Source of the DNA: Paraburkholderia flagellata
GTDB lineage: Bacteria > Pseudomonadota > Gammaproteobacteria > Burkholderiales > Burkholderiaceae
Length of the DNA: 64,000 nucleotides
Direction of reading: 5' to 3'
NCBI RefSeq assembly: GCF_021390645.1
Contig: NZ_JAJEJT010000004.1
Span: 744,001 to 808,000 of the forward strand
Below, piece after piece: positions 1 through 64,000 of this stretch. The notes beneath the pieces were generated by a model. That model did no database searches, was not told the DNA's origin, and saw only the letters and a list, made by a program, of their open reading frames with translations. Position 1 is the first letter of the stretch; the number at the start of each line of letters is the position of its first letter. The position numbers were made by a program, and so were the translations under genes.

Positions 1-290
1 ACCTGCGCCCCGATGAGTGATCCTGTACCGCCCATCGCGGCAAGCGCAATGGCAACCGCTATAACAACGGAAGGAACCCGGCCCAGCCTGATCCGCCGTA
101 ACAGTTCGACCAGTGGCGCGAGCAGAAAGCTGAGCAGTACTGCCAGCGTGATCGGAATGAGTACCTCACGCCCTATGTCGAGCGCACCTACGACAACCAC
201 GGCGGTGATCAGCGAGGTGAGTTGCCGGACATTGGGAGAATCAGCAGGAGCCACCTTTGCAGAGGCCGTGCGGGGCTGATTGGCGGCCAT
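1..290 (-). CDS. AI-2E family transporter, N-terminal part (runs off window)
   Basis: Reading the minus strand from an ATG at 290 gives an open frame of about 96 residues that continues past base 1. It begins MAANQPRTASAKV, then a hydrophobic segment around LITAVVVVGALDIGREVLIP, a second one around LAVLLSFLLAPLVELLRR and a third near the cut end. This spacing and the PITLAVLLSFLLAPLVE-like stretch are typical of the N-terminus of AI-2E/PerM family inner-membrane permeases (about 350-650 aa when complete). A GGAG lies about 6 nt before the ATG. The gene diverges from the ABC exporter at 582. The substrate cannot be inferred, because many family members do not transport autoinducer-2. Confidence 0.75.
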   Translation of the reverse strand, partial: MAANQPRTASAKVAPADSPNVRQLTSLITAVVVVGALDIGREVLIPITLAVLLSFLLAPLVELLRRIRLGRVPSVVIAVAIALAAMGGTGSLIGAQ

Positions 291-581
291 CGTATGCTCC
301 ACGGAGAGAAAAGCAAGAACGCTTCGCCCGATCAGACGCAAGCGGCATACCTTCGCACGCCCCGTTTCGACTGCGTAATGGAAACGGATGCCGGACGCGC
401 CGTCTAACGACACCGACACGGATTGGGCGTGCAGGCCCGCAGAATTCACGTTCAGGCGGTGCCGGGAATAGGGCTTGCGCCCCCACCGGAGCGAGCATCT
501 ACGAGACAACGAAGCAGGGCAGTCGTACGCAGCCAGATGCGCAGATGCCTCCCTCGATCACACTGAGCCGGAGTAGCCCTA

Positions 582-2423
582 ATGAAAGACGTCGGTGGCC
601 CAACCGCTGGCCGCGCTGCGTCGCGCATGCGCGGACGAAGGGCCGCGATCCTCGCAGGCTACGCTCGCAAGCCCCTGGTCTTGCTTTGGCAATATATCGG
701 TGGACACGCCGTGGCCCACGCGCTGGTGTTGCTGGCCATCGTTGCGGCAGTCGGGTGTGCGCTGGCATCGCAGTACGCGCTCAGGAATCTTGTCGATGCC
801 TTGCCCGGTGGGCGCGCGCACCCAGAAATCGTCGTCGAGGCCTTCCTGTTCATCGTTGCCCTGCTCATCGCTGATGGCCTTTTTTGGCGCCTCGCCGGCT
901 GGCTCAGTGTGAGAACCTTCGTGGCGGTTACGGGCGACGTACGCCGCCAACTGTTCGGTTACGTAGCGGGGCACTCGCCCGCATATTTCTCCAATATCCA
1001 GCCGGGGATGCTGGCGAGCCGCATTACCGCCGCGGCAAACGCGATCTATACAACCGAGAATACAGTCGCATGGAACGCGCTACCGTCGTTCCTGACGATA
1101 TTGGGCGCCATCGGCATCCTGGGTTGCATCAGCGTCCGGATGGCGATGGCGCTCGTGCTTGTCTCGGGCTGCATGGCGGGGTTCCTGTTCTGGCGCGCGA
1201 GCAAGGGCAGCGCGAAACAGCAGCAATTCGCGTCGCTCGCTGCATCAGTCGACGGCGAACTCGTCGATGTGATCGGCAACATGTCTACCGTGAAAATGTT
1301 CGTCGGGGTCCAGTATGAGAGCGTGCGCTTCGGCTCGATCCTCGATGAAGAAATGATGTCGCGTCAAATCAGCCTGCGCTACCTGGAAAAGCTTCGTCTG
1401 CTTCATTCTGTCGCAACGCTGCTGCTTTCCGCCGGGCTGCTTGCCTGGGTGATCGGGTTATGGACGCGTGGGCAAGCCACGACGGGAGATGTCGTTCTCG
1501 TCAGCTCGCTTGGGTTTGCCATCCTTCATGGCGCCCGTGATCTCGCAGGTGCGCTCGTGGACACGACCCAGCATGTCGCGCGGCTTGCCGACGCTGCGAG
1601 CGCGTTGCTCGTGATGCGGGAGATGGACCAGCCGGCCGGCATGCGAGCGCTCGAGCTCCGTGACGCGAACATCGATTTTGAGAACGTCACGTTTGCGTAT
1701 CCGGGCCGCAGGCCGGCTCTCGACCATTTCAGTGTGCATATCGATGCCGGCCAGCGCGTCGGTCTTGTTGGGCCGTCAGGCGCCGGCAAGAGCACGGTGT
1801 TCGCGCTGTTGCAACGCGCCTTCGACCCACCGCGCGGTTCTGGGGCGGTCTGCATTTCGGGGCAACGTTTGTGCGATGTCAGCCTGGCGAGCCTGCACGA
1901 GGCTATCGGCGTGGTACCTCAGGAAATATCGCTTTTTAACCGCACACTGTTCGACAACCTCCGTTACGGCCGCCCGGAGGCGACAGAAGACGACGTCCTG
2001 CGCGCATGCGAGTTCGCAAACTGTCTTGATGTCGTACATTCGCTGCCGGAAGGCTTGCAGACGATTGTGGGCGAGCGGGGATCGCGCCTGTCTGGCGGCC
2101 AACGACAGCGCATCGCGATCGCCCGGGCGTTCCTCAAAGATGCGCCAATACTGCTGCTTGATGAAGCCACGTCCGCGCTCGACAGCGAATCGGAGGCACT
2201 CGTTCAGGTGGGTCTGGACGCGCTGATGAAGGGGCGCACTGTCGTGGCCATCGCGCACCGGCTCTCGACTCTCCAGAATTTCGATCGCATTGTGGTCATC
2301 CAGCACGGTCGGCTGGTTGACGAGGGTACGCCGCTCGAACTGGCGGGGCGCCCCGGCATCTATCGCGATGTGCTGTTAAGTGGCGAGCGCCAGCCGGACG
2401 CTTCGGCAGATAGGGGGCGGTGA
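582..2423 (+). CDS. ABC transporter, fused permease-ATPase (exporter type)
   Basis: A half-transporter of 613 aa. Residues about 30-330 form the membrane domain with several hydrophobic helices; the rest is the nucleotide-binding domain with Walker A GPSGAGKST (about residue 395), Q-loop VVPQEISLF, signature LSGGQRQR (about 502), Walker B ILLLDEA (about 522) and switch histidine in AIAHRLST. The order membrane domain then ATPase is that of type IV exporters (MsbA/ATM1-like), which work as homodimers in the inner membrane. GGAG at 570-573 supports the ATG at 582. Substrate unknown; lipid, peptide or drug export are all possible. No partner gene follows in the same direction. Confidence 0.9.
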   Translation: MKDVGGPTAGRAASRMRGRRAAILAGYARKPLVLLWQYIGGHAVAHALVLLAIVAAVGCALASQYALRNLVDALPGGRAHPEIVVEAFLFIVALLIADGLFWRLAGWLSVRTFVAVTGDVRRQLFGYVAGHSPAYFSNIQPGMLASRITAAANAIYTTENTVAWNALPSFLTILGAIGILGCISVRMAMALVLVSGCMAGFLFWRASKGSAKQQQFASLAASVDGELVDVIGNMSTVKMFVGVQYESVRFGSILDEEMMSRQISLRYLEKLRLLHSVATLLLSAGLLAWVIGLWTRGQATTGDVVLVSSLGFAILHGARDLAGALVDTTQHVARLADAASALLVMREMDQPAGMRALELRDANIDFENVTFAYPGRRPALDHFSVHIDAGQRVGLVGPSGAGKSTVFALLQRAFDPPRGSGAVCISGQRLCDVSLASLHEAIGVVPQEISLFNRTLFDNLRYGRPEATEDDVLRACEFANCLDVVHSLPEGLQTIVGERGSRLSGGQRQRIAIARAFLKDAPILLLDEATSALDSESEALVQVGLDALMKGRTVVAIAHRLSTLQNFDRIVVIQHGRLVDEGTPLELAGRPGIYRDVLLSGERQPDASADRGR

Positions 2424-2430
2424 TGGATGA

Positions 2431-2676
2431 TCAGTGGCACCGCCCCAGATATTTGCTGACAACAAATTCTGCGGATACTTCGCGGTGTGTTTCGCTTATA
2501 GCGATTACGCCATTGCGCGCTGTGCGAGGCTCCCAGTCGACACCAATCGCGTCCTCACCCCGGCCGTTGCGCGGCACAAGAAACATGCGCAGGCCCGTAC
2601 TGTAGCAATCGTGATCCGGGAGGCGCCGGTTGATCTCATCGACGAATTCCTCAGGACTTATGATTGGCTTTTCCAC
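2431..2676 (-). CDS. Conserved small hypothetical protein, 81 aa
   Basis: Minus-strand frame starting at a GTG (2676) with a strong AAGGAGG Shine-Dalgarno 7 nt upstream; an in-frame ATG at 2703 lacks one and is less likely. The protein reads MEKPIISPEEFVDEINRRLP..., ends ...VSKYLGRCH and has no signal peptide or membrane helix. It is mostly polar and charged with one Trp and two Cys. It converges tail to tail with the ABC exporter gene, 7 bp apart. I do not recognise a characterised family; the good ribosome-binding site and codon use suggest a real gene. Confidence 0.6.
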   Translation of the reverse strand: MEKPIISPEEFVDEINRRLPDHDCYSTGLRMFLVPRNGRGEDAIGVDWEPRTARNGVIAISETHREVSAEFVVSKYLGRCH

Positions 2677-2845
2677 GACGCGCCTCCTTCGGAACTGCCC
2701 CATCGTAACACGTTGGGTTAGCCTGCTTCGCGATCGCCCAGTCGTGTAAGTGTGAGGTTCGAAGAAAAGCAACCGTCGGGAAGACGGTGAGCCGAGGGCC
2801 TGACCGCATAACCACGGTAGTGCCTGGCGACAGGATTTTGCACTT

Positions 2846-2889
2846 TTTGGAAAAACTGAAGCCGGTCATCTCGCATGGAGAGACCGGCT
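2846..2889 (-). terminator. Rho-independent terminator downstream of cspA
   Basis: On the minus strand the arm AGCCGGTCTCTC pairs across a 5-nt loop (CATGC) with GAGA-T-GACCGGCT (one bulged T), followed by CAGTTTTT. The arms cover 2860-2889 and the T-run lies at 2846-2855. It sits about 130 nt after the cspA stop, in the right orientation to end that transcript. Confidence 0.7.
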
Positions 2890-3017
2890 GAACGGGACGT
2901 AGTGCATCGCCGGCGGGCGGCTGGCAGTTTCGTCAACCTGGCACGAGATGACCAGTGGATCCCGTTTCGGGAGAAAGTCGGCGGTGCCGCCATCATGGCG
3001 GCACACACGCAGATGAC

Positions 3018-3221
3018 TTACAGCGGGGTGATGTTGGAAGCCTGCATGCCCTTGGGGCCGCGCTTCGTTTCGTAGCTGACCTTCTGGCCCTCTGCGAGGG
3101 TCTTGAAGCCGTCGCCGCGAATTTCCGAGAAATGCGCGAACAGATCATCGCCACCTGCGTCCGGCGTGATGAATCCAAAACCCTTGCTGTCGTTAAACCA
3201 CTTTACGGTACCGGTGTCCAT
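3018..3221 (-). CDS. cspA: Cold-shock protein, CspA family
   Basis: 67 aa, a single cold-shock domain starting [20 protein letters not shown], with RNP1 motif KGFGFI and RNP2-like DLFAHFSEI, and ending QASNITPL. These are the aromatic nucleic-acid-binding motifs of single-domain Csp proteins, which bind single-stranded RNA/DNA and act as RNA chaperones. AGGAG lies 6 nt before the ATG. A terminator follows at 2846-2889. Burkholderiales carry several Csp paralogues; this one is close to a second sigma-70 gene and to extra IF-1 and S21 genes. Whether this copy is cold-inducible is not shown by the sequence. Confidence 0.95.
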
Positions 3222-3758
3222 GGAATTCTCCTGAATATGAACGGATATAGGTGCGCTCTCGAAGAACGCGGGGATAAAGGATCAAGGAGGGAGAGGACAA
3301 CGAGTACCGCGGTGTGCGGTGAATGATGAGCAGCAATCGCGCTTCTTGAAGACTTCAGCAAGGGACAGTACCCGGGAAAGCGATCGAAGTCAAGGTATTT
3401 CCGTTTTGAGGCTACCGCCGGCCAGTGTCGTAAGGGTGCCGCACTGTATGCAATGTCCGCATGGGGCCGGATGCACGCGCACACGCAGGGTGGGGCGCCA
3501 GGCGTCTGTGACGTTGCGTCGTTTCCGCCCTTATCGCTGCCTGTCCTGCCAGGTCGAAAGCGTAATGCACGTTGCGTCGCATGACAACGTCCGGTATTAT
3601 TTAGGATTCCCCCCATTCTTCGCGATCCGGATCCCGCCGGGGGCATCCCAGCCTCTTTGTCCGAGCGTCATTTCACGATTCCGTTTGCACCCCGACAGTC
3701 AACTTGATCTGCCGTCCTGCCTGCGACGATCGTCAGCCAACCTGTCGAGGAGAACGTA
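3222..3758. other. Intergenic region between cspA and the sigma-factor gene
   Basis: This stretch of 537 bp holds the divergent upstream regions of cspA (minus) and the sigma factor (plus). Open frames here have no ribosome-binding site and an erratic composition, so I call no gene. The only element I can support is the sigma-70-like promoter at 3572-3600. A long untranslated leader for cspA, as is common for csp genes, could lie on the minus strand. Confidence 0.5.
3572..3600 (+). promoter_or_regulatory. Predicted sigma-70 promoter of the rpoD-like gene
   Basis: TTGCGT (3572-3577), a 17-bp spacer, then TATTAT (3595-3600). The -10 matches consensus at 5 of 6 and the -35 keeps TTG. It would give a leader of about 150 nt before the start at 3759. 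Confidence 0.5.
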
Positions 3759-5744
3759 TTGGCAAAACCAGTTCGTGACGATTTAGCATCCCCCGTGATC
3801 GCGATTGCACCAAAGGCCAGCCGCAATGCGGCAAAGGGAAAGCCCCGGGCCGTCGAAGTGCCGCGAGACATCGAGGCAATCGCACGACAGGATGAAGAGC
3901 GACAAAGCCAGATGCGCGCACTGATCGTGCTCGGCCGCGAGCGCGGTTATCTCACGCACGTGGACATCAACGATCACCTGGCAGACGACTTTTCGCAGAC
4001 TGCCGCGATGGAGGCGATCGTGAGCACGTTCAGCGACATGGGTGTGGCAGTGTACGAGCAGGCGCCTGACGCCGCGACGCTGCTGCTCACCGGCGCCATG
4101 CCCGCCACATCCGATGATCAGGCGGTCGAGGAAGCGGAAGCCACACTGTCGACTATCGATTCCGAATACGGCCGCACGACTGATCCAGTGCGGATGTATA
4201 TGCGGGAGATGGGAGCCAGGGACCTGCTGACCCGAGCCGGTGAAATCGAAATCGCGAAACGCATTGAGTGCGGTCTGCAGGACATGGTCCAGGCGATTGC
4301 CGCATGTCCGTTGGTCGTGGCCACCATTCTTGCCGATGTGGACCGCGTGATTGCCGGCGAACTGCGTATCGATGAACTGGTCGCTGGCGTCGGCGACGAC
4401 GTGAGCGCGAGCGCAATGACGTTGGACGTCGAAGACAATGAAGCGGAAGCATCCGTCCTGGGCGATGATGCGGACGGTGACGAGGTTGAACCGGACGCAG
4501 ATGATCCGGAGGCAGCGAACGCAGCCCGTCTCGATCAACTCACGAACGACAGTCTCGCGGTCTTCGCTCGTGTGCGGGCACTCTTCGAGCAGACGATGGA
4601 TGTGCAGGCTACCGGCGACGTCCGGTCGGCAGTCGATGCGCGGGTGTGCCCGGAAATCCAGCGCGAACTGACGACGATCCGCTTTGCGCCGAAAATCATT
4701 GATCGCCTGTGTGCCAGCGTGCAGGAGCAGATTACGGAGGTTCGCGCGATCGAGCGCAGTCTCCTCGCGATCGCCGTTGGCCGCTGCGGTATGCCGCGCG
4801 AGTCGTTTGTCGAGTCGTTCCCGGGCCACGAGACCGACGTTCAATGGGCGAGCCGCGTGGCCGCGAGTTCACCCCAGCTTGGCGCGGCGCTCGAGCGACA
4901 TCTGCCCGCCATCCATGCCGGGCAGCAGAAACTCACCGACATCGAGGCGAGGGTTTCGCTGCCGTTGCGGCAGCTCAAGGAGATCAACCGCGCAATGGGT
5001 GCCGCGGAGTCGAGAATGCGGCAAGCCAGGCGGGAGATGATCGAAGCGAATCTCCGTCTCGTCATCGCCATTGCCAAGAAATACGTGAATCGCGGCTTGC
5101 CGTTCCTTGATCTCATCCAGGAAGGCAATATCGGTTTGATGAAGGCGGTGGACAAGTTCGAATACCGGCGCGGCTGGAAGTTTTCGACGTACGCCACATG
5201 GTGGGTCCGTCAGGCTGTCGGGCGTGCGGTCGCCGATCAGGCGCGAACCATTCGCCTCCCGGTGCACGTGATCGAGATGATCAACAAGCTGAACCGCATG
5301 TCTCGCGAAATCAAGCAACAGACGGGACAGGACGCGCATCCCGCCATCCTTGCCACGCGTCTGGAGATGTCCGAGGATAAAGTGCGAGGCCTCCTCAGGG
5401 CCGCGCGGCAACCCGTGTCGCTTGAAACTCCGGCGGGCGACGATGCGGACGCGACGCTCGGCGACATGATCGAGGATGTCGCCGCGAGTTCACCGTCCGA
5501 GGCAGCGATTCATGCGAGCATGCGCGCTGCAATCGATGAGGCGCTCGACGGACTTTCGCCCCGGGAGGCCAAGATCCTGCGGATGCGTTTCGGGCTCGAT
5601 ACGACCACTGGCCACACGCTCGGCGAGGTAGGCAAGCAGTTCAACGTGACCCGGGAGCGGATCCGCCAGATCGAGAGCCAGGCGATGCGCACGCTGAGGG
5701 ATCCTGTCAAAGCTGACAAGTTGAGGCCCTTTCTCGAGCGCTGA
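3759..5744 (+). CDS. rpoD: RNA polymerase sigma factor, divergent RpoD (sigma-70) paralogue
   Basis: 661 aa with the full group-1 architecture: region 1.1 near residues 45-110, region 1.2 ([11 protein letters not shown], about 141), an acidic non-conserved region with [18 protein letters not shown], regions 2.1-2.4 (about 417-500, with [20 protein letters not shown] and [12 protein letters not shown]), region 3 and region 4 ([10 protein letters not shown], about 630). The start is TTG, supported by GAGGAG at 3747-3752 and by the absence of a nearby ATG in frame. Compared with canonical proteobacterial RpoD it has many substitutions in otherwise fixed places, for example [10 protein letters not shown] where E. 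coli has QAITRSIADQ. It is therefore likely a second RpoD rather than the main housekeeping copy. The tandem promoter specificity is unknown. Confidence 0.85.
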
Positions 5745-5889
5745 AAAAGCCAGTTGTATTGATCGGTCCGTTCCTGTTCAAACGCCCCTGTGCGTGTCGT
5801 GGATTGAATTCTCCGAGGGGTGTAGTCGACGTGTCACCTACGCTGATCGTTTCAGGGTATAGTGAGTTGTCCCCCGTGGAGTGAGCAAA

Positions 5890-6177
5890 ATGCCGACACA
5901 GCCGCTTCTTCTCTACAAGGGGTATGAACTTCATCCCCTCGTCTTTGCCCGCACGTTCAACCGCTTCGACGGACATTCCCGTTACGCCGAAGGGTATGAC
6001 ATTGCGGTCCGCATATCTCGCCCTGGGGCGATAGCAGCCTCAGACGCAAGCCGTGTTTTCAGGCTGGACCAACTGCACGCGCTCTGCGACTTCGGCACGG
6101 CAAGGCGTGCCGCCTGCCAGGGTGGGAAGGACATCATCGACGGGAAGGTGAGCGGGGCTTCGGTCGCGGATATTTGA
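5890..6177 (+). CDS. Small protein, divergent member of the YRGLEIYPLV family (copy A0)
   Basis: 95 aa, ATG at 5890 with GGAG at 5877-5880 (an upstream in-frame GTG at 5881 is too close to that site). It begins MPTQPLLLYKGYELHPLVF and contains YAEGYDIAVRI and ASRVFRLD. These blocks align with the three closer copies at 7487-7777, 9879-10169 and 10951-11250 (YRGLEIYPLVYPH, GFDAAVRI, RSRVF). No signal peptide or membrane helix. Function unknown; predicted as a small alpha/beta protein with a C-terminal Ala-rich helix. Confidence 0.7.
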   Translation: MPTQPLLLYKGYELHPLVFARTFNRFDGHSRYAEGYDIAVRISRPGAIAASDASRVFRLDQLHALCDFGTARRAACQGGKDIIDGKVSGASVADI

Positions 6178-6386
6178 AAGCGCTGCTGATGTGGACATGC
6201 GCTGATTTTGTCGAGTAGCGAGTTGCTCGCTCGTTGATGACCGATTCGTCTGTCGTTGCTTCAAAAAATGGTCACCGGCAGAGTGCATCCTTCGGGGCAT
6301 TGTTGCCCGTTCGTCCAGACTCATCGGTTGGCCGCAGCGGCGCGCGAAACTGAGCGCCTCCATTCTTCCGAACTGGTACCGCCTCC

Positions 6387-6671
6387 ATGCAAAGTAATCG
6401 CGACGCGATTCCGCATTACCTCGTTATACGCGCTGGCTGTGCACCGTATGTTCTGAACGCTGAGCGCCATGTGCTGCGCCGCGAGGCAAGCCTTCTCCTG
6501 CGAGCGTTCGCGAGAGCCCGCAGCGCGCCGACCTCAATCGCGGACGACGCGTGGAACGACTTTTCGGGCCTGGAATCTGTTTCGATCCTTGAGCGCATGG
6601 ACGTGCGCGCCTACGCACTGGTTCAAGGGGCTGAAAGCGAACACCAGCTCCGTCTGTTGTCAGCGCTCTGA
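6387..6671 (+). CDS. Hypothetical protein, 94 aa
   Basis: Open frame with codon use like real genes of this genome, starting MQSNRDAIPHYLVIRAG and ending EHQLRLLSAL. It has an Arg-rich helix-prone middle and an acidic C-terminal half. No clear Shine-Dalgarno precedes the ATG, which lowers confidence. It lies between the small-protein gene at 5890 and rpsU and has no recognisable domain. Confidence 0.4.
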   Translation: MQSNRDAIPHYLVIRAGCAPYVLNAERHVLRREASLLLRAFARARSAPTSIADDAWNDFSGLESVSILERMDVRAYALVQGAESEHQLRLLSAL

Positions 6672-6720
6672 CTGCCTCAACGCCCGCATACTTTGCGGGC
6701 GGCGGGCCCACCCACAAGCG

Positions 6721-6933
6721 TCAGTACTGCTTTCTGGGCGGCAATGACCGCTTGATCTGTTTGCGCAGTCGGGCCACAGCTGCCGCCTTTTTTCTCTTGC
6801 GCTCAGCAGTCGGTTTTTCATAAGCCGTCCTGGCGCGCAGTTCCTTGATCAGGCCGGTGGTCTCGATCGCACGGCGAAAGCGGCGCAACGCGACTTCCAG
6901 AGGTTCATTCAGCTTGGGGATTACAGTAGTCAA
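6721..6933 (-). CDS. rpsU: 30S ribosomal protein S21 (extra copy)
   Basis: 70 aa with the whole S21 signature: [33 protein letters not shown], followed by the basic tail [19 protein letters not shown]. The start codon is TTG, preceded by AGGA at a spacing of 7 nt. S21 sits on the 30S platform and promotes initiation by base-pairing of mRNA with the anti-Shine-Dalgarno. Burkholderia genomes usually have more than one rpsU. This copy is alone rather than beside dnaG/rpoD-type neighbours, though a sigma-70 paralogue is 1 kb away and an IF-1 gene 1.2 kb away. Confidence 0.93.
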
Positions 6934-7017
6934 TTCTTTTCCTGGTTGTGAGTTCGTGCAGTTAATCGTGCAAACGGTCGTGGAGGTGCATGCATCGCAT
7001 GATGCTCGCGCGCCTCG

Positions 7018-7233
7018 TCAGCCAAACCGCGCGTCCAGCCATTCCCGCGCCCAGTTCTTCGCGCAGGCAATCGCATCGTCGCGTACGTCGAAGGCAGCCA
7101 GATCACCGCTCAGATGAACGTCATCTGCGCTGCCGTCTGCGCGGCTGCAACTGATGCGGGCATGAGCCATATACTCGCCGTCGGCCCGACGCGGGGTGGG
7201 GTCAATGAGGAACCGCGTTGAATTAAAGTGCAT
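7018..7233 (-). CDS. Small protein of cassette family C (copy C')
   Basis: 71 aa, MHFNSTRFLIDPTPRRADGE..., ending AREWLDARFG. It is a close paralogue of 11633-11848, sharing STRF-IDPTPRRADGEYMAH, a SGDLA-F block and a C-terminal helix D(A)IA-AK-WA--WLD-RFG. The ribosome-binding site (GAGAAAG) is weak. It is the last gene of a minus-strand cassette A'-B'-C' that mirrors the plus-strand cassette at 10951-11848. Function unknown. Confidence 0.7.
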   Translation of the reverse strand: MHFNSTRFLIDPTPRRADGEYMAHARISCSRADGSADDVHLSGDLAAFDVRDDAIACAKNWAREWLDARFG

Positions 7234-7300
7234 TGCTTTCTCGTGTGATTACCGCGCGGCCGGGAGTGTGGTGGAGCACCGTTGGGGACGACAGGCCCTG

Positions 7301-7454
7301 TTACGCGTTCAGAAGGGCCATCACATGGGCCGGCCTCGTAGTCCGACTCGCAGCCCGGCATCCCGCCGTTGCGCAGCAGAGCGCGGATCGACATGAACAT
7401 CAGCCACGCATGCGCGTCGACCTCGCTATGGCCGTCGCCGATGACGCTATCCAA
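7301..7454 (-). pseudogene. Remnant of cassette gene B (N-terminus lost, frameshifted)
   Basis: Between A' and C' the minus strand encodes LDSVIGDGHSEVDAHAW, then LMFMSIRALL and GMPGCESDYEAG, which match residues about 31-70 of the intact B protein at 11324-11572 (EVDAEAFLMFVSVRAML, GMPSCESDCEAG). There is no counterpart of the first 30 residues. An extra base after GAGGCCGG shifts the frame; correcting it restores an ending VMALLNA and a stop at 7301-7303, matching the IMALLNRA ending of the intact gene. So this is a decayed copy. Confidence 0.65.
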
Positions 7455-7486
7455 TATGCCCGTGGGCCACGACGCTGAACTGCAAA

Positions 7487-7777
7487 TCACGGCTGCAAAT
7501 CGAGCACACTCGTGTTCTCTGGACATGTGTCGATGAGGCGCACGGCATATGCAGTCGATGCCCGGCGTGCGTCGCCGGCGTTCTGGAAGGGTGTTCCCTG
7601 AGCAAGCCTGAATACACGGCTGCGCGACGTCCCCTCTGAACTTTCCGGCTCCTGAATACGCACGGCAGCATCGAAACCATCTTCGTAGTTGCGCCCGCCC
7701 GTCGCCCTGGTGGGACGATGCGGATAGACCAGCGGGTAAATTTCGAGCCCACGGTAGAGACGGAAACCTGTTGTCAT
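7487..7777 (-). CDS. Small protein of the YRGLEIYPLV family (copy A')
   Basis: 96 aa from ATG at 7777: MTTGFRLYRGLEIYPLVYPH, then GRNYEDGFDAAVRIQEP, SRSRVFRLA, PFQNAGDARRAS and a C-terminal LIDTCPENTSVLDLQP. Same length and motif order as 9879-10169. Soluble, with no signal peptide. It heads the inverted cassette A'-B'-C'. Its upstream region carries the conserved block described at 7960-7998. Function unknown. Confidence 0.8.
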   Translation of the reverse strand: MTTGFRLYRGLEIYPLVYPHRPTRATGGRNYEDGFDAAVRIQEPESSEGTSRSRVFRLAQGTPFQNAGDARRASTAYAVRLIDTCPENTSVLDLQP

Positions 7778-8102
7778 GGATTGCCTTTGCGGCCGCATGA
7801 CTACGCGGCGAATTGGGAGGGAGTGCGAGCGACTGATTCCAGTCTCTACACGGGTGGCCGCGGCGGTTCGGCCTGCGAAGAAAGTGAGCGGTCCGAATCC
7901 CACTGGCAAGGCGACTGGGGGGGGGCGCCGGGAACGGCCGTGGAGCGATTAGCGCCTTCATGCTACGCCTATTGAAGCCTTTGTACAGCTAAAGTTCTTT
8001 GACGCTCTTCCCGGTCGCGAGGCGCGTGAGGCCAATCGACGACGGCCATGCGCCTGGCGCGATGCCGGCGACGAGCCGCAGCCTGCATCCGCGCCCGACA
8101 GG
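7778..8102. other. Leader region of copy A' and downstream of infA
   Basis: No gene seen. On the minus strand it holds the upstream block at 7960-7998 and the 180-nt leader of A', which contains a run of nine G (7917-7925 on the plus strand). The rest is the 3' flank of infA. Confidence 0.5.
7960..7998 (-). promoter_or_regulatory. Conserved upstream block of copy A'
   Basis: Minus strand reads AGAACTTTAGCTGTACAAAG... then ...GGCGTAGCATGA. TGTACA (7982-7987) and TAGCAT (7960-7965) are 16 bp apart, as in the other two copies (9661-9701 and 10728-10767). It lies 183 nt before the A' start codon. It could be a -35/-10 pair or the start of a leader peptide; the sequence alone does not decide. Confidence 0.55.
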
Positions 8103-8369
8103 TCAACGACGGCGGAACGCAGGCCTTTGCGATGCGCCGCCGCTGCGCTCGTCCTTGTGCCGAAAGTTGATTCTTCCTTTCGTGAGGTCGTACACCGAGA
8201 GTTCCAGCGTGACTCGGTCTCCGGCAAGGATGCGGATGTGATTCTTGCGGATACGTCCGGACGCATACGCACCCACCACGACGCCATTGTCGAGCGTGAC
8301 ACGGTAGCGGCTGTCCGGCAGCACTTCCTCAACGATACCGTCGAGTTCCAGCAGTTCTTCTTTCGCCAT
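8103..8369 (-). CDS. infA: Translation initiation factor IF-1 (extra copy)
   Basis: 88 aa. Residues 1-72 form the S1-like OB fold: [54 protein letters not shown]. After that comes an Arg-rich tail of about 16 residues absent from E. coli IF-1 (72 aa) but common in the second IF-1 of Burkholderiales. IF-1 binds the ribosomal A site during initiation. It is not in a ribosomal protein operon, so this is presumably the accessory copy. AGGA lies about 9 nt before the ATG. Confidence 0.93.
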
Positions 8370-8942
8370 TCAAGGGTCCTGGTTAATTCGCCGGGCGTCG
8401 ATACGCGACACCTCGACGAGGAGCAAGCCACGAGCGTTGACAGACGCTCAGCGAGCGATGGTGAGTAGCGCGCGGGCGGATGAGCGGCCTCGCGTGGGAA
8501 ATGTCATGGCCGTCGCCCTGTCCGGGCGGCGAGTCCAGCAGATGAATGGATGAGTCTGATGCGGGGGCCAGCTGTGCCAGACCTATCAGAATCAGGGCAC
8601 GTCCAACGGATTTTGTTGTCGCCGGCCTCACCTGGCGATCAGTCGGAGGGGGATTCGCAATGAGCCAACGGAGATCTTGTTGCGCGAGGTACAGGGCGAA
8701 TCAAGCCTCTATTGTAACCGAAGACGGCCATCTCCAGGACCAGCGTTTAAATGGGACAGAATGATGCACCTTGGCGGCAAGACCGCCGCAAGCTGCAATA
8801 ACCGGAAATCCAGCGTTGCGCGGCGACTGCGCCGATGCGATATCAGCGTTCGAAGACGATCTCGAACCCGCGATATTCAATCATCCGATACACACTTTTC
8901 GCCGCCCGGTAGTTGGTGCAGTGCTGGATGCCATCACGAGTA
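8370..8942. other. Intergenic region without a supported gene
   Basis: The 573 bp upstream of infA have no convincing reading frame. One 34-codon frame from 8660 has a purine-rich GGAGGGGGA sequence before its ATG, but its product is short and unlike anything I know. The region probably holds the infA promoter on the minus strand. Confidence 0.4.
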
Positions 8943-9170
8943 TCAACGCATCCCAGGGAAGCCTTCGCTGCGAACTCCGGCCCGATAGAGCACAGCGCCG
9001 ATCTGCAGGAGGCCGTTCCAGTCGTTCACGTTCATCGCGCTATGCTCGCGGGCAAGGTATTCGGTCAGCCAGGTCAGTGAATCACCTGCGCTTGTCTGGT
9101 CGAGGCCCTTCTGCGCGATGTCCTTGAACATATCGAGAATCGCCTCCACGTTGATGTATGGCTTGTTCAT
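8943..9170 (-). CDS. Conserved small hypothetical protein, 75 aa
   Basis: Starts MNKPYINVEAILDMFKDIAQKG with a strong GAGGAG 6 nt before the ATG. Predicted mainly helical, with an amphipathic N-terminal helix and a second one in WNGLLQIGAVLYRAGV. No signal peptide. The helix pattern ending in a Gly-rich turn recalls the second half of cassette gene B, but the similarity is too weak to call homology. Function unknown. Confidence 0.7.
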   Translation of the reverse strand: MNKPYINVEAILDMFKDIAQKGLDQTSAGDSLTWLTEYLAREHSAMNVNDWNGLLQIGAVLYRAGVRSEGFPGMR

Positions 9171-9660
9171 TGCAATCTCCTCATGGTTCCAGGGTGAATA
9201 CGCCGCTCAAACTGTCATTGGAGCGCACCGGCACTTCTTCGATTTCCCGAAAGGAATCCTGGGCGGTTCAGGGCCGTAAAGTTCTGAACTACTGGCGACA
9301 TGCACCAGCGCACTAGCGTTCGAGACGCTCAGGATCGCGAAGAAGCGCGTTGTCCCGGTCAGGCAGACAAAACGGCACTACAGCCGCAAGCATCTCGGGA
9401 GCCGGCCTCAGCAAAGACCGAAGGAGGGCGGGAGAGGAGGGTTTCAGAGCACGCGGTCGACGACAAAACGCTATCAAACAGTAACGCAAACCAGGCTACG
9501 CTTTGCCAACCAGGCCGTCAAGCCGCCTCGGTCGCCCGGTAGCACTTTGCGCCGTCGCTGAACCGGAGCAAGGCAAGGGGGCAACCCTCCGCAGTTTGAA
9601 GACCCCACTGCCTGCCACCGGCAGACATCATGAAACCGACAGCGCGCAGGCTGCAAGTCT
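9171..9660. other. Intergenic region without a supported gene
   Basis: An 80-codon frame (9300-9542) exists, but it lacks a ribosome-binding site and has a low-complexity charged product, so I do not annotate it. The only clear element in this gap is the conserved block that follows at 9661. Confidence 0.4.
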
Positions 9661-9701
9661 GAAACTTTCGCTGTACAAACGGCTGAAGGGGCGTAGCATG
9701 A
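9661..9701 (+). promoter_or_regulatory. Conserved upstream block of copy A''
   Basis: GAAACTTTCGCTGTACAAA then GGCGTAGCATGA. TGTACA is at 9672-9677 and TAGCAT at 9694-9699, a spacing of 16 bp. It lies 180 nt before the start codon at 9879. The leader contains a hairpin with CGATCCC (9723-9729) and GGGATCG (9755-9761). An ATG overlapping the block opens a 41-codon frame, so a leader peptide is an alternative reading. Confidence 0.55.
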
Positions 9702-9878
9702 AAAGGTTAGTCGACCTGCGACCGATCCCAGGCCGCCCCCTGCACCGTTCACCAGGGATCGAGACGCTCCCCGCCATCGCAGACCACGCAACGCGATCGA
9801 CCGCCGTTCAGATGTCGAGGTGATCGCGCGCATTCTTGTACGCTTTTGCCGCAAAGCATGTGGCCAGAAGGTGACTTC

Positions 9879-10169
9879 ATGACTGTCGCTGTCCGTTTCT
9901 ACCGTGGACTCGAAATTTGTCCTCTGGTTTATCCGCACCGACCAACCGCCGCCGGATTCGGCCATAACTACGACGAGGGGTTTGACGCCGCCGTACGAAT
10001 CCTGGAGCCGCAGGAGCCCGACGGCACTCAACGTAGCCGGGTGTTCGGTGTCGTAGCCAGCAGGCCGTTCATCAATTCGGGGGATGCGCGTCGTGCATCG
10101 ATCGAATATGCAGAGCGCCTCATCGATACCTGTTCACCGGGCGCGACTTTCCTCGATATGAAGTCCTGA
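9879..10169 (+). CDS. Small protein of the YRGLEIYPLV family (copy A'')
   Basis: 96 aa: MTVAVRFYRGLEICPLVYPH, then GFGHNYDEGFDAAVRI, RSRVFGV, PFINSGDARRAS and LIDTCSPGATFLDMKS. AAGGTG precedes the ATG by about 6 nt. It is most similar to 10951-11250, sharing GFGHNYDEGFDAAVRI and the LDMKS end. Followed by the truncated gene B'' and gene D. Function unknown; no membrane segment. Confidence 0.8.
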   Translation: MTVAVRFYRGLEICPLVYPHRPTAAGFGHNYDEGFDAAVRILEPQEPDGTQRSRVFGVVASRPFINSGDARRASIEYAERLIDTCSPGATFLDMKS

Positions 10170-10195
10170 ACGTTTCTCTCGCCACAAGATTCGGT

Positions 10196-10312
10196 ATGTT
10201 CAGACGCGATCTGCTCGAACGCATTCGGGTTGGCAGACGCGACATCGTCGATGAGTTTCTATCCTCGGATGCGAACGCGCTCCCGAAAAGTGCAAACGTT
10301 TGGTTAACCTGA
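10196..10312 (+). pseudogene. Truncated copy of cassette gene B (B'', N-terminal part only)
   Basis: A 38-codon frame MFRRDLLERIRVGRRDIVDEF, then LSSDANALPKSANVWLT and a stop. Its first 28 residues match the N-terminus of intact B at 11324 (MNRRDWLKRIRVNGLDVVDEF, LPSDANAE). The match ends abruptly and the helical C-terminal half is missing. It lies directly after A'', where B follows A in the complete cassette. It could still be translated as a short peptide. Confidence 0.6.
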
Positions 10313-10339
10313 TTCACGACTCATTTTCGCAGGGCTTCC

Positions 10340-10579
10340 ATGCATCAAGTTTTCACGTATCGCGGTTTTGAAATTCACGTGACGCTGACGGAGGCTTCTC
10401 CGGGCCTGTACGACGCGGTTTTTCAGATCAAGGGCGGTGTCAATGTCGGTGTGATAGATGAACTTGGCGCTGAAACCAAGCTTCGTAAAGGGCCTTTTAG
10501 TCCGCAAAAGGCGTTTCTAAGCGCACAGCAGGCCGGTCAAACGGCTATCGATGCGGTTATTGGCGACGACGAGTCGTAA
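10340..10579 (+). CDS. Small protein D, 79 aa, distant relative of the A family
   Basis: MHQVFTYRGFEIHVTLTEA, then LYDAVFQIKGG and a C-terminal helix FLSAQQAGQTAIDAVIGDDES. The order Y-R-G-x-E-I, then YDAxxxI, then PF...A..A...A...AID resembles the A proteins (YRGLEI, FDAAVRI, PF..A.DARRA...YAE.LID), suggesting a shared fold. It occupies the third position of the second cassette, where C stands in the others. Weak ribosome-binding site (AGGG). Function unknown. Confidence 0.65.
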   Translation: MHQVFTYRGFEIHVTLTEASPGLYDAVFQIKGGVNVGVIDELGAETKLRKGPFSPQKAFLSAQQAGQTAIDAVIGDDES

Positions 10580-10727
10580 AACCATCGGCATTTTCTTTGA
10601 AAAGGCGAACACGAGAGTTCAGGACACTGCAACCCCGGTGCGAGGTTTCGTCTTGTTGACCGGCACGCAAAAGCGTTTTTTGCCGGCGATGATGCGACGC
10701 AAGCGAAGAATGATGAGAATACGGGCC

Positions 10728-10767
10728 GAAACTCTCGCTGTACAAAAGGTGGATTAGGCGTAGGATG
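10728..10767 (+). promoter_or_regulatory. Conserved upstream block of copy A'''
   Basis: GAAACTCTCGCTGTACAAAA then GGCGTAGGATGA. TGTACA is at 10739-10744 and TAGGAT at 10761-10766, again 16 bp apart. It lies 185 nt before the start codon at 10951. The leader holds a hairpin TCGATCCC (10789-10796) / GGGATCGA (10824-10831), equivalent to the one before A''. The ATG in this block gives only a 7-codon frame. Confidence 0.55.
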
Positions 10768-10950
10768 AGAAGACCAGTCAACCTGTGATCGATCCCAGCG
10801 CCTCTCCTGCAGCCTTTTCTACAGGGATCGAGCTGCCACCCCTCCAGCGCAGACCACTTTACGCGGCCGACCTCGCGGCACAACGCCGGTGCGGTTGCGT
10901 ACGTCCATATCCCGTACTGCCGCAACGCTTGTGGCTCGAGGAGTAACGCT

Positions 10951-11250
10951 ATGTCCGTCGCTTTCCGTCTTTACCGCGGACTGGAAATCTATCCGCTGGT
11001 GTATCCGCATTGCCCGACTGAGCCCGGCTTCGGGCACAACTATGACGAAGGGTTTGATGCAGCCGTCCGGATTCAGGAATGTCCGGAGATGCAGGAGCCG
11101 GGAGGTCAGCTGCGCAGCCGCGTATTTGGGCTCGCGGTTCGCACGCCGTTCATGAATGCGGGTGACGCGCGCCGCGCATCGGTGGCTTATGCCGAACATC
11201 TGATCGACACATGTGCGCCGAACCAGACCGTTCTTGATATGAAATCCTGA
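10951..11250 (+). CDS. Small protein of the YRGLEIYPLV family (copy A''')
   Basis: 99 aa: MSVAFRLYRGLEIYPLVYPH, then GFGHNYDEGFDAAVRIQE, RSRVFGLAV, PFMNAGDARRAS and LIDTCAPNQTVLDMKS. GAGGAG is 7 nt before the ATG. This is the first gene of the only complete A-B-C cassette. Spacings to B (73 nt) and C (60 nt) and the strong ribosome-binding sites fit an operon. Function unknown. Confidence 0.82.
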   Translation: MSVAFRLYRGLEIYPLVYPHCPTEPGFGHNYDEGFDAAVRIQECPEMQEPGGQLRSRVFGLAVRTPFMNAGDARRASVAYAEHLIDTCAPNQTVLDMKS

Positions 11251-11323
11251 ATATTTTTCTGCGGTTACCGATGCGGCGATACACGTTGGGCCAAACGGTC
11301 ACCGGTATCACTGGAGCGAAGGC

Positions 11324-11572
11324 ATGAACAGACGTGACTGGCTTAAACGGATCAGAGTCAACGGTCTTGACGTCGTCGACGAATTTCTTCCATCGGATGC
11401 CAACGCGGAGCTGAAAGGCCTGATCGATGACCGTCGGCACGAGGTCGACGCGGAGGCATTCCTGATGTTCGTGTCAGTTCGTGCAATGTTGCACGGAAGC
11501 GGCATGCCGAGTTGCGAGTCGGACTGCGAGGCGGGGCAGATCATGGCCCTGCTGAACCGAGCTGCGGCTTGA
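11324..11572 (+). CDS. Small protein of cassette family B (intact copy)
   Basis: 82 aa: MNRRDWLKRIRVNGLDVVDEF, then AELKGLIDDRRHEVDAEAF, LMFVSVRAMLHGSGMPSCES and LLNRAAA. GGAG lies upstream of the ATG. The basic N-terminus and helix-rich C-terminal half with two Cys (PSCESDCE) distinguish it from A and C. Two damaged relatives lie at 7301-7454 (C-terminal half) and 10196-10312 (N-terminal part). Function unknown. Confidence 0.75.
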   Translation: MNRRDWLKRIRVNGLDVVDEFLPSDANAELKGLIDDRRHEVDAEAFLMFVSVRAMLHGSGMPSCESDCEAGQIMALLNRAAA

Positions 11573-11632
11573 GGTTGATGAAGCAGCAATCAGCGGCAAA
11601 TGGATGTCGCACGTAATTGGTGAGGTGAGAAC

Positions 11633-11848
11633 ATGCGTTCCGATTCGACCCGATTCCGGATTGACCCGACACCGCGGCGGGCCGACGGGGAATACATGGC
11701 GCACGTGCGCATCAGTGGCAGTCGTGCGGATGGCAGCGAGTACGACGTTCACTCGAGCGGTGATCTTGCAGGATTCGAAGCGCGTGAGGATGCGATTGCC
11801 TACGCGAAATGCTGGGCGCAACAATGGCTGGATGTGCGCTTCGGCTAG
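11633..11848 (+). CDS. Small protein of cassette family C (intact copy)
   Basis: 71 aa: MRSDSTRFRIDPTPRRADGE, then HVRISGSRADGS, SSGDLAGFEAREDAIAYAK and WLDVRFG. GAGGTGAG precedes the ATG. Close paralogue of 7018-7233. Short beta-strands followed by an Ala-rich C-terminal helix give it an architecture like the A and D proteins. Last gene of the complete cassette; a hairpin follows at 11901-11930. Confidence 0.78.
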   Translation: MRSDSTRFRIDPTPRRADGEYMAHVRISGSRADGSEYDVHSSGDLAGFEAREDAIAYAKCWAQQWLDVRFG

Positions 11849-11900
11849 AAACTTTATGGTCACGCAGCCGCTTTGAATCACCTACAGCTCGGTACCCTTA

Positions 11901-11930
11901 GCGACTGACGCGGCGCTTCGCGTCGGTTGC
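11901..11930 (+). terminator. Hairpin after the small-protein cassette, possible terminator
   Basis: GCGACTGACGCG pairs with CGCGTCGGTTGC (12 bp with two G-T pairs) around a 6-nt loop. It lies 52 nt after the stop of gene C. There is no clear T-run afterwards, so factor-independent termination is uncertain. Confidence 0.4.
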
Positions 11931-12041
11931 TGCCCCCTCCGTTTGATCCGCTCTCCAACAATCATCTTGAGGGTTCACCCTGGTGCCTACTCGCGCCACA
12001 AAATTTGTATGATGACCCGATGACATGGTGAATCTAATGAT

Positions 12042-12746
12042 ATGTTCGAGAAAATTCCCACGAGGGCACTGAGCGACACCGTCGCGCAACAGTTGCTCGC
12101 ACAGATCGACAAGGGCACGTTTGCGCGCGGCGGCAAGCTGCCGACGGAAGCGGTACTTGCGCAGGAGTTCGGGGTCAGCCGTACGGTGATCCGCGAGGCC
12201 ATTTCGCGCTTGAAGAACGAAGGCGTGGTCGAACCGCGCCAGGGCAGCGGCGTGTACGTGAGCGCGCATGGCGCGATCCGGCCGCTGCGGATCGACTATG
12301 CGGAAGCGATGGAAGGCGGCTCGGTTCTGCAGATTCTCGCGGTGCGCCGTGCGATCGAAGCCGAAGTCGCGGCGGAAGCCGCGATGCGCCGCACCGACGC
12401 CGACATGATGGCGATCGACGCCGCGCTCAGAAAGATCGATGAAGCCGTCGCCGAGGGCCGCGACGGCGTTGCCGAAGACGTCGCGTTTCACCGCGCGATT
12501 GCCACCGTGACCGGCAATCCCTACTTCCTGAAGACGCTGACGTTTCTCAATCAATACCTTGAAGCGGGCACGGTCGTCACGCGCCGCAACGAGGCACTGC
12601 GCGAAGACTTCTCGCGTCAGGTGCGCGACGAGCACGCGGCGATCGCCGCGGCGATCCGCGCAGGCGACCCCATGGCGGCGCGCAACGCCGCGCAAACGCA
12701 CATGTACAACGCGGCGCGCCGTTTGGGCGAGGCCGGTATCCGCTGA
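12042..12746 (+). CDS. FadR-subfamily GntR transcriptional regulator of the tetronate cluster
   Basis: 234 aa. N-terminal winged helix (residues 8-75) with the GntR signature KLPTEAVLAQEFGVSRTVIREAISRL and wing GVVEPRQGSGVYV. The C-terminal FCD helical domain contains FHRAIATVTGNPYF and a final H in RDEHAAIAAAI/AQTHMYNA, residues that bind metal and ligand in FCD proteins. It is the first gene of the co-directional cluster ending with denD, so it likely senses a four-carbon acid sugar or its metabolite and controls that cluster. Usually such regulators repress. Confidence 0.88.
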   Translation: MFEKIPTRALSDTVAQQLLAQIDKGTFARGGKLPTEAVLAQEFGVSRTVIREAISRLKNEGVVEPRQGSGVYVSAHGAIRPLRIDYAEAMEGGSVLQILAVRRAIEAEVAAEAAMRRTDADMMAIDAALRKIDEAVAEGRDGVAEDVAFHRAIATVTGNPYFLKTLTFLNQYLEAGTVVTRRNEALREDFSRQVRDEHAAIAAAIRAGDPMAARNAAQTHMYNAARRLGEAGIR

Positions 12747-12822
12747 ATTTGCAGACACATTTTGCAGACGCATTCGCTCTCGCCATGCGCGGCGCGCTTG
12801 CACTGTTCGTAGAGGAAGGGTT

Positions 12823-13713
12823 ATGTCGAGAAAAGTCGGAGTGATCGGTCTGGGCGCGATGGGCATGGGTGTCGCGCGTTCGCTGCTGCGCGGCGGTTTT
12901 AATGTCCATGCGTGCGACGTGCGCCGCGAAGTGCTCGACCAGTTCGTCGCCGATGGCGGCACGGCTTGTGCGAATCCCGCCGAGCTTGGCGCGCAGTGCG
13001 ATGTGGTCGTCACGCTCGTCGTGAACGCAGCGCAAACGGAAACCGTGCTGTTCGGCGAGCAGGGCGCGGTCAAGTCGATGAAGCCGGGCGGCGTCGTGAT
13101 TGCGTGCGCAACGGTTGCGCCCGACTTCGCGATCGACCTCGGCCGTCGCGTCGAAGCAGCCGGCCTGCAAATGCTCGATGCGCCCGTGTCGGGCGGCGCG
13201 GCGCGCGCCGCATCGGGCGAAATGACCATGATGACGTCCGGGCCCGCTGCCGCGTATGCCGCATGCGAAGACGTGCTCGCCGCGATGGCGGGCAAGGTGT
13301 ATCGCTTGGGCGAGCAGCATGGCGCGGGCTCGAAGGTGAAGATCATCAACCAGTTGCTCGCGGGCGTGCACATCGCTGCCGCCGCCGAGGCGATGGCGCT
13401 GGGTCTTCGCGAAGGCGTCGATCCCGACGCCCTCTACGACGTGATCACGCACAGTGCCGGCAACTCGTGGATGTTCGAGAACCGCGTGCCGCACATTCTC
13501 AACGGCGACTACTCGCCGCTGTCGGCCGTCGACATCTTCGTCAAGGATCTCGGCCTCGTGCTCGATACCGCGCGACGCTCGAAGTTTCCGCTGCCGCTCT
13601 CGGCGGCTGCGCATCAGATGTTCATGATGGCCTCGACGGCAGGTCACGGCGGCGAAGACGACTCCGCCGTCATCAAGATTTTCCCGGGCATCGATGTGCC
13701 CGCGAAGCGGTAA
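12823..13713 (+). CDS. ltnD: L-threonate dehydrogenase
   Basis: 296 aa, beta-hydroxyacid dehydrogenase family. The Rossmann motif VGVIGLGAMGMGVARSLL is at residues 5-22, the substrate motif DAPVSGGAARAASGEM near 125, and the catalytic lysine in GSKVKIINQLLAG near 175. The family member beside otnK, otnC, otnI and denD is LtnD, which oxidises L-threonate to 2-oxo-tetronate with NAD. GGAAGG precedes the ATG at 12823; longer in-frame extensions have no support. The assignment depends on the gene context, as HIBADH-family paralogues are hard to separate otherwise. Confidence 0.87.
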   Translation: MSRKVGVIGLGAMGMGVARSLLRGGFNVHACDVRREVLDQFVADGGTACANPAELGAQCDVVVTLVVNAAQTETVLFGEQGAVKSMKPGGVVIACATVAPDFAIDLGRRVEAAGLQMLDAPVSGGAARAASGEMTMMTSGPAAAYAACEDVLAAMAGKVYRLGEQHGAGSKVKIINQLLAGVHIAAAAEAMALGLREGVDPDALYDVITHSAGNSWMFENRVPHILNGDYSPLSAVDIFVKDLGLVLDTARRSKFPLPLSAAAHQMFMMASTAGHGGEDDSAVIKIFPGIDVPAKR

Positions 13714-13734
13714 AAGCCAGAAGGGCGCAACGAC

Positions 13735-15060
13735 ATGACGAACATGAAAGCCTCCGCCAGTAAGCCGCTGCTCGGCTGCATCGCCGACGATTTCACGGGC
13801 GCGACCGATCTCGCGAACATGCTGGTGCGCGGCGGCATGCGCACCGTTCAGACGATCGGCGTGCCCGGCGCCGACACGCGCATCGAAGCCGACGCGCTCG
13901 TGGTCGCGCTCAAGTCGCGCACGATCGACGCCGCCGACGCCGTGGCGCAATCGCTGGCCGCGCTCAAATGGCTGCGTGCGCAAGGCTGCCGCCAGTTCTT
14001 CTTCAAATATTGCTCGACCTTCGATTCGACGGATCAAGGCAACATCGGCCCCGTTGCCGACGCGCTGCTCGACGCGCTGTCGCCCATCGACGGCGGCGCG
14101 CCGTTCACGATCGCATGCCCGGCGTTTCCCGAGAACGGCCGCACGATTTATCGCGGGCATCTGTTCGTCGGCGACGTGCTGCTGAACGAGTCGGGCATGG
14201 AACACCATCCGCTCACGCCGATGACGGACGCGAACCTCGTGCGCGTGCTGCAACGCCAGACGCGCTCGAAAGTCGGCCTCGTGCGCCATGACGCGGTGGC
14301 GCAAGGCGCGCAAGCCGTGCGCGCATCGATCGACGCGTTGCGCGCCGATGGCGTGCGCATGGCGATTGCCGATGCCATCTCGGACGCCGATCTCTACACG
14401 CTGGGCGAAGCATGCACGGACTTGCCGCTGATCACGGGCGGCTCGGGCGTCGCGCTCGGTCTGCCCGCGAATTTCCGCCGCGCCGGTTTGCTCGCCGATG
14501 CCGCCGATGCGGGCGAGCTGCCGCGTATCGACGGCGCGTCGGCAGTGCTGGCCGGCAGTGCGTCGAAGGCGACGAATGCGCAGGTTGCCGCATGGCGCGA
14601 ATCCCGTCCCGCGTTCCGCATCGATCCGCTCGCGGCGGCGCGCGGCGAGCCCGTCGTCGAACACGCGTTAGCCTTCGCGCGCGAGCACATGAACGCAGCG
14701 CAGCCGCAGGCCGTGCTGATCTACGCGACGGCATCGCCCGACGAAGTGAAGGCGACACAGCGCGAACTCGGCGTGGCGCAGGCAGGCGAGCTGGTCGAAC
14801 GCACGCTCGCATCGATTGCGCGCGGTCTGCGCGATCTCGGCGTGCGCAAGTTCGTCGTCGCCGGCGGCGAGACGTCGGGTGCCGTGGTGCAGGCGCTTGG
14901 CATCGACATGCTGCGCATCGGCGAGCAAATCGATCCGGGCGTGCCCGCCACCGCCACCATTGGCGCTGAGCCGCTCGCGCTCGCGCTGAAGTCCGGCAAC
15001 TTCGGCGCGGTCGACTTCTTCGCGAAGGCGCTGCGTCAGCTCGACGGAGATGCGCAATGA
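13735..15060 (+). CDS. otnK: 3-oxo-tetronate kinase (DUF1537 family)
   Basis: 441 aa. N-terminal motif LLGCIADDFTGATDLANMLV and the paired C-terminal glycine-rich motifs ITGGSGVALGLP (about residue 236) and VVAGGETSGAVVQALG (about 375) mark the four-carbon acid sugar kinase family. OtnK phosphorylates 3-oxo-tetronate at C4 with ATP, after OtnI isomerisation. Its end overlaps otnC by 4 bp (ATGA), indicating translational coupling. An alternative ATG three codons downstream is possible. Confidence 0.92.
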   Translation: MTNMKASASKPLLGCIADDFTGATDLANMLVRGGMRTVQTIGVPGADTRIEADALVVALKSRTIDAADAVAQSLAALKWLRAQGCRQFFFKYCSTFDSTDQGNIGPVADALLDALSPIDGGAPFTIACPAFPENGRTIYRGHLFVGDVLLNESGMEHHPLTPMTDANLVRVLQRQTRSKVGLVRHDAVAQGAQAVRASIDALRADGVRMAIADAISDADLYTLGEACTDLPLITGGSGVALGLPANFRRAGLLADAADAGELPRIDGASAVLAGSASKATNAQVAAWRESRPAFRIDPLAAARGEPVVEHALAFAREHMNAAQPQAVLIYATASPDEVKATQRELGVAQAGELVERTLASIARGLRDLGVRKFVVAGGETSGAVVQALGIDMLRIGEQIDPGVPATATIGAEPLALALKSGNFGAVDFFAKALRQLDGDAQ

Positions 15061-15713
15061 CGGCCGCCATTCACACGAGCGGCGAAGCGAAGGTCCGCGA
15101 AGAAATCTGCATGACGGGTGCGAGCCTGTACGAGCGCGGTTACACGGTCGGCAGCGCGGGCAACATCAGCGCGCGACTCGACGACGGCTGGCTCATCACG
15201 CCGACGGATGCCTGCCTCGGCCGCCTCGATCCCGCAGAGATCGCGAAGGTCGATCTCGATGGCAACGCGGTTTCGGGCGGCAAGCCGTCGAAAACGCTGG
15301 CGCTGCATCGCGGCGTGTATGAGCGCAACCGCGAAGCGCGCGGCATCGTGCACACGCATTCGACCCACCTCGTCGCGCTGACGCTCGCAGGTGTGTGGAG
15401 CGAAGCCGACGTGCTCCCGCCCATCACGCCGTACTACGTCATGAAGGTCGGCCACATTCCGCTGATTCGCTACCGGCGGCCCGGCGATCCGCAAGTTGCG
15501 CAGCAGATCGCCGCGCTCGCCGACAGCGTGCGCGGCGTGCTGCTCGAACGGCTCGGGCCGGTCGTATGGGAACGGTCCGTTTCGCAGGCTTCGTACGTGA
15601 TCGAAGAACTGGAAGAGACGGCGCGCTTGTGGCTGATGACGAACCCGCGTCCCGCGCCGCTCGACGACACCGCGTTGGAGGAGTTGCGCACGGTGTTCGG
15701 CGCGCGCTGGTAG
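15057..15713 (+). CDS. otnC: 3-oxo-tetronate 4-phosphate decarboxylase (class II aldolase family)
   Basis: 218 aa class II aldolase/adducin fold. The motif GSAGNISARLDDGWLITPTD is near residue 25; the metal-binding histidines include the pair in VHTHSTHLVAL (about 100). The enzyme decarboxylates 3-oxo-tetronate 4-phosphate to dihydroxyacetone phosphate, the exit point into glycolysis. It starts inside the otnK stop codon. Confidence 0.9.
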   Translation: MTAAIHTSGEAKVREEICMTGASLYERGYTVGSAGNISARLDDGWLITPTDACLGRLDPAEIAKVDLDGNAVSGGKPSKTLALHRGVYERNREARGIVHTHSTHLVALTLAGVWSEADVLPPITPYYVMKVGHIPLIRYRRPGDPQVAQQIAALADSVRGVLLERLGPVVWERSVSQASYVIEELEETARLWLMTNPRPAPLDDTALEELRTVFGARW

Positions 15714-15847
15714 CCAGTTCGAGTACATCGGGCTTTCCGCGCACCCACACGGATCTTTCGTATCACTCACCTTAGACAGAAAGCCGGAGGGCTGTCCGAC
15801 ACGAAGCGGACGGCCCGCAACCAGCGCCACCACGAAGGAGACAACGC

Positions 15848-17185
15848 ATGACAAGCTATCAGGCGACATCCGCTCGCCCCGCAACCACCGCCGACGCAGC
15901 CGGCCAACCCGGCGCGGCCGAAATCGAACGCACCTACGGCAAGGTGTTCTGGCGCATCGTGCCGTTTCTGATGCTGTGCTACGTGGTCGCGTATCTGGAC
16001 CGCGTCAACGTGGGCTTTGCGAAACTGCAAATGTCTCAGGATCTCGCGTTCAGCGAGACCGTATTCGGTCTCGGCGCGGGTGTGTTCTTCGTCGGCTACT
16101 TTCTCTTCGAACTGCCAAGCAACATCCTGATGCATCGGCTCGGCGCGCGTATCTGGATTGCACGCATCATGATCACGTGGGGCTTGCTCTCTGCCGTGTT
16201 CGTGTTCGTTCGGACTCCAATTCAGTTCTATGCGCTGCGTTTTCTGTTGGGTCTCGCCGAAGCGGGTTTTTATCCGGGCGTCATTCTGTATCTGACGTAC
16301 TGGTTCCCGTCGCATCGTCGCGCGAAGATCATCGCGGTGTTCATGTCGGCGATTCCGGTTTCGGGCATCTTCGGCAATCCGTTGTCGGGCTGGATCATGC
16401 AAACTTTCGATTCCCATCACGGCTTCGCAGGCTGGCAATGGATGTTCGTGATCGAAGCGGTGCCGGCCATTGCCATCGGCATCGCGACGATCCTGTACCT
16501 CGACAATGGCATCGCTGGCGCGAAATGGCTGACGCCGCGCGAAAAGAAACTGCTCGCCGACGAAATCGCCGCGCAGCCGCAGGAAGAAGCGAAGTCGCAT
16601 TCGGTTGGCGCCGTGTTCCGCGATCCGCGCACGTGGTGGATGTCGCTGATCTATTTCGCGTTCGTCACGGGCCAGTACGGGCTCACGTTCTGGATGCCGA
16701 CTCTTGTGAAGTCGACGGGCGTGACGGGCGCATTCGAGATCGGCCTGCTGAGCGCGATCCCGTTTCTCGTCGCCATCGTCGTGATGAACGTGATGGGCCA
16801 CAGCGCGGACAAGCGCCGCGAGCGTCGCTGGCATCTGATCGGGCCGGCGCTCGCGGGCGCGGTCGGCTTCACGGTCGCGGCTTCGTTCGCGAACAATACG
16901 GCTGTCTCAATCGTGTTCCTGTCGATTGCGGCTGCAGGCGTATTGACCTGCGCGCCGCTCTTCTGGTCGCTGCCCACGGCGTTCATGTCCGGCGCGACGG
17001 CGGCTGCGGGCATCGCGATCATCAATTCGATCGGCAATCTGGCGGGCTTCGCAAGCCCGTACATGATCGGCTATCTTAAGGATCTCACGCACAGCACGCA
17101 GTCCGGCATGTACGTGCTTGCCGCGATGCTCGTGATCGGCGCGCTCGCAGTCTGGCTGACGCCCGCGCGGCTCGTGAACCGATAA
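15848..17185 (+). CDS. MFS transporter, ACS family, probable tetronate uptake
   Basis: 445 aa with about 12 hydrophobic helices. The ACS-family signature YLDRVNVGFAKLQMS follows helix 1, then RIWIARIMITWG and FLLGLAEAGFYPGVILYLTYWFP, as in the tartrate/phthalate/glucarate transporters. Located between otnC and otnI, it most likely imports L-threonate, D-erythronate or both by proton symport. AAGGAG precedes the ATG. Confidence 0.85.
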   Translation: MTSYQATSARPATTADAAGQPGAAEIERTYGKVFWRIVPFLMLCYVVAYLDRVNVGFAKLQMSQDLAFSETVFGLGAGVFFVGYFLFELPSNILMHRLGARIWIARIMITWGLLSAVFVFVRTPIQFYALRFLLGLAEAGFYPGVILYLTYWFPSHRRAKIIAVFMSAIPVSGIFGNPLSGWIMQTFDSHHGFAGWQWMFVIEAVPAIAIGIATILYLDNGIAGAKWLTPREKKLLADEIAAQPQEEAKSHSVGAVFRDPRTWWMSLIYFAFVTGQYGLTFWMPTLVKSTGVTGAFEIGLLSAIPFLVAIVVMNVMGHSADKRRERRWHLIGPALAGAVGFTVAASFANNTAVSIVFLSIAAAGVLTCAPLFWSLPTAFMSGATAAAGIAIINSIGNLAGFASPYMIGYLKDLTHSTQSGMYVLAAMLVIGALAVWLTPARLVNR

Positions 17186-17211
17186 ACACGCGTATTTAAG
17201 GAGTTGCTTCG

Positions 17212-18000
17212 ATGCCACGCTTCGCCGCCAATCTGTCGATGATGTACAACGAACACGCGTTCCTCGAGCGTTTCGCCGCCGCCGCGCGCGACGGTTTCGA
17301 GGCCGTGGAATTTCTGTTCCCGTATGAGTTTCCGGCCGCCGACATCAAGGCGCGTCTGACTGAAAACGGCCTGACACAGGCGCTTTTCAACGCGCCGCCA
17401 GGCGACTGGGCGGCAGGCGAGCGCGGCATCGCGTCGTTGCCGGGCCGCGAAGACGAGTTTCGCCGCAGCGTCGAGACGGCAGTCGAATACGCGCGCGTGC
17501 TCGGCAACGACAAGCTGCATGTGATGGCCGGTTTGATCAAGCCGGAGCAATCGCGCGCCGCGCACCGCGACGTGTATCTGAAGAACCTCGCGTACGCGGC
17601 GAAGGCCGCCCAGGCGGACGGCATCACCGTCGTCATTGAACCGATCAACACGCGCGACATTCCCGGCTTCTTTCTGAACCGGCAAGACGACGCGCAGGCG
17701 ATTTGCGCGGAAGTCGGCGCGCCGAACCTGAAAGTGCAGTTCGATCTCTACCACTGCCAGATCGTCGAAGGCGATCTCGCCGTGAAGCTCAAGCGTGACA
17801 TGAAGGGCATCGGTCATATCCAGATTGCCGGCGTGCCTGAGCGGCACGAGCCGGATATCGGCGAAGTGAACTACCCGTATCTGTTCTCGCTGATCGACGA
17901 ACTCGGCTACGACGGCTGGATCGGTTGCGAATACCGGCCGCGCGCAGGCACGTCGCAAGGGCTGGGATGGATCAGGCCGTATGTGAAAGCGCGTGCCTGA
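17212..18000 (+). CDS. otnI: 2-oxo-tetronate isomerase (hydroxypyruvate isomerase family)
   Basis: 262 aa TIM-barrel of the Hyi/OtnI family. [20 protein letters not shown] is at the N-terminus, and [22 protein letters not shown] (about residue 140) and [15 protein letters not shown] (about 175) hold the metal and catalytic acidic residues. In this context it interconverts 2-oxo- and 3-oxo-tetronate. AAGGAG lies upstream of the start. 36 bp separate it from denD. Confidence 0.92.
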
Positions 18001-18036
18001 ACGCATTCGACAGACTCACTGAGGAACAACAGGAAC

Positions 18037-19026
18037 ATGAAAGTACTGATCACGGGTGGGGCGGGATTTCTTGGCCAGCGTCTCGCGCGCGAACTGCTCG
18101 CGCGCGGCGAACTGAAGGGCGCAAATGGCCAGCGCGAGCCGATCACTGAACTGGTGTTGCTCGACGTCGTCGCGGCGCCGGGGCCGAATGACGAACGCGT
18201 GCGCGTTGAAGTCGGCAACATTGCCGAGCGCAGCGTGCTCGAACGTCTGATCGACGACAGGACGGCAGCGATTTTCCATCTCGCTGCGATCGTCAGCGGC
18301 CAGGCGGAAGCGGACTTCGATCTTGGCATGCGGATCAATCTCGACGCGTCGCGCTTGCTGCTCGACGTCTGCCGCGAGCGTGGGCATCGGCCGCGCGTCG
18401 TGTTCACGAGTTCGGTCGCCGTCTATGGCGGCGATCTGCCCGATGTCGTGCTCGATGAAACCGCGTTGAATCCGCAGTCGTCGTATGGCGCGCAGAAGGC
18501 CGTCGCCGAGTTGCTGCTCAATGACTTCTCGCGGCGCGGCTTCGTCGATGGCCGCGTGCTGCGCCTGCCGACCATCAGCGTGCGGCCGGGCAAGCCGAAC
18601 GCAGCGGCGTCCTCGTTTGCCAGCGGCATCATTCGCGAGCCGTTGAACGGTCAGCCGGCCGTGTGCCCGGTGAGCGGTTCGACGCGGCTGTGGCTGCTAT
18701 CGCCGCGCAAGGCGATCGAATGTCTTGTCGCGGGCTGCGAGATCGACGGCGCGGCGCTTGGCAACCGGCGCACGGTGAATCTGCCGGGCGTGTCGGTAAC
18801 GGTCGACGAAATGATCGCCGCGCTGCGCGAAGTGGCAGGCGACGCCGTCGCGGCACGGATCGAATGGAAGGCAGATGAGCGTGTCGAGAAGATCGTCGGC
18901 AGCTGGCCCGCGCAGTGGGACATCGCGCGCGCGACCCAGCTCGGGCTGCAAGGCGACGCGTCGTTCAAGGATATCGTCCGCGCGTTCGTCGACGATGAAC
19001 TCGGCGGGAGAATTCCGCAGCGCTGA
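18037..19026 (+). CDS. denD: D-erythronate dehydrogenase (extended SDR)
   Basis: 329 aa extended short-chain dehydrogenase. The NAD motif TGGAGFLGQRLARELL is at residues 6-21, IFHLAAIVSG at about 80 and the catalytic SSYGAQKAVAELL Tyr-Lys pair near 150. DenD oxidises D-erythronate to 2-oxo-tetronate, so with ltnD the cluster covers two stereoisomeric substrates. GAGGAACAACAGGAAC precedes the ATG. A strong hairpin terminator follows. Confidence 0.9.
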   Translation: MKVLITGGAGFLGQRLARELLARGELKGANGQREPITELVLLDVVAAPGPNDERVRVEVGNIAERSVLERLIDDRTAAIFHLAAIVSGQAEADFDLGMRINLDASRLLLDVCRERGHRPRVVFTSSVAVYGGDLPDVVLDETALNPQSSYGAQKAVAELLLNDFSRRGFVDGRVLRLPTISVRPGKPNAAASSFASGIIREPLNGQPAVCPVSGSTRLWLLSPRKAIECLVAGCEIDGAALGNRRTVNLPGVSVTVDEMIAALREVAGDAVAARIEWKADERVEKIVGSWPAQWDIARATQLGLQGDASFKDIVRAFVDDELGGRIPQR

Positions 19027-19081
19027 TTGCGTGCGCGCTAGCCGGTTTGTCCGCGCCGGTTTGTTACGCAAGCAATGAAAC

Positions 19082-19120
19082 ACGCCGCCATCGCAAAGCT
19101 GAGTCTTTGCGAGGCGGCGT
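19082..19120. terminator. Bidirectional hairpin terminator between denD and the decarboxylase gene
   Basis: ACGCCGCC-A-TCGCAAAG pairs with CTTTGCGA-GGCGGCGT (16 bp with a single bulged A) around a 6-nt loop CTGAGT. TCGTCTATTT follows on the plus strand. It lies between the convergent genes denD and the one ending at 19129. Confidence 0.75.
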
Positions 19121-19128
19121 TCGTCTAT

Positions 19129-20862
19129 TTAGATGTGTGCTGCGCTAGTTCGGAGCTGGAGATTCTCACGAAGCTGCGGGCCGCGCGGACCGTAGTCGAG
19201 TTCGGCGCCCAGATTGCTGCTTCGCGTGATCGCCGCAGGCGCATCGCAGGGGTCCATGATCGATTCGACGAAAACCAGTTCGTCGTTCGGCGCGGCGAGG
19301 GCGTGTTGCAGATCCCCGCAGGTCCTGACCACGAACGACTGCACGGATGCGCCGGGATGGAGCACTTTCGGCAGATCGGCGTAAGCCCAGTTCGCAATGT
19401 CGTTGTAGGGTTCGGTCTTGCCGAGGTAGCCGCGCTCGATGGTGTAGCCGCCATTGTTGATCAGCAGGATTGCCGGCTTGTGACCGTGGTGCAGAATCGT
19501 CGACAACTCCTGCGCCGTGACCTGGAAAGACCCATCGCCGATGAGCAGCACGTGGCGGCGCTCCGGCGCCGCGGTCAGCGCGCCAAGCAGGGCGCCGACC
19601 GAATAGCCAATCGATCCCCAGTTGATCGACCCGATGAAGGTGCAGCCCGGCGGAAGCCGCAGCCCGAGAATGGAAAACGACGTGCCATTGTCGACATACA
19701 CGACGTCTCCGGGCCGCAGATAGTCCTGAACGGCCTGCCAGTAGGCGGCTTGAGTCAGCTTCGCGGCAGCCTCGACGTGCACGCGAGCGGCGGGCGCTTC
19801 AACCGGACGTTGAACGCGTGTCGCAACCTGCGGTACGGTGTCGATCACGCCTCGTAGCACCTCCTTGAGCATCACAGCTTGATAGTTGTCTTCGCCGATG
19901 TCCACAGCGTGCGCACGCGCGTGGATCGTGCCGGCCGGCAGCGTTGCAGTGAAATCGCCCGTGGTCACCTCGATCGGCCGGTAGCCGACGGCGAGCAAAC
20001 AGTCGCTGCTCTCGATCGCCTCGCATACCCCTGGCTCGCTGCCTTTGCCGGCATAGATGCCAAGGTACTGTGGGTGCGACGCGTCGATCACGCCCTTGGC
20101 TGCGTTGATCACCGCCAGCGGTGCCTGCAGCTTGTCCGCCAGCGCCATGAGTTCGGGGACGACGCCGAAGCGGTCGGCATCCGTATCCACCAGAATCGCC
20201 GGTGACCGGGCGGCGGACAACTGCTGCGCGAGCGCGGCGATGCACGACTGCAGCCGTTCTGGATCGCTGGGAACGTGGGCAAGAACGAGCGGGGCGGTCG
20301 GTGCCTCGATCTCGAGATACGCGATGTCCGACGGCAGTTCCATATAGACCGGCAGCTTTTCCCGCCAGGCCGTGAGGATCAGCCGGTCTATCTCGACGAC
20401 CGCGTTGCGCGGCGTGATCCTCGCCTGGGCCACCGTCACTGGCGCATAGGCGCGCAGGAAATGGTCGAAGTTGCCGTCGGCCATGGTGTGGTGCATGCCG
20501 AGGCCGCGATCGACGGAGCGCAGCGGAATCGAACCGCTGATGCAGATGACGGGTACGTGCTCGGCATAGGCGCCGGCTACCCCGTTGAGCGCGCTCAAGG
20601 CGCCGACCCCGTTCGTGACGAGCAGCGCGCCCAGGCCGTTCAGCCGGGCATAACCGTCCGCCGCATAGGATGAGGTCAACTCGCCCGTGGTGCCGACCCA
20701 TTCCAGTGCGCCGCTATCGTGGAGTTGCTGCAAGAGCGTGAGGTTGTAGTCGCCCGGGACGCCAAACAAATGACGAATACCGGCTTCCTCGAGGCGGCGA
20801 AGGAGGAAGTCGCCAATCGTCATGCGTTGGGTGGGTTGGGCCGTGTTTTGCGTGCTTTCCAT
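19129..20862 (-). CDS. Thiamine-diphosphate-dependent 2-oxo acid decarboxylase (IpdC/PDC family)
   Basis: 577 aa with the three-domain PDC layout. The N-terminal domain has FGVPGDYNL, the catalytic Glu in GTTGELTSSYAADGYAR (about residue 60) and the His pair in GMHHTMADG (about 125). The C-terminal domain has the ThDP-Mg motif GDGSFQVTAQEL ... NNGGYTIE (about 455-485). This matches indolepyruvate, phenylpyruvate or pyruvate decarboxylases; the exact 2-oxo acid is not readable. It diverges from the two-component system and has the same operator and spaced -10 (21009-21063) as three other promoters, so it is probably under that system's control. Confidence 0.88.
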   Translation of the reverse strand: MESTQNTAQPTQRMTIGDFLLRRLEEAGIRHLFGVPGDYNLTLLQQLHDSGALEWVGTTGELTSSYAADGYARLNGLGALLVTNGVGALSALNGVAGAYAEHVPVICISGSIPLRSVDRGLGMHHTMADGNFDHFLRAYAPVTVAQARITPRNAVVEIDRLILTAWREKLPVYMELPSDIAYLEIEAPTAPLVLAHVPSDPERLQSCIAALAQQLSAARSPAILVDTDADRFGVVPELMALADKLQAPLAVINAAKGVIDASHPQYLGIYAGKGSEPGVCEAIESSDCLLAVGYRPIEVTTGDFTATLPAGTIHARAHAVDIGEDNYQAVMLKEVLRGVIDTVPQVATRVQRPVEAPAARVHVEAAAKLTQAAYWQAVQDYLRPGDVVYVDNGTSFSILGLRLPPGCTFIGSINWGSIGYSVGALLGALTAAPERRHVLLIGDGSFQVTAQELSTILHHGHKPAILLINNGGYTIERGYLGKTEPYNDIANWAYADLPKVLHPGASVQSFVVRTCGDLQHALAAPNDELVFVESIMDPCDAPAAITRSSNLGAELDYGPRGPQLRENLQLRTSAAHI

Positions 20863-21008
20863 GGAGGACTCCTAATCTGGCTCATGGGGGGAATGTGCGG
20901 TACCGATGTTGAATCGCACTATGCGGCAAAGCAGGCGCCCGCCCTGGCTGTGGTTTCTCTCCGCCAGCAGCCCGATGCGTAATTCGGTTTGCGGTACAAC
21001 GGATTCTC

Positions 21009-21063
21009 AGTCTAGGCTCCCGGCAAAAACAGCAGCGTGACTGAGTCATTACGAAAAAATATC
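21009..21063 (-). promoter_or_regulatory. Response-regulator site and -10 of the decarboxylase gene
   Basis: The site covers 21037-21063; on the minus strand it reads GATATTTTTTCGTAATGAC and ends TCAGTCAC. After 22 further bases comes TAGACT (minus strand, 21009-21014). It is an inverted copy of the site at 21085-21111, matching it at 19 of 27 positions. There is no -35-like hexamer at the usual place, which suggests activation. Confidence 0.65.
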
Positions 21064-21084
21064 AGGGACGGCACGCTGCATTTC

Positions 21085-21139
21085 GTCATTTCCTTGTAAT
21101 GATTGAGTAACGGCCCTGTTAGAGCACGCGACTTAGACT
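21085..21139 (+). promoter_or_regulatory. Response-regulator site and -10 of the two-component operon
   Basis: GTCATTTCCTTGTAATGATT and then GAGTAAC (21085-21111), followed after 22 bases by TAGACT (21134-21139). The same layout occurs at the three related promoters, so the system probably autoregulates. Confidence 0.7.
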
Positions 21140-21220
21140 CCGATTACGCCCGACTGGTATAAGGGCGCAAACGAGCACAGAATCAGCAACACGCGCATAT
21201 GAGTGCAGGAATCGGACGCC

Positions 21221-21898
21221 ATGAAAATCCTCGTCATCGAAGACGAAGCCAAGACCAGCGAGTACATCCAGAACGGTTTGACGGAAGCGGGCTATGTGGT
21301 GGACGTGGCCACGAACGGCATCGACGGACTGCACTTCGCGCAGGAGATGGGCTACGACCTGATCCTGCTCGACGTGATGATGCCGGAGATGGACGGCTGG
21401 ACCGTCATGAAGAAGCTCGGTGCGCGCACCAAAACCCCGGTGCTATTTCTGAGCGCGCGCGGCACGCTCGAAGACCGGTTGAAGGGCCTCGATCTCGGCG
21501 CCGACGATTATCTCGTCAAGCCTTTCTCGTTTGCCGAGTTGCTGGCGCGCATCCGCATCATATTGCGGCGCGGTCAGCCGCAAAAACAGGATGAACAGGT
21601 CTTCGAAGTCGGGGATCTGCGGGTCGATGTGCCGAAGCGGCGCGTCGAGCGGGGCGGTGCGCGCATCACGCTCACCAACAAGGAATTCAATCTGCTGGCG
21701 TTCTTTCTGGAGCATCAAGGTCAGGTGCTCTCGCGCGCCCTGATCGCTTCGCGCGTATGGGACATGAATTTCGACAGCGATAGCAACGTGGTCGATGTTG
21801 CGGTGCGCCGGTTGCGGCAGAAGATCGACGACCCTTTCCCCGTTCGATTGATTCATACGATTCACGGCGTGGGATACCGTTTCGAGTACGAAGCATGA
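21221..21898 (+). CDS. Response regulator, OmpR family, heavy-metal (CusR/IrlR) type
   Basis: 225 aa from ATG 21221 ([20 protein letters not shown]). The receiver domain has the acidic pair at IEDE, phospho-acceptor Asp51 in [13 protein letters not shown], and Lys in [15 protein letters not shown]. The winged-helix DNA-binding domain ends [18 protein letters not shown]...[11 protein letters not shown]. It overlaps the sensor kinase gene by 4 bp. The subfamily often answers metals or envelope stress. Four sites it may bind lie in two intergenic regions of this window. Confidence 0.93.
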
Positions 21899-23301
21899 AG
21901 CGGCTTTCGCTCACCACGCGCCTTGCTTTGTTGTATGCACTCATCGTATTCACGGCGATGGCGCTGCTCGGCACCTTGCTATACCGCGGTCTGGAGCGGC
22001 AACTGATGGTGCGCGACGACGCGGCGCTGGTGACGAGAGTGGACCAGCTTCGCACGCTCATGAACGATGTCGACGTGCGTGAGCTGATTCGCGACAAGCC
22101 GCATCTCTTCGCGAACATGCTCGGGAATACCGAATCACTGCTGATCGTGGGCTTTCCGGGTGAAGCGCCGCTCATTACGGTGAATCCAGGGCACAGGGCG
22201 GTGCCGGACGTAACGCCAGTGCCGGTGGACGCGCCACTCACGCTCGGCGCGGTTCACCATACGCTTGCGGCCGATGGAACGCCGTTCATCTACGCCGCTG
22301 CAGCGGCGCACGATGCAGCCGGAAAGCAGGATCTGCAGATCATCTCCGGCCGCTTGCTGACCGAGCGCACGCAATTGTTGCGGGCATACCGCAACCAGAT
22401 ACTGCTGTTCGCCTCTGCTGGCGCGACCATTGTCGCGTTGCTCGCTTTCGTCCTCGCGCGCCGCAACATGCAGCCGTTGCGCGTTCTCGCTGCGCAAACC
22501 GGAGCGATCGGCATTAGCACGCTGTCGACACGCATCGAGCAGCGCGCCGCGCCGCCCGAACTCGACGCATTGATCGCAGCATTCAACGGCATGCTCGATC
22601 GGCTCGAACGCGGGTTCACGCAGTTGAAACAGGTGTCGGCAGATATGGCGCACGACCTGCGCACGCCAATTGGCAACCTGCTGGGTCAGACCGAAGTCGG
22701 CTTGAGCCAGACTCGCGACACCGTGTATTACCAGCGGCTTCTCGGCTCGAATTACGAGGAGTTGCAACGCCTGTCGAAAATGATCGACAACATGCTTTTT
22801 CTTGCGCGCACCGAGCAGGCCGACAACGCCATCGAGCGCAAGGAGTTGCCGCTTGCCGTGGAATTCGAGCGTATGCAGGAGTACTTCGAAGGTCTCGCGG
22901 AGGACCGCAACGTGAGCCTCGAGTGGCGCGGCGAAGGCCACGTGTGCGCGGATCCGGATCTGCTGCGCCGCGCGTTGGGGAATTTGCTTGCGAATGCCTT
23001 GCGATATGCGGAGCCGGGCACGGCAATCTCGACGGTTGCGGACCAAGGCCCGGAGGCCACGACGCTCCATGTCGAGAATCGCGGACCGACGATCGAGCCG
23101 CACCATCTCGAACGGATCTTCGATCGTTTCTACCGAGCCGATCCGTCGCGGCATCGCTCGTCGGAGTCGAGCGGGCTCGGACTTTCGATCGTGCGCAGCA
23201 TCATGCTGCTGCACGGCGGTACGTGGCACGCCTCGAGCAGCAACGGCGTGACGCGATTCACGCTCGTGTTTCCGCGGCAGCGCGAGCGGCGGGGCCAGTA
23301 G
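21895..23301 (+). CDS. Sensor histidine kinase, heavy-metal (CusS/IrlS) type
   Basis: 468 aa. Membrane segment at residues 11-31, periplasmic sensor domain to about 160, second membrane segment (about 166-186), HAMP domain, dimerisation helix with the phospho-acceptor His near residue 252 ([19 protein letters not shown]), and ATPase domain with N-box [13 protein letters not shown] and G-box [18 protein letters not shown]. Start ATG overlaps the regulator's stop. The signal is unknown; the linked efflux genes suggest a toxic small molecule or metal. Confidence 0.93.
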
Positions 23302-23445
23302 GCGCCCCAGGGGCGGCGGTGCGGCAAACCGCGCTATGATGGGCAGCCTTGAATCGGGAATGCGGGACGCAACCCATCGGTGCGCGCATGGGTTCGTACG
23401 AGTGGAATTCAGCATTTATTCCAGTCACGAAGCGTTGAATAAGCG

Positions 23446-23733
23446 ATGAAACAACGTAAATGGCCCAGATGCGCTGTCGTTTGTTCATTCCTGGCTTTCA
23501 TGCCGCTTGCGGGTTGCGTGGCCCGCGGCGCGCCGTCCTGGTCGCTCTTCGGCGCGTACTTTCCGTATTGGCTCGTGAGCGCCGTGATCGGCATCGTGGG
23601 CGCGCTTATCGCGCATCGCGTGTTCATCTCGACCGGCTGGGTTCGCCAGGTGCCTTATCAGCTTTCGGTCTGCACCGCGATCGGCGTCATGGCCGGGGTG
23701 CTCGTCTGGCTATGGGGAACGGGGCAGCTCTGA
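23446..23733 (+). CDS. ytcA: YtcA-family small membrane lipoprotein
   Basis: 95 aa. N-terminal signal with a lipobox-like PLAGC at about residues 20-24, then two hydrophobic segments (YWLVSAVIGIVGALIAHRVF and LSVCTAIGVMAGVLVWLWG). In E. coli a protein of this type precedes mdtN-mdtO-mdtP, and the same order occurs here, with mdtN starting 2 bp after the stop. Its own role is not established. Confidence 0.75.
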   Translation: MKQRKWPRCAVVCSFLAFMPLAGCVARGAPSWSLFGAYFPYWLVSAVIGIVGALIAHRVFISTGWVRQVPYQLSVCTAIGVMAGVLVWLWGTGQL

Positions 23734-23734
23734 C

Positions 23735-24787
23735 ATGAAAATGGCTGGCCAGAATCCTCGACATGCATGGAAGGGACGGGCGATCGCAGTCGTGATCGTC
23801 CTGCTCGGCGCGGCGGCACTCTGGTATGCGTACGATCGCTCGTCGCGCTATCCGTCCACCGACGACGCGTCCATCGACGCGGACGTCGTCCACGTCGCGT
23901 CGCCCGTGGGCGGCCGGATCCTGCGCGTTCCCGTGGAGGAGAACCAGCATGTCTCGAAGGGCGACGTGCTGTTCGAAATCGACCCGGTGCCGTACCGGCT
24001 CGGCGTCGCGCAGGCGCAGGCCGAAGTCGAGCTGGCGCGTGCCTCGCTCGCCACCCGCCGCCGCACGCTGATCGGCGAGACGTCGAACGCGACCATCGCG
24101 GCCGACCAGACCCGTCGCGCCACACACAACTACGACCTCGCGACACGCAGCGTCGACCGGCTGCGGCCGCTCGCGGCGCAAGGCTACGTGTCCGCGCAGC
24201 AGCTCGATCAGGCGGTCGTGGCGCAGCGCGACGCGAGCGTATCGCTCGCGCAGGCGCAGGTGCAACAGCGCTCTTCTGCGCAGACAATAGGCGACGATTC
24301 CGACGCCATAGCGGCGCTGCATGCGCGCGAGGCCGCCTTGGCCATCGCGCAGCGCGCGCTCGACGACACGGTCGTGCGCGCGCCGTTCGACGGCTACGTA
24401 ACAGGGCTGACGATCCTCGCGGGCGAGACAGTCGCGCCGAACCAGTCCATCTTCACGCTGGTTCATTCGGGCGAATGGTTCGCCGTGGCGAACTTCCGCG
24501 AGACGGCGCTCGGCGCGATCGACGTGGGCGACTGCGCAACCGTGTACTCGATGATCGACCGAAAACAGCCGATGAGCGGCAAGGTGATCGGCATCGGCGC
24601 CGGCATCCTGGACACGGACCGCGTGAACCTGCCACGAAGCCTGCCGTACGTGCAGCAGTCGGTGAACTGGGTGCGCGTGGCACAACGCTTCCCGGTTCGC
24701 GTGCGCATAGACGCCCCGGTCAACAAGCTGGTGCGCATCGGCGCCAGCGCGATCGTCGAGGTCCGGCATGGCCAGTCTTGCCGGTGA
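23735..24787 (+). CDS. mdtN: Membrane fusion protein, MdtN-like
   Basis: 350 aa HlyD/EmrA-type periplasmic adaptor. One N-terminal membrane helix (AIAVVIVLLGAAALWYAY), a biotinyl-lipoyl half-motif DADVVHVASPVGGRILRVPVEE, a helical hairpin with LAAQGYVSAQQLDQAVV, and the second half DTVVRAPFDGYVTGLTILAGETV. It would link the FUSC-type inner-membrane protein encoded next to the outer-membrane factor. Its last 20 bp overlap mdtO. Confidence 0.88.
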   Translation: MKMAGQNPRHAWKGRAIAVVIVLLGAAALWYAYDRSSRYPSTDDASIDADVVHVASPVGGRILRVPVEENQHVSKGDVLFEIDPVPYRLGVAQAQAEVELARASLATRRRTLIGETSNATIAADQTRRATHNYDLATRSVDRLRPLAAQGYVSAQQLDQAVVAQRDASVSLAQAQVQQRSSAQTIGDDSDAIAALHAREAALAIAQRALDDTVVRAPFDGYVTGLTILAGETVAPNQSIFTLVHSGEWFAVANFRETALGAIDVGDCATVYSMIDRKQPMSGKVIGIGAGILDTDRVNLPRSLPYVQQSVNWVRVAQRFPVRVRIDAPVNKLVRIGASAIVEVRHGQSCR

Positions 24788-26783
24788 CATCAGGCGGCCC
24801 GGTCCGCGGGAAATCGCGAAGCTGCTCGCGCCGTTTCCGGGACGCACCGCGATCGTCACGCGCATTGCGCTGATCTGCGCGCTCACAGTGCTCGTGACGA
24901 CCGGCTACAGCACGCCCGATGCCGCGACTTCCGTGTATATCGTGTTCTTCCTGAACCGGCCCGACCGCATGACGAGCATCGTCATGTCGTTCGCCTTGAT
25001 GCTGCTCGTGACCGTGATCATCGGGATCGTGATGATCTTCGCGATCCTCACTATCGATCAGCCGCCGCTGCGGGTGGCGAGCATGGCATTGCTATCGTTC
25101 GCACTGCTATTCGCCACTTCGGCAAGCAAGCTTCGGCCAATCGGCGCGATCCTGGCGATGATCGTCGGGTTCGGGCTCGACGAGCTTGGCCTTGCGCCAG
25201 TCGGCGAAGCGGCCACGCGCGGCCTGCTGTACGCGTGGCTGATGGTCGGGATTCCAATTGGCGTGGCAATCGTCGTGAACCTGGTGATCGCGCCGTCGCC
25301 GCGACGGCTCGCCACCTCGCAGCTTGCGCGGCGCCTGAGGCTCGCTGCGCGCCGCCTCACAGACACGGCAACCGACGAGGAGCGCGCTGCGTTCGAAGCG
25401 TGCATGCGGGAGGGCGACCATCAGATCCTCTCGTGGCTCAAGCTGTCGACACTCGAAGGCACGCTGATACCGGCTGACGGCGCGGCGCTGCGCCAGGCGG
25501 CGGCGTCCACGACAGCGCTCCTGGTCGCGACGGATTTCGCGGCGAGCGAACCCGGCGCGCGCCTGCCCGACGCATGCGCGGCGCAGCTTGCCGAAACGAT
25601 GACGCAAATGGCGGCGATGCTCGAGGCGGGCGGCTATCCCGTGGATGTCGCGCTCGATGAGCCGGACCTGCGCGAGGGAACCGCGCTGCAGGCGCTCGTG
25701 CTCGCAGACCTGCGCGCCGCGCTGGAGGGCTTCGCGGTGCCGCCCGCGGAGGCCGCCGCAGCGCCGGCTCCGGCTCCCGAGAAAAGCGCCGGGCCACCCG
25801 CGCGCAGCGGCTTTTTCGACGCCGACGCCTTCACGAATCCCGATCACGTCCGTTACGCGCTGAAGACCACGGCAGCGGCGATGTTCTGCTACGTGCTGTA
25901 TCAGCAACTCGACTGGCAGGGCATCCATACGTGCTTCATCACCTGCTATATGGTCTCGCTCAGCACGACGGCCGAGACCGTCGAGAAGCTGACACTGCGG
26001 ATCACGGGCTGTCTCGTCGGCGCCTTGCTCGGCACGGCGGCGATCGTATTCGTGACGCCTCGTCTGACCTCGGCGGGCGAGCTGACGGCGCTGGTGTTCG
26101 CGGGCGCGTGGCTGGCCGCATGGGTGGCGATGGGGTCCGCACGGATCTCGTATGCGGGCATGCAGATCGCGTTCGCTTTCTTCCTGTGCGTGATCCAGGG
26201 CGCGGCGCCCGCGTTCGACCTCACGCTCGCACGCGACCGCGTGATCGGCATCTTGATCGGCAATGTCGTGATCTATCTGGTCTTCACACGCGTCTGGCCC
26301 GTGAGCATCGCCAGCCGCATCGACGCGACGTTCAAAGCACTCATCGCGCAGTGGACCCGCATCGCACACGCTGCGGACACTCGCACGCGCAGCGCGCTTG
26401 CGGCAGGCGCGCTCGCCCAGTACGGCGGACTGCGCCAGGATCTCGGCCTGATTCACTACGAGCCTTCGTGGGTGCGTCCCGAGCCCGATTGGGTGGCGAG
26501 CCGGCGCCGCGCGCTCGCGGAACTCGAGGCGCTGGAGGCGCCGCTGGTCCTCGCGGCAGGGCGCGCGGGCGCGGCGCAGTTGGGTCAAATCGCCCAGCGT
26601 CTCGCTGCTGGAGACGACGCGCATGTGCAAGCCGTACAGCATGCCGCCGAGCCCGCGGAGGACCGCGCTGCCGACCCCGCCCTCGACGCGCTCCGGAACG
26701 TCATCGCAAAGCGGTTCGGACAGATCGCCGATATCACGCGCCCAGCGTCGGCCACGGAGACGACGACCGATGCGCGCCACTGA
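24768..26783 (+). CDS. mdtO: Aromatic/drug efflux inner-membrane protein, FUSC family (MdtO-like)
   Basis: 671 aa with the duplicated FUSC layout: a first block of about five membrane helices (residues 35-170), a cytoplasmic stretch with an Ala-Pro-rich linker near 325-345, and a second block (about 370-530) starting VRYALKTTAAAMFCYVLYQQLDWQGIHTCFITCYM. The family includes MdtO, AaeB and fusaric acid exporters. It overlaps mdtN and mdtP at both ends, which is a strong operon sign. Substrates are unknown. Confidence 0.88.
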   Translation: MASLAGDIRRPGPREIAKLLAPFPGRTAIVTRIALICALTVLVTTGYSTPDAATSVYIVFFLNRPDRMTSIVMSFALMLLVTVIIGIVMIFAILTIDQPPLRVASMALLSFALLFATSASKLRPIGAILAMIVGFGLDELGLAPVGEAATRGLLYAWLMVGIPIGVAIVVNLVIAPSPRRLATSQLARRLRLAARRLTDTATDEERAAFEACMREGDHQILSWLKLSTLEGTLIPADGAALRQAAASTTALLVATDFAASEPGARLPDACAAQLAETMTQMAAMLEAGGYPVDVALDEPDLREGTALQALVLADLRAALEGFAVPPAEAAAAPAPAPEKSAGPPARSGFFDADAFTNPDHVRYALKTTAAAMFCYVLYQQLDWQGIHTCFITCYMVSLSTTAETVEKLTLRITGCLVGALLGTAAIVFVTPRLTSAGELTALVFAGAWLAAWVAMGSARISYAGMQIAFAFFLCVIQGAAPAFDLTLARDRVIGILIGNVVIYLVFTRVWPVSIASRIDATFKALIAQWTRIAHAADTRTRSALAAGALAQYGGLRQDLGLIHYEPSWVRPEPDWVASRRRALAELEALEAPLVLAAGRAGAAQLGQIAQRLAAGDDAHVQAVQHAAEPAEDRAADPALDALRNVIAKRFGQIADITRPASATETTTDARH

Positions 26784-28353
26784 ACCGACGCCCCGGCTTA
26801 TCGCGTTGGCTGCCTCATTGGCCGCCGCGTTGGCTATATCGGTATTCGAGGGCTGCGCGACTTCGTCGATCGATCTCGCGCCTCCTGCGGCGGACCGGCC
26901 GTGGCAGCCGCAGACGGACGGCGACGGCAACATCGTGCCCGGCCCGCCGCGCAGCACGAGCGACGGGGCGCAGGTTGGCTACACGCTGCCGCGCAGCGCA
27001 GCGCTGGCCTCGATCGAATCCGCCGCGGCGCTCGATGCGAACCACGCGTACACGCTGCCCGAACTGATCGATCTCGCGGAGTCCACGAACCCGCTCACGC
27101 GCATTGCCTGGAACGACGCGCGCAATGCAGCGCTCGCGGCGGGCATTGCGAAGACCGCCTATTTGCCGCAGCTCACCGCCACCGCGATGGGCGGATATGA
27201 GGCGGCGAGCGGTGCGGCGTCGACGCCGCTGCTCGGCAACACATCGACCAGCTCGAACATTCACGGCACCGTTTCGGTGCTGTCACTCCAATGGCTGCTA
27301 TTCGATTTCGGTGGCCGCCGCGCGCGCCTCGATGCTGCGAAACAACTTTCCGTGGCGGCGAACATCGCGTTCACGTCGGTTCACCAGCACGTGATCCACG
27401 AGGTGAGCATCGCGTACTACACATACGAAGCCGCCAGCGCGAGGGAGCAGACCGCGCAGCAGGCGCTTGACAACGCGGACGGCATTCTCAGCGCCGCCCG
27501 CGCACGGCGAAAGCAGGGCGTGGGCACGGTGGTCGAAGTCGCACAGGCCACGCAGAACCGCGCACAAGCCAATCTGCTGAAGGTGCAGGCGGACGGCGCC
27601 GTGAGCGACAGCTATCTGAGCCTCGTGTCGGCGCTCGGCATTTCGCCGCTGTCGAAACCGGTGATCGCCCCATTGCCGGCGCGCTCGCTCACGCCGGCGC
27701 TGCACCAGAGCGTCGACGAAATCGTTGCCGATGCGATTGCGCGGCGGCCGGACGTGCAGGGCGCCTATGCGCTGGAGCAGGCCAACCAGGCGAAGATCCG
27801 CGCGGCCGAATCGGCGTTCATGCCCAAGATATTTCTCTCCGCCACGGCCGCGTACGGCACCGGCACGACGTCGATCACGGCGATTCCCCCGGTCGGCGAT
27901 CAGGCGGCCACGGTGAACCTGAACGGCAGTCGCCGCAGCGGCAGCATCTTCCTCGGCGTGACGATTCCGCTATACGACGGCGGTTTGCGTTCCGCCGTGC
28001 TGATGCAGGCGCGCAACGACGCGGACAGTGCGTCTGCACAACTGACCCATACGAGACAGGAGGCCGTCAGGCAGATCGTTGCCGCGCAGAACGGGCTTTC
28101 CACTAGCCTCGCGTCGAACGACGCCGCGAAGGCGCTGGTCGAGGCCGCGCAGACGACCTATGATGCGGCGTTCGCCGCATACCGGCACGGCGTCGGCACC
28201 ATTACAGACGCGCTCCTCACGCAGAACCAGCTTCTCGCTGCGCAGAACGCGTATGCGGACAGCTACAGCGCCGCGCTTGCCGCCGCCGCGACGCTCGCCC
28301 TTGCGACGGGCGAAATCGGTGCGCCGTCGCTGGAAGGCACACCGTCTCAGTAG
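26770..28353 (+). CDS. mdtP: Outer-membrane efflux lipoprotein, NodT/MdtP family
   Basis: 527 aa from ATG 26770. The signal peptide ends in a lipobox at VFEGC (about residues 25-29). Two TolC-type repeats follow, with YTLPELIDLAESTNPLTRIAWNDARN in the first and QVEVAQATQNRAQANLLKVQ-like helices. It is the outer-membrane channel for the preceding adaptor and FUSC protein. It overlaps mdtO by 14 bp. Last gene of the operon, tail to tail with the DUF4148 gene. Confidence 0.88.
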   Translation: MRATEPTPRLIALAASLAAALAISVFEGCATSSIDLAPPAADRPWQPQTDGDGNIVPGPPRSTSDGAQVGYTLPRSAALASIESAAALDANHAYTLPELIDLAESTNPLTRIAWNDARNAALAAGIAKTAYLPQLTATAMGGYEAASGAASTPLLGNTSTSSNIHGTVSVLSLQWLLFDFGGRRARLDAAKQLSVAANIAFTSVHQHVIHEVSIAYYTYEAASAREQTAQQALDNADGILSAARARRKQGVGTVVEVAQATQNRAQANLLKVQADGAVSDSYLSLVSALGISPLSKPVIAPLPARSLTPALHQSVDEIVADAIARRPDVQGAYALEQANQAKIRAAESAFMPKIFLSATAAYGTGTTSITAIPPVGDQAATVNLNGSRRSGSIFLGVTIPLYDGGLRSAVLMQARNDADSASAQLTHTRQEAVRQIVAAQNGLSTSLASNDAAKALVEAAQTTYDAAFAAYRHGVGTITDALLTQNQLLAAQNAYADSYSAALAAAATLALATGEIGAPSLEGTPSQ

Positions 28354-28381
28354 GACAACTGAAGACAGTGCGCCTGCCGGC

Positions 28382-28735
28382 TCAACTACCAAAATAGATC
28401 GTGCAAAAGCTGGCTGGGCCAACACAGTCGGACTGTGCGGGCATACGCGGACGTGAACCCGCCGCCGAAGTGCTCCCCATCGATACGCCGCCCACATCGC
28501 GTTGCGCTGAATTTTGCGCGTATTGGCCCGCTGCGACCTTTGCTTCGGCTGCCTGAATATCAGCTGGATAGTTGATGTCGTCGCCGCGGCCCGGGCTGTA
28601 TCCGGCCTGCTCGACGCGCACGAGATCCGCACGCACTTCGGCACGTGTGAGGGGTTGGGTGGACTGCGCGAAGCTATAGGCCGGAGCGGCAGCGGCGGAG
28701 GCAGCAACGAGAACGCTGAGAAGAAGCCTGGACAT
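28382..28735 (-). CDS. Secreted DUF4148 protein
   Basis: 117 aa from ATG 28735, with GGAG 8 nt upstream. Signal peptide MSRLLLSVLVAASAAAAPAYSFA, then the DUF4148 core LTRAEVRADLVRVEQAGYSPGRGDDINYPADIQAAEAKVA, common in Burkholderia periplasmic proteins of unknown function. Its tail is longer than usual, with two Cys. Transcribed from a promoter with the same operator and spaced -10 (28878-28932) as the two-component operon. Confidence 0.82.
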   Translation of the reverse strand: MSRLLLSVLVAASAAAAPAYSFAQSTQPLTRAEVRADLVRVEQAGYSPGRGDDINYPADIQAAEAKVAAGQYAQNSAQRDVGGVSMGSTSAAGSRPRMPAQSDCVGPASFCTIYFGS

Positions 28736-28877
28736 GATCAATACTCCTATATACCTGCAAACCGGATGAGTCGAGAAAGAAAGCCGCAGCATCGACTGTG
28801 CATGGACGCGAGGTCAGGCTTAGGAAAGAACGACTTGAAACCTGGCTAAGCGAGGCAATGCGTTACTGCGTGGTTGC

Positions 28878-28932
28878 AGTGTAGGTAGGCGCTTCCATCG
28901 CCACGGTTACCCAGTCGTTACAAGAAAATGAC
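28878..28932 (-). promoter_or_regulatory. Response-regulator site and -10 of the DUF4148 gene
   Basis: The site at 28906-28932 reads on the minus strand GTCATTTTCTTGTAACGAC then TGGGTAAC. After 22 bases comes TACACT (minus strand, 28878-28883). It matches the opposite-facing copy at 28974-29000 at 24 of 27 positions. Confidence 0.7.
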
Positions 28933-28973
28933 AAGCTTTCCGTCCCTTTGATTCTTCGTAGCGGTCGATGCGC

Positions 28974-29028
28974 GTCATTTTTTTGTAATGGCTGGGTAAC
29001 CCTGTCGTTTGAGGCAGCCTTTTAGACT
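28974..29028 (+). promoter_or_regulatory. Response-regulator site and -10 of the hydrolase gene
   Basis: GTCATTTTTTTGTAATGG then CTGGGTAAC (28974-29000), followed after 22 bases by TAGACT (29023-29028). This hexamer and the spacing are the same as before the response-regulator gene. Confidence 0.7.
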
Positions 29029-29079
29029 GGCCGTGTCGTCAATCAATTGGTTCACTTCGCGTCATTCCAAGGAGCTGCA

Positions 29080-29859
29080 ATGTCTTTCCCTTCTTTCCGT
29101 TCTTCCGTTGCGCGCGCAGTTGCGGCGCTTTGTCTGGTTGCCGGCGGCGTCACGACAGCGCAGGCCGCGCCCATCAAGAACGTCGTCCTCGTGCACGGTG
29201 CCTTCGTGGGAGGCGCGGGATGGCGTCCGGTGTACGACATTCTCACGAAGGACGGCTATAACGTGACGCTCGTGCAAGAGCCGCTGACGTCGTTCAAGGA
29301 CGACGTGACGGCTACACGGCGCGTCATCGACAGCCTCGACGGCCCGTGCGTGCTCGTCGGCCATAGCTACGGCGGCGCCATCATCACGGAGGCGGGCAAC
29401 GACGAACACGTGAAGTCGCTCGTCTACATTGCTGCTCACGCACTCGATGTCGGCGAAACCGAAGTCTCGAATGGCAAGCGCTATCCAAACGCGACACCTC
29501 ATGAGGACATCGTTAAAACGGCGGACGATTATCTTTATCTGAATCCTGCCGACTATCCGCGTGATTTCGCGGCCGACCTTCCGATCGCGCAGGCTGAGTT
29601 CGAGGCCCATGAACAAATGCCAACTGCGGCAGGCGTATTCACTGCGCAGATCCCCGATCCGGCATGGAAGATCAAGCCGACGTTTTATATGGTCGCGAAG
29701 GCGGACAAGATCATCAACCCGGACCTCGAGCGCATGTACGCGAAGCGGGCTCACGCCCAAACGGTGGAAGTCGATGGCGCCAGCCATTCGGTTTATGAGT
29801 CGCATCCGAAGGAAGTGGCTGCGTTGATCGAGCAGGCCGCTCAGCAACTGCCAGGATGA
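29080..29859 (+). CDS. Secreted alpha/beta hydrolase (esterase type)
   Basis: 259 aa from ATG 29080, supported by AAGGAG. Signal peptide to about residue 26 (cut after AQA). The oxyanion region VVLVHGAFVGGAGW follows, then the nucleophile elbow GHSYGGAI (Ser about 101), an acid in YMVAKADKIINPDLE (about 215) and the catalytic His in VDGASHSVYESHP (about 243). Related to small periplasmic esterases. The substrate is unknown. It shares promoter layout with the two-component operon and the DUF4148 gene. Its 3' end abuts an IS fragment, so the C-terminus may have been altered. Confidence 0.82.
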   Translation: MSFPSFRSSVARAVAALCLVAGGVTTAQAAPIKNVVLVHGAFVGGAGWRPVYDILTKDGYNVTLVQEPLTSFKDDVTATRRVIDSLDGPCVLVGHSYGGAIITEAGNDEHVKSLVYIAAHALDVGETEVSNGKRYPNATPHEDIVKTADDYLYLNPADYPRDFAADLPIAQAEFEAHEQMPTAAGVFTAQIPDPAWKIKPTFYMVAKADKIINPDLERMYAKRAHAQTVEVDGASHSVYESHPKEVAALIEQAAQQLPG

Positions 29860-29914
29860 CCTTGAACCGGTCGACTTCGCGCATCGTCAGGGTTATCCGT
29901 TCTGTTGCAGCCAT
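29840..29914 (-). pseudogene. Fragment of an IS transposase N-terminus
   Basis: Minus-strand frame MAATERITLTMREVDRFKVI followed by LAVAE. It is similar to residues 1-24 of the complete transposase at 30150-31574 (RELITASMRELERVKVI, EAVIEG), so it is a relic of a related element. Nothing further of that transposase remains; the fragment overlaps the end of the hydrolase gene. Confidence 0.5.
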
Positions 29915-30007
29915 CGCAGTTCCGGCACTGGACCTCCAGCGGCCGGTCAGGACGCAGGTCATTGTCGAGATGTGATGCGTTGGATTTTGATGTTTGCGAA
30001 CATTTAA

Positions 30008-31678
30008 TGTCATGGCCAGATAGAGATGTCTGGTCTCCGGCTCAATAGAAATGTCCGGTTTTACAGAGGTTTGCTTCTGTCTTTCTCGGGTTTGATCTCC
30101 ATTCCGTGTTGAAGGATAGCGTCTGGATCAGCAGGGCGGTGGTGTGCGTTCAGCGAACCCTCGCAGACCTCCGGCCAGGTTTTGAATCTGGCTCTGGGGC
30201 CTGTGTCAGTTTCACGATCACTGCTTCCATATCCGCCTGCGTGAACTCGCGCGTCTTCTTCGTGCCCGGCACCCGTTCAGCCTTGCGCACTGCGATGCCG
30301 CGATTCGTGCGTGAGGGCGAGCCCGAGGCGCGCCGGTCGTCGCGCTGCGCCTGCAGTTCCTGCGCCACCGCGAGCGCATGCGCGAGCCGCTTGTGCTCGA
30401 CTACCGCGCCCTGGTCCACCTCGGTGAGCCGGTCATACTCGCGGTATGGCAACACGCGACCTTCGGCGCGGATCTCGATGCGCCCATCCGGATACTCCCA
30501 GACCTCGATGTAACGGTGCACCAGCTTCCGGTTCTGCGGCGTATCGTCGAGCAGGTACATCACGCGGTCATACTGCACCGTGAGCGACTTCGTCACACGC
30601 CGCGTTTCGCGCCAGGTGAGCAGGGCGTCCAGATCCTCGTCCGCACGCAACGGCCGGTGCGCGTTGAACGTGCTCCTGGACGGCTTCGCAAAGCGCACGT
30701 TATAGGCCGCCATGAAGGCAGGCGCATACGCATTCGCGCCCGCCACCGTGCTGATGCCGCGCAGGCGCAGTTCCTTCACCAGGCGGTCCTGCAGCGTCAG
30801 GTGCGCGCGCTCCACACGGCCCTTGGCCGAACTGCTATTGGCGCAGAACGTCTCAATGTTCAGTTCGTACATCGCGCGTCCGAAGTGCGTCACGCTGCGC
30901 CCGGTCTCGTGGGCCCTGACACTGCGGAACACGCTTGCCTTGTCGCTGTACAGCGCCACCGGCTTGCCATGACGCTCCAGGTACGCACGCGTCGCCTCGA
31001 AATAGCTGAAGGTCGATTCGGTCTGCGTGAAGTGCAGGTGCATCAGGCGGCTCGTAGCGTCGTCCACATACACCAGCAGTGTGCAGGCCGGTGCGCGCTC
31101 CTCAAACCAGCGGTGATCGCTGCCGTCGATCTGCACCAGTTCGCCCAGGCACGCGCGTCGGGCCCGTGGCTGGTAGACCTTCGGCGGGCGCTGCGCGCGC
31201 GGAATCCACAGACCCGCATCGCGCATCCATCGACGTACGGTCTCCCTGGCCAGCGCGATCCCGTGACATTCAGCCAGCTTCTCGCACGCCAGCGTTGGCC
31301 CGAAATCGGCGTAACGCTCACATACCAACGCCATGGCCCGAGCCCGCAGATCGACGGACAGTTCCCGGTTACTCGGCCGTCCGCGTTTCGCCGAGACCAG
31401 CCCGGCCGGGCCTGCGGCCTCATAGCGCCGGCACAGCCGGCTGATCTGCCGCTCGCTGAGCTGCAGCCGCTCAGCCGCCTGAAAACACCGCAGGCGGCCT
31501 TCAATGACCGCCTCGATGACCTTGACCCGCTCAAGTTCGCGCATGCTTGCCGTGATCAGCTCACGTCCGTTCATGGTTCGCCCCTGGTCGACGCCTCACG
31601 CGAGCGTGCGCGTCAACCAGGGCAGGAATCGGACATTTCTAATGAGCCAGAACCGGACATTTCAAAAAAGCCCTAACA
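30008..31678 (-). mobile_element. Complete insertion sequence, IS1202/ISNCY-like, 1671 bp
   Basis: The left end TGTCATGGCCAGATAGAG-ATGTCTGG and the right end (minus strand) TGTTAGGGCTTTTTTGAA-ATGTCCGG are imperfect inverted repeats. Both continue into a second shared block, GGCTCA(A/T)TAGAAATGTCCG. The element starts TGT and ends ACA, and TTTAA occurs immediately outside on both sides (30003-30007 and 31679-31683), a probable 5-bp target-site duplication. It holds one transposase gene. Confidence 0.75.
30150..31574 (-). CDS. IS transposase with DDE integrase core (IS1202/ISNCY-like)
   Basis: 474 aa. The N-terminal helix-turn-helix (residues 10-75) includes AAERLQLSERQISRLCRRYEA, then a second HTH-like part to about 130. 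The integrase core has Asp in ELVQIDGSDHRWF (about 150), Asp in VALYSDKASVFR (about 215) and Glu in SSAKGRVERAHLTLQDRLVKEL (about 255). The basic C-terminal tail is typical of this group. The reading frame is intact, so the element could be active. Confidence 0.88.
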   Translation of the reverse strand: MNGRELITASMRELERVKVIEAVIEGRLRCFQAAERLQLSERQISRLCRRYEAAGPAGLVSAKRGRPSNRELSVDLRARAMALVCERYADFGPTLACEKLAECHGIALARETVRRWMRDAGLWIPRAQRPPKVYQPRARRACLGELVQIDGSDHRWFEERAPACTLLVYVDDATSRLMHLHFTQTESTFSYFEATRAYLERHGKPVALYSDKASVFRSVRAHETGRSVTHFGRAMYELNIETFCANSSSAKGRVERAHLTLQDRLVKELRLRGISTVAGANAYAPAFMAAYNVRFAKPSRSTFNAHRPLRADEDLDALLTWRETRRVTKSLTVQYDRVMYLLDDTPQNRKLVHRYIEVWEYPDGRIEIRAEGRVLPYREYDRLTEVDQGAVVEHKRLAHALAVAQELQAQRDDRRASGSPSRTNRGIAVRKAERVPGTKKTREFTQADMEAVIVKLTQAPEPDSKPGRRSARVR

Positions 31679-31775
31679 TTTAAAATATCGATAATTTGCA
31701 TTATGTAAAATTCAACAAACCCCTCAGGCACACCTCCTGCGGCACGACCCACATGGCGTCCCACAGGAGGAACCC

Positions 31776-32216
31776 ATGCCGTCCGCCCCAACATCCGGGC
31801 AACCAACCGGCGCCGCCTCGAATCCGGAACCCACGCGCGCGCAGCGCGTCGCCGGCTGGCTCGGTCTGTGCGCGGTGCCGCTCATCTGGCTACTGCATCT
31901 GGCGCTAGGCGTCACGCTCGTTTCGACGGCCTGCGCCGACGCCATCACGCGGGATCCGATGCCAGGCTGGCACGGCACGCAATGGATCCTCGGCATTGGC
32001 TCGGTCTGCGCGCTCGTGCCCGCGCTCGCCATCACCTACGCCGCGGGCAGCGCCTGGCGCAAGATTGCCTACGTCGCGAAGGAAAAGCGCGACGCACGGC
32101 GCTTCATCGCGTGGTGCGGCGCGACCACTTCCGTGGCCTTCACCTTCGGCCTCGCCTTTTCGATCTGCATCCTCATTGCAGTACCGATCGAGCGCCTCTG
32201 CACGGCCTTCGACTAG
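31776..32216 (+). CDS. Hypothetical inner-membrane protein
   Basis: 146 aa from ATG 31776 with AGGAGG upstream. A Pro/Ala-rich hydrophilic N-terminus (about 25 aa) precedes three hydrophobic segments: VAGWLGLCAVPLIWLLHLALGV, ILGIGSVCALVPALAITYAAG and ATTSVAFTFGLAFSICILIAVP. Conserved-looking but no family recognised. The promoter lies in an A/T-rich stretch next to the IS end, so the insertion may have affected its expression. Confidence 0.68.
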   Translation: MPSAPTSGQPTGAASNPEPTRAQRVAGWLGLCAVPLIWLLHLALGVTLVSTACADAITRDPMPGWHGTQWILGIGSVCALVPALAITYAAGSAWRKIAYVAKEKRDARRFIAWCGATTSVAFTFGLAFSICILIAVPIERLCTAFD

Positions 32217-32355
32217 GTGATGCGACATCCGCCGTGCGATCGCCGCGCGTCGGCCACCTGAGTCTCGCGCAGGGCGTTTTCTTTCTGGACCTCTCCCCGT
32301 TCGCATCGAGCGCGTTTCGCGTGACGTGCGGCGCGCGATCTCGCAAATCGGTTCG

Positions 32356-34011
32356 TTATCCGATGGATTGGATAACGGGATCGAAGCGCCATCCTTCGCG
32401 GCTCCATTGCATCGTATGCGTCGGCGCCAGCGCAGTGATGAAATCCGCGTCGTGCGAAACCACGATCAGCGCGCCCGGGAAGTCCGCCAGCGCCCCCTCG
32501 ATCGCGCGGACGGATTCCAGGTCGAGATGGTTGGTCGGTTCATCGAGCAGCAGCAACTGTGCCGGCGTGCCGCGCCAGAGCGCGCAGGCGAGCGCGGCCT
32601 TCAATCGCTCCCCGCCGCTCAGATAGCGTGACGGTTGCGTCACGCGCGTGGCGTCGAGTTGCAGCAACGCGAGCCGGCTGCGCAACTCCCCTTCTGCGAG
32701 CGGCGTGTCGAGCAACCCGAGCTGTTCGACGATCGAGCGGTCGGGATCGAGCTGCGCGAGCTTCTGATCGAGGTACGCGCAGCGGACATGCGTCACGCTG
32801 TGCCCTGCATGGGGCGCGAATTGCCCCGCGAGGAGGCGCAGCAGCGTCGACTTTCCGCATCCGTTCGGACCCGTCAGCGCCACGCGCACAGGGCCGCTGC
32901 ACGACCAGGTGAGCGTGGCGGCGGGATCGTCGTGCGCGAGCCACGGCAGCCTCACCTCTTCGAGCGTGAAGACCTGGCGGCGCGCGCTCACACCGGCACC
33001 TGGCAACGCCACGAGAACGGGCGAATCGGGCTCGACGCGCGCGGCAGCCTCGGTCACGCGCGCGTCGAGCGTCTCCTTGTGCTGGCGTTGCTCGGCCCTG
33101 ACCTGCCCCATCACATTGCGCGCACCGCCTTTGATCCCCTCTTTCGCCATCGACGACAGATTGGCCGTCTTCGCGTAACGCAACGATCCAGCGGCATGCC
33201 GTTGGATCGTGTCGTGTTCGCGCTGGAGCCTGCGCGCGGCGCGCTCGCGTTCGGTACGCGCGTGGCTGAGCGCGCTCTTTGCCGCTTCGTGCTCCGCATC
33301 GCGCTGCGTGCGGTAGCTGGCATAGTTGCCGCCATAGATTCGAATCCCCTTGGGCGTAACCTCGACAATGCGCTGCATGTCTCCAAGCAGTGCGCGATCA
33401 TGGCTCACGACGACGAGACCGCTACGCCATCCACAAAGCGCGCTACGCAGCCACGCGCGGCCAGCGGCGTCGAGGTGATTGGTCGGCTCGTCGAGCACGA
33501 GCAAGCCGGCATCGGCCAGCAGCGCGCCAATCAATGTCACGCGCGCGAGTTCACCGCCGCTGAGCGTATGCGCGAATGTGTCGGACTCCAGATGATCGAG
33601 CCCCGACGCATCGAGCGCCGCGCGCATGCGCTCGGCGAGATCCCAACGCTCGCCGATCACGTCGAAATCGCGGGTGTCGGCGGTACCGTTTGCCAGCCGT
33701 GCCAAGGCCGCTAGCGGCGCATCGATTCCCGCAACTTGCGCAACGGTCCGCGTATCGTGTGACGCGTCAAAGTGTTGCTGCGCCGCGAACGCGATGCGAA
33801 CGTGCCGATCGACCGAACCGGACGTCGGCTCGATTTTCCCCGCGATCAGTTGCGCGAGCATGCTTTTGCCAACGCCGTTTCGGCCGACGATACCCGTGGG
33901 CACGCGATCGAGAATGAGGTCAAGCGAGTCGAATAGTGTAGCGCCGCTATCGAACCGGAATGAAACGCGATGGAGTGCGACAAGCGTCGCGGCTGGCGTG
34001 ACTCGAGCCAT
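32356..34011 (-). CDS. ABC-F family ATPase (ribosome-associated type)
   Basis: 551 aa, two ATPase domains and no membrane domain. Domain 1 has Walker A GRNGVGKSM and signature LSGGELAR, with LLVLDEPTNHLD; domain 2 has GPNGCGKST, LSGGERLK and LLLLDEPTNHLD. Between them is the charged helical linker (about 215-300, rich in Arg/Glu/Ala) that marks ABC-F proteins. Start chosen at ATG 34011, with GGGAG upstream; a longer in-frame extension is unsupported. Such proteins act on the ribosomal E site in translation or antibiotic resistance. Which role applies here is unknown. Confidence 0.88.
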   Translation of the reverse strand: MARVTPAATLVALHRVSFRFDSGATLFDSLDLILDRVPTGIVGRNGVGKSMLAQLIAGKIEPTSGSVDRHVRIAFAAQQHFDASHDTRTVAQVAGIDAPLAALARLANGTADTRDFDVIGERWDLAERMRAALDASGLDHLESDTFAHTLSGGELARVTLIGALLADAGLLVLDEPTNHLDAAGRAWLRSALCGWRSGLVVVSHDRALLGDMQRIVEVTPKGIRIYGGNYASYRTQRDAEHEAAKSALSHARTERERAARRLQREHDTIQRHAAGSLRYAKTANLSSMAKEGIKGGARNVMGQVRAEQRQHKETLDARVTEAAARVEPDSPVLVALPGAGVSARRQVFTLEEVRLPWLAHDDPAATLTWSCSGPVRVALTGPNGCGKSTLLRLLAGQFAPHAGHSVTHVRCAYLDQKLAQLDPDRSIVEQLGLLDTPLAEGELRSRLALLQLDATRVTQPSRYLSGGERLKAALACALWRGTPAQLLLLDEPTNHLDLESVRAIEGALADFPGALIVVSHDADFITALAPTHTMQWSREGWRFDPVIQSIG

Positions 34012-34275
34012 AAGCTTCTCCCGAATGTATGTAACCTCTCGCGCGGCGTATTCGACGCTGGCGCGAAAACATTTTTGGGGAAAGCTTAGTTGTCCACTTT
34101 GGCTGGAGTCCGGTATGCAGGAATGGAAGGCGCATGATAACAACGAGAGATGCCCGGCACAAGCGATAGTCCAGCCGAATTGTTGGCGATGCGCCACGCG
34201 GCGCGCCTCTGCGGTTCGCATTGCGCATTGATGCCGCAGTGCGCCGCCAGCGGATCGATCTACAAGAAAAGCCCT

Positions 34276-35313
34276 TTAAAAGCGGTCGATCATGCCAAAC
34301 TGCACGCCGCGCACAGGCGCGCCGGGCCAGGACGGCGGCAGGCCAGTGACGTTTACGCCGCGCAGCGTGAAGGTCGCGTCGTTGTGATTGTGCAGCCACC
34401 CTGCGCTCGCGTAGAGCAGCACGCGCTTCGAGAGGTCGTACTCGCACGCGGCGCTGAACTGGTCGGCGTCGTTGCCGGCGCCCGACAGATCGTGCACCCA
34501 CGCATAGCCCAGCGAAGCGCGAAATTGCGCGGTGATCGCGTAGCGCGCCGAGACCGAGAAGCCGTTGTTGTGGTTGCGCGGCGTGCCGCCATCGCCGTTG
34601 AAATACGCAAAAAAGCCTGTCACCGGCCCGAGAACGTACGACATGCCACCCAGATTGGCTCGCAGCGCACCGTCGCCGTTTTGCTGTTGATGCGCGTACG
34701 AAATGCGAAACGGCCCGTGCCGCCACTCGAAGGTTTCGATGTTGCCGGCAAGTCCGTTGCTGCCGGTGGAGGGGTCGCGCAGCGAGGCCATCAGCGTGGT
34801 CGAGAAGCCGTAGAAATCGGGCGATAGATAAGTGATCGCGTTGGATTCGTAGGGCGTGATCTTCGAAAGATTGTTCAGGCCCGAAGCGATGGTGCCCGCG
34901 CCGAACGCGTCGAGTTGTCCCTTGAACGGGATGTAGATCGGCGAGTATTGCCGCCCCACTCGCATCGTGCCCCACTGCGTGCCGAGGCCAATCCACGCCT
35001 GGCGATTGAAGATCGTGTTGGCCACGGCAAAGGTGCCGTCGTTGGACCCGAAGCCGTTTTCCAGCTCGAACAGGATCTTGATGCCGTTGCCGATATCTTC
35101 CACGCCGCGCAGCCCGAAGCGCGATCCGCGATACGCGCCGGAGTCCATGCGCGCGACCCAGCCCGCGCCCGGGTTCGTCACCTCGATGCTCGTGTCAAGC
35201 GTCCCGTACAGCGTGACCGAGCTTTGCGCGTGTGCGCTTATCGTGTGCAACGTGGCGACGGTTGCCGCAGACACCACCGCCCAGGCGTGCGCCGCGCGCA
35301 ATGTTCGATTCAT
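34276..35313 (-). CDS. Gram-negative porin (OmpC-like, Burkholderia type)
   Basis: 345 aa from ATG 35313. Signal peptide ending AHA, then QSSVTLYGTLDTSIEV, the typical mature start of beta-proteobacterial trimeric porins, and FGLRGVEDIGNGIKILFELENGF. The C-terminus ends in Phe (GMIDRF), the BAM recognition residue. About 16 beta strands are expected. It lies 139 bp downstream of the PQQ dehydrogenase stop on the same strand, so it may supply its substrate. Confidence 0.9.
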   Translation of the reverse strand: MNRTLRAAHAWAVVSAATVATLHTISAHAQSSVTLYGTLDTSIEVTNPGAGWVARMDSGAYRGSRFGLRGVEDIGNGIKILFELENGFGSNDGTFAVANTIFNRQAWIGLGTQWGTMRVGRQYSPIYIPFKGQLDAFGAGTIASGLNNLSKITPYESNAITYLSPDFYGFSTTLMASLRDPSTGSNGLAGNIETFEWRHGPFRISYAHQQQNGDGALRANLGGMSYVLGPVTGFFAYFNGDGGTPRNHNNGFSVSARYAITAQFRASLGYAWVHDLSGAGNDADQFSAACEYDLSKRVLLYASAGWLHNHNDATFTLRGVNVTGLPPSWPGAPVRGVQFGMIDRF

Positions 35314-35452
35314 GTAGGAAAAACGGGTGAGGCGCACGAGCGGTGCGTCGCATGCTGCATGAGAAACGGCAGGCGCAGTGCGAGCCCCTGCCGCCGACTG
35401 GAAAGCCCGCAAGCCGCGGCCGCCCGGTCCTTCCGGGCGACTCGCGCATGAC

Positions 35453-37969
35453 TCATTGCTTCGGCAGTGCGTAGGCAATCACGTAGTCGCCCAGCTTCGT
35501 GCCGAACGACCCGTGGCCGCCCGCCGCGATCACGACGAACTGGCGGTCGCCGACCGCGTACGTCATCGGCGTGGCCTGACCGCCCGCGGGCAGCCGTGCT
35601 TGCCAGAGCCGGTTGCCGTTGTTCACGTCGAAGGCGCGGATGTAGTTGTCCGCTGTCGCACCGATGAAGATCACACCGCCCGCCGTCACCATCGGGCCGC
35701 CGAGCATCGGCATGCCCGTGCGGAAGGCCACCGGAATCCGCGAGCTGTCACGCGTCGTGCCGATGCGCTTTTTCCAGACGATCTGGTTGGTCTTGAGGTC
35801 GACGGCGGAGATATAACCCCATGCCGGCTGCTTGCACGGCAGCCCCAGCGGCGACATGAACGGATTGAGCGTCACGCCGTAAGGCACGCCGTATTGCGGC
35901 TGAATGCCCGCTTCCGTGCCGCTGCCCTTCGCACCCGGCTGCGGCTCGATCGGATTGCCCGGCCCGCGCGGAATGAGCCGCGAGACGAACGGCAGCGCGA
36001 TGGGGTTCGCCACGGCGATCTGCCGATCGGTGTCGATGGCGAGGCCGCCCCACTCGAACATCCCGAGGTTGCCCGGGAAGATGAGCGAGCCTTGCAGCGA
36101 CGGCGGAGTGAACGTGCCTTCATAGCGCAGCTGGTGGAACATCACGCGGCAGATGAGCTGATCGTACATCGTGGCGCCCCACATGTCGGCGTCGGTGAGG
36201 TCCTTCGACGGCCGGAACGTGAGCTGCGAGAACGGCTGCGTAGGCGAGACGTGGTCGCCCGGCGCCGCGCCCTGCGGCACCGGCATTTCGGGCGCGGGCA
36301 CGACAAGCTCGCCCGTGCGGCGGTCAAGCACGAACAGGTTGCCCGTCTTCGCTGGGGCGTACACCACCGGCACGGTCTTGCCGTCCTTGTCGGTGATGTC
36401 GGCGAGCGTGGGCTGCGAGGGCTGGTCCATGTCCCACAGGTCGTGGTGCACGGTCTGGTAGAACCAGGCGAGCTTGCCGGTGGAGGCGTGCAGCGCGAGC
36501 AGGCCCGTTGCGTAACGCTCCAGGTCGGGCGTGCGGTCGCCACCCCAGATGTCCGGCGTCTTCACGCCCATTGGCAGATAAACGATGTCGAGCTTCGCAT
36601 CGTAGGCGGCCGGCGCCCAGGAGTTCGGCGAATTCCACACGTAGTGCTCGCCTGGGCCCGGAATCTTGTTCGGGTCCGCCGCGCCCGGATCGAACGCCCA
36701 CAGCAGCTCGCCCGTGCGCACGTCGAAGCCGCGAATCACGCCCGAAGGTTCGCGCGTCGAAAAGTTGTCTTCCACGGCGCCCGCCACGACGATCACCTTG
36801 CTCGTGACGATGGGTGGCGAGGTGGGCTCGTACATGCCCGGCGTCGTGACCGGCATGGCGTGCTGCAAGTCGAGGTCGCCGTTGTTGGCGAAGCCCGCGC
36901 AGCGCTCGCCCGTGAGCGCGTCGAGTGCGTAGAGATGGCCGTCGTTCACGGGCAGCAGGATGCGCTTCGTGCAGGTGCCGCTCGCGGCGGCAGGCGTTGC
37001 GGCGGCCGTGGCTTCGCTCGCCGACGCGGCGGCTTCAGTCGCCGACGCGGCGTCGCTTGCAGGCGCAGCCGCTTCGGTTCCCGAAGCCGCCGGGGCATCC
37101 GATGCGGCCACGGGCGTCGGTGCCGTCGCGCCACTTGCACTCGCGCTCGCCGAAAGATCCACGAACGACACGCCCCGGCAAGTCACGTGCTGGAACGAGG
37201 GATCGGCCTGAAGCTTCGGATCGAATTTCCATTTGAGCTCGCCCGTTTGCGCGTCGAGCGCGAACAGGATCTGGTGCGGCGAGCACAGGTAAAGCAGATC
37301 GCCGATCTTGATCGGCGTGACTTCGTTGGTGATCTCGACCGGATCGTTGGGGCCCTTCGTGTCGCCGGTGCGGAAGGTCCAGGCCACCTCGAGATTGTGG
37401 ACGTTGTCGGGCGTGATCTGCTGCAGCGGCGAATAGCGCGTGCCTTGCTGATCGCGTCCATAAGCGGGCCATTCAGATGGTTCGATGCCATCGACGTTCG
37501 GCGCGGGCGTGGTCCTCACTGCCGCGAGCGAGCCGTTGATCTGCTGCGGATCGTTGAAGTGCGCATACACGAGCACGCCGCCCCACACGAGCAGCCCGAC
37601 CACGAGCGAAAGCACGCCGAACTGGCGCGGGCGCTCCAGGTGCCAACTCATGAGCACGAGCAGCCAGATGCCGAACACCACCAGCACGCCCGAGCGCGGC
37701 ACGAGCGCCCAGAAGTCCGGCCCCGACTCCCAGAGCCCCCATATCGCCGTGCCGATCAACACGATCGCGTAGACCACGAACGCCAGGGGACTCGCGCGCC
37801 ACAGCAGCCACGCGAAGATAAGCAACAGCACGCCCGTCACGACGTAATACGGCGAGCCGCCGAGCGAAATGAGCCACGCGCCGCCAGCTAGCAGGTAGAC
37901 CGCCGTGAGCAAGGTGAACAGCACGGAGATGACTCCGATGAAGCCCAGCGGTTTCGATAGTCTGGCCAT
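35453..37969 (-). CDS. Membrane-bound PQQ-dependent dehydrogenase (glucose/quinate/shikimate family)
   Basis: 838 aa. The N-terminus has five hydrophobic helices (residues 8-140), as in membrane glucose dehydrogenase and quinate dehydrogenase. The propeller domain follows, with WPAYGRDQQGTRYSPLQQI (about 168), TCRGVSF, and WSPNSWAPAAYD-like and VHHDLWDMDQPSQPTL motifs. It oxidises a sugar or cyclitol in the periplasm and passes electrons to ubiquinone. Unusual is an Ala/Ser/Thr-rich stretch at about 273-331, between TCRGVSF and CTKRILLPVNDG, that makes it longer than the 796-aa E. coli enzyme. The substrate cannot be fixed; neighbouring porins fit an uptake role. Confidence 0.88.
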   Translation of the reverse strand: MARLSKPLGFIGVISVLFTLLTAVYLLAGGAWLISLGGSPYYVVTGVLLLIFAWLLWRASPLAFVVYAIVLIGTAIWGLWESGPDFWALVPRSGVLVVFGIWLLVLMSWHLERPRQFGVLSLVVGLLVWGGVLVYAHFNDPQQINGSLAAVRTTPAPNVDGIEPSEWPAYGRDQQGTRYSPLQQITPDNVHNLEVAWTFRTGDTKGPNDPVEITNEVTPIKIGDLLYLCSPHQILFALDAQTGELKWKFDPKLQADPSFQHVTCRGVSFVDLSASASASGATAPTPVAASDAPAASGTEAAAPASDAASATEAAASASEATAAATPAAASGTCTKRILLPVNDGHLYALDALTGERCAGFANNGDLDLQHAMPVTTPGMYEPTSPPIVTSKVIVVAGAVEDNFSTREPSGVIRGFDVRTGELLWAFDPGAADPNKIPGPGEHYVWNSPNSWAPAAYDAKLDIVYLPMGVKTPDIWGGDRTPDLERYATGLLALHASTGKLAWFYQTVHHDLWDMDQPSQPTLADITDKDGKTVPVVYAPAKTGNLFVLDRRTGELVVPAPEMPVPQGAAPGDHVSPTQPFSQLTFRPSKDLTDADMWGATMYDQLICRVMFHQLRYEGTFTPPSLQGSLIFPGNLGMFEWGGLAIDTDRQIAVANPIALPFVSRLIPRGPGNPIEPQPGAKGSGTEAGIQPQYGVPYGVTLNPFMSPLGLPCKQPAWGYISAVDLKTNQIVWKKRIGTTRDSSRIPVAFRTGMPMLGGPMVTAGGVIFIGATADNYIRAFDVNNGNRLWQARLPAGGQATPMTYAVGDRQFVVIAAGGHGSFGTKLGDYVIAYALPKQ

Positions 37970-38023
37970 GATCTCAACCTTCCTCGAAGAATGCCGTCTG
38001 CGATGGCGGGAAAAAACGTGGCG

Positions 38024-39127
38024 TCAGAACACGTGCATCATCCCGACGTAAGCGCCCGTTTGCGATTGGCCGGCCATGGGGCTGGTCGGCGTGCTGGAGT
38101 CGCGCGGCGTGGCGAATACGGAGAACGTGCCGTTCTTGCTGTTGTTGACATAGGCGACCGTGCCATACAGGAACGTGCGCGCGCTCAGGTTATACGTGGT
38201 GCCGAGCGCATAGAGCATGGCGTGGCTCGCAGGGTCGTGCGAGGCGTCGCCGCCGCCCTCGCCTACGTGAATATAGAAACCGGCGGCCGTCACGGCCCAC
38301 TTCGGCGTGGCCTGGTAGGTGGCGCCGAGCCAGTAATGGTCGGCGGTATCGGAAATGCCGGGCGGCGAATCCGGCGCCGAGTAATGCGTGTACGCGGCCT
38401 GGATCTTGAACTTCTGCACGCGCAGGTTGCCGCCCACGAAGTATTCGCGCGAGGCCGTGAAGATGTTGGAGAAGCGCCCGCTCGAATCGCGCAGTTCGTC
38501 GTAGATGCCGCGGAGGTCGAAAAGCGTCGAGTGGTACGAGAGCATGATGCCGTCCGAGCGGCCAAACTCGCCTTCGGCGCCGGCATTGAAGTTGCCCGGC
38601 TGGTTGCCGAACGAATACTGTCCCTGCACGTCGAGTCCGTTCCACACCGGGCTGTGATATTCGACGTTGTTGCTCGTCTGCTGCCAGTTGCGCCCGCGCA
38701 CGAGCGAGGCCGACGACACCGCCTGCTGCACGAACGGATCGTATGCCCACACGCCGTCGCTGTCGATGAAGAGATTACGGCCGGCTTGCAGTTGGCCCCA
38801 CGTGTCGTTCTTCAAGCCCACATACGCGCGACGCGACCAGAGCCGGCCGCCGCCCGTGGTGCCGTTCATGATCTGCACCGCGGTTTCGAGGTTGAATATC
38901 GCGGCGCTCCCGCCGCCCAGATCCTCGGTGCCCTTGAGGCCCCACATGCTGGTGCCCCAGTCGCCGCCTTCGGCGCTCCAGCGGCTCGAACTGCCGCCGT
39001 TGCCGTTCGCGATGTGATTGAGGTATTCGATACCGCCATCCACGCGGCCATACATCGTGACACTCGATTGTGCGCACGCGGCCGAACTGGCGGCGAGCAG
39101 CACCACTGCGCCCAGAGTCGTTTTCAC
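38024..39127 (-). CDS. Gram-negative porin (OmpC-like)
   Basis: 367 aa. A GTG start at 39127 is chosen because GGGAG lies upstream and the signal peptide MKTTLGAVVLLAASSAACA follows, with no nearby ATG. The mature protein begins QSSVTMYGRVDGGIEYLNH and includes MWGLKGTEDLGGGSAAIFNLE. It ends GMMHVF. It lies 55 bp upstream of the PQQ dehydrogenase start on the same strand, suggesting one operon of porin, dehydrogenase and porin. Confidence 0.88.
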   Translation of the reverse strand: MKTTLGAVVLLAASSAACAQSSVTMYGRVDGGIEYLNHIANGNGGSSSRWSAEGGDWGTSMWGLKGTEDLGGGSAAIFNLETAVQIMNGTTGGGRLWSRRAYVGLKNDTWGQLQAGRNLFIDSDGVWAYDPFVQQAVSSASLVRGRNWQQTSNNVEYHSPVWNGLDVQGQYSFGNQPGNFNAGAEGEFGRSDGIMLSYHSTLFDLRGIYDELRDSSGRFSNIFTASREYFVGGNLRVQKFKIQAAYTHYSAPDSPPGISDTADHYWLGATYQATPKWAVTAAGFYIHVGEGGGDASHDPASHAMLYALGTTYNLSARTFLYGTVAYVNNSKNGTFSVFATPRDSSTPTSPMAGQSQTGAYVGMMHVF

Positions 39128-39431
39128 GTTGGCTCCCTTGTGGAGTCTTCTTTCTTGATCCGGTCCATGCCGGGGCGGATAACGTGGTTTAACGTGCAGA
39201 CAAGCCGGCGCGCCCGGGGCCATGCCGGACACATCGCGCACTAAAAAGCATAGCGCGTGGTGAAGAATCCCGTATTTTGGCTGGACGGCAAACCGCGCAC
39301 AGTTGCACGCGCGCGACGGCGCCGGTGGCGCGGAGCAGATCGCGTGCCGCGCCGCACCATGCGCGACACATGCCTGGGCGAGCGCCCTGCACGCAGTTCG
39401 GTACGAAGTTCAGTGCGATTGCATTGCGATT

Positions 39432-40328
39432 TCAGTCGGATGTATCGCGCGCCTGCCAGCGCAAGGCTTCCTCGAGAAACGCCCCGACTTGCGCGGGCGC
39501 GGTCGCCGCGTGGCGCACGGTGCACCACACGCGCAGTTCCGGCAAGACCGGAAAAAGCGGCAACGCCACGAGCTCGGTGCGCGTGCGCAGTATCGGCCGC
39601 GCGACGAGCATGAGCGCATCCATCTTTACCGCGAGCGCCACGCCTGGCACCGAAGCCGTGCACATGAGCGTGCGCGACGGCGCGTCGAGCCCCGCATCGA
39701 CGAACACGCGATTCACGAAGCGCTGCTGCGCACCGTTCGGATCGGTATAGATCCATAGCGCGTCCTGCAGATCGCCGAGCGCGCGAGCCTGCGCGTAGCG
39801 CCCGCCGCGCGCCGTGACGAGCGCGAACGATGTTTCGAATACGAGTTGCGAGCGGCTGTCCGGTTGCGTGTCGGCGAACGACGGTTGCGCGTGCAGGGCG
39901 ACGTCGAGCGTGCCGTCGTCGAGACGATGCATCATCTGCTCGCGCTGGTATTCGTATAGCTCCACGCGCACGGCGGGATGCTGCTGCATGAAGCGCGCCA
40001 CGAGGTCCGGGGCGATCAGCACGGAAACGGCCGGCGTAAGGCCGATGCGCAGATGCCCCGCGTGCTGCCCGCGCAAGGCGCCCAATTCTTCGTGGGCGCG
40101 CGTCATCTCGGCGCTGACGGCCTGCGCGCGCGGCAAGAACGCGCGCCCGCCCGCCGAAAGCGACATGCCGTGCGGCGTGCGCTCGAAGAGCTGCACTTCG
40201 AACTCGCTCTCCAGTTCGCGGATCGACTTGGAGATGGCCGCCGTGGTGCGATTGAGCGCACTGGCCGCGCGTGTGAGGCTGCCGCCCGCCGCGAGCGCGA
40301 GGAAGGCGTGGAGCTGATGCTGCTTCAT
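39432..40328 (-). CDS. LysR-type transcriptional regulator
   Basis: 298 aa from ATG 40328 (MKQHQLHAFLALAAGGSLTR). N-terminal winged helix with AASALNRTTAAISKSIRELESEFEVQLFERTPHG, then an inducer-binding domain with GHLRIGLTPAVSVLIAP. Same strand as the M81 peptidase gene ending upstream at 40485, so it may be part of that operon or have its own promoter. A longer start 22 codons earlier is possible but would precede the normal LysR N-terminus. Confidence 0.88.
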   Translation of the reverse strand: MKQHQLHAFLALAAGGSLTRAASALNRTTAAISKSIRELESEFEVQLFERTPHGMSLSAGGRAFLPRAQAVSAEMTRAHEELGALRGQHAGHLRIGLTPAVSVLIAPDLVARFMQQHPAVRVELYEYQREQMMHRLDDGTLDVALHAQPSFADTQPDSRSQLVFETSFALVTARGGRYAQARALGDLQDALWIYTDPNGAQQRFVNRVFVDAGLDAPSRTLMCTASVPGVALAVKMDALMLVARPILRTRTELVALPLFPVLPELRVWCTVRHAATAPAQVGAFLEEALRWQARDTSD

Positions 40329-40484
40329 GAGTGCGTAACGTGAAGGCCGAAGGAGCGCGCCTCCTCTCCGCGATTTCGTTGGCGGAAGGCGCATGCGCGT
40401 GATTGCGCGCCAAAGTCTGCCATAAGTGCGACTCGCTCTTGCCCCGGCTCCTGTCCGAGCATCGGTGTGCGCCGGATCAGCGGA

Positions 40485-41969
40485 TCAGCGGATCAGCATC
40501 GGCGCCGCGTCGGCATCGACAGGCCACAGCGGCCGGCGCACGTTCTTCCAGGCGATCTTCGAATAGTTGCGCTGCAGTGGGCCGCCGCCATCCACGTAGA
40601 GCACCTGGCTCGCAATGGGCGCGAAATGCGCGTGAAAGTGATTGACGGACTTCACGAAGACCATGCGCTTCTCGCGCGGGTCGATGCCCACCTGCTCGAA
40701 CGCTTCGAGGCTGAACGCCTGGGCGCGCTGGGTAGAAAGCACGATTTCCACGCCGCCTATGCGTACCGCCGCCGCGTCGCCGCACTCCACGCGGCTCGTG
40801 CCGAAGCGCTGCCACGCGCCGCGCTTCAGGCCAATGACTTCGGCTACGCCGTCCACTGGCTGCCCGGAAGTGCGCGCGACCTTGCCGCCGATGCGCAGCG
40901 GCAGCACCGCGCCAAGCCCTGCGTCGAAGCACAATTGGACCGCGCCCGGGTCCCAGATCGGCCCGGTCGCGACGTTCTCCAGACCGCGCTCGATCAGGCG
41001 TGCCAGCACGTCCGTGTTGTCGGAAGGCGCGCCGCCGCCGGCGTTGTCGGTGGGGTCGGCGATCACAACGGGACCCGATTTGCCGTTCGCCGCGGCGGCG
41101 AGGCCCGCGTCGATGGCCGCATCGATGGCAAGGAGCGGCGAAGCCGTCTGCCCGCGCAGCGCGACCAATGCTTCGCCCAATTCGCGCGCGAGCGTCTCGC
41201 CGCGCGCCTTGTCGTCGGCATAGACGAGCACGCGTGTGCTCAGGTCCGGTGAGTCGCCGTAAATGAAGCCATGCACAATCGAGATCGACACGATGCCCGA
41301 GGCGGGATCGGCCTCGATCGCCTTCGCGCGGTCCACCAGCGCGCGCATGCCAGGCGCCGTGGTCGGATACGAATCGATCTGGCGGCAGTCATAGAGCGAG
41401 GCCGTGGGACGCGGTGCACCGCGCACCATGTTCGTCACGAGATCGACGAGGCGCTCGGCCTGCTCGACCATGTCCGTGTGCGGGTACTCCTTGTACAGCA
41501 CGATCACGTCGCTGTTGTCGAGACGCATGTCGTTCACGATGCAGTGCGGATCGAACTCCACGCCGATCACACAGTCCCGTCCGACGATCTCGCGCACGCG
41601 CGCGATCAGGTCGCCTTCGGGATCGGGATAGCCGAACGCGATCATGCCGCCATGCAGGCCGAGCAGCACGGCGTCCACGGGCAGCGCGGCGCGCAACTCG
41701 TCGAGAATGCGCTCGCGCAGTGTCTCGTAGGCTTCGCGGCTCGTGAGACCAGCGGGCGTCGCACGAAAGCAACTGCCCTCCACGAGTTCGAACTCGCCCT
41801 TCGCCGCGCGACGTTTCGCACTCCACATGAGCTCTGCGCCGACGATGGGCGCCTCGCCCATCGGACACTCGCCCGGCGGCAGATGCCCGCGCATGAACAT
41901 TTCGAGGCTCGTGGGCAGGTTGACGAACGCATTGGTCTCTGTGAGCAGACCGGCGACAAAGCATTTCAT
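40485..41969 (-). CDS. M81 family metallopeptidase (microcystinase MlrC-like)
   Basis: 494 aa: MKCFVAGLLTETNAFVNLPTSLE at the start, then AVLLGLHGGMIAFGYPDPEGDL, IGVEFDPHCIVN and ADPTDNAGGGAPSDNTDVL, the zinc-associated motifs of the MlrC family. Characterised MlrC cleaves linearised microcystin peptides, but most relatives act on unknown small peptides or amides. Zinc ligands are probably His/Asp in LHGGM and FDPHC. No signal peptide, so it acts in the cytoplasm. Follows the MFS gene by 55 bp in the same direction. Confidence 0.85.
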   Translation of the reverse strand: MKCFVAGLLTETNAFVNLPTSLEMFMRGHLPPGECPMGEAPIVGAELMWSAKRRAAKGEFELVEGSCFRATPAGLTSREAYETLRERILDELRAALPVDAVLLGLHGGMIAFGYPDPEGDLIARVREIVGRDCVIGVEFDPHCIVNDMRLDNSDVIVLYKEYPHTDMVEQAERLVDLVTNMVRGAPRPTASLYDCRQIDSYPTTAPGMRALVDRAKAIEADPASGIVSISIVHGFIYGDSPDLSTRVLVYADDKARGETLARELGEALVALRGQTASPLLAIDAAIDAGLAAAANGKSGPVVIADPTDNAGGGAPSDNTDVLARLIERGLENVATGPIWDPGAVQLCFDAGLGAVLPLRIGGKVARTSGQPVDGVAEVIGLKRGAWQRFGTSRVECGDAAAVRIGGVEIVLSTQRAQAFSLEAFEQVGIDPREKRMVFVKSVNHFHAHFAPIASQVLYVDGGGPLQRNYSKIAWKNVRRPLWPVDADAAPMLIR

Positions 41970-42024
41970 GGCAAGACTCGCGAATGAAGATGGAACGTAA
42001 AGAACAGCGGAATCGGCGATGTAT

Positions 42025-43317
42025 TCAGGCCGCGCCCGGCGCGCCTCCGCGCGCGCGAAAGTTGCAGCCCAGCGCAATGACGAAGGCGAGCAGCGCGCCG
42101 CCCGTGAGGAACGCGAAGGCGCCCAGCCAGCCCGAGCCCTGCGCGCCGCCCACGAGGCGGCCGACCACGACGGGTGAAATCGCGCCCGCAAGCTGGCCCG
42201 CGAAATTGATGAGGCCCGTCGTGCGCCCGGCCGTGCTCGCCGGAAAGCACTTGAGCGGAATGGCAAACACGCTGGCGTAGACAAGATCGAAGGCGAGCAT
42301 GCACAGCGTCCAGCAGGCAATCAACGCGCTCAGCGAGGCGACGAACGGCATGAGCGCGGCGAACCCGGCGCTGGCGAGCGCACCGCCGGCCAGCAGCCAG
42401 CGCAGCCGCGTCAGCGGCGAGCGGTCGATGAAATGCCCCGCGAAATTGGTGCCGATGAAGCTGGCGAGCAACGGCACGGCCGAGATCAGCCCGATGTGCA
42501 CGACGTCGATGCCGCGCGTGCGCATGATCCAGGTGGGCAGCCACGCCTGCAGGCCGAGCGCGAGCACGCACGCGCCGAACCAGGTGAGTGCCACGCGCCA
42601 GACGAGCGGCGTGCGCGCAATTTCGCGCCAACGCACGTGAGGCTCGGGCGTATCGGCCTCTTCGCCCGCAGCCGCGTCTTGCGTTGCCGCGCGCCGCCCC
42701 GGCACCACGAGCAGTACGACGGCCACGCACGCGCCGAGCAAACCGAGCAGCACGAAGGTCTGCCGCCAGCCGAAGCGTGAAATCGTCCAGCCCACCACCG
42801 CCGCGCCCACGGCGCCGCCCAGGAACACGGTGCTGCACATGAGCGCCTGCACGCGGGCGCGCACGCGCAGCGGGAACGTCTGGACGATCGCACTGGAGCT
42901 GGCGGGCGCGAAGCTGCCCTCGCCCACGCCGAACAACAGCCGGAACGCGAGCAGTGAGGCGAGCGACCAGGCTGCGCCCGTGAACGCGGTGAACAGCGAC
43001 CAGAGCGCGAGACACCCCACCAGCACGCGGCGCGCGCCGAGGCGGTCGGCAAGCCAGCCGCCGCCCAGTTGCATGAGCGCGTAAGTCGCGTAGAACGCGC
43101 CGAGCACGTAGCCCTTCGCGGCATCGCTCAAGCCAAGCTCGTGCGAGATGGGGATGATCGCGGTGCCTATCACGATGCGGTCGGTATAGGCCACCGACCA
43201 CGCGGCGAACAGCGCGCCAAGCACCACGAACTGGCGGCGGCGCGAAACTGTATTCGAAGAGGTGGACGAAGGCGCTGCCGGGTCGGCAGGCAAGGACTGC
43301 GAAGCGGAGGGCGTCAT
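42025..43317 (-). CDS. MFS transporter, probably co-transcribed with the M81 peptidase
   Basis: 430 aa with about 12 hydrophobic helices. The loop 2-3 motif GGGWLADRLGARRVL is the standard MFS signature, and the SVAYTDRIVIGTAII start of helix 1 resembles the anion:cation symporter group. The ATG at 43317 begins MTPSASQSLPADP; an upstream ATG at 43344 is also possible. The transporter likely imports the compound that the M81 enzyme hydrolyses. Confidence 0.85.
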   Translation of the reverse strand: MTPSASQSLPADPAAPSSTSSNTVSRRRQFVVLGALFAAWSVAYTDRIVIGTAIIPISHELGLSDAAKGYVLGAFYATYALMQLGGGWLADRLGARRVLVGCLALWSLFTAFTGAAWSLASLLAFRLLFGVGEGSFAPASSSAIVQTFPLRVRARVQALMCSTVFLGGAVGAAVVGWTISRFGWRQTFVLLGLLGACVAVVLLVVPGRRAATQDAAAGEEADTPEPHVRWREIARTPLVWRVALTWFGACVLALGLQAWLPTWIMRTRGIDVVHIGLISAVPLLASFIGTNFAGHFIDRSPLTRLRWLLAGGALASAGFAALMPFVASLSALIACWTLCMLAFDLVYASVFAIPLKCFPASTAGRTTGLINFAGQLAGAISPVVVGRLVGGAQGSGWLGAFAFLTGGALLAFVIALGCNFRARGGAPGAA

Positions 43318-43448
43318 GGGCGGGTCCCATGCCCGTGGCGCCACGCGTGCGGCGCCACCGGCTCTGGCGTGATCGTTGGAAATCCGGTTTGGAAAATCAA
43401 CGATAGCCGCGCAGAAAGCCGCCGAGTAGCGACTTCAGTTGCGGGGGC

Positions 43449-44390
43449 TCAACCGCGAGTTGATGCCTCGCGTGAATGCCCCGTCGAGGCTACTTCGCGG
43501 CGCTCGGTCAGCACCTTGTCGATGCAGTCGACGAAGGATTCGGCGGCCCGCGTGAGTTGCGCCTCGGGCGGCGAGAACAGATAGAGCCGCAGCGGCGGCG
43601 GTCGATCGGGCAGCGCCAGCTCGACGAACGAGCGGCCCAGTTCCGTCTCTTGAAGCGAATGCCGCGTCCACGCGAACACGGCGTCGGAGAGGAGCGTAAG
43701 GCCGTAGAAAAGCGCGTACGACGTGCAACGCGTGACGCGCCGCGGCGGCTCCAGCCCGGCGCGCTCGAACATCGCGCGCAACATGTTCGGGTAGAGATCA
43801 GTGACGTCGGTGTGGATCCACTCGGCCTGCTGCAATTCGGCCAACGTCGTCGCCTGGGCGAAAACGCCGTTGGCGCGCGTGATGAACACCGAGTCGTACT
43901 CGAAGAGTTCTTTCACCGTGCCGATGTCGTCACCGGGATTCACCGGAAAGGCCGCGAACGCGAGGTCGAGCGTGCGGTTACGTAGTTGCTCGCGCAACTG
44001 GTTGATGCCCAGCTCGCGGAACTCGATCGTCACGAGCGGCCAGTGGCGGCGGAACGCGACGAAGGCGTCGGCAAGGCCGCCGGTGCCCGCAATGGGCGTG
44101 ACCCCGATCACGAGCTTGCCGTCACGCCGGCCCTTGAGGTGCGCGAGGTCCTCCTCGGCGCGCTCGAGCTCGCGCACCACGGTGCGGGCGCGCTGGAGTA
44201 GCGCCGCGCCCTCGGCCGTCGGCACGACGCCCCACGGGTTGCGCTCCAGCAGACGCACGCCGCACTCGTCCTCCAGCTCGCGCAGCGCTTTCGTGATGGC
44301 CGGCTGCGTGACGTGCAACCGCCGCGCCGCGCCGTTGAGGCTGCCGGTCGCCGCAATTTCGACAAGAGCCCGAAGCTGATGAATTTTCAT
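43449..44390 (-). CDS. LysR-type regulator, divergent from the M20 amidohydrolase
   Basis: 313 aa from ATG 44390 (MKIHQLRALVEIAATGSLNG). The winged helix has AARRLHVTQPAITKALRELEDECGVRLLERNPWG, then the periplasmic-binding-like domain with KLVIGVTPIAGTGGLADAF. It diverges from the M20 gene over 126 bp, the usual arrangement for a regulator and its target. Downstream of it in the same direction is the MFS/M81 pair, which it might also control. Confidence 0.88.
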   Translation of the reverse strand: MKIHQLRALVEIAATGSLNGAARRLHVTQPAITKALRELEDECGVRLLERNPWGVVPTAEGAALLQRARTVVRELERAEEDLAHLKGRRDGKLVIGVTPIAGTGGLADAFVAFRRHWPLVTIEFRELGINQLREQLRNRTLDLAFAAFPVNPGDDIGTVKELFEYDSVFITRANGVFAQATTLAELQQAEWIHTDVTDLYPNMLRAMFERAGLEPPRRVTRCTSYALFYGLTLLSDAVFAWTRHSLQETELGRSFVELALPDRPPPLRLYLFSPPEAQLTRAAESFVDCIDKVLTERREVASTGHSREASTRG

Positions 44391-44516
44391 GATGCGGTGG
44401 ATATTACCATTGGTTATCGGCATGCCAATTTTTGCTTTTTTATTTCGACCGATCGTCCTTAGGCTCTGTCCTCGAAGGCCGCCGCATACCGGGCGGCCAC
44501 TTCGGGGACTCTTCAC

Positions 44517-45707
44517 ATGACGCAGGACACCAGCACGGCCTTGCTCGCGGCGCTTCGCGAGCATGAGCCGCAATTCATCACGATTCGCCACGACATTCAC
44601 GCGCATCCCGAACTGGGATTCGAGGAGTCGCGCACCGCGCGCGTCGTCGCGCAAAAGCTCGCGCAGTGGGGCTATGACGTCACGACCGGGATTGGCGGCA
44701 CGGGCGTCGTGGGGTGCTTGAAGCGTGGCAGCGGCACGCGTGCGATCGGCCTGCGCGCCGACATGGATGCGCTGCCGATTCAGGAGACCACGGGCCTGCC
44801 CTACGCGAGCACCGTCGCACAGACGATGCACGCGTGCGGCCACGACGGCCACACGGCCACGCTGCTCGCGGCGGCCCACCACCTCGCAACGCAAGGCGAC
44901 TTCGACGGCACGCTCAACGTGATCTTCCAACCCGCCGAGGAAGGCCTCGGCGGTGCCTCGCGCATGATCGCCGAGGGGCTGTTCGAGCGCTTCCCGTGCG
45001 ATCAGGTGTTCGCGCTCCACAACGCGCCGGGCCTGCCCGTGGGCCACTTCGCGGTGCGCCACGGCTGCATGCTGGCCTCTTCCGACACGGTGACGATTAC
45101 CGTGACCGGGCGCGGCGCGCACGGCGCGATGCCGCAGCAAGGGTGCGATCCGATCGTTGCGGCCGCAAGCATCGTGATGGCGCTGCAGACCATCGTTTCG
45201 CGCAACGTGGAGCCCACGCGTGCGGCCGTGGTCACGGTGGGCGCGATTCATTCCGGCAAGGCCGGCAACGTGATCCCCGAAAGCGCGACGCTGCAGCTGT
45301 CCGTGCGTGCGCTCGACAGCGAAACGCGCGACATGCTCGAAGCGCGCATCCGCGCCATCGCGGAGCACCAGGCGCAGTCGTTTGGCGCGACGGCCAGCGT
45401 CGACTATCGCGCGATCTCGCGGCCGCTCGTGAACGAGCGCAACGCCACCGAGCATGCGATCGACGCCATCGAGGCGATCGTCGGCAAGGGAGGCCTCACG
45501 ATGATGCCCGACGCCGTCATGGGCAGCGAAGACTTCTCGTGGATGACCGAGAAGCTGCCCGGTTGCTATGTACTGCTTGGCAACGGCGTGGGAAGCGTGG
45601 GCGGTTGCAGCGTCCACAACCCGGGCTACGACTTCAACGACGCCGCGCTCGTATGGGGAGCTGCGTGGTTCGTCACCCTCGCCGAGCGCTATCTGCGCGA
45701 CGTTTGA
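44517..45707 (+). CDS. M20 family amidohydrolase (hippurate hydrolase type)
   Basis: 396 aa. Zinc and catalytic motifs: HPELGFEE, LRADMDALPIQE, MHACGHDGHTA, FQPAEEGLGG (catalytic Glu) and a final GSEDFSWMTEKLPGCYVLLGNG. The dimerisation domain insert is in the middle. Family members hydrolyse N-acyl amino acids, indole-acetyl amino acids or hippurate. It leads a plus-strand run with the porin at 45800, the BON protein and the MHS transporter. Confidence 0.9.
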   Translation: MTQDTSTALLAALREHEPQFITIRHDIHAHPELGFEESRTARVVAQKLAQWGYDVTTGIGGTGVVGCLKRGSGTRAIGLRADMDALPIQETTGLPYASTVAQTMHACGHDGHTATLLAAAHHLATQGDFDGTLNVIFQPAEEGLGGASRMIAEGLFERFPCDQVFALHNAPGLPVGHFAVRHGCMLASSDTVTITVTGRGAHGAMPQQGCDPIVAAASIVMALQTIVSRNVEPTRAAVVTVGAIHSGKAGNVIPESATLQLSVRALDSETRDMLEARIRAIAEHQAQSFGATASVDYRAISRPLVNERNATEHAIDAIEAIVGKGGLTMMPDAVMGSEDFSWMTEKLPGCYVLLGNGVGSVGGCSVHNPGYDFNDAALVWGAAWFVTLAERYLRDV

Positions 45708-45799
45708 CCGAGGCGTTTTCCGGCGGCTTTGCGCACCCGCTTCTCGCCCGCGCGCGCCGCCCTTCCCCGCAGTTTCTGACCAACCTAAAGAGCTTATAA

Positions 45800-47023
45800 A
45801 TGTCAGCAAGCAGCATCACGCCTTATCCGCGCCGGGGTGCCGGTCTTTCGCGCATGGCCCGAGCCGCGCGGCTAGCCGCCTGCGCCGCCGCACTCGGCGG
45901 CGCTTCGCACGCGGCGCTCGCACAGGCATCGAACCTGTTCCTAGAAGACTATTTCCAGGGCGTGCCATACGCGGTGAGCAGCGCCTACACGCCGGGCATT
46001 TATCTATATGGCGTGGTGGACCAGTCGGTGGGCTTCACCAAGGGCGCGCAAACGTCCTGGGTGCAGCAAAGCAGCGGCGAATGGACGTCGAAGTTCGGCC
46101 TCTACGGCGTGGAAGACCTGGGCGGCGGTTACCGGGCGCGCTTTGCCCTCGAGAGCGGCTTCAATGCCGCGAACGGCCAGCTCGGCAGCACGAATACGCT
46201 GTTCAACCGCGAAGCCTGGGTTGCCCTCGGCTCGTCGAGGACCGGCGAGCTCAAGCTCGGCCTGCAGGACGATGTCGGCGTGCCGCTCTTCATCGACGTG
46301 TTCGGCCAGGTGGGCACGGTCTCGACGGTGGCCTACCTCACGGCATGGGTCTACGATCTCGGCCCCGGCGCGAGCTATCAGGCAAGCCGGCTTTCGAACG
46401 CGATCAGCTATTCCTCACCGTGGTTCGGGCCGCTCAACGCGCAGTTCGCGCTTGCGCTGCACGACCCCAGCACGAACTCGCCGACCATCACGACGAAGTC
46501 CGTCGCCCTCAACTACTTCGACGGTCATCTGTTCGGTGCGCTGAGCTATATCGGCAACTATGGCCTCAACGCGCTCACGACTTCGCAATACGTGCGCACC
46601 GACAACTTCGCCGCGGGCCTGCTCTACGACGCCGGGCACTACGTGGTCTCGGCGGGCTATAGCTTCCTCGCGCCGCGTCTGGCCGGCGACCGCGTGGCCT
46701 CGCTCTATACGCTCGGTGGCCTTTACCGATATCAGCAGCGCAACGACTTCCGCGTGGAACTGGCGTATCGCACCGTGGCCGGGGTTAGCTCGAATTCGTA
46801 CGGCATTACGCTCGGCTACGACTACAACCTCTCCAAACGCACGGCGCTCTATGTGCGCGGCGCGCTCATCCACAACACGGGCGAGACGCCGACGTACGGC
46901 CGCTATCCGTCGCAGCAGCCGACCGTGGACAACATCAACAACAGCTATACCGGCGCGGACGGCACGACACAAACGTACCAGTCGCCGCACGTCGTGCTCG
47001 TGGGCATGTATCACAAGTTCTAA
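45800..47023 (+). CDS. Gram-negative porin with extended N-terminal segment
   Basis: 407 aa. Signal peptide with an unusually long Arg-rich start (MSASSITPYPRRGAGLSRMARAAR...), ending near ALA-QASN. About 25 residues of non-porin sequence (LFLEDYFQGVPYAVSSAY) then precede the typical GIYLYGVVDQSVGF strand and FGLYGVEDLGGGYRARFALESGF. The end is VGMYHKF. The extra segment might form a plug or leader strand. A shorter start at ATG 45854 (MARAARLAAC) is possible. Confidence 0.85.
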   Translation: MSASSITPYPRRGAGLSRMARAARLAACAAALGGASHAALAQASNLFLEDYFQGVPYAVSSAYTPGIYLYGVVDQSVGFTKGAQTSWVQQSSGEWTSKFGLYGVEDLGGGYRARFALESGFNAANGQLGSTNTLFNREAWVALGSSRTGELKLGLQDDVGVPLFIDVFGQVGTVSTVAYLTAWVYDLGPGASYQASRLSNAISYSSPWFGPLNAQFALALHDPSTNSPTITTKSVALNYFDGHLFGALSYIGNYGLNALTTSQYVRTDNFAAGLLYDAGHYVVSAGYSFLAPRLAGDRVASLYTLGGLYRYQQRNDFRVELAYRTVAGVSSNSYGITLGYDYNLSKRTALYVRGALIHNTGETPTYGRYPSQQPTVDNINNSYTGADGTTQTYQSPHVVLVGMYHKF

Positions 47024-47057
47024 GGGCCGCAGGCTACATAAATACAGGAGAGAAGAC

Positions 47058-47438
47058 ATGAATAACCGAACCATGCTGCGCTACGCGGCCGCAGTCTATT
47101 TCGCCGTCGCGGGCGTGAGCAGCTGGGCCCAGGGCGGCAGCGAAGCGAGTGCGGCACAAATCGCGCCTGCCGCACCCGCCGCGGCTGCTTCTGCGCCCAC
47201 AGACCGTGCGCTCGCCGCGAATGTGCGCGGCGCACTGCGCGCCGCACGCAAGCAAGGGCTCAAATCGACGTTCATCCGCGTGCGCGCCCATAACGGCGCA
47301 ATCACGCTCTCCGGCGTAGTGGCGAGCGAAAGCCAGATCGCGCTCGCCACCTCGGTTGCGCAAAGCGTGAGCGGCGTGCAGTCGGTGACGAGCAAGATCG
47401 AAGTGCGCTCGAACGCCGGTATCAAGGGTAGCCAGTAA
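47058..47438 (+). CDS. Periplasmic BON-domain protein
   Basis: 126 aa, ATG 47058 with AGGAG upstream. Signal peptide ending SWA-QGGS, Ala/Pro-rich linker (about residues 30-50), then a single BON domain: LAANVRGALRAARKQGLKSTFI, VRAHNGAITLSGVVASE, SVAQSVSGVQSVTSKIEVRS. BON proteins bind phospholipids or the cell envelope and often answer osmotic stress. It is 34 bp after the porin stop and probably in the same transcript. Confidence 0.87.
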   Translation: MNNRTMLRYAAAVYFAVAGVSSWAQGGSEASAAQIAPAAPAAAASAPTDRALAANVRGALRAARKQGLKSTFIRVRAHNGAITLSGVVASESQIALATSVAQSVSGVQSVTSKIEVRSNAGIKGSQ

Positions 47439-47546
47439 GGACTGCTCACCTGTGAATGAACGACGCGCGGCATTCGTGTTGTGCCGCGCGCGTCAGCACC
47501 ACGACGTTGCTACCGCAGCGCCTCATCATCGGAACAAGGCTTCATC

Positions 47547-48866
47547 ATGAAACTCGCACAGGAACGCGCCGCCCTCGCCGCCCAAGCTGTCCCCGCTGCA
47601 CCGACAGACCAGAGCGCACGCACCAGCCGCACGATGGTGTTCGCCGCGGCGCTCGGCAATGGGCTCGAGTTCTTCGACTTCACCGTGTACAGCTTCTTTT
47701 CGGCGACCATCGGGCGGCTGTTCTTTCCGGCGCATGACGCGTTCAGCTCGCTCATGATGTCGCTCGCCACGTTCGGCGTGGGCTTCGTCGTCCGCCCGCT
47801 CGGTGGCGTGGTCATCGGTGCCTATGCCGACCGAGCGGGGCGCAAGCCCGCGCTCATCCTCACCGTGCTGATGATGGCGCTCGGCACCGGGCTCATCGGC
47901 CTTGCGCCCACTTACGCGCAGATCGGCCTCGCCGCGCCCGCGCTGATCGTGCTGGGCCGCTTGCTGCAGGGATTCTCGGCAGGCGGCGAAGTGGGCGCAG
48001 CCACGACGCTGCTGATGGAAGCGGGCCGCGAAGGCAGGCGCGGCGCACTCGTGAGCTGGCAGATGGCGAGCCAGGGTGGCGCCGCGCTGGCGGGCGCGGC
48101 GGTCGCGGTGCTGCTATCGAAAGCGCTTGCGCATGAACAGCTCGAAAATTGGGGCTGGCGCGTGCCGTTTCTCATCGGTCTCGCAATCGGGCCGCTTGGC
48201 TTTTATCTGCGCACGCGGCTTGAAGATACGCTGCCGCAGGCGCGTGACGGCGAGACTTCGCCGCGACACGCCGCGCCAGCCACGCGCAGGAAGTTGCCGT
48301 TGCGCCAGATCGTAGCAGGCACGATGCTCGTGATTGGCGGCACGGCAACGATGTATACCATCGTGTTTTTCCTGCCCGCTTTTCTCTCGCTCACGCTCGG
48401 CATGCCCCAGGCGGCGGCCGCGGCGAGCGGCGTGGCGGCAGGCGTCGTGCTGCTGGTGGGCTCGCCGCTCGCAGGGCGGCTCGCAGACCGCGTAAGCCGC
48501 CGCAAACGGTTGCTCGCGGGCGCGAGCGTCGTGTCGCTCGCACTCGTCTTCCCGGCGTTTCGCGCCATCGCTCTATGGCCCACTCCCACTACGGTGCTCG
48601 TGGTCGTGGTCGTGCTGATCGGCCTGATGACGCTCACGAGTCCAACAGGGTTCCTGATGATTCTGGAAGCGCTGCAGCCCGAAGTGCGTGCGACCTCGCT
48701 CGGGATCATCTACGCGGTAGGCGTGACGCTTTTTGGCGGTTTCGCGCAGCTTGTGGTGGGATTCCTGTGGCGCGCCACCGGCAGCTTCTATGCGCCGGCG
48801 TGGTATGTGGCAGTGTGCGGGATCGTGAGTCTCGCGGGTGTCGCGCTGTTTCGGGAGAAGGGCTGA
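47547..48866 (+). CDS. MFS transporter, metabolite:H+ symporter (MHS) family
   Basis: 439 aa from ATG 47547. MHS-family motifs: RTMVFAAALGNGLEFFDFTVYSF (helix 1), VVRPLGGVVIGAYADRAGRKPAL (loop 2-3) and FSAGGEVGAATTLLMEAG. Relatives take up shikimate, proline/betaine, citrate or other organic acids. The substrate here is not readable. Co-directional with the M20 enzyme and porin upstream and the cysteine hydrolase downstream. Confidence 0.88.
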   Translation: MKLAQERAALAAQAVPAAPTDQSARTSRTMVFAAALGNGLEFFDFTVYSFFSATIGRLFFPAHDAFSSLMMSLATFGVGFVVRPLGGVVIGAYADRAGRKPALILTVLMMALGTGLIGLAPTYAQIGLAAPALIVLGRLLQGFSAGGEVGAATTLLMEAGREGRRGALVSWQMASQGGAALAGAAVAVLLSKALAHEQLENWGWRVPFLIGLAIGPLGFYLRTRLEDTLPQARDGETSPRHAAPATRRKLPLRQIVAGTMLVIGGTATMYTIVFFLPAFLSLTLGMPQAAAAASGVAAGVVLLVGSPLAGRLADRVSRRKRLLAGASVVSLALVFPAFRAIALWPTPTTVLVVVVVLIGLMTLTSPTGFLMILEALQPEVRATSLGIIYAVGVTLFGGFAQLVVGFLWRATGSFYAPAWYVAVCGIVSLAGVALFREKG

Positions 48867-48907
48867 CGGCCACGCGCTAGAATCAGCGTTTTCCAGGGAC
48901 GACCGTC

Positions 48908-49459
48908 ATGACCACCGCGCTGCTCGTAATCGATTTTCAGAAGAAGCTCGTCGACACCGAACCGCTGCCCGGCGACATCGCCATGGTCAGCGCCAACGTC
49001 AATGCGCTGATGCAGCACGCAAGGCAAACGGGTGCGCCGGTCGTGCTGATCCAGCATGAGGACGACACGGCGCTCGTTCGCGGGTCCGAGGCGTGGGCGC
49101 TGTCGGCCACGCTTGTGACGGACCCGGGCGATCACCTCATCGGCAAGCGCACGCCCGATTCGTTTCTCGGCACCGGTCTGGGCGCCCTGCTCGCCGCGCA
49201 TGCGGTGAACCACGTCGTGATCTGCGGCTACGCGAGCGAATTCTGCGTGGACACGACGGTGCGGCGCGCTGCTGCGAACGGCCTCACGGTCACGCTCGCC
49301 GCCGACGCCCACACCACCCACGACAAGCCGCATGCGAACGCGGCGTCGATCCGCGCGCACCACAACGCGACGCTTTCGAATATCCGCAGCTTCGGCCCGA
49401 AGATCAGCGCTAAGCGCACCAGCGAAATTACGTTCGGCACCCCGGCGCAAGACGGCTGA
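48908..49459 (+). CDS. Isochorismatase-family cysteine hydrolase
   Basis: 183 aa with the Asp-Lys-Cys triad of the family: LLVIDFQKKLVDTEP (Asp about 9), HLIGKRTPDSFLGTGL (Lys about 80) and VVICGYASEFCVDTTVRRA (Cys about 116), with the cis-peptide stretch VVICGY. Such enzymes hydrolyse amides, for example nicotinamide, biuret or carbamoyl compounds. Its place among M20 and M81 hydrolases fits a role in amide degradation. Tail to tail with the TRIC-type gene. Confidence 0.88.
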   Translation: MTTALLVIDFQKKLVDTEPLPGDIAMVSANVNALMQHARQTGAPVVLIQHEDDTALVRGSEAWALSATLVTDPGDHLIGKRTPDSFLGTGLGALLAAHAVNHVVICGYASEFCVDTTVRRAAANGLTVTLAADAHTTHDKPHANAASIRAHHNATLSNIRSFGPKISAKRTSEITFGTPAQDG

Positions 49460-49461
49460 TA

Positions 49462-50196
49462 TTAACGCGCGTCGTGCCGCGAATCCGCCTTCCCGGCGAG
49501 CTTCGCGGCGTCGCTGCCCTGCGCCGGCTGCGGCTGAGCCGCCCGCATGCCGTGGAAAACCGGCAAACGCCAGCCGAAATAAAGCGAGGCCAGCCGCAAC
49601 GCCACGCAGGACATCACGGCCACCCACGGTGTCCAGAACGTCGACCAGCCCAAATACGTGAGCCCCACCTGAACCGCGGCGCCGAGCATCGCAGCCGAAG
49701 CGTAGATCTCGCGATCGAGAATGGCGGGCACGCGAGAGAGCAGCATGTCGCGCATCACCCCACCGCCCACCGCGCTCACAACGCCGAGGATGATGGCCGG
49801 CTCCGCGTTCTGGCTATACGCGAGCGCCTTCTGCGCGCCCGCCACCGCAAAGAGTCCGAGACCGATCGCATCGAACAACAGTACGGGGTGACGCAGCCGC
49901 CGCACCTGCGGATACGCGGCAATGGTGAGCCCCGTGGCCAGCAACGTCACTGCGAGATAGGCCCAGTTAGTGAGGCCCGCTGGCGGCACCGCGCCAATGC
50001 AAAGATCGCGGATGATGCCGCCGCCGCACGCCACCATGAAACTCACGACGACGATGCCGAACAGGTCGAGCCGCCGCTGCCGCGCGGCCACGGCGCCGGA
50101 GATCGCGAAGGCGAACGTGCCGATCAAATCGAGTGCCGTATAGGCGGTGTGGACGTTGATATGCGCGCCCACGTGCGCGTCGAGTGCCACGCTCAC
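49462..50196 (-). CDS. TRIC cation channel family protein (UPF0126 type)
   Basis: 244 aa with seven hydrophobic segments in two similar halves. Each half contains a GGG motif in its loop: VACGGGIIRDLCIG in the first and SAVGGGVMRDMLLSRVP in the second, typical of trimeric intracellular cation channels (prokaryotic YicG/UPF0126 group). The GTG start at 50196 overlaps the stop of the M20 gene (GTGA), so the two are translationally coupled. Physiological ions are probably K+ or Na+. Confidence 0.87.
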   Translation of the reverse strand: MSVALDAHVGAHINVHTAYTALDLIGTFAFAISGAVAARQRRLDLFGIVVVSFMVACGGGIIRDLCIGAVPPAGLTNWAYLAVTLLATGLTIAAYPQVRRLRHPVLLFDAIGLGLFAVAGAQKALAYSQNAEPAIILGVVSAVGGGVMRDMLLSRVPAILDREIYASAAMLGAAVQVGLTYLGWSTFWTPWVAVMSCVALRLASLYFGWRLPVFHGMRAAQPQPAQGSDAAKLAGKADSRHDAR

Positions 50197-51461
50197 GCCG
50201 CCTCGCTTTCGCGGCCAAGCCACACGGCGGCCGCGCACAGCATCGCTTCGAGGCCGGTGCGCAAGGTCGGATCGAGCACCGGCGCGAACTTCGGCGAGTG
50301 GTTGCTCGGGATCTCGTTGAGCTTCTTCGCGGCTTTCGCTTGCGCGTAGACCTCGGGATCGGTGCCGCCCACGAACCAGAACGCGTACGGCACGCCCCAT
50401 TCGCGGCCGAACACGCTGAAGTCCTCGCTGGCGGCGGCCGGCTGCGTCTCGTATGCGCGCTCGCCGAACCACGCCTCGAATGCCTTGCGCAGGCGCGCCG
50501 TGGTGGCGTCGTCGTTTACCGTGAGCGGGTAGCTCGAAAGCGTCGTGAACTCCGGCTCGCGCGGCGCGTTCGAGGCCGTGCATTCGGCACAGCAGATGCG
50601 GCGGATCGCGCCCAGCATGTACTCACGCACGTCGTCGTCGAAGGTGCGCATGTTGAGTTTGAGCGTGGCGTCGTCCGGGATGATGTTTTCCTTCGTGCCA
50701 GCCTGGAGCGAGCCCACGGTGAGCACGGCGCTCTCGCGCGGCGAGATTTCGCGCGAGACGATCGTCTGCAGACGCAGCGTGGTGGAAGCCGCCATGATCA
50801 CCGGGTCGATCGAGGTTTGCGGCTGCGAGCCGTGCGAGCCGCGGCCGAACAGCTTCACCTTGAGACTGTCGCCCGCCGAGAGGATCGTGCCGCTGCGATA
50901 GCCCACGGTGCCAGCCGGGCCCACCATCACGTGCTGGCCGAGAATCACGTCGGGCTTCGGAAAGCGCCCGATCATGCCGTCGTCCATCATGCTGCGCGCG
51001 CCGCGTCCCACTTCTTCGCCGGGCTGGAACACGGCGAGCAGCGTGCCGCTCCATGCGTCGCGATGCGCCGCCATCAACTGCGCCACGCCGATGAGCCAGG
51101 TCACGTGCAGGTCGTGCCCGCACGAGTGCGCCACGCCCACCTGCACGCCCTCTTCGTCTTTGGCCGTCACGGTGCTCGCATACGGCAGGCCGGTGGCTTC
51201 GGCCATGGGTAGCGCGTCCATGTCGGCACGCAGCATCACGACCGGCCCTTCGCCGTTGCGCAGCACGGCCACGACGCCCGTCACGCCCACTTCGCGGGAA
51301 ACGTCATAGCCAAGCTTTTCCATGCGCTCCGCTACGAGCGCCGCCGTGCGGAACTCCTGCATCGAGAGTTCAGGATGCTGGTGCAGATCCTTGTAGAGGG
51401 CTTCGAGCTCGGGTAGCAGTGCGCCAATAGTGGGCGCCACGGTTTCAACGAGATTCGGCAT
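50193..51461 (-). CDS. M20 family amidohydrolase, second copy
   Basis: 422 aa; ATG 51461 is chosen because AAGGAG lies 6 nt upstream (two earlier in-frame ATGs lack it). M20 motifs: HPELSMQEFRTA, LRADMDALPMAE, AHSCGHDLHVTWL, FQPGEEVGRGARSM and a SEDFSVFGREWGVPYAF end. It belongs to the peptidase M20D/hippurate hydrolase group but differs clearly from the enzyme at 44517. It is in a probable operon MarR - M20 - TRIC, with 55 bp from the MarR stop. Confidence 0.88.
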   Translation of the reverse strand: MPNLVETVAPTIGALLPELEALYKDLHQHPELSMQEFRTAALVAERMEKLGYDVSREVGVTGVVAVLRNGEGPVVMLRADMDALPMAEATGLPYASTVTAKDEEGVQVGVAHSCGHDLHVTWLIGVAQLMAAHRDAWSGTLLAVFQPGEEVGRGARSMMDDGMIGRFPKPDVILGQHVMVGPAGTVGYRSGTILSAGDSLKVKLFGRGSHGSQPQTSIDPVIMAASTTLRLQTIVSREISPRESAVLTVGSLQAGTKENIIPDDATLKLNMRTFDDDVREYMLGAIRRICCAECTASNAPREPEFTTLSSYPLTVNDDATTARLRKAFEAWFGERAYETQPAAASEDFSVFGREWGVPYAFWFVGGTDPEVYAQAKAAKKLNEIPSNHSPKFAPVLDPTLRTGLEAMLCAAAVWLGRESEAA

Positions 51462-51516
51462 CGACGACTCCTTCATGCTTGATTCAATCACTGCGTCAGA
51501 TGGAAAAGGTGCGACC

Positions 51517-51945
51517 TCAAGCGCCCTCGATCAGGCTCTGCGCCAACTTGGCGAGCAACTGGTCGAGCGTTTTGCGCTCGTGGTCGGTGAGCACGGCGGC
51601 GAGTTCGGATTCGAGCTTCGAGCCCGCTTTTTCGGAGGCACCCGCCACTTTCGCGCCCTCGGGCGTGACGCGCAACGCGACGCTGCGCCGGTCCGCCGCG
51701 TGCGCGACGCGGCCGATCAGACCTCGCGATTCGAGTTCGCCGAGCGTTTTGGAAAGCAGCGTTTTTTCGATGAGCGCGCGCTGCGAAACGGCCTTGGGCG
51801 TGATGCCCGGTTCGGCACGGATGATGCGCAGCACGCGCATGGCACGCACGTCGAGATCCCAGCGCTCGCGGTAGACCGCGTTGGCGCGATCCATCAGCAG
51901 TGCGCTCGTTTGATCGAGCCTGAAGGTGAGGAAATCTGAATACAA
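51517..51945 (-). CDS. MarR family transcriptional regulator
   Basis: 142 aa with a TTG start at 51945, supported by GGGAG 6 nt upstream. A longer frame starting at 52053 would begin inside the promoter/operator. The winged helix has WDLDVRAMRVLRIIRAEPGITPKAVSQRALIEKTLLSKTLGELESRGLIGRV and wing HAADRRSVALRVTPEG. The helix pair at the ends forms the dimer. It likely represses itself and the downstream M20-TRIC genes through the palindrome at 51991-52011. Confidence 0.82.
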   Translation of the reverse strand: MYSDFLTFRLDQTSALLMDRANAVYRERWDLDVRAMRVLRIIRAEPGITPKAVSQRALIEKTLLSKTLGELESRGLIGRVAHAADRRSVALRVTPEGAKVAGASEKAGSKLESELAAVLTDHERKTLDQLLAKLAQSLIEGA

Positions 51946-51979
51946 ATGCGCGCTCCCATCCGTGCGCCAACTGGACGCC

Positions 51980-52011
51980 AGTATAGTCAAATAGTTGAAA
52001 ATTTCAACTAT
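51980..52011 (-). promoter_or_regulatory. Promoter with overlapping MarR-type palindrome
   Basis: On the minus strand TTGAAA (52002-52007), 16-bp spacer, TATACT (51980-51985). The -35 lies inside a perfect palindrome with arms ATAGTTGAAA and TTTCAACTAT around one base (51991-52011). This is the expected place for a repressor. Confidence 0.7.
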
Positions 52012-52053
52012 CTGGATCGGGAAAGCGTGATTGAGTCGGTGCAGATGCGACAA

Positions 52054-52089
52054 CGCGGCGGGCCTCCCCTTGAGAGGAGATCCGCCGCG
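52054..52089 (-). terminator. Hairpin terminator downstream of the porin gene
   Basis: CGCGGCGG (52054-52061) pairs with CCGCCGCG (52082-52089), and inner bases CCTCC/GGAG extend the stem. No clear T-run, but it lies 60 bp after the porin stop and just before the MarR promoter. Confidence 0.5.
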
Positions 52090-52147
52090 CTGCGAAGAAC
52101 GTTCGGCCGGGACAGATGCCCGCCGAAGTCAGCCTCGCGGAAGTGAC

Positions 52148-53308
52148 TTAGAACGCGTGACGCATGCCCACCGTCACGGCGACCTGCGTATCGGTCGACG
52201 AAGGCGAGAGCGTGTTGATCATGGCGTGCGAGAGCACGGAGCCTTCCGGTGCGCCATGCACGTTCTGGTACACGCCTTCCAGATAGAAGTCGGTGCGCTT
52301 GCTGATGGCGTAGTCCGTTTGCAGCATTGCCGTGTTCCAGCCCGGGCTCGAGCCGTTGTACGCGCCGTGCGTATACGTGTACGCACCCGACACGCTCCAT
52401 GCAGGCGTGAGCGCATATTTCACGTTCGCTTCGAAGTTGTCGAGGCGCAGCGAACCGGCGAGCGAGCCCGCGGAGTCGTCGTTCGCGCCGAGATAGGTGC
52501 CTGTGCCGAACGAGAAGACGCCAGCGGCGTTGTCGATCTGCGAATGGCTCCAGACCAGACCCACCGTCGCCGGGCCGTACGTGTAGTTACCGCCGAGCGA
52601 CCAGACCCGCTGACGCTCCGCCACGAAGTTTGCGCTCGTGTCGCTGGTGTTAACCGCGCCGCTGCCGTTGCCTGCGTTGTTGAACTGCAGGTAGCCGGCC
52701 GCGAGGTTCAGCGGGCCCTGGCTATACGAAACGGCGAAGCCGTACGAGCGGTTGTTCGCGAAGTCGCCGGCCTTGTTGCTGAACGAGTACATCGTCTCGA
52801 ACGTCACGCCGTACCAGGTCGGGCTCGCGTACTTGACGGAGTTGTTGATGACCACCGAGTTCGCAGCGAGGTTGTCATTCTCGAACGGGTGAGCCGCGAG
52901 GCTGCCGCCCCACGTGTTGAATTCTGCCGTAAGCGGGCCCACGAGGTCGTTCATCACGTCGAACTGGCGGCCGAACGTGAGCGTGCCGTACGGATCGCTT
53001 TGCAGGCCGACCCAGGCTTGCGAACCGAAGCCCAGACCCGAGAACGCCTGCGCGCCGTTGTTGAGCAGGAAGCCTTGTTCGAGCTTGAAGATCGCATGCA
53101 GACCGCCGCCCAGATCTTCCGAACCCTTGAGGCCGAATACCGTGTTCTGCGTGGAGCTGCTGTTCAGTTGCCAGTTGCTGTGACCGAACTGGTTGTTCGT
53201 GTAGACGAGACCGGTATCGAACAGGCCGTATAGGGTCACGCTGCTTTGCGCGTGCGCCGAAACGGCGAAGGCGCTCAGGAGTGCCGCGGCGAGTAGCGAT
53301 TTTTTCAT
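52148..53308 (-). CDS. Gram-negative porin (OmpC-like), candidate benzoate porin
   Basis: 386 aa. Signal peptide MKKSLLAAALLSAFAVSAHA, mature start QSSVTLYGLFDTGLVYTNN, then FGLKGSEDLGGGLHAIFKLEQGF and a terminal VGMRHAF. It is on the same strand as and 0.5 kb beyond the solute-binding protein and ben genes. Its upstream region (53376-53386) has the 11-bp sequence CAATTCCATAC also found before catB/catR and benK, which suggests co-regulation with benzoate degradation. Confidence 0.9.
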   Translation of the reverse strand: MKKSLLAAALLSAFAVSAHAQSSVTLYGLFDTGLVYTNNQFGHSNWQLNSSSTQNTVFGLKGSEDLGGGLHAIFKLEQGFLLNNGAQAFSGLGFGSQAWVGLQSDPYGTLTFGRQFDVMNDLVGPLTAEFNTWGGSLAAHPFENDNLAANSVVINNSVKYASPTWYGVTFETMYSFSNKAGDFANNRSYGFAVSYSQGPLNLAAGYLQFNNAGNGSGAVNTSDTSANFVAERQRVWSLGGNYTYGPATVGLVWSHSQIDNAAGVFSFGTGTYLGANDDSAGSLAGSLRLDNFEANVKYALTPAWSVSGAYTYTHGAYNGSSPGWNTAMLQTDYAISKRTDFYLEGVYQNVHGAPEGSVLSHAMINTLSPSSTDTQVAVTVGMRHAF

Positions 53309-53796
53309 GTTTTCAAGCTCCGGATTGGGCGGTGGGTCAATGCATCGAATTCAGGCGGCCGGCACCATCGGCGTGCAATTCCATACTCGCGTATTCCATT
53401 TCGGTGCAGAATCAAAAGCAAAAATCTATCCGTCGACGATTATTGCGAATTGCACAATTCATCGATGTTGATAATGCAATGACGAAACGGGAATCGTGCG
53501 GCGAGTGCGGCGCGAATCGAACACCCGCATCATAGGGTGTCGAAAATAAAAATGGTGTCGAAATTCGAGCGACGTGGCGTCAATGGCACAACCGCGCTGG
53601 GCAAGGCTCGACGGGTGTCGAGGAATGTGCGGGGCGTGAGTATCACCGATAAAATTACATAATGCTTTCGGAGTGGCGCATTAAACCCGGCGAGAAAGGC
53701 CGATTATCCACATTGAGAATCCCCGCGGAAATCGGCCTTCAGAGCATGTTGATTCTTGTATTAATGCGCTCTGTTCTTTGGCTTGACGTGATTCGT
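53309..53796. other. A/T-rich upstream region of the porin gene
   Basis: No gene seen in 488 bp. The part next to the porin holds the 11-bp CatR-like sequence. The A/T-rich stretch at 53400-53690 is likely to contain the porin promoter and regulatory sites on the minus strand, and the 3' flank of the solute-binding protein gene. Confidence 0.5.
53376..53400. promoter_or_regulatory. Possible CatR/BenM-type site upstream of the porin
   Basis: CAATTCCATAC (53376-53386) followed by TCGC and GTATTCCATT. ATAC and GTAT are separated by 4 bp here, not the 7 bp of the known BenM/CatM half-site arrangement. The 11-mer is identical to those at 60995 and 63570. Confidence 0.45.
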
Positions 53797-54531
53797 TCAA
53801 GCAGACGGTGCAACCGATGCGCCCGCTATTCCATGGCGCTTCAATGCCTCTGCGACAAATCCCGACGTCTTCATCGTTTCGACAAACGCGCCAAGCACTT
53901 CGGCGGCCCGCGGACCGCGGCGCTCCGCGACGCCCATGGCCTGGCGAATCACCATGAAGCGTTCGTCGAGCAAACGCAAGCCGCCGACTTTCGCTGCATC
54001 GCCTTCGAGTTGCTGCTTCACGCCCGCGGCCACTTCGAGCCCTTGATCGAGGAAGGTCTGCACGACGGTTGGCGAAGTCGGCGCGCGCACGATCGCTGCC
54101 TGCTTCAATTCGCGCGTGAGAAAGAGATCATATGCACTGCCCTTGCCCACCGCCACGCGGTTATGCGGCTGATCGACTTCGGCATTGGTATGCACGGGCG
54201 AGTCGTTGCGAACCAGATAAAAGCCCTCGATCAACACATAAGGCGCGGTGAACGCGATCGTCTCGCCTCGCTTTGGATCGACGGCAAAGAAGCCGAAATC
54301 CGCGCGTTCGTCACTTACGGCTTCGACGGACTTGCCCGCCGCGTCGAACACCACGAGTTCGAGCGGCACGCCCAAGTGCTGCGCGAACGCGCGCGCGAGA
54401 TCGACGGAAACACCGAATGGCTCGCCCGACGCCGCATCGCGATTCGCGAGTATCGGATTGCCGAGGTTGATGGCGGCGCGCAACGTGCCCGTGGGCGCAA
54501 AGGCTTTGACGACAGTGGGATCGATATTCAT
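53797..54531 (-). CDS. Solute-binding-like protein (SBP family 3) without signal peptide
   Basis: 244 aa from ATG 54531. The SBP-3 fold is clear: GTLRAAINLGNPILANR, GEPFGVSVDLARAFAQHLGVPLELVVFDAAGK, ADFGFFAVDPKRGETIAFTAPYVLIEGFYLV, VAVGKGSAYDLFLTREL. It has no signal peptide or lipobox, and the upstream frame gives none, so it may act in the cytoplasm, or the start may be wrong. Same strand as benD (90 bp downstream of its stop), perhaps the last gene of the ben block. Confidence 0.78.
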   Translation of the reverse strand: MNIDPTVVKAFAPTGTLRAAINLGNPILANRDAASGEPFGVSVDLARAFAQHLGVPLELVVFDAAGKSVEAVSDERADFGFFAVDPKRGETIAFTAPYVLIEGFYLVRNDSPVHTNAEVDQPHNRVAVGKGSAYDLFLTRELKQAAIVRAPTSPTVVQTFLDQGLEVAAGVKQQLEGDAAKVGGLRLLDERFMVIRQAMGVAERRGPRAAEVLGAFVETMKTSGFVAEALKRHGIAGASVAPSA

Positions 54532-54620
54532 GTCGATTGCGGTACGAAAATCAGGGTCCTTCGAGCATAGCACCCCGCCCGCCCGCTTTTGCGCGCCCAC
54601 CGCCGACTTGCGCGCCTGGC

Positions 54621-55397
54621 TCAGCCCGTGTCGCCACCGGCGACCGGCAACACCGAACCGGTGATGTAGCTCGCCTCGTCCGAAGCGAGAAACAGGATCG
54701 GCGCGACCTGCTCGTCGAGGCTGCCATAGCGCTTGAAGAACGTCGACTCGGTGACCTGCCGCACCGCCTCGCTCATCCACGCTTTTTCCTGCTCGCTGTC
54801 GCCGGCGGCATTGCGCGGAATGCGGCGCGGCGGCGCTTCGGTGCCGCCAGGCGCCGTGGCGACCACGCGGATATTGTGCTCCGCGTATTCCATCGCCAGC
54901 GATTGCGTCATCGCATTCACGCCGCCCTTCGCTGCCGAATACGGCACGCGTCGAATGCCGCGCGTGGCGTTCGAAGAAACATTGACGATGGTGCCGCGCC
55001 CGCGCTCGAGCAGATACGGCAACACGGCGTGACACGTGTACAGCGTGGGCATGAGCGAACGGCGGATTTCCGCATCGATCTGCGCCGGCTCGAACTCAGC
55101 GAACGGACGCATGCGGATGGCACCGCCCACACCGTTGATGAGAATGTCGATGCCGCCAAATCGTTGCGCGGCGAAATCCATGGCCGCTTTCGCGCCTTCA
55201 TACGTTTCGAGGTCGGCGACGAATCCTGCCGTTTCAGCGCCCTTCGCTTCTGCCGCGACTTCGGCTACGAAATCCGCGCGATCGACGAATACGACCTTGC
55301 CGCCTTCGGCAGCCGCACGCAGCGCGACGCCGCGGCCAATTCCCTGCGCCGCCCCGGTGACGACGACGACCTTGCCTGCGAATCGTTGCATGTTCAT
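54621..55397 (-). CDS. benD: 1,6-dihydroxycyclohexa-2,4-diene-1-carboxylate dehydrogenase
   Basis: 258 aa classical SDR. NAD motif VVVTGAAQGIGRGVALRAA at residues 10-28, INGVGG at about 88, Ser in NVSSNATRG and Tyr-Lys in VPYSAAKGGVNAM (about 155-160). BenD oxidises and decarboxylates the cis-diol of benzoate to catechol. It overlaps benC by 4 bp. Confidence 0.92.
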   Translation of the reverse strand: MNMQRFAGKVVVVTGAAQGIGRGVALRAAAEGGKVVFVDRADFVAEVAAEAKGAETAGFVADLETYEGAKAAMDFAAQRFGGIDILINGVGGAIRMRPFAEFEPAQIDAEIRRSLMPTLYTCHAVLPYLLERGRGTIVNVSSNATRGIRRVPYSAAKGGVNAMTQSLAMEYAEHNIRVVATAPGGTEAPPRRIPRNAAGDSEQEKAWMSEAVRQVTESTFFKRYGSLDEQVAPILFLASDEASYITGSVLPVAGGDTG

Positions 55398-56416
55398 GCC
55401 GCCTTCTGAACGACGTTCGGGGTGAACTTCTCGTAGTGGAAGCTGCTGGGCTTCACGCCTTCGTCATCGAAATACTTGCGTACGGCGTCCACCATCGGCG
55501 GCGGCCCGCACAGATACACGTCGACGTCGCCATCGTTCAAGGCGTTAGCGGGAATGTGCTGCGTGACCCAACCCTTGCGCGGATGATTCGAATCAGCATC
55601 GGCGATGACGGTAGCGAAGCTGAAGTTCGGCAGCTTCGCCGCGTAGGCTTCGATGGCTTCAACCAGCACCAGGTCGAGGTCGCGCGTCACGCCGTAAATG
55701 AGGTGTACCTTCTGCTGCGCATTGGTGCGCGCAAGCACTTCCAGCATCGAGAGGAACGGAGCCAGACCCGTGCCGCCTGCGAGGAACAGCAGCGGCCGCT
55801 GGACGTCGCGCAAATAGAAGCTGCCGAGCGGCCCCGTCAAATCGAGCTTCGTACCCGGTTGCGCGGCTTCGAGCCAGGTGCTCATCACGCCGCCCGGAAT
55901 CTTCTTGATCAGGAAGCTGATCTTCGATTCGCCTGGCGCAGAAGAGAAGGAATACGAACGATGCTGGCCACTGCCCGGCACGTCGATGTTGACGTACTGA
56001 CCCGGCAGGAACACGGGGCCCGTCGTGTCGACGTCCAACTCGAGCACGACCGCCGCGTCGTTGTGCTGCTCGACCTTCGCCACCGTGGCCGCAAACTTGC
56101 TATGCCCGGTTTTGCATACCGTGGAAGACGCTGGAATCGCAATCACGCAATCGCTTTCCGGCACCATCTGGCAGGTGAGTACGAGACCGCTGTCCTTTTC
56201 GTCTTCGGTCAGCGCGTCCTCGATATACTCTTCGCCCAGGTCGTAGCTGCCGCTTTCCGCGCGACACTTGCAGGTGCCGCACACGCCGTCTGAGCAATCC
56301 ATCGGCAGGTTGATCCGCGCGCGAAACGCTGCGTCGAGGACCTTCTCACCTGCCTTGCATTCGATGAAACGGGTCACGCCGTCTTCGAAGTTCAGTGCAA
56401 TCTTGTAGCTGGACAT
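55394..56416 (-). CDS. benC: Benzoate 1,2-dioxygenase reductase
   Basis: 340 aa. The N-terminal plant-type [2Fe-2S] ferredoxin has CSDGVCGTCKC (about 41-51) and a further Cys near 82 (LTCQMVPESDC). The FAD domain has HRSYSFSSAPGE, and the NAD domain LLFLAGGTGLAPFLSML and VYLCGPPPMVDAV. It passes electrons from NADH to the BenAB oxygenase. Confidence 0.95.
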   Translation of the reverse strand: MSSYKIALNFEDGVTRFIECKAGEKVLDAAFRARINLPMDCSDGVCGTCKCRAESGSYDLGEEYIEDALTEDEKDSGLVLTCQMVPESDCVIAIPASSTVCKTGHSKFAATVAKVEQHNDAAVVLELDVDTTGPVFLPGQYVNIDVPGSGQHRSYSFSSAPGESKISFLIKKIPGGVMSTWLEAAQPGTKLDLTGPLGSFYLRDVQRPLLFLAGGTGLAPFLSMLEVLARTNAQQKVHLIYGVTRDLDLVLVEAIEAYAAKLPNFSFATVIADADSNHPRKGWVTQHIPANALNDGDVDVYLCGPPPMVDAVRKYFDDEGVKPSSFHYEKFTPNVVQKAA

Positions 56417-56468
56417 GGTGTCTCCTTCTTTCCCATGTTGAAACCGGGTCTCGATGTCAATCGAGACT

Positions 56469-56957
56469 TCAAACGTGATAAACGTCGAGCACCTGCCGGA
56501 TGTAGTCGTTCTTCAGCACGATCTTTTTGTAGGCGATCAGGAAGTCGTCACCGGTCTTGCGCAAGGTGACAAACATCGTGCCGAAGAAGCCATCCGTGGT
56601 TTTGTAGCGATGACTGAGCGTGTGGAAGTTGTAGCGCACCTCCACTTCGTCGCCACGATCGGCCAGCACTTCCACGTTCGTTACGTTGTGGATCGTGCGC
56701 GGCTCCGGCATCGAAGCGCCGCTGCGTTCGGTCTTGATGCGAAACACACGGTCTTCGAGGCCGCCGCGATCCGGGTAGTACATCAGCGAGATCTGCGATT
56801 CGTGGTCGTCGGTGAGCTGGTCGTCGTCGTCCCATGCGGGCATCCAGTAGGTGACGTCCTCGGCATAGCAGGCGAGCCACGCTTCCCACTGGCGATCGTC
56901 GAGCAGGCGCGCTTCGCGGTACAGCGTGGCGCAGATTTTCTGGTAATCGTTGCTCAT
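56469..56957 (-). CDS. benB: Benzoate 1,2-dioxygenase, small (beta) subunit
   Basis: 162 aa, ring-hydroxylating dioxygenase beta subunit (cystatin-like fold): [42 protein letters not shown], and the conserved [22 protein letters not shown] and [22 protein letters not shown] end. It starts inside the benA stop codon (ATGA). Confidence 0.95.
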
Positions 56958-58324
56958 GCCTGCGCTCCCGCTTGCTCGTGATTCAGTTCCTGCTTGAGGG
57001 CGTCGCGCATGGCGTGCACCCAGTACTCGTGCTGGACCACGAACAGGCCTTCGTCTTCGCTGCGCTCGCCGGAAATGATCGGCTTGAGGCCCATCTTCTT
57101 CGCGTTCTCGTCCGCACCTTCGACCCACAGCGGCGCGCCGCGCGAGAGATCGTTCCACATTGCCGTGGTGCCTGCATAACCGTTCTGGCAGGCGCGGAAC
57201 TCTTCGAGGTCGTCGGCGGTACCCATGCCCGTGACGTTGAAGAAGTCCTCGTACTGGCGAATGCGCGTCGCACGGTCTTCCGCGCTCTCGCCCTTCGGCG
57301 CGAAGCAGAAAATGTTCACCTCGGTCTTGTCCACGCTAATCGGGCGCACCACGCGAATCTGCGTGCTGAACTGGTCCATCAGGAACACGTTCGGGTAGAG
57401 GCACAAGTTTCTCGTCTGATTGACGATGAATTCCGCCTGCACTTCGCCCACGCGCGCCTTGATTTCCTCGCGATGCTTGTACACCGGGCGCACTTCAGGG
57501 TTCATCGTGTTGGTCCACAGCAGGATGTGGCCATGGTCGAAGCCGTATACGCCCGCCACCGACTTGCTCCAGCTATTGGCGTCCACCGCCTGGGTCCCGT
57601 CTTCCTTGCGCCGGCCCATGGTCGCGGCGTAATTCCAGTGCACGGTGCTGACGTGATAGCCGTCGCAGCCGTTTTCCATCTGCATCTTCCAGTTTCCGTC
57701 GTAGACGTACGAGGAGTTGCCGCGCAGCACTTCGAGGCCGTTCGGCGACTGGTCGACGATCTGGTCGATGATGATCTTTGCTTCGCCGAGGTAGTCTTCG
57801 AGCGGCTGCACGTCGGCATTGAGGCTGCCGAACAGAAAGCCACGATAATTCTCGAAGCGCGCGACCTTCTTCAGGTCGTGAGACCCCTGCTTGTTGAATT
57901 GCACGGGATACTCGGTGGTCTTTTCGTCCTTCACCTTCAGGAGCTTGCCGGTGTTGGAGAACGTCCAGCCGTGGAACGGACACGTGAAGCTGCCCTTGTT
58001 GCCGTGCTTGCGCCGGCACAGCATGGCGCCCTTGTGCGCGCAGGCGTTGATGACGGCATTCAGCGCACCGGTCTTGTCGCGCGTGATGACTACCGGCTGG
58101 CGACCCAGCCACGTGGTGTAGTAGTCGTTGTTCTCTGGAATCTGGCTCTCGTGCGCGAGGTACACCCAGTTCTTCTCGAAGATGTATTTCATCTCCAGAT
58201 CGAACAGATCGGTATTGGTGAAGATGTCCCGGCGGCAACGGAACACACCGTTTTGCTTGTCGTCCTGCACGGCGGTGGACAGCAGGTGATCCAGGTCACT
58301 GGCTTTGTCGATGATGGCTGACAT
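56954..58324 (-). CDS. benA: Benzoate 1,2-dioxygenase, large (alpha) subunit
   Basis: 456 aa from ATG 58324 with GGAG upstream. Rieske centre: CAHKGAMLC..., then CPFHGWTF (Cys-X-His ... Cys-X2-His). The mononuclear iron site is in [14 protein letters not shown], two His, with a downstream Asp. It converts benzoate to its cis-1,2-dihydrodiol. An upstream extension of 32 codons has no ribosome-binding site. Confidence 0.95.
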
Positions 58325-58440
58325 ATTAGCTCTCCTATGCATACTCCACACGCGGTACGGAGTTCCTGCATCGGTGTCGAATGATGATCGGGGTAAAACT
58401 GGCGGCGGCTGTGTCTTCACGCCGCCGCCACGCAGGATGC

Positions 58441-59376
58441 TTACGCCGTTGCCTCCGCGCGCAGGCGGTGAACGAGTTGGTTGTCCTTACCCTGGACCAG
58501 CGGTGTGAGCGTGACGTTGAACTCGATGGCCTTGTACGTATCGGCTTTCAGGCCGAGCGCCGCGCCGCCGGTCTTTTCGACCACGTGCGGAATCAGTTCC
58601 TCGCGCGTTGCGTAGGCGAAGTCGTCCCAAATGAGCGGGTCGCCTTCGATATTGAACTGCGTGGTGAGCTTGCGGCTGTTATCCGACGAGACGAAGAAGT
58701 GCACGTGCGCCGGACGGTTGCCATGGCGGCCAAGGCCGTCCAGGAGGCGCTGGGTCGAACCCTGCGGCGGACAGCCGTAGCCTACCGGCATGAGCGTGCG
58801 GAATTCGTACTTGCCGTCAGCGCCGGTCTTGACTGCGCCGCGCAGGTTGAAGTCGTCCTGCGCGCCCGTCGGGTCGAAGTGCGAATAAAAACCCTTCGAA
58901 TTCGCGTGCCAGCATTCGACTACGGCGCCCGCGAGCGGTTTGCCATCGAGATCCGTGACGGTGCCGTGAATGACGAGCGGACCTGCGTCGGCGTCCGGGT
59001 TGATGTCGATTCGCGAAACGCCTTCGCGCACCGGTGCGCCCGCAACGTACAACGGTCCTTCGATCGTGCGCGGCGTGCCGCCTTCGAGACCCACCGCCTT
59101 GTCTGCGGCGTCCATGCGGATATCGAGGTACTTTTCCAGTCCAAGGCCCGCAGCCAGCAGCGCCGCTTCGCCGTCCTGGCCGAGCTTGTTCAGATAGTTC
59201 ACGCCGGCCCACACTTCATCGGGCGTGATGTCGAGATCATCAATGGCCTTGAACAGGTCGCCCAGCAGCCGATGGACGATCTGCTGGAAGCGCGCGTTGC
59301 CGCTGCCGCCATTGAGATTCGCAGCGGCCTTCAGCAGGTCCTGCACTTCCTTCGTTTCGAATACTTTTGCGCTCAT
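58441..59376 (-). CDS. catA: Catechol 1,2-dioxygenase
   Basis: 311 aa intradiol dioxygenase. The N-terminal helical dimerisation part is followed by the beta-sandwich with [37 protein letters not shown] and the iron ligands Tyr in [11 protein letters not shown] and His in [14 protein letters not shown]. It opens catechol between the hydroxyls to cis,cis-muconate. AGGAG is 8 nt before the ATG. Just upstream is the 10-bp tandem repeat. It lies between catC and benA on the same strand. Confidence 0.95.
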
Positions 59377-59390
59377 GGTATTTGTCTCCT

Positions 59391-59440
59391 GGTGCTTGCT
59401 GGTGCTTGCTGGTGCTTGCTGGTGCTTGCTGGTGCTTGCT
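59391..59440. repeat. Five perfect 10-bp tandem repeats between catC and catA
   Basis: GGTGCTTGCT occurs five times without change from 59391 to 59440 and is followed by GGTATTGGTG. In the transcript (minus strand) this is AGCAAGCACC repeated, ending 1-2 nt before the AGGAG of catA. The unit is one helical turn long, and the copy number may vary between strains. Confidence 0.9.
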
Positions 59441-59458
59441 GGTATTGGTGAAGTCAGC

Positions 59459-59749
59459 TCAGGCGTCGTTGTCCCTGATGGAGGACGGATGGCGACACAA
59501 CGGCGTGACCGTTATCTTCATGTACGGGAAAAGCGGCAAGGCGGTGAGAATGTCATGCAGCTCTGCATTGCTCTCGACATCGAAGATGCTGTAGTTGGCG
59601 TACTCGCCCACCAGTCGCCAGATATGGCGCCACTTGCCGCTGCGCTGCAGCTCCTGCGAATATTCCTTTTCGCGCGCCTTGATTTCATTGGCGACGTTGG
59701 CGGGCATGTCGGCCGGGATGTTCACATCCATGCGTACGTGGAAAAGCAT
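59459..59749 (-). CDS. catC: Muconolactone delta-isomerase
   Basis: 96 aa from ATG 59749: MLFHVRMDVNIPADMPANVA, then EKEYSQELQRSGKWRHIWRLVGEYANYSIFDVESNAELHDIL and LPLFPYMKITVTPLCRHPSS. The whole protein matches the small decameric CatC family, which isomerises muconolactone to 3-oxoadipate enol-lactone. 29 bp downstream of catB. Confidence 0.95.
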   Translation of the reverse strand: MLFHVRMDVNIPADMPANVANEIKAREKEYSQELQRSGKWRHIWRLVGEYANYSIFDVESNAELHDILTALPLFPYMKITVTPLCRHPSSIRDNDA

Positions 59750-59778
59750 CGTCAAATTCCGTTTGTCAGGTGTCCGGG

Positions 59779-60915
59779 TTACTTCGTCACTTTCATCAGG
59801 CCGTCGCGCGTGAAGCGCTTGACCTTCGCTTCGTCCAGTTCGATGCCCAGGCCCGGGCCGTTCGGCACCGTCAGCTCGAAGTCGCTGTAGTCGAGCGGCG
59901 TGGTCAGAATCTCTTCGGTGATCAGCAGGGGACCGAACAGTTCGGTGCCCCATTGCAGGTTGGCGAAGCTTGCAAACAGGTGCGCCGAGGCCACCGTGCT
60001 GAACGCGCCTTCGAGCATCGTGCCGCCGTACAGCTCGATACCCGCGGCGTCCGCAATCGTGGCCACGCGCTGCGCGGCGAACAGTCCACCGCTTTGTTCG
60101 ATCTTGATGGCGAACACATCGGCGCCCTCGTTCTTCGCGATCTCGAACGCGCTTTCCGGCCCCTGCAGGATCTCGTCGGCCATCAACGCCACCGGGAAGC
60201 GGCGCATGAGGCGCGCAAGCGCTGCGGGCGAGGCGACGGGCTGTTCGACCAGTTCGCAGCCGGCTTCCGCCAGCGCCGGAATCGCCCACGCCGCCTGCGT
60301 CTCGCTCCAGGCCATGTTGACGTCCACGCGCACGGCAGCACGCTCGCCCATCGCCTTCTTGATTTCAGCGACGTGCCTGATGTCGGTCTTGAGTTCCTTC
60401 GCGCCGATCTTCAGCTTGAAGATCTTGTGGCGGCGCGCTTCGAGCATGGCCTCGGCTTCGGCGATGTCCTTTGCGGTATCGCCCGAAGCCAGCGTCCAGG
60501 CAACCGGCAGACGCTCGCGGCGGCGGCCGCCCAGCAACTCGCTCACCGGCACGCCAAGGCGCTTGCCCTGCGCGTCGAGCAGCGCGGTTTCCAGCGCGCA
60601 CTTGGCGAAGTGATTGACCTTCACCAGCTTGCCCAGATGCGCCATGAGCGCCTGGATTCGCGTGGCATCCTGGCCGATCATCGCGGGCGCGAAGTAGGCG
60701 TCGATCGCCAGCTTCATTGCTTCCGGGCTTTCGGGGCCGTAAGCCATGCCGGCAATGGTGGTGCCTTCGCCGATGCCGGTCACGCCATCGCTGCAGTACA
60801 CCTTTACCAGCATCAGGGTTTGCCCGTACATCGTGGCGACGGATAGCTTGTGAGGGCGAATCGTCGGCAGATCGACGAGGCGGGTTTCGATACGTTCGAT
60901 CGTCGCGGAAGTCAT
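59779..60915 (-). CDS. catB: Muconate cycloisomerase
   Basis: 378 aa, enolase superfamily (mandelate racemase type). The catalytic Lys pair is in HKIFKLKIG (about 167), metal ligands are Asp in RVDVNMAWSE (about 198), Glu/Asp in ALMADEILQG (about 247), and the general Lys in IKIEQSGG (about 273). It lactonises cis,cis-muconate. No clear ribosome-binding site precedes the ATG. First gene of the minus-strand catBCA-benABCD run; catR diverges from it. Confidence 0.95.
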   Translation of the reverse strand: MTSATIERIETRLVDLPTIRPHKLSVATMYGQTLMLVKVYCSDGVTGIGEGTTIAGMAYGPESPEAMKLAIDAYFAPAMIGQDATRIQALMAHLGKLVKVNHFAKCALETALLDAQGKRLGVPVSELLGGRRRERLPVAWTLASGDTAKDIAEAEAMLEARRHKIFKLKIGAKELKTDIRHVAEIKKAMGERAAVRVDVNMAWSETQAAWAIPALAEAGCELVEQPVASPAALARLMRRFPVALMADEILQGPESAFEIAKNEGADVFAIKIEQSGGLFAAQRVATIADAAGIELYGGTMLEGAFSTVASAHLFASFANLQWGTELFGPLLITEEILTTPLDYSDFELTVPNGPGLGIELDEAKVKRFTRDGLMKVTK

Positions 60916-60994
60916 GTCGGATGCTGGGTAAGTGAAGAAGGTATGGTGGTTTTATACACGCCGCGCATCCGCGAGATCCAATACTATTTGCGTC

Positions 60995-61020
60995 CAATTC
61001 CATACCTTTATAATATGGAA
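60995..61020. promoter_or_regulatory. CatR binding-site candidate between catB and catR
   Basis: CAATTCCATAC (60995-61005) is part of a palindrome TTCCATA (60998-61004), 9 bp, TATGGAA (61014-61020), which also contains ATAC-N7-ATAT. LysR-type regulators of the CatR/BenM group bind T-N11-A palindromes of this kind. Confidence 0.65.
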
Positions 61021-61108
61021 ACCCCTCAATCGCCCATGAATGGGCCGATATTGCAGCGCAATATACGCTCCGAGTATCGATAATTCAGTGCTTCTTTTGG
61101 AGCAAACC

Positions 61109-62020
61109 ATGGATCTTCGCCAGCTTCGCTACTTCGTTGCCGTTGTCCGCGAGCGCAATTTCACTCGCGCAGCGGAACAGCTTTGCATCGCTCAGCCGCC
61201 GTTGAGCCGGCAGATTCAATTGCTCGAACAGGAGATCGGCGTGCCTCTTCTGATTCGCAATACGAGGCCCGTGCGCACGACCGATGCGGGGCGTCTTGTC
61301 TACGAGCAGGCCATGCAGATCCTTGGGCGCGTCGAGCAGTTGCAAGCGACCGCCAAACACGTGGGACTGCATCACCGCACCGTGTTGTCGATCGGCTTCG
61401 TCGCCTCCGTTCTCTATTCAGGACTGCCACCGTTGATGCGCAAGCTGCGCCAGAACGCGCCGGAGCTCGACATCCAGATGGTCGAACTCATGTCGGTGCA
61501 GCAGATTGAGGCGTTGAAGGAAGGCCGCATCGACATCGGCTTCGGACGCGTGCGCCACAGCGACCCCAACGTGGCCGGTATCGTCCTGCGCGAAGAGCCG
61601 CTGGCTGTGGTGGTGCCGATCGGCAGCGAGATGGCGCAGGAATCGACGCCGATTCCTATCGAGCAACTGGCCGGGCAAAAACTGATTGTTTATCCCAAGG
61701 AGCCTCGCCCCAGTTTCGCCGATCAGGTATTGAACGTGCTGCACGGCGACGGCGTGCAACCGGGCGAAGTGCTGGAGGTGAGGGAAATCCAGACCGCGCT
61801 GGGTCTCGTCGCAGCCGAGTTCGGCGTATGCGTGATCCCGGCTTCAGCGCGGCAATTGCGCCAGGACGTGCACTACCGTCTGATAGACAGCGACCACGCG
61901 ACCTCGCCAATCATCCTGAATCACCGTGTGAACGACAACTCGGTCTACGTCGATCTCGTGAAGCAACTCGTCAAGGAGATGTATGCCGAGCCACAAACGT
62001 GGCTGCCGGCGAAGAAATAG
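61109..62020 (+). CDS. catR: LysR-type regulator of catechol degradation
   Basis: 303 aa from ATG 61109 (MDLRQLRYFVAVVRERNFTR); GGAG lies upstream. The winged helix has AAEQLCIAQPPLSRQIQLLEQEIGVPLLIRNTRPVR, and the effector domain starts TVLSIGFVASVLYSGLPPLMRKL. It belongs to the CatR/BenM/CatM group, which respond to cis,cis-muconate (some also to benzoate). It diverges from catB across the palindrome. CatR or BenM assignment cannot be separated by sequence alone. Confidence 0.88.
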   Translation: MDLRQLRYFVAVVRERNFTRAAEQLCIAQPPLSRQIQLLEQEIGVPLLIRNTRPVRTTDAGRLVYEQAMQILGRVEQLQATAKHVGLHHRTVLSIGFVASVLYSGLPPLMRKLRQNAPELDIQMVELMSVQQIEALKEGRIDIGFGRVRHSDPNVAGIVLREEPLAVVVPIGSEMAQESTPIPIEQLAGQKLIVYPKEPRPSFADQVLNVLHGDGVQPGEVLEVREIQTALGLVAAEFGVCVIPASARQLRQDVHYRLIDSDHATSPIILNHRVNDNSVYVDLVKQLVKEMYAEPQTWLPAKK

Positions 62021-62101
62021 AACGCGTGAAAACGGGCAGGCCAGATGGTGACGATGTCTCGCAACATCGTCACGAAATAGCGCAAGCAGGCTTCACAAAC
62101 A

Positions 62102-63448
62102 TCAGTGGTTGGACGAGAGGGCGACCTCAGCCCTAACCGGATCGAGGCGCAGGCTGAACACGGCAAGCGCAGCACCCGCAAGCGGCACGGCCAGCGCGAG
62201 GAAGAAACCCGCAGGGCCGCCCCACGACAGAAATGTGCCACCGATGGCCGATCCGGCAATCGCACCGGCACGGCCCATGCCAATGGCCCAGCCCGTGGCC
62301 GTGGCACGCAGGGCCGTCGGGTACGCACCCACGACCAGGTAGTTCAAGGCGATCTGCTGCCCGCCAATGCCGAAACCCGCCGCACCTACGAGAGCGAAGA
62401 CGAGCGCCCAATGGGTGCCGGCATAGCCCAACCCGCACGCAATGGCGATACCGAACGCGAACATCGAGCCCAGCAGATTGCGCGTGTTCACGCGCGGCAG
62501 CGCAAACGAAAGCGGAATGGCGCAAACGATGAACACGGCGTTAACGATCACGGTGCCGAGCGGCGCCTGCGCCGCAGGCAGCCCCGCGGATTTGAGGACC
62601 GTAGGCAACCAGGAGAGGAGCATGAACCACGCAACCCAGTTGAGAAGATAAACGGCCCAGATTGCAAGCGTTTTCGCAGCGTAGCCATCCCTGAACAGCG
62701 CGCCGACGCTCGCCTTTGCCACCGCCTCTTCGGGCACGGTGAAGCGGACGTCTGGCGGCAGCGGCTGAGTCACGATTTTCGCGAGCGTGTTGTGCACGTA
62801 GCGCTGCCCGCGGGCGCCGCCTCGCGAGGCCTGATAGTAAAGCGACTCGGGCAGCAAAAGCGCGGCGAGAACGAGCACGGCAAGCGGCACGCCGCCGCCC
62901 ACGACAAAAATGCCCTGCCAGCCAATTACAGGCAGCATGCGTGCCGCAAGCAGGCCGCCGAGCATCGCGCCAGCGGGCAAACCAAGCAGCACGCCGGTCA
63001 TGATGGCGCCGCGCTGCCGTGCGGGACCATATTCGGCGGCAAGCGCGAGCAACACGGGCGTGCAACCGCCCATACCCAACCCGGCGATGAAGCGAAGCAC
63101 CAGAATGAGTTGGGGCGTCGTCGCCCAGGAGGTCGCCAGCGTCGCGCAGCCAAAGAGCGCGAGGCCGATCATGATCGCGGGCCGGCGGCCTATCCGGTCG
63201 CCGACCAGACCGAGCGTCATCGCGCCCAGCGTCATGCCGATGATCCCGGCGGTCAGAATGGGCGCGAGCGCGTTGGCGGGCAGCTTGAACGCAGCAAGAA
63301 TGGCGGGCCCGGTGAAGGCGATGGCCTGCGTATCGAAGCCATCGAGCAGCGCAATCAGCACGCAGAGTGCAAGTACGCGCCACTGGAACGCGCCGAGCCG
63401 TTCTCTGTCGATGAGCGCCGGAATGGAACGCGAGGAAGCGAGAGTCAT
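62102..63448 (-). CDS. benK: Aromatic acid:H+ symporter (BenK type, MFS)
   Basis: 448 aa from ATG 63448. The AAHS-family features are LIALLDGFDTQAIAFTGPAI in helix 1, the loop 2-3 motif GLVGDRIGRRPAIM and RFIAGLGMGGCTPVLLALAAEY in helix 4. BenK and relatives import benzoate or 4-hydroxybenzoate by proton symport. It is tail to tail with catR and carries a CatR-like box upstream. Confidence 0.88.
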   Translation of the reverse strand: MTLASSRSIPALIDRERLGAFQWRVLALCVLIALLDGFDTQAIAFTGPAILAAFKLPANALAPILTAGIIGMTLGAMTLGLVGDRIGRRPAIMIGLALFGCATLATSWATTPQLILVLRFIAGLGMGGCTPVLLALAAEYGPARQRGAIMTGVLLGLPAGAMLGGLLAARMLPVIGWQGIFVVGGGVPLAVLVLAALLLPESLYYQASRGGARGQRYVHNTLAKIVTQPLPPDVRFTVPEEAVAKASVGALFRDGYAAKTLAIWAVYLLNWVAWFMLLSWLPTVLKSAGLPAAQAPLGTVIVNAVFIVCAIPLSFALPRVNTRNLLGSMFAFGIAIACGLGYAGTHWALVFALVGAAGFGIGGQQIALNYLVVGAYPTALRATATGWAIGMGRAGAIAGSAIGGTFLSWGGPAGFFLALAVPLAGAALAVFSLRLDPVRAEVALSSNH

Positions 63449-63569
63449 GACGAAAGTCTCCAGACTGCACGCATCGGGTGAATGCGTGGCGTTTGTTGTT
63501 TTGACATCGATCGAAGCTCGGCCAAGCATAGAGGCCGTCAAGGGGCGCTGTCCAACACCGAATAGGTAT

Positions 63570-63592
63570 CAATTCCATACTTTGAAGGCATA
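63570..63592. promoter_or_regulatory. CatR/BenM-type site upstream of benK
   Basis: CAATTCCATAC (63570-63580), with GTAT (63566-63569) 7 bp before ATAC and a further TTTGAAGGCATAG. The 11-mer is the same as the one in the catB/catR palindrome. Confidence 0.5.
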
Positions 63593-63680
63593 GTTGTCGA
63601 GACGCCATGGGTCGCAGCGTAAAATTCATGCATAACAGCCTGGCTGGCGATTTCGTCTGAAGTCCTAATCTAATGACGCT

Positions 63681-64000
63681 TCAGGGAACACGCCCTGCCA
63701 CCAACCCGTCCAGGAATTCGCGAACGGCGGCGCCGATCTCGCGCGGCGAATCCTCCTGAATGTAATGGATACCCGCCACTGCCACTTCGCGCTGGTTGGG
63801 CCAGCTACGGCAAGCGTCCAGCGCGCGGCCCGTGAGCAGCGCGCCAGGCTCGGCGCGGATCAGCAGCTTCGGGATATCGCTTGCCGCGAGCCACGCTCCG
63901 TATGCTTGAACCGCTCGCGTCACATCGGCAGGCTCACCTTCTATCGGCAGTTCGCGCGCCCACACAAGCGTCGTTCTGCGCGATTCGCGCGTGGCGAACG
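63681..64000 (-). CDS. Haloalkane dehalogenase, C-terminal part (runs off window)
   Basis: About 106 residues on the minus strand ending at 63681. The sequence includes [22 protein letters not shown], then [20 protein letters not shown] (acid residue), [22 protein letters not shown] with the catalytic His in HYIQEDSP, and a final [10 protein letters not shown]. This is the C-terminal signature of DhaA/LinB-type haloalkane dehalogenases. The nucleophile Asp and Trp that stabilise the halide lie outside. Whether the complete gene is intact cannot be seen. It is 230 bp from the benK start on the same strand. Confidence 0.8.

Follow-up and report, generated by a model that had tools for sequence, protein, structure and literature searches.

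The structure of CV_2116 from Chromobacterium violaceum was solved by NMR in 2012, and its gene sits in a prophage (PMC3397530). No function for CV_2116 was found in the literature that we searched. A homologue of the ribosomal protein bS21 is reported to change gene expression in an intracellular pathogen (PMC9578407). Here we analyzed a 64,000-nt stretch of DNA from the soil bacterium Paraburkholderia flagellata (the window), which contains an island of small genes named A, B, C and D.

Small-protein cassettes in the island

The features of the island are listed in Table 1. As the sequence-only reading had described, the island holds a repeated cassette with four copies of A, two of C, one intact and two broken copies of B, and one D. 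The common order appeared both as A-B-C and as A3-B'-D, some copies have decayed, as the B remnants show, and the first cassette is inverted, with the order infA-A-B'-C-rpsU on the minus strand. When the A4 protein was compared with its own genome, four matches were obtained, at window positions 10951, 9879, 7493 (minus strand) and 5908. The C copies at 11633 (plus) and 7021 (minus) were 75% identical to each other. The start of A2 was placed at 7777, later than in the listed open reading frame. The island is Paraburkholderia-like and, in the tree, holds two cassette lineages.

Table 1. Features of the island and its left neighbour in the window
Feature	Position	Strand	Basis or remark
rpoD-like sigma factor paralogue, 661 aa	3759..5744	+	ORF; left neighbour of island
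A1, 95-aa CV_2116-like protein, separate subfamily (KGYELHPLVF)	5890..6177	+	NF046097, E 5.2e-5
orf94, conserved small gene	6387..6671	+	
rpsU paralogue (bS21)	6721..6933	-	Pfam Ribosomal_S21, 2.7e-17
C copy 1, 71 aa	7018..7233	-	sequence match
Broken B remnant, residues 30-72	7326..7454	-	58% identity, E 2.3e-10
A2, type I cassette, downstream of infA paralogue	7487..7777	-	sequence match and tree
Promoter-like element upstream of A2	7960..7988	-	pattern search
infA paralogue (IF-1), 88 aa	8103..8369	-	Pfam eIF-1a, 2.7e-20
orf75, conserved small gene	8943..9170	-	91% relative in locus L128
Promoter-like element upstream of A3	9671..9699	+	pattern search
A3, 96 aa	9879..10169	+	sequence match
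Broken B remnant, residues 1-31	10196..10288	+	68% identity, E 8.1e-5
D, 79 aa, intact frame	10340..10579	+	relatives in 41/97 genus genomes; purifying selection
Promoter-like element upstream of A4	10738..10766	+	pattern search
Small hairpin just 5' of A4 ribosome-binding site	10919..10935	+	leader alignment
A4, 99 aa, type II cassette	10951..11250	+	sequence and structure model
B, intact, 82 aa, four predicted helices	11324..11572	+	sequence match and AF2 model
C copy 2, 71 aa	11633..11848	+	sequence match

The left neighbour, judged from its sequence, is a putative rpoD-like sigma factor. The Pfam scores of the rpsU paralogue (Ribosomal_S21, 62.6 bits against a cut-off of 27) and the infA paralogue (eIF-1a, 72.2 bits against 30.2) were above the cut-offs. 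No match was found for orf94 in Pfam and NCBIfam or for orf75 in Pfam, and B and C of the window exceeded no curated cut-off in either collection.

Several copies, one of them inverted, and the decay of B are what a mobile or selfish cassette, phage-derived or addiction-like, would leave if it spread by recombination and then decayed. The prophage location of CV_2116 (PMC3397530), the occurrence of A on three IMG/VR contigs and the two lineages within one island fit this explanation as well. We nevertheless consider it quite improbable, because A4 had no match in 50,697 phage records, none of eight proteins matched the PADLOC models of anti-phage defence at E up to 1, and PHROGs gave nothing for A, B and D and a single match of unknown function (1e-3) for C. 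The island has also been under long purifying selection, and it is kept in P. hiiakae and partly in P. tagetis.

Relation of the cassette proteins to CV_2116

The AF2 model of A was composed of four strands in succession and then a helix, and structure comparison assigned this predicted fold to that of CV_2116 (NCBIfam NF046097; PDB 2KON). A is a distant relative of CV_2116; the earlier statement that no described system has these genes therefore stands for the operon, within the searches made, but not for A. The NF046097 cut-off of 58 bits was not reached by A1 (23.3), A4 (12.8) or core A (28.7, the best among the matches listed). In sequence searches of the PDB, A4 and D had no match and A1 and C only matches with E above 1; the C profile had none, and the A profile found 2kon at E 1.3, behind two other entries.

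A1 and A4 were only 35% identical (E 1.9e-5), and in the tree the 12 sequences of the A1 type grouped as a separate clade. Since profiles of the A1 type (12 sequences) and the A4 type (18) that had no row in common still matched (probability 99.5%, E 3e-22), we assigned A1 to a separate subfamily of the A family. The predicted pI had a median of 6.1 in ABC-type A and was above 9 in the A1 and core types.

The dsRBD and RaiA/RF2 domain folds, which like A have strands and then a long helix, were among the next structural matches. The dsRBD order is alpha-beta-beta-beta-alpha, and its first helix is absent from the A model. A PUR/Whirly fold was rejected, as it appeared only at Foldseek ranks 30 and 50 and was not significant. 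A member of another small family, matching DUF6723 (Pfam PF20484), stood directly after core-type A in nine named loci; it is a different sequence family, overlapping with A only at E 0.1.

The same strands-then-helix architecture had been proposed for A, C and D. The AF2 model bore this out for A. C likely shares the CV_2116 fold: 9 of 26 C rows matched NF046097 (best E 0.0063), and the C profile matched that of c7, a cold-shock-linked family, with a probability of 94%, while direct comparison of the A and C profiles gave no match. For D the relation was marginal, with an hhalign probability of 51% against A, 10% against A1 and 0.5% against c7, and with one of 17 rows matching NF046097 (E 0.083) beside chance-like matches to other families. 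None of 30 B rows matched NF046097, and the B model was all-helical, without the CV_2116 fold; four of its five AF2 models were much worse than the remaining one. The best Foldseek match of B had an E of 3.5, and the matches of its profile in the PDB, a p53/S100A4 fusion (E 0.006) and S100A4 (1.5), were taken as chance.

Conservation of the A-B-C operon and its upstream element

The 97 genomes of the genus contain 26 intact B genes. A lay within 2 kb of 24 of these (median gap 82 nt), and C, counted without places under about 58% identity, within 2 kb of 23 (median gap 71 nt). With these counts the association exceeds chance, and A-B-C is a conserved operon. Scattering of A, B and C in relatives, or frames without conservation, had been named beforehand as refuting the sequence-only reading; the linkage held.

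The median dN/dS was 0.21 for A, 0.24 for B, 0.15 for C and 0.19 for D, and pN was lower than pS in at least 99.4% of the pairs in each family. Frames with stops or outside the length limits were left out of these sets, and the B alignment was made without the B of locus L207, which has an internal stop. The frames are thus conserved, under purifying selection, and the copies in the window are old (dS 1.5 to 2.2, near saturation). This result counts against antigen-like or partner diversification through recombination between copies, to which copy number and divergence among copies had pointed. We regard such diversification as very improbable, and antigen diversification was rejected on dN/dS. 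Outside the genus, the A profile matched at least three of 150 genomes of the order, with at most 34 candidates of each genome scored; the three are the own genome, one from another genus of the family, and a weak one.

Most ABC-type A genes were preceded by a nearly private promoter-like element, which may act as a promoter. It occurred at 56 sites in the 97 genomes (2 for the control), 47 of them before A at a near-fixed distance (median 209 nt upstream). When up to two mismatches were allowed in the own genome, three sites were found, all before A, and the reversed control gave one; this did not support a genome-wide regulon. The element is not universal among A genes: of the 63 A places that were closest in the genus, 17 lacked it at one mismatch, and in the named loci a relaxed pattern detected it before 38 of the 84 places labelled A4.

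The leaders of A2 and A3, like those of relatives, had a counterpart that aligned with the hairpin before A4. Across 27 leaders, 96.9% of 161 cells were paired, with weak covariation and one compensated cell; when the A2 leader was folded by itself, the best structure did not contain the hairpin. A structured leader RNA was rejected because the small hairpin alone was conserved, the folding energies of six leaders were mostly ordinary (z +0.6 to -2.4), and Rfam gave no match over the window at gathering scores.

An element so nearly confined to the cassettes, and a hairpin conserved 5' of the ribosome-binding site, could also mean that A or B binds DNA or RNA at the element or leader of its own operon, the translation neighbours being targets or bystanders. 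We find this unlikely, because structure searches recognised no known DNA-binding fold in A or B and the tested leaders were mostly ordinary.

Neighbouring translation and cold-shock genes and a proposed role

The guess that translation neighbours matter was supported across the genus, where A lay within 2 kb of the infA paralogue in 79 of 111 places (including one infA fragment and one copy with stops); the paralogue itself had a close relative in all 97 genomes. Paralogues of rpsU and csp genes recurred near the cassettes, and a CV_2116-like gene other than A followed 33 of 45 csp genes. Among 79 named loci, an rpoD-like gene was present within 5 kb in 10, and orf94 within 5 kb of A in 17. 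Relatives of the rpoD-like gene of the window at 80-90% were found in 5 of 60 cassette loci.

The cassettes might merely sit in a stress-gene neighbourhood and serve an unrelated process, such as envelope or metabolism, so that their position reflects only shared regulation or history. Consistent with this, infA, rpsU, csp and rpoD were all absent within 5 kb in 18 of 68 fully flanked loci, and no copy of the element was detected upstream of infA (0/20), csp (0/45) or rpsU (0/41) in the named loci. The adjacency is, however, repeated in both gene orders, and different CV_2116-like proteins stand by infA and by csp; we therefore think this explanation rather unlikely.

The best reading is that the module is an accessory to translation or RNA handling, probably linked to stress. 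More specifically, we propose, with somewhat less than even confidence, that the cassettes are copies of a lineage-specific accessory A-B-C operon that forms part of a spare gene set for translation and RNA handling and tunes initiation under stress. The spare set would consist of the IF-1 paralogue, the bS21 paralogue, CspA-like proteins and sometimes a sigma-70 paralogue. A would act as a small CV_2116-fold protein, with C and c7 probably of the same kind, and B as a small acidic helical partner, perhaps an adaptor. The binding targets of A and C may be the 30S subunit, an initiation factor of this subunit or structured mRNA, so that initiation would be tuned while the spare IF-1 and S21 are in use, most likely in cold or another stress. 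The operon's own element, some 209 nt before A, probably drives its transcription, which would give a long leader. A bolder form of this proposal, which we offer as speculation, is that CV_2116-fold micro-proteins are dedicated partners of OB-fold RNA-binding factors (A accompanying spare IF-1, c7 accompanying CspA-like proteins, and C accompanying A and in many cases spare S21). Jointly they would form an alternative initiation kit that remodels the 30S subunit under stress in Burkholderia-group bacteria, its A-B-C part under a nearly private promoter element.

The recurring link to spare IF-1, spare S21 and cold-shock genes provides a testable hypothesis for the CV_2116 fold. If it is true, small accessory proteins join the known ways in which bacteria make specialised ribosomes. 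The translation-neighbour context is the new point; together with the operon's own upstream element, it suggests an accessory to protein synthesis that has not been described before. CV_2116 itself lies among phage tail genes, whereas A is often beside translation genes. The locus resembles the bS21-homologue system (PMC9578407) in that a spare rpsU recurs beside the cassettes. There the paralogue itself is reported to act, whereas here extra small proteins are predicted to accompany rpsU.

The A-B-C operon and its distribution

A, B and C, three small-protein families of the repeated cassette, form a real operon. Their linkage, proposed from the sequence, was borne out in relatives: A lay within 2 kb of intact B in at least 24 of 26 places (in 22 it was upstream on the same strand, at a median gap of 82 nt), and C lay downstream of intact B in at least 23 of 26 (median gap 71 nt). 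At least 46 of 54 close C places were accompanied by A. These counts cover the 150 listed A places, beyond which further ones exist, and the C places of close relatives. Protein distances were correlated across the 20 complete cassettes among the fetched loci (A-B 0.39, A-C 0.34, B-C 0.68), with at most 3 of 2000 permutations equally high; shared host ancestry alone could explain this correlation. A-C without B was a second arrangement, often seen in Caballeronia and at some Paraburkholderia loci.

Caballeronia and relatives had A, C and an rpoD-like gene in that order on one strand (loci L225, L234, L237, L239, L241 and L242), with sigma factors 53-56% identical. A small-gene pair, clusters c49 and c50, recurred a few kb from cassettes at L006, L146, L152 and L154. 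The B profile matched the EF-hand region of S100A4 in one PDB fusion, half covered (E 0.006), and S100A4 itself at E 1.5; the match is probably due to chance.

With the own genome counted, A was found in 87 of 97 genus genomes (E <= 1e-4); B, C and D were found in 25, 75 and 41 (E <= 1e-3). In a sample of 150 genomes of the order, three had A matches, again including the own one. The 79 named loci, kept from 220 relatives found, belonged to Paraburkholderia, Burkholderia, Caballeronia and Trinickia, and in the sample searched the A family appears nearly confined to the Burkholderia group. A4 had no match in phage records. Three IMG/VR "viral" contigs (L267, L268, L269), proviruses or flanking host DNA, bear A, two with B and C and one with C and rpsU, the bS21 gene.

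Gene copies and their history

The frames of the sequence-only reading were all present at the positions it gave, and its copy numbers were reproduced by searches of the own genome (9.0 Mb, six contigs): four A, two C, and one whole and two partial B, which it had called one intact and two broken. The window spans positions 744001-808000 of contig C4 of this genome. Besides its window copy, D had a single distant copy (43%), some 9 kb upstream of the window. A1 is a member of the A family, because A1-type and A4-type profiles built from disjoint rows matched at E 3e-22 in profile-profile comparison. A2 and A3 were 98% identical to Paraburkholderia tagetis proteins, and A4 was 83% identical to one of P. 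silviterrae, which places the own genome in Paraburkholderia or in its close vicinity.

Coordinates of individual features in the window, the own genome (G000) and relatives
Feature	Location	Observation
orf94	window 6387-6671	conserved small gene; near rpsU, A1, infA or D in relatives; no Pfam match
orf75	window 8943-9170	conserved small gene; near rpsU, A1, infA or D in relatives; no Pfam match
B	window 11324-11572	
rpsU paralogue	G000:C3:374948-375157	on another contig; 89% identity to window rpsU
C	G046:C38:45612-45825	interrupted by stop; C decay thus in relatives too
c7	L220:9971-10192	example, one of 34 c7 places
Element	G075:C1:3737762	without listed A, B or C downstream
Element	G082:C62:51119	without listed A, B or C downstream
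Element	G074:C77:2325	without listed A, B or C downstream

Over pairs with usable pS, median dN/dS was 0.21 for A (450 of 1830 pairs), 0.16 for A1 (30/66), 0.24 for B (263/435), 0.15 for C (254/1378), 0.19 for D (31/171) and 0.23 for c7, another CV_2116-like family (140/465). In every family, at least 99.4% of all pairs had a lower pN than pS. Between the window copies dS was 1.5-2.2 for A and 1.6 for the two C. These values are close to saturation; the duplications are therefore old.

In a tree of A (93 rows by 96 columns; many of its forks are unresolved), A2 (type I) grouped with infA-linked copies of P. tagetis, P. hiiakae, P. mimosarum, P. silvatlantica and P. heleia. A3 and A4 (type II) fell in a group of 12 with copies of P. 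nodosa, P. tagetis, P. hiiakae and P. silviterrae; type II copies were infA-linked too in P. silviterrae, P. nodosa and P. tagetis. The island thus brings together two lineages of cassettes, arranged as in P. hiiakae, and is not the product of a recent amplification.

A promoter-like element upstream of A

TGTACA was found 192-230 nt before the start in 37 of 43 upstream regions of ABC-type A, within the consensus AACTTTCGCTGTACAAA-N6-AAtGGGCGTAGCATGA of fixed internal spacing. The element looks like a sigma-70-type promoter (TGTACA, 16 nt, TAGSAT). With up to two mismatches, its core pattern had three sites in the own genome, before A2, A3 and A4, and one in the reversed control. With up to one mismatch, 56 sites were found in 39 of the 97 genomes, against 2 in the reversed control. 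Of the 56, 47 lay 178-229 nt (median 209) before a listed A gene; five preceded B-C without listed A, three of these with a partial or diverged A (L128, L147, L148), one preceded a lone C and three were elsewhere. Of the 63 A places closest in sequence, 46 had the element (up to one mismatch). In the named loci, a relaxed pattern matched before 38 of the 84 places labelled A4, including the distant ones. The strict pattern, searched from -150 to -260, was absent before A1 (15), core-type A (10), infA (20), csp, the cold-shock gene (45), rpsU (41) and c7 (34 places). The sites before cassette A and this absence indicate that the element belongs to the cassettes, as a putative control element nearly private to them. 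A small hairpin directly before the ribosome-binding site was conserved in almost every one of 27 leaders, with little covariation.

Translation and cold-shock neighbours and the proposed role

The infA paralogue, a spare IF-1 gene of 88 aa whose product is 48% identical to the own genome's other IF-1, was present in 97 of 97 genus genomes. Listed A lay within 2 kb of it in at least 79 of 111 places (same strand, 59 upstream and 17 downstream; opposite strand, 3). Of 33 infA places without listed A within 1.5 kb, 20 were fetched for inspection: csp-c7-infA-rpsU was seen in 8, csp-infA in 7, core-type A outside the list in 3 (one in pieces), csp with A1 and rpsU in 1, and rpsU only in 1. Thus 12 of the 20 were still near a CV_2116-like gene (c7, core-type A or A1).

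Loci for neighbour counts were picked by A similarity, without regard to neighbours. Within 5 kb of A, csp occurred in 41 of the 79 named loci, rpsU in 37, infA in 20 and an rpoD-like gene in 10; 58 had csp, rpsU or infA. As an internal control, density around A fell with distance: infA had 114 per Mb at 0-1 kb and 0 past 4 kb, rpsU started from 127 per Mb and reached 0 past 6 kb, and csp went from 155 per Mb at 1-2 kb to 7 at 6-9 kb. In 82 loci (79 named, 3 IMG/VR), csp was followed by c7 in 33 of its 45 places; of the 34 c7 places, 33 had csp upstream on the same strand (352-492 nt start to start), as if c7 were a standing partner of cold-shock proteins. A DUF6723 protein was encoded directly 3' of core-type A, as a separate two-gene unit, in L240, L247-L249, L251, L252, L254, L255 and L257.

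The best single reading is that the cassette proteins would act in translation initiation or mRNA handling, because several different CV_2116-like proteins recur with IF-1, S21 and cold-shock paralogues, and because the next structural rows for the fold include RNA- and ribosome-binding domains. Loci without such neighbours (18 of the 68 fully flanked loci, against 50 with csp, rpsU or infA) stand against it. Whereas A1-type and core-type A are basic proteins, ABC-type A is close to neutral and B and C are acidic, and therefore simple RNA binding by the cassette is disfavoured. From the partner genes only, we infer a link to stress.

CV_2116 was mentioned in one paper of the literature searched, from which DUF6723, DUF6566 and NF046097 were absent. 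As far as our searches reach, the A-B-C operon and its element are undescribed; accessory translation paralogues are, as a general idea, already known.
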